From positions 1-9,823 of the forward strand of contig JAJYOH010000186.1 in NCBI GenBank assembly GCA_021796315.1: a stretch of DNA of 9,823 nt, given 5' to 3'. The notes below the pieces were generated by a model. The model was not told the DNA's origin and searched no databases. It saw only the letters and a list, made by a program, of their open reading frames with translations. The translations under genes and the position numbers were made by a program. How positions within the stretch are numbered: position 1 is the stretch's first letter; each line of letters starts with the position of its first letter. Source of the DNA: Chloroflexota bacterium. GTDB lineage: Bacteria > Chloroflexota > Anaerolineae > Anaerolineales > Villigracilaceae. Below, piece after piece: positions 1-9,823 of this stretch.

Positions 1-50
1 GCTTTTCACCGACATTGGTTGATTCACTTATTAGCTGAATATGTGTGTCG

Positions 51-84
51 TAATAGTAGTAGGGCTTGTGGATAATGTGGATAA
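51..84 (+). promoter_or_regulatory. DnaA-trio element plus tandem DnaA boxes (origin unwinding module)
   Basis: The order is TAA TAG TAG TAG (51-62), a short GC-containing spacer (63-66), then two directly abutting perfect boxes TGTGGATAA at 67-75 and 76-84. This matches the basal unwinding layout known from Bacillus: double-stranded boxes load DnaA, and the filament then spreads onto one strand through repeated TAG trinucleotides. The trios lie on the side that the TGTGGATAA orientation predicts. The moderately AT-rich bases 20-50 would be the first to melt. The motifs are seen directly; the function is inferred. Confidence 0.75.
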
Positions 85-167
85 AAAGATTCTTGCACAT
101 GGGATGGATGAAAAGAACCGGTACCCCCACATTTTGGATTTAGCGATTCTTTTCGGACTTTGCGCGT

Positions 168-176
168 TGTGGACAA
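168..176 (-). promoter_or_regulatory. Weak DnaA box
   Basis: TGTGGACAA on the plus strand differs from the perfect box by one base. It has the same orientation as the tandem pair at 67-84 and lies about 85 bp away, between the two main clusters. Sites of this type are usually lower-affinity. Confidence 0.5.
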
Positions 177-220
177 TCCTTGAATAGAATCCGGGCTGAA
201 TTCGGGTTCAAAGCTCGTTT

Positions 221-261
221 CCATATTTTGGTCAAATCCATATGTTAGCCCCAAAATATGG
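221..261. repeat. 11-bp perfect inverted repeat inside oriC
   Basis: CCATATTTTGG at 221-231 is the exact reverse complement of CCAAAATATGG at 251-261, with 19 bp between arms. A third copy with one mismatch, CCACATTTTGG, lies at 127-137 in the same orientation as the first. Three copies within 135 bp, each a CC-(A/T-rich)-GG core, suggest a protein-binding site such as an origin regulator, or a cruciform. No known regulator is recognised. Confidence 0.6.
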
Positions 262-330
262 GGGTTGGTTTTGGGTGGTTTTTAGTTGATTTCTCGAACA
301 TTTGGGCATACTGTCCACAGGAGAGGGGCT

Positions 331-360
331 TTATCCACAGTTTCTGCCGTGTTATCCACA
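331..360 (+). promoter_or_regulatory. Two perfect DnaA boxes, opposite orientation to the left cluster
   Basis: TTATCCACA occurs at 331-339 and 352-360, start to start 21 bp apart, which is two helical turns and so places both on one face of the DNA. A degenerate box (CTGTCCACA) lies 21 bp upstream of the first (start 311 versus start 332 when aligned on the conserved CCACA core), suggesting a phased array of three. They lie about 50 bp from the end of the neighbouring nucleotidyltransferase gene. Confidence 0.75.
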
Positions 361-389
361 GATTGGACTTAATCGGGCGGAGTGGTCTA

Positions 390-403
390 GCCTAAATGTA
401 GGC
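390..403 (-). terminator. Small hairpin after the nucleotidyltransferase gene (doubtful terminator)
   Basis: GCCTA and TAGGC form a 5-bp stem with a 4-base loop, starting 4 bases beyond the stop codon of the gene at 408-1436. No T-tract follows on the minus strand, so it does not meet the usual definition of an intrinsic terminator. Some way of stopping transcription before the origin would be expected here. Confidence 0.25.
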
Positions 404-407
404 AGGT

Positions 408-1436
408 TTACAGGCTTGTAGATGTTTCCAGACCGTTTAAACTGGCGATTTCGTCTAACCGAACCTCGATTTCGTCCAGATGATGATCGAGGGCCAAGAC
501 GCGCTCTTCGAATCCGGGACCGAGAAGCCCGAGTTGCTGACAAGCCTCTTTCCAAGATGTTGAGGCGGAAGCAGGCAGAACGGCAGCGCAAAGCGTCCAA
601 GTATGGATCAAAGGCCAAAGGGCGGTCAGAGGCGTTTCGCCTTCGAGCAAGGCTTGCATGCCTTTTTCGTAGTAATTCAAACGCGCGGCGCGAATCCGTA
701 TATCCGCTTTTTCGCTTTCAGAAGCGGCCAGGAATGCAAGCTTCCAATTATCGAGCCAATTGATCAGCGTGGAAGCGTCGATGTTTCTCACGCCAAGCAG
801 GTTGAAGATGTCAGCGATGAAGTTGGGACGCTCGGCGGCTTTGGCGCGCTCTGGAAAATCCAGCAGGAGGCGGCGCTCGGACAAAGGCGCTCCGCTGATC
901 TCGGCCACTGAGTTGGCGGCGTGGTTGATGACACGCAAAATTTGCCTGACCTGGGTTGGCCCGGCTTTTTCGTTGCCGATGTCCATCAGATCAATCCAAC
1001 CTTTGCGGGCTTCGGTGAGCAACCTACGCGAACGTCTGAGCACGAGGGCAGGCGAGTTGAACTCAAACCCGGCACGCAGACCAGCTTGTACGAACTCGAA
1101 AAATTTTTCTCGCTCGAATAAAAGCAGCGGGTCGTACATTTCATAGCCGAGCAAAGGATCCGTGCGAAGTTCGCGCGCTGATTTGAAATCGGATTTTGCG
1201 CGATGGCTGATGTCGAGGTGAAAATCGGGCGTCAGCTTGAAAATTTCGCGGGCGATGCCGGGTTTACTGGCATGGACGAGCACGATGTCGACATCTGTGG
1301 CGCCACCCAACATCGGCTCAAGGTTGGAAACGAGCGAGCCGGTTAGATAGGCCGCGAGGATGTCGCGGTTGTTATAGGCCCGTTCGTGGGCAGTCTCTTT
1401 GGCAATGCGGATGAGGGATTCACGAGTGACGCGCAT
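408..1436 (-). CDS. Nucleotidyltransferase-fold (Pol-beta-like) protein, 342 aa
   Basis: The N-terminus has the signature of the polymerase-beta-like nucleotidyltransferase fold: a Gly-Ser pair at residues 33-34 (LTGSLVSN), then D48-V-D50 in TDVDIVLV, and a likely third acidic residue at D75 in the strand FHLDIS. The spacing fits metal-dependent transfer of a nucleotide to a small molecule, RNA or protein, as in kanamycin nucleotidyltransferase relatives and MNT toxin-antitoxin proteins. The remaining residues (about 110-342) are mostly helical with no motif I recognise. The ATG at 1436 follows the stop of the upstream kinase gene by 8 nt, so the two are probably co-transcribed; the ribosome site (GAAAG) is weak. 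The substrate is unknown. The full length and intact active site argue against a pseudogene. The fold call is fairly secure and any specific function is open. Confidence 0.8.
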   Translation of the reverse strand: MRVTRESLIRIAKETAHERAYNNRDILAAYLTGSLVSNLEPMLGGATDVDIVLVHASKPGIAREIFKLTPDFHLDISHRAKSDFKSARELRTDPLLGYEMYDPLLLFEREKFFEFVQAGLRAGFEFNSPALVLRRSRRLLTEARKGWIDLMDIGNEKAGPTQVRQILRVINHAANSVAEISGAPLSERRLLLDFPERAKAAERPNFIADIFNLLGVRNIDASTLINWLDNWKLAFLAASESEKADIRIRAARLNYYEKGMQALLEGETPLTALWPLIHTWTLCAAVLPASASTSWKEACQQLGLLGPGFEERVLALDHHLDEIEVRLDEIASLNGLETSTSL

Positions 1437-1444
1437 GGGTCTTT

Positions 1445-2083
1445 CTATTTGTCGAGGGGCAGGCTGGCTTGGAAGGGGATTAACCCGAGTTTTTCACGGA
1501 TGCGATTTTCGATCAGATTGAGATGCCCGGGATTGTCGATAATATTTAACGAGTTGGTATCGATCGTCAATACGGGAATGCTGTCGTAGGGTCTGGAGAA
1601 GAAATCTTCGTAGGATTGGTTGAGACGCTCGATATAATCACGTTCCATATTGCGTTCATAGGAACGGTCGCGCAGGGCGATGCGCTGCATGAGTACGTCT
1701 GTCCCGGCGCGCAGGTAGACAAGCAGATCAGGCTTCGGGATCTTTTCTCCAAGCGCTTCGTGGACTCGATAATACATTTCCAGTTCGTCGCCTTTGAGAT
1801 TGATGCGGGCAAAGAGCGCGTCCTTGGCAAAGGTGTAGTCAGAGATCAGGGATTTGCCGGCCGCTAAAAGTCCGGGCACGGTGCGGTTTTGTTGATGATA
1901 GCGGCTGAGCAAAAAGAAGATCTGAGTCTGAAAGGCGTAGCGATCACGGTCGGCGTAGAAATCCGAGAGAAAAGGGTTCTCTTCGAAAATTTCAAGCAAT
2001 ATTTCCGACGCAAAAACTGGTTGTAACATGCGGGCCAGGGTGGTCTTGCCGACGCCGATCACCCCTTCGATGGATACGTACAT
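1445..2083 (-). CDS. Deoxynucleoside kinase (dNK/Dgk-Dck family), 212 aa
   Basis: This protein should phosphorylate deoxynucleosides (probably deoxyadenosine or deoxyguanosine) to monophosphates in cytoplasmic salvage. It begins almost directly with a P-loop, GVIGVGKT at residues 7-14, and continues with the family's EENPF (34-38), a SDYTF segment (81-85) typical of the Bacillus-type deoxyguanosine/deoxyadenosine kinases, and an arginine-rich lid around RDRSYER (138-144). About 210 aa is normal for the family. An in-frame ATG exists at 2161, but it would run into the transporter's terminator region. The ATG at 2083 has a GGAG ribosome site 6 nt upstream and starts where family members start, so I chose it. 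The nucleotidyltransferase gene follows after 8 nt. Exact base specificity cannot be read from the sequence. Confidence 0.9.
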   Translation of the reverse strand: MYVSIEGVIGVGKTTLARMLQPVFASEILLEIFEENPFLSDFYADRDRYAFQTQIFFLLSRYHQQNRTVPGLLAAGKSLISDYTFAKDALFARINLKGDELEMYYRVHEALGEKIPKPDLLVYLRAGTDVLMQRIALRDRSYERNMERDYIERLNQSYEDFFSRPYDSIPVLTIDTNSLNIIDNPGHLNLIENRIREKLGLIPFQASLPLDK

Positions 2084-2165
2084 GAAAGACTCCGGAATGA
2101 GATGGATTAAGGATACCATAACCTTAGGGCTTTCGGCACAGCGTGACACAGGAGCGCTCAAATGA

Positions 2166-2204
2166 TAAAAACAAAGAGACCAGGTCCAAAAGACCTGGTC
2201 TCTT
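2166..2204 (-). terminator. Strong intrinsic terminator of the ABC transporter operon
   Basis: A perfect 13-bp stem (2174-2186 with 2192-2204; arm AAGAGACCAGGTC) closes a 5-base loop. On the minus strand it is followed by a T-rich tract, TGTTTTTAT (2173 down to 2165). The stem begins 4 bases after the ATPase stop codon. It should stop transcription from the riboswitch unit before the kinase gene, which therefore needs its own promoter between about 2090 and 2165; I see no convincing -35/-10 pair there. Confidence 0.93.
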
Positions 2205-2208
2205 CATT

Positions 2209-2970
2209 TCATCCAATCGCTTTCTTCAAGCTTTTTGCAAGTTTTCCGAAATGCGCTGTATAGCGCATTTCGTCCTTTCTGGGACGCGGCAAATCCACCT
2301 TCAAATCCAATTTGATACTGCCGGGGCGTTGGGTCAGGACGAGCACGCGGTCAGCCAGAAATAACGCTTCCTCGATTGAATGTGTAACCATGATGACGGT
2401 TTTCTGGCGCGCCTGCCAGATGCGGGATAATTCCGTCCACATGCGTTCGCGGGTAAGCGCATCGAGCGAACCAAATGGCTCGTCGAGGAATAGCAAGTCC
2501 GGGTCGTGGATGAGGGCGCGCGCAATAGCGACGCGTTGCGCCATGCCGCCGGAAAGGTCGCGCGGCCAATTGTCTTCAAAGCCCTGCAGCCCGATCAATT
2601 CGATTAAGTCCTGTGCTTGCATGCGCGCATCCGCCGCACCTGCGCCTTGCAGTTCGAGCGGCAGCATCATGTTCTGGATGACCGTCCGCCAGGGCATGAG
2701 GTTGGACTGTTGAAAGACCATGCCAATGCGCGGATTTTGTCCGCCTGCGAAAGTATAGTCTCCGTGTGTCGGCGCGATCAAGCCGGCCAGGATTCTCAAC
2801 AAGGTGCTCTTGCCTGAACCCGATGGGCCCAGCACAGCCACGAACTCGCGCGCCTGGATGTGGAATGAAACATCATCCAGCACGTACAGTCCGCCGTTGC
2901 CGTCAGGGAAGGTAACGCTTAATTTATTGGCGACCAGGATCGGGTCCAGAGAAGATGCGGGCATAATCAA
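2209..2970 (-). CDS. ABC transporter ATP-binding protein (nitrate/sulfonate/taurine-type; probable riboflavin importer)
   Basis: This cytoplasmic ATPase should power the importer encoded just upstream. All motifs are intact: Walker A GPSGSGKST (48-56), Q-loop around FQQ (86-88), signature LSGGMAQR (139-146), Walker B LLFLDEP (159-165), D-loop SLD (168-170) and switch His197. The 253-aa length is typical of the TauB/SsuB/ThiZ-like subfamily. The start is uncertain: the frame opens with TTG at 2970, there is an ATG two codons later (2964), and neither has a visible Shine-Dalgarno site. The 77-nt gap to the upstream binding-protein gene is mostly filled by a palindromic repeat. Membership of the operon rests on order, strand and the shared terminator. 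Confidence 0.92.
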   Translation of the reverse strand: MIMPASSLDPILVANKLSVTFPDGNGGLYVLDDVSFHIQAREFVAVLGPSGSGKSTLLRILAGLIAPTHGDYTFAGGQNPRIGMVFQQSNLMPWRTVIQNMMLPLELQGAGAADARMQAQDLIELIGLQGFEDNWPRDLSGGMAQRVAIARALIHDPDLLFLDEPFGSLDALTRERMWTELSRIWQARQKTVIMVTHSIEEALFLADRVLVLTQRPGSIKLDLKVDLPRPRKDEMRYTAHFGKLAKSLKKAIG

Positions 2971-2977
2971 ATTTTGT

Positions 2978-3031
2978 TGGTCGAGTAGGCGGTGAGTTTC
3001 GATATGGCCTTCGGCCTACTCAACCACCGCC
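2978..3031. repeat. REP-like intergenic palindromic element
   Basis: TGGTCGAGTAGGC (2978-2990) pairs with GCCTACTCAACCA (3014-3026), 13 positions with one G-T wobble or mismatch. A competing stem pairs GGCGGTG (2988-2994) with CACCGCC (3025-3031), and an inner GGCC-TTC-GGCC hairpin lies at 3006-3016. The core resembles a palindrome type that recurs between genes in actinobacterial and other genomes (GGTTGAGTAG...CGAAAC form). It sits between the binding-protein stop and the ATPase start, where it could act as an mRNA-stabilising or attenuating hairpin. Recall of the family is from memory and was not searched. Confidence 0.7.
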
Positions 3032-3047
3032 GTATTGAGACCAAAAA

Positions 3048-4022
3048 TCACGGAATAAAATCGTTCGTGAACATTTTGCTCACATCCAGTGGTTTGGTGA
3101 TCGAACCCATCTTGAGCAAAGTGTCATTCATGTTTTGCCAGGCCTGCGGGTCGGACATGCCGAGGCGGTCAGTCTTCCATTCATCGATCGAGCGCGCCAG
3201 AATTTCCTTTTGCACTTTTTGATCGGCGCCCGCAAGTGTGTCCACATATTTTGTGCTGATCGTGTACGCTTCATCGGGGTTGGCGATGGTATCAGACAGT
3301 CCATGCAAAAATGCTTTGACGAAGCCGCGCACAAGATTTGGATTTTCAGTGATCGTTTTTTCGTTGGTGATGATTCCGTTCGAGGCGAGCTTTACGTAAT
3401 CGGCCACTTGCAATTCGTTGATGGCGTAGCCCTGCGCCTTCAATTGCACCGGCTCGTTTGCGGAATAAACCGACGCGGCTTGTTCGCGATCCGCGGCCAG
3501 CGCCGCAACTTGATTGAAGCCAATCGAATCAAGCGTCACATCTTTTTCGGCCAACCCCGCAGAATAAAGCAAGGCATCGAGACCGATATAATTTGCGCCG
3601 AAGAGTCCGGGCAGGCCGATCTTCTTGCCTTTCAAATCTGCAGGCGTTTGAATGTTTTGCGAAGTCTTTGAAACCACCGCGACAGGATATTTCTGATACC
3701 ACGCCGCAACATAAACAATCGGCAATCCCTGCGCACGCGCCAATGGGACCTGTTCGCCGGAAACCACCGCGAATGGGAGATTGTTCGCGCCGACCAACGC
3801 CACGCCATCCGTTTCGAATTTGTAATCGAAAGTGATTTCAATGCCCGCATCTTTGAAATAACCTTTTTCAACTGCGACATAAAACGGCGCAAACTGGACG
3901 TTGGGAATATAACCCATCGGCAGGCTGATCTTGGTCAACGCGCCACTCGCGGACTTGGGTGTGCTGCAGGCCGAAAGGCTGAGCGCCAGACCAAGCATGA
4001 TCAAAACTATTTTCTTTAACAT
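3048..4022 (-). CDS. ribY: Solute-binding lipoprotein, NMT1/THI5-like (probable riboflavin-binding RibY)
   Basis: This 324-aa protein is an extracytoplasmic, lipid-anchored substrate-binding component. It starts with a lipoprotein signal peptide: KK at 3-4, a hydrophobic core, and lipobox LSAC with Cys19 as the lipidated residue. Residues 33-58 carry the hallmark of THI5/NMT1-type binding proteins (MGYIPN at 36-41, then FAPFYVAVEKGYF). Relatives bind the thiamine precursor HMP, sulfonates, nitrate or riboflavin. Here the operon starts with an FMN riboswitch rather than a TPP riboswitch, which favours riboflavin, as for RibY of Chloroflexus. The ATG has AGGAG 6 nt upstream. The permease gene lies 37 nt upstream and the ATPase downstream. 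The family is certain; the ligand is inferred from regulation. Confidence 0.87.
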   Translation of the reverse strand: MLKKIVLIMLGLALSLSACSTPKSASGALTKISLPMGYIPNVQFAPFYVAVEKGYFKDAGIEITFDYKFETDGVALVGANNLPFAVVSGEQVPLARAQGLPIVYVAAWYQKYPVAVVSKTSQNIQTPADLKGKKIGLPGLFGANYIGLDALLYSAGLAEKDVTLDSIGFNQVAALAADREQAASVYSANEPVQLKAQGYAINELQVADYVKLASNGIITNEKTITENPNLVRGFVKAFLHGLSDTIANPDEAYTISTKYVDTLAGADQKVQKEILARSIDEWKTDRLGMSDPQAWQNMNDTLLKMGSITKPLDVSKMFTNDFIP

Positions 4023-4059
4023 AATGTTCTCCTAAAAATTATTTTATTAACAGGCCTAT

Positions 4060-4857
4060 TCACTGCTGAATATGTTCCTGCCATTTCAAAAGCCGATGCT
4101 CGAACCAGGTAACCAATCCGTAAAGCAGTAGCGCCAGCGCCACCAGCGTAAAGACCGCCACAAAAACCATCGGAGTGTCAAAGGTGCCGCGACCAATATT
4201 GATCAACACGCCCAGCCCCGTATCCGCGCCGACCAATTCGCCGACCACCGCTCCAATAACGGACAGCGTCGCGCCGATGCGAAGCCCGCCAAAAAAAATC
4301 GGGAGCGCGGCGGGAATTTCGAGATAGCGGAGAATTTGTCCGCGCGTGGCATGAAGCGAGCGCATCAGATCGTAATAGGCGGGCGGCACCGCGCGGATTC
4401 CGACCACGGTGTTGACCAGCACCGGAAAGAAGACGATCAATCCGCAGATCAAAATCTTCGAGAAGATTCCCGGTCCAAACCACAGCACGAGCAACGGCGC
4501 GATTGCAACCAGAGGCACGGCCTGGCTTGCGACAAGATACGGTGAAAGGATTTGTTCCAACATGCGCGATTTTGCCAGCATATAACCAAGGATTGTTGCA
4601 AAGAGCACACCAGAAAAAAGTCCAAGCGAAACTTCGAGCAGAGTCGCGCCGGTGTGCCGTGCCAACTCGCCATTGAGCAGGGCGCGCAGGAACCGCGTCC
4701 ATACGTCGGCGGGCGAGGGCAGGATGAAAGCCGGGAGTCCCCCGTAACGCGCGATCAACCACCACACAAAGATGCCCGCGGCCAGGGAAATAAATCCCAG
4801 CCAGCGGCGGTGATGTTTGGCAATGTGCGGAAGATGCTTTAGAGAGTTGATGTCCAT
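4060..4857 (-). CDS. ribX: ABC transporter permease (BPD-type; probable riboflavin importer RibX)
   Basis: This integral membrane subunit of 265 aa has about six hydrophobic segments (roughly 19-37, 72-95, 108-127, 132-154, 187-212 and 229-252). The cytoplasmic EAA-like coupling loop lies at 160-186 (YYDLMRSLHATRGQ, ending in IPAALP) and contacts the ATPase. The FILPSPADVW segment near residue 44 is typical of SsuC/TauC/ThiX-like permeases. It is the first gene after the FMN riboswitch and its terminator hairpin. The ATG at 4857 has no good Shine-Dalgarno site (only TTGGA directly before it). Role and partners follow from family and gene order; riboflavin as substrate is inferred from the riboswitch. 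Confidence 0.88.
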   Translation of the reverse strand: MDINSLKHLPHIAKHHRRWLGFISLAAGIFVWWLIARYGGLPAFILPSPADVWTRFLRALLNGELARHTGATLLEVSLGLFSGVLFATILGYMLAKSRMLEQILSPYLVASQAVPLVAIAPLLVLWFGPGIFSKILICGLIVFFPVLVNTVVGIRAVPPAYYDLMRSLHATRGQILRYLEIPAALPIFFGGLRIGATLSVIGAVVGELVGADTGLGVLINIGRGTFDTPMVFVAVFTLVALALLLYGLVTWFEHRLLKWQEHIQQ

Positions 4858-4900
4858 TCCAATTTATGTTTTAGCTCTCAGCAGGCTGGCAGTTTGAGCA

Positions 4901-4935
4901 TTAAAAACGCCTCGCAGAGAAAAACCTGCGGGGCG
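4901..4935 (-). terminator. Terminator hairpin of the FMN riboswitch expression platform
   Basis: On the minus strand CGCCCCGCAG (4935-4926) pairs with CTGCGAGGCG (4917-4908), ten positions with one mismatch, followed at once by TTTTTAA (4907-4901). It lies between the aptamer and the permease start. This is the classic layout for transcription attenuation: FMN binding would favour the terminator and turn the operon off. Confidence 0.8.
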
Positions 4936-4975
4936 CGAAAACCGACCTCGGCTGAGTCCGATCCGAAAGAAAAGT

Positions 4976-5000
4976 CCCGAAAACAAGAATCGTTTTCGGG
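4976..5000 (-). promoter_or_regulatory. Second hairpin in the riboswitch expression platform
   Basis: CCCGAAAAC (4976-4984) and GTTTTCGGG (4992-5000) form a perfect 9-bp stem with a 7-base loop. It lies between the FMN aptamer and the terminator. On the minus strand a pyrimidine-rich ACTTTTCTTTC follows, so it might be a pause or weak terminator, or half of an antiterminator. Its partner strand was not worked out. Confidence 0.5.
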
Positions 5001-5039
5001 GCATCCAAATCGAATCAGACCCGCGCGGGCCTGTCGTCA

Positions 5040-5182
5040 CCTTCTTCTATCCAGACTATACTGTCGGCATTGGATTTCCACCAATTCATGCGCTTGCGCG
5101 CTCGCGGGCTTTACCGCCGATCGGGAATTCACTTGCACCGCACTGCGTTTGGCGCAGTGCAGATGTCACCCTGCCCCGAAGG
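5040..5182 (-). ncRNA. FMN riboswitch (RFN element)
   Basis: The minus strand carries nearly all conserved RFN blocks in order: CTTCGGGGCAGGGTG (start of P1/P2), CCGATCGGCGGT, AAGCCCGCGAGC, a TTGGTGGAAATCCAA P5 hairpin, GCCGACAGT, and AGTCTGGATAGAAGAAGG. Closing helix P1 is CCTTC (5182-5178) with GAAGG (5044-5040). FMN binding to such aptamers represses riboflavin synthesis or transport genes. The next gene is a transporter permease 183 nt downstream, with a terminator between. Oddity: the normally tiny P2 loop is enlarged by about 37 nt containing an 8-bp hairpin (5140-5147/5153-5160). Confidence 0.95.
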
Positions 5183-5201
5183 TTAATATTTAGTTAGCGC
5201 G

Positions 5202-5207
5202 ATTATA
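5202..5207 (-). promoter_or_regulatory. Probable -10 element of the riboswitch operon promoter
   Basis: A perfect TATAAT lies on the minus strand about 20 nt before the first aptamer base, well placed for a start near 5195. No good -35 is seen at 16-18 bp; the best region is around ATCAAT. It lies 41 bp past the valS stop, and no terminator separates the two genes, so read-through from valS could also feed the riboswitch. Confidence 0.55.
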
Positions 5208-5247
5208 ACGCAAGTGCATGGAGATTGATCCCGTTCTCATTCAATTC

Positions 5248-7962
5248 TTATTTCAACTGCGTTTTGATTTTTTTCGCCGTCTCTTTATAACCAGCGAGTT
5301 TTTCTCTTTCCTTCGCAACGACTTGCGCCGGAGCTTTGTTCGCAAAATCGCTGCCGAGCAATTTTTCAAGCCGCTCGATATGAGATTGAGTCTCAGCCAG
5401 TTCTTTTTCAATGCGTGCCTTCTCATTGGCCAAATCCACCATGTCTGAAAGCGGGAGATAAATTTCCACAGACCCGATCACAAGTGCAACGCTGTCCTTT
5501 GGCTTCGACGAAAGCGAAGTTTGAATCGCGAATTGGGATTCATCCAAACCTGCCAGAGATGCTATGACGGATTTTTGCGATTCCAACAGTGCGGTCTGTT
5601 GGCCCGCGGCAAATGTGGCCGCGATGCGTTTCGATGGTGCGACCGATTTTTCCGCGCGCAGATTACGAATGTCGCGCACGACCTCCTGGATCAGCGTGAA
5701 GTCTGCCACCTTTGCATCTTCCCAGCCTTCGAGATCGCGCGGCTCCGGCCATTTTGCTACGATCAAGGCTTCAGGCCAGTCTGCGGCGATATTCGTGATT
5801 CGGGATTGGAGAATCGAATCTCGGAGATGTCCCCAGATTTCTTCGGTGACAAAGGGTGTAAATGGATGAAGGAGACGTAGTGATATATCCAATACACGAG
5901 CAAGTGTTTCGATTGTCGAATATCGAGTATCGTCTTTCGCCATCTGTCCTTTTGCGATTTCCACGTACCAGTCTGCAAAATCGGACCAGAGGAACTCGTA
6001 GATCTGACGACCGGCCTCGCCGTATTGGAAGGTCTGGAAGAGTCGTTCCACATCGCGGACCAACTTTTGCATTTTGGCCCAGATCCATGAATCAGCCAGT
6101 GTCCAGTGATTAGTGTTCAATGACCGGTCATTAGTACCTGACACCTGAGACGTGACACTTGACACTGCACTTATCACAAACCTTCCCGCGTTCCATATTT
6201 TATTTGCAAAGTTGCGGTTGGCTTCCACTTTCTTCACGGACAGATTCATATCGTTGCCGGGTGTCGCTCCGACCAGCAAAGTGAAGCGCAACGCGTCTGT
6301 GCCGAGTTCATCCATGACAATTAATGGATCAATCACGTGGGCATAGGTCTTGGACATCTTGCGTCCATGCTCATCGCGAATCAGTCCATGCAGGTACACG
6401 GTACGGAACGGCACCTGACCTGTGAACTCCAGTCCATCCATAATCATGCGTGCCACCCAGAAGAACAGGATGTCATAGCCTGTTTCCAGCACAGATGTTG
6501 GATAAAAATATTTGTAATCGGGAGTCTCATCAGGCCAGCCTAACGTTGAGAACGGCCACAAACCGGACGAGAACCATGTGTCGAGCACGTCTTCATCCTG
6601 GTGAATATCTTTCGAACCGCAAGTGCCACACTGGGTCGGGTCTGCACGACCAGTGGTCATGTGCCCATCCGGGCAATACCAAACCGGGATGCGATGTCCC
6701 CACCAAAGCTGGCGGCTGATGCACCAATCCTTGATGTTCTCGAGCCAGTTGTAATAAACCTTTTCAAAGCGTTCAGGCACGATCTTGATGTCATCATCTT
6801 TGACCGCGGCCAAAGCGGCCTCGGCCAGCGGCTCGATCTTAACGAACCACTGAGTCGAAATCATCGGCTCGACGATTTCGCCGCCGCGTTGTGAGCGCGG
6901 GATGGTGGTCATATATTTCTCTTCCTTGATGACCAGACCAGCGGACTTCATATCGGCCCACAAATTTTTGCGACAATCGAATCGATCCTGACCTTGATAC
7001 GGGCCGCCGTTTTCGTTCATTTTCGCGGCCTGATCCAGCACCGATATGATCGGCAAATTGTGACGCTGCGCGATGGCATAATCGTTCGGGTCATGTCCGG
7101 GCGTTATCTTCAATGCGCCCGTGCCAAATTCCATGCTGACATATTCATCTGCGATGACGGGAATCTCGCGTCCGATGATAGGCACGATGGCAGTCTTGCC
7201 GATGAATTTTTTGTAACGGGCATCGTCGGGGTGAACGGCCACAGCCGTATCGCCGAGAATTGTTTCAGGTCGAATCGTTGCAACGGGGATATAACCTTCC
7301 GAAGGTTCGGCCTTGAGCATGTATTTGAAGTAATACAACGTGGCTTCTTCTTCGCTGTATTCCACTTCGAGATCTGAGACGGCCGTCTTCAGCCCCGGCG
7401 ACCAGTTGATTAGACGCGGACCGCGATAGATGAGTCCTTTTTCGTAGAGGCGCACAAAAGCCTCTCGGACCGAGCGACTCAGTCCATCGTCCAAAGTGAA
7501 GCGTTCGCGATCCCAATCGCAGGACGCGCCCAAACGTCGGATCTGCTCGGTGATGATGCCGCCGTACTTATGCTTCCAATCCCAGGTGCGCTTGACGAAT
7601 TCGTCGCGGCCAAGTTCCTCACGCGTCACCTCCTCTTTTTTCAAAAGGTCGCGTTCCACCATGAGTTGTGTGGCGATGCCCGCATGGTCGGAGCCGGGAA
7701 CCCACAGCGTGGAGAAGCCCTTCATGCGGTGATAGCGGATCATCAGATCTTCGACGCTGACGAACATGGCGTGGCCGAGATGCAGTTCGCCGGTCACGTT
7801 CGGCGGCGGGATGGAAATAACGAACGGCTTGACGTTCGGATCGAAGCCCGGTTTATTCGGGTCGTTGTGCGGCTTGAAGTATCCGCCTTTTTCCCACATC
7901 GCGTAGATGCGGGACTCGGTATCTCTGAAATCGTAGGCTTTAGGTAATTCGTGTCTTGTCAT
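5248..7962 (-). CDS. valS: Valine--tRNA ligase (ValRS), 904 aa
   Basis: This cytoplasmic class Ia synthetase attaches valine to tRNA-Val. Visible in order: HLGH at 61-64 (HIGH motif) inside PPPNVTGELHLGH; SDHAGIATQ (91-99), typical of ValRS; the editing domain with TIRPETILGD (229-238) and GTGALKITPGHDPNDY (280-295); a Cys cluster (C430, C445, C448) suggesting a zinc site; DVLDTWFSSGLWP (458-470); KMSKT at 535-539; the anticodon-binding helical domain; and a C-terminal coiled-coil arm from about residue 825. The length is normal. The ATG has AAGGAG 5-6 nt upstream, overlapping the stop of the hydrolase gene 9 nt away, so they form one operon under a Val-specific T-box. Oddities are KMSKTYAH where KMSKS-x-GN is usual, and three repeat-like segments in loops. 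Confidence 0.98.
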   Translation of the reverse strand: MTRHELPKAYDFRDTESRIYAMWEKGGYFKPHNDPNKPGFDPNVKPFVISIPPPNVTGELHLGHAMFVSVEDLMIRYHRMKGFSTLWVPGSDHAGIATQLMVERDLLKKEEVTREELGRDEFVKRTWDWKHKYGGIITEQIRRLGASCDWDRERFTLDDGLSRSVREAFVRLYEKGLIYRGPRLINWSPGLKTAVSDLEVEYSEEEATLYYFKYMLKAEPSEGYIPVATIRPETILGDTAVAVHPDDARYKKFIGKTAIVPIIGREIPVIADEYVSMEFGTGALKITPGHDPNDYAIAQRHNLPIISVLDQAAKMNENGGPYQGQDRFDCRKNLWADMKSAGLVIKEEKYMTTIPRSQRGGEIVEPMISTQWFVKIEPLAEAALAAVKDDDIKIVPERFEKVYYNWLENIKDWCISRQLWWGHRIPVWYCPDGHMTTGRADPTQCGTCGSKDIHQDEDVLDTWFSSGLWPFSTLGWPDETPDYKYFYPTSVLETGYDILFFWVARMIMDGLEFTGQVPFRTVYLHGLIRDEHGRKMSKTYAHVIDPLIVMDELGTDALRFTLLVGATPGNDMNLSVKKVEANRNFANKIWNAGRFVISAVSSVTSQVSGTNDRSLNTNHWTLADSWIWAKMQKLVRDVERLFQTFQYGEAGRQIYEFLWSDFADWYVEIAKGQMAKDDTRYSTIETLARVLDISLRLLHPFTPFVTEEIWGHLRDSILQSRITNIAADWPEALIVAKWPEPRDLEGWEDAKVADFTLIQEVVRDIRNLRAEKSVAPSKRIAATFAAGQQTALLESQKSVIASLAGLDESQFAIQTSLSSKPKDSVALVIGSVEIYLPLSDMVDLANEKARIEKELAETQSHIERLEKLLGSDFANKAPAQVVAKEREKLAGYKETAKKIKTQLK
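6103..6174. repeat. In-frame degenerate short-repeat segment within valS
   Basis: This stretch encodes ValRS residues about 597-620 (Ser/Thr/Asn-rich) between conserved GRFVI and LADSW. It is built of GTGTCA/GACAC- and GTGATTAGTG-type units and includes a perfect 14-bp palindrome AATGACCGGTCATT (6119-6132). Such units look like dispersed intergenic repeats rather than ordinary coding DNA. The position is a variable loop in the family, so an in-frame insertion would be tolerated. Confidence 0.5.
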
Positions 7963-7971
7963 TCGTGCTCC

Positions 7972-8904
7972 TTATGCTAACAAAAACTTTAATGCTTTTG
8001 TGATTGATTGATCGAAATTCTGTGGGAACTCGTGTCCCATTTCTGGATGGTCTTCCATTTCGCATGGAATCCCGTTTTGATTCAACAAGGCGTGGATTTG
8101 AGTGAACATTTCGTGTCGAGGGTCGCGTCCCCCGACGACTAGATAGCCTCGCCAGCCGCGTGCAGAATGTAGCAATTCATTCAAGCCTTCTGTGGTAATG
8201 CGGCCGGGGACAACCGCCAGAAATCCGCGCGCTGGAATAAGGCTGTGCAAACAAATTTGAATCGCCAGCGCAGCACCTTGTGACATACCAGCTAGGATTA
8301 CACGTCTTGGGTCAATGGAATATTTTTCAATCAACAGCTTGTATTGATTGACAATCTCTTCGCGCGCAAGAGCCGCGTCATCCCAGACGAATGAATTGGG
8401 TGAACCAAGTTGAGATGATTGCGGCATGGCCAGCATCCATCCCATTTGCAAGATCGACTCCCAATTTCGAAAATCACGTTCAGGGCTGCTGGTGCGCGCG
8501 TGCAGAGCAATCAATAACGGATACGGACCATTTTTGGATGGAAGACGAATCAAGATATCTGGCTTCGAATCCTTTTGTGCCGCGGCGTGACGCGTCTTAC
8601 ATTCTGTCACCATTGACTCAAAGGCAGGAAGTCCCTGCAAAGGCGCGAGGTCTTCATCGGCACGCAGTTGTTTTTCCGACCACCATGTGCCCTGATTCAT
8701 GGCTGTGGACATGGCCTTCAATGCTTCATTTGTTTTTCCCACACGGCTCAATAAACACACGCGCCAAAAGGAAGTAGTGGCATTTTCTTCGGGAAATTCC
8801 GCGGCCAATTGCTCGGTGACTTGAAGCGCGTCAAGATATTTGCCATCGGCATAAAATGCCATCATTGCTTCTGAGCGTCTCAAGAAATCCATGCGATTAG
8901 TCAT
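7972..8904 (-). CDS. Alpha/beta-hydrolase (phospholipase/carboxylesterase-like) with helical N-terminal domain, 310 aa
   Basis: The C-terminal two thirds (from about residue 115) is an alpha/beta-hydrolase of the carboxylesterase/dienelactone hydrolase type. The nucleophile elbow is GMSQG at 206-210 (Ser208), the likely acid is Asp261 in VVGGRDPRHEMF, and the His is His291 in HPEMGHEFP. LHARTSS near 134 may form the oxyanion hole. Residues 1-105 look like TPR-type helices (YADGKYLDALQVTEQL, then LLSRVGKTNEALKAM). No signal peptide is seen, so it should be cytoplasmic. The substrate is unknown. The frame could begin at 8970, but that lies inside the T-box and its terminator. ATG at 8904 (or 8907) has AAGG 8 (or 5) nt upstream and follows the terminator T-tract. 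valS follows 9 nt later. Confidence 0.87.
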   Translation of the reverse strand: MTNRMDFLRRSEAMMAFYADGKYLDALQVTEQLAAEFPEENATTSFWRVCLLSRVGKTNEALKAMSTAMNQGTWWSEKQLRADEDLAPLQGLPAFESMVTECKTRHAAAQKDSKPDILIRLPSKNGPYPLLIALHARTSSPERDFRNWESILQMGWMLAMPQSSQLGSPNSFVWDDAALAREEIVNQYKLLIEKYSIDPRRVILAGMSQGAALAIQICLHSLIPARGFLAVVPGRITTEGLNELLHSARGWRGYLVVGGRDPRHEMFTQIHALLNQNGIPCEMEDHPEMGHEFPQNFDQSITKALKFLLA

Positions 8905-8917
8905 CATCCAAGCCTTA

Positions 8918-8959
8918 AACAAAAACACGCCTCGTCCATCATGAGGACGACAAGCGTGT
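8918..8959 (-). terminator. T-box terminator hairpin
   Basis: On the minus strand ACACGC pairs with GCGTGT and, after a small internal loop, TCGTCC pairs with GGACGA; TTTTTGTTT (8926-8918) follows. The upstream arm shares CGTCCTC with the antiterminator, so the two structures exclude each other, as in all transcriptional T-boxes. The hydrolase ribosome site starts 2 nt after the T-tract. Confidence 0.88.
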
Positions 8960-8977
8960 CGCGGTACCACCTCAATT

Positions 8978-9021
8978 CGTTTTTATCCACTAAGAACACG
9001 AAGTTCACGAAGATAAAAACG
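8978..9021. repeat. Palindromic repeat forming an extra stem in the T-box leader
   Basis: CGTTTTTATC (8978-8987) and GATAAAAACG (9012-9021) are perfect 10-bp inverted arms around 24 bases with the tandem units ACACGAAG and TCACGAAG. The CACGAAG-type loop resembles a short repeat that recurs between genes in several bacterial phyla (from memory, not searched). It lies directly before the T-box core, where Stem III normally sits. Confidence 0.6.
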
Positions 9022-9209
9022 CTCTTTATAGCTGACCATCATCAGCTTATGCTGTAACGGGCATTCCCGTGACGTTCTACTCAGCAGGAGCCTTTCTTCG
9101 TCAGATATTCCAGGCGACATTCAGCGACTTTCAACTGCGGAGGCTTTCAGCCAGTGGCCTTCCTTCTCTCTCAGTATTCCAGTCGCTTACTCCTCATGGA
9201 ATGAACAAG

Positions 9210-9238
9210 ATTATACTGAATTGGGCGGGGGAAGTCAA
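9210..9238 (-). promoter_or_regulatory. Sigma-70-type promoter for the T-box/hydrolase/valS operon
   Basis: On the minus strand TTGACT (9238-9233) and perfect TATAAT (9215-9210) are separated by exactly 17 bp. The expected start is about 9203, which coincides with the first base of T-box Stem I. This is the clearest promoter in the window. Confidence 0.9.
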
Positions 9239-9305
9239 TAAAGCCATCTTTTCATTTTCTGGTTCTAGTCATGGGCGGCACCACAGGTCACGGATTCAAA
9301 CCGTG

Positions 9306-9823
9306 CTATTTGTTGATGGGACCCCAGATTTCCAGGGTCCACCGTTGATCAACTTGGGGCATGGCAACTGTAAGCGTTCGGATCCGTGAATAATATTTGA
9401 CCCAATCACCCGTCTTAAAAAGATGATCGCCCGCAGTCACAATGATCCAGCTGTATTCAGTGTTCTTCACTGAACGGTGGATCAAGTTCTTATACTGTGA
9501 GCCATTTTGCTTAACCACATCGTAATTCGGGCCAATTAGTTTATTGTTCGCATAGGGCATGATCTGATAATAATACTCGGTCTGTCCGGAATCAACTGGC
9601 ACGATGCCAACTCTAACCAATTCTGAGGTAATAACGGGAGTATTCAAGACCTGCTTTGACCCGTCTACGTATTGATAGAGAGTTGCCCAGTCATTTGAAT
9701 GTGCTTGCTGCAAAAAGCCGGGATTAAATCTAAACCAGCCGAACGACACCATATTGAGCAAAAGCATGAAAAACGAGATCAAGCCCAGCCGGCTCGCGGG
9801 TTTGATGCTTTGAAATAGCACCA
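9306..9823 (-). CDS. Membrane-anchored protein of unknown function, N-terminus cut by window edge
   Basis: The frame is open to the right edge; a GTG at 9821 could be a start, but more likely the gene continues beyond the window. What is seen is one hydrophobic helix (about residues 12-31, from LGLISFF to FGWF) followed by about 140 residues rich in aromatic amino acids, ending in TLEIWGPINK. The shape (last membrane helix, then a DWATLYQYV start and alternating strands) is reminiscent of the soluble C-terminal part of GT-C/PMT-type glycosyltransferases, but I see no decisive motif. The gene ends about 100 bp before the promoter at 9210-9238. A 5-bp hairpin (CACGG/CCGTG, 9289-9305) abuts the stop without a T-tract. 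Confidence 0.6.
   Translation of the reverse strand, partial: VLFQSIKPASRLGLISFFMLLLNMVSFGWFRFNPGFLQQAHSNDWATLYQYVDGSKQVLNTPVITSELVRVGIVPVDSGQTEYYYQIMPYANNKLIGPNYDVVKQNGSQYKNLIHRSVKNTEYSWIIVTAGDHLFKTGDWVKYYSRIRTLTVAMPQVDQRWTLEIWGPINK

Follow-up and report, generated by a model that had tools for sequence, protein, structure and literature searches.

Phased NrdR-type boxes accompany the DnaA boxes of a chromosomal replication origin in Anaerolineales-type Chloroflexota

Introduction

How cells adjust the initiation of replication to their supply of nucleotides has long been asked. Several regulators have sites among the DnaA boxes of oriC, namely CtrA in Caulobacter, Spo0A in Bacillus, HP1021 in Helicobacter, and AdpA in Streptomyces. 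These are response regulators or developmental factors, whereas NrdR reads ATP and dATP directly.

The papers cited here are represented by their available excerpts. According to these, NrdR binds DNA when it is loaded with dATP plus ATP or ADP (PMC12176259) and represses ribonucleotide reductase (RNR) genes, its box has the consensus acaCwAtATaTwGtg (PMC4009431), and the nrdR gene frequently lies in clusters with others, dnaA among them (PMC4898720). The NrdR targets tested in the excerpted open-access papers are RNR genes and topA, the latter being activated by NrdR from a single box in Pseudomonas aeruginosa (PMC4409342). In Caulobacter, raised dNTPs delay S phase (PMC12186491). DNA unwinding has its own described module, the basal unwinding system (BUS) of Bacillus subtilis oriC, in which the trios are 3'-GAT-5', the GC region measures about 4 bp, and the commonest spacer is 13 bp (PMC8287927). 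Searches of open-access papers showed no NrdR boxes in an origin, and the papers found for Chloroflexota origins name none of the kind reported here in their titles or abstract starts.

We analyzed a 9,823-nucleotide stretch of Chloroflexota DNA (the window), following up an earlier note in which a replication origin with an unwinding module had been proposed from the bases themselves.

Results and Discussion

A chromosomal origin with phased DnaA boxes and an unwinding module

Bases 1-365 of the window are a chromosomal oriC, and as an origin this is of an ordinary kind. It carries four perfect TTATCCACA DnaA boxes in two opposed clusters, as the earlier note had described, compared with a mean of 0.006 and a largest count of 1 in 20,000 first-order Markov resamplings; such clustering beyond chance is one criterion for an oriC. 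On the right (331-360), boxes R1 (352-360) and R2 (331-339) lie on the (+) strand with a phase of 21 bp, followed by the weaker box R3 (CTGTCCACA, 311-319, (+)) at 20 bp from R2. On the left, two perfect boxes on the (-) strand (67-75 and 76-84) abut with zero spacing, also as described before. Another weaker box, TTGTCCACA, lies mid-origin at 168-176 (-), where a 7-sequence alignment has a TNNTNCACA-like stretch. Both weaker boxes were absent from the note, and both fit the DnaA array. The 21-bp phase that it had pointed out recurs as the pair TGTGGATAA-N12-TGTGGATAA in 93 of 120 family genomes (reversed control 0), these places including a second site class without trios.

The tandem boxes are followed on the (-) strand by a GC-rich spacer, AGCC (63-66, read 66-63), and by four DnaA-trios, CTA CTA CTA TTA (51-62, read 62-51), which equal 3'-GAT GAT GAT AAT-5'. 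The TAG trios with a short GC spacer that had been noted at 51-66 are these same trios read on the opposite strand. The sequence elements by which a BUS is recognized are present, namely one or more DnaA boxes, a spacer of at most 16 bp, and three or more trios centered on A. As in the B. subtilis BUS, there are two DnaA boxes, a GC-rich spacer of about 4 bp, and 3'-GAT-5' trios, and the distal box is separated from the trios by 13 bp, the commonest spacer in the excerpted BUS paper (PMC8287927). Unlike the B. subtilis BUS, the module here has an array of three phased boxes, together with NrdR-type boxes, about 280 bp from it, and dnaA is unlinked in the Chloroflexota relatives. CTACTA-type trios are also present in relatives. 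Of 120 genomes searched with a strict pattern of the module, 57 have a match (58 places; control 0), and the other 63 have no exact one.

To find relatives, the gene adjoining the origin (408-1436, (-)), for which there was no Pfam match, was used as an anchor. Its protein has 1673 homologues out of 7998 candidates scored, and the few organism-named ones among the 120 matches listed are Anaerolineales or Chloroflexota. A scan of a genome collection with this gene gave 63 loci, all from Chloroflexi, Anaerolineae, or subgroups of these. The origin belongs to Anaerolineales-type Chloroflexota, in keeping with the uncultured Chloroflexota host that the note had supposed. The DnaA layout of the window recurs next to the homologue in six of these loci (L001-L006), where R1 and R3 are both kept, and the remaining 57 mostly lack a perfect box pair nearby.

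A replication gene near the origin is a common, though not required, trait of oriC, and here it is provided by dnaN. In L001, L002, L003, and L006, dnaN starts 2.9-3.1 kb past the homologue of the 408-1436 gene, as identified by three DNA polymerase beta-clamp domains (Pfam); there was no dnaN match in the 1.2 kb of downstream DNA examined in L004 or the 3.2 kb in L005. The module and dnaN are about 3-50 kb apart in 11/11 genomes that have both on one contig (G001, G003, G008, G017-G020, G030, G055, G069, and G072). The earlier note had proposed a search for replication genes beside the origin, and in relatives this held for dnaN and failed for dnaA, which is single-copy in 20/20 and 12/12 genomes (overlapping sets) and lies 0.4-1.9 Mb from the origin in the five with both placed on one contig (G017, G019, G055, G069 if circular, and G072).

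The GC skew minimum proposed as a further check was likewise sought in relatives, with a mixed outcome. In G002:C3, the cumulative minimum at 35,818 is less than 0.5 kb from the boxes at 36,227-36,256 (160 kb of 167,725 covered). The sampled skew of G069, taken as 24 stretches of 20 kb on a 3.97 Mb contig with the site at 3.905 Mb, is consistent with an origin there: it is negative in 10/10 stretches at 1.8-3.6 Mb and positive in 5/5 at 0-0.8 Mb, with mixed values at 1.0-1.6 Mb and a positive stretch at 3.80 Mb. There was no clear switch in 36 sampled stretches of G055, and the minimum in G001 lies 10 kb from the site, near a contig end. The layout that six relatives share beside the homologous gene, the nearby dnaN, the skew minimum in one relative, and the matches to the strict module pattern bear out the oriC with a BUS-type module that had been proposed. 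It is scarcely credible that the locus is instead a plasmid origin or a DnaA-titrating cluster; the family does have a second conserved DnaA-box cluster without trios, and the sampled G055 skew fits this alternative, but the trio module, the nearby dnaN, the G002 minimum, the sampled switch in G069, and chromosomal-type genes such as valS in the window all argue against it.

This second class of cluster lacks both the trios and the palindrome M1 described below, and it is possibly a DnaA-titrating site. Of 17 held-out sites of this class, 16 lie beside RmlD-type (rfbD-like) genes, and 13 of these 16 have a NeuB-type gene as well (Pfam). The class is found as well in L124, L126, L127, and L128, with rfbD-like and neuB-like genes, and in L110 with rfbD only; one example of the class lies near 360,014 in G055:C1. 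We rejected the idea of two origins in genomes with two phased box pairs because the second class has neither the trio module nor M1. In G047, the two matches are at two contig ends and are probably one locus.

NrdR-type palindromes among the DnaA boxes

There is a second type of site in the origin that the earlier note overlooked, consisting of 16-bp palindromes near CCCCCATATATGGGGG. The palindrome was found by comparing 34 origins, where it has a set place after R3. Its columns C4, A6, A8, T9, and G13 are invariant in 34/34 and T11 is kept in 30/34, and these most conserved columns are the core of the NrdR box given in the Introduction. In the window, M1 (249-264; CCCCCATATTTTGGGG on the (-) strand) is the best match to an NrdR-box matrix, with a score of 14.7. 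The other sites all have the six-position core complete: M0 (389-404), outside the DnaA array, with a matrix score of 6.8; M3 (124-139), 55 bp before the unwinding module, with 5.4; and M2 (218-233), a weaker site 31 bp from M1, with only -0.7. The first 410 bases hold four occurrences of the core, and only two more are found in the remaining 9,413. By matrix score M1 alone stands out in the window, and coding matches at 6700 and 5606 exceed M0.

Like the NrdR operators of RNR genes in the excerpted papers (PMC4009431, PMC12176259), these sites are 16-bp palindromes with the same core, and they may likewise form pairs about three helical turns apart. Unlike those operators, they lie in a replication origin, interleaved with DnaA boxes, and their outer arms are GC-rich instead of aca/tgt (PMC4009431, PMC12176259).

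NrdR is encoded in 20/20 of the relatives tested, each with an RNR match within 2 kb of nrdR. The G001 protein has a Zn-ribbon and an ATP-cone and matches solved NrdR chains over 144/146 residues. Tandem boxes 30-31 bp apart were found upstream of nrdR in 19/20 genomes (G018 and G072 being near-twins); a motif shared with the nrdR upstream regions of the same lineage is one mark of an NrdR box. We built the matrix from these 38 boxes only, leaving out L328 for its poor upstream match, and its consensus is nevertheless that of M1.

With this matrix, 73/73 origins have a site scoring at least 10 in the 115 bp that follow the DnaA array (resampled 1.4%), and 65/73 have one scoring at least 14 (resampled 0.07%). 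The 73 comprise 34 discovery and 39 held-out origins. Left out of the discovery set were L110, L124, L126, L127, and L128, which have no module, and L059 and L131-L133, which either yielded no module, duplicate other loci, or are short. The exact phased pair is missing from L049, L050, and L055. For the held-out set, 64 further phased-pair places were listed by hand and 60 of them used, and 39 passed a module score of at least 20 and a distance of at least 200. The 21 that were dropped are 17 of the second class (L246 having neither gene), L225 and L240 at contig ends, L258 (module score 19, M1 present), and L222 (an M1-like site, no module). Across all 60, M1 is present in 27/27 at a module score of at least 24 and in 14/31 below it, and 2/60 were too short. 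A site scoring at least 14 was also present in 20/20 further origins chosen by the unwinding module alone, without the exact phased pair (shuffled 0.2%). These are 20 of the 58 strict-module places; most of the others had already been used, and G099:C29, G018 as the near-twin of G072, and a second G048 place were omitted.

The genomes are kin, and the counts are not independent. Among 600 sampled pairs of spacer sequences, the median identity is 0.525, compared with 0.486 when shuffled, and the spacers form 63 groups at 70%. As M1 is present in 63/63 groups, recent common descent alone is insufficient to explain the motif. M2 scores at least 4 in 17/73 origins (resampled 1.8%). Phylum-wide, a strict combined pattern was found in 8/400 genomes, six of them already in the family sample; this is an undercount, since G002 and G006, which have such origins, were missed. 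The sequence case for NrdR-type boxes in the origin is strong. Several observations nevertheless count against the explanation proposed below, in which NrdR binds these boxes within an origin complex: M2 is weak and only M1 is prominent in the window; in 1.52 Mb of four relatives, ten matches score at least 14, four in origins and six elsewhere; and the strict palindrome CCCCAKATMTGGGG, which has a match in 83/120 genomes (131 places in all, reversed control 0), was beside neither dnaA nor phased boxes in 7 of 30 loci fetched, 20 being just beside dnaA and 3 at phased boxes. The runs of T described below and the skews of G055 and G001 weigh in the same direction. Unusually many strict palindromes occur in G072 and G018 (9 places each) and in G074 (6).

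Sites upstream of dnaA

Upstream of dnaA, 27/29 regions have a site scoring at least 12 (shuffled 1.7%), placed between -306 and -356 relative to the alignment-inferred start; of the two exceptions, L069 is truncated at a contig end and L192 reaches only 10.7. There was no such site upstream of dnaN (0/20). Here dnaA has one clear box, and RNR promoters have pairs. In this respect dnaA resembles P. aeruginosa topA, an NrdR target beyond the RNR genes with a single box; topA is activated, and the excerpted paper describes no link to an origin (PMC4409342). A promoter motif, TGnTAnAAT, is present upstream of nrdR in 19/20 and of dnaA in 29/29. The nrdR boxes lie just after this motif, as for a repressor, and the dnaA box lies well upstream of it. 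In the dnaA upstream regions of L191, L190, and L080, a DnaA box (TGTGGATAA) sits immediately after the NrdR-type one. Another element, TGTTCKA, is common to 15/20 nrdR and 14/29 dnaA upstream regions and 35/73 origins (shuffled about 5%); we guess that it is perhaps a LexA-type half site.

From these sites, we infer that NrdR binds both oriC and the upstream region of dnaA. Another DNA-binding protein with a similar palindrome might read them instead, given that they are tied to NrdR by sequence only and that dnaA has a single box where RNR promoters have pairs. We consider this very improbable, as a matrix drawn solely from the upstream regions of nrdR has the consensus of M1, and as the 30-31 bp spacing recurs in the origins.

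Helical register with the DnaA array

M1 starts 74-76 bp from R1 in 15 origins, 85-86 bp in 35, 95-97 bp in 22, and 125 bp in one, so that in 72/73 its place is one of three that differ by about one helical turn. M0 lies at about -44, -54, or -65 in 62/72 origins with a site scoring at least 6. At 10.5 bp, the steps of M1 and M0 give R values of 0.96 and 0.94, compared with a random maximum of 0.37 for M1 in 2000 sets, in statistics that ignore the tree. Of 76 sites scoring at least 6 in the second half of the origin, 63 precede the module by 24-28 or 55-58 bp, two distances that differ by 30 bp, and 28 of the 76 have the larger one. The best M1-M2 spacing is 30-31 in 52/73 origins, M2 itself being weak.

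These positions bear on a simpler explanation, that the oriC is ordinary and the palindromes are terminators of the neighboring gene or other hairpins that are not protein sites. The GC-rich arms with an A/T center would suit a terminator, T4 occurs within 12 nt after M1 in 26/73 origins, and in L280 and L283 strict palindromes are followed by T runs behind a tRNA-like sequence (by eye). However, the T run is absent in 47/73, M1 is present in 20/73 origins without a neighbor-gene homologue in the examined flank, the box recurs as a tandem pair upstream of nrdR and again upstream of dnaA, and the positions step by one helical turn. We therefore regard this explanation as very unlikely, and NrdR-type protein sites as the preferred reading of the palindromes.

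A possible role for NrdR at the origin

It is probable, as far as the bases tell, that this is a chromosomal oriC with DnaA sites and NrdR-bound palindromes in the register of the DnaA array, with NrdR as a partner in the origin complex. In such a complex, DnaA would load on the phased boxes R1-R3 and the tandem pair and extend onto the trios, and the DNA would open towards base 1, an activity predicted from the BUS literature for the observed layout. NrdR would bind M0-M3, whose places are observed, in a fixed helical register with the array, as well as the single box upstream of dnaA. At oriC it may serve as an architectural or licensing partner of DnaA.

A role as a complex partner is most likely, rather than that of an ordinary promoter repressor, because the motif of the nrdR and dnaA promoters was not found in these origins: TGnTAnAAT, the sole promoter form searched, is in 0/73, a slight shortfall given that chance would yield about 4 (shuffled 5%). 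It is conceivable, if unlikely, that NrdR binds only to regulate transcription from a promoter within or close to the origin, with no direct effect on initiation. The NrdR targets in the excerpted open-access papers are indeed promoters, but the absence of that motif argues against this, as do boxes that keep the register of the DnaA array despite differing neighbors.

The sign of an effect through the origin complex is a guess. With high dATP, NrdR would repress the RNR gene and might help both the origin complex and the expression of dnaA, following a logic in which a cell with enough building blocks stops making them and starts using them. We guess a positive sign because of the topA precedent (PMC4409342, as excerpted). 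An inhibitory gate at the origin is nearly as likely, and it is rather what the delayed S phase of Caulobacter suggests (PMC12186491, as excerpted). We lean only slightly towards the broader view that in this group of Chloroflexota NrdR is a built-in part of initiation, placed at oriC in register with DnaA and upstream of dnaA, through which the balance of ATP and dATP would directly license or block initiation together with RNR expression.

The presence of NrdR-type sites in an origin suggests that these bacteria may couple replication initiation to how many nucleotides they have available, and conserved, helically phased boxes make such a direct link testable by standard assays. It is intriguing to consider the origin NrdR-type box as a motif to seek elsewhere. 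The origin also provides a usable definition of oriC across a large group with mostly uncultured members, which could serve, for instance, in estimating growth rates from read coverage.

Neighboring genes

Eight open reading frames of the window were taken for genes, all on the (-) strand from 408 on and pointing at the origin, and six of these have a Pfam match. The second is a deoxynucleoside kinase gene (1445-2161, (-); Pfam dNK, 2e-39), and such a gene adjoins the homologue of the 408-1436 gene in 63/63 loci, a pairing that persists where no origin is nearby. Further along, an FMN riboswitch (5035-5187, (-)) precedes genes for an ABC permease, an NMT1-type binding protein, and an ATPase; this region (2209-5187) likely encodes a flavin-type transporter.
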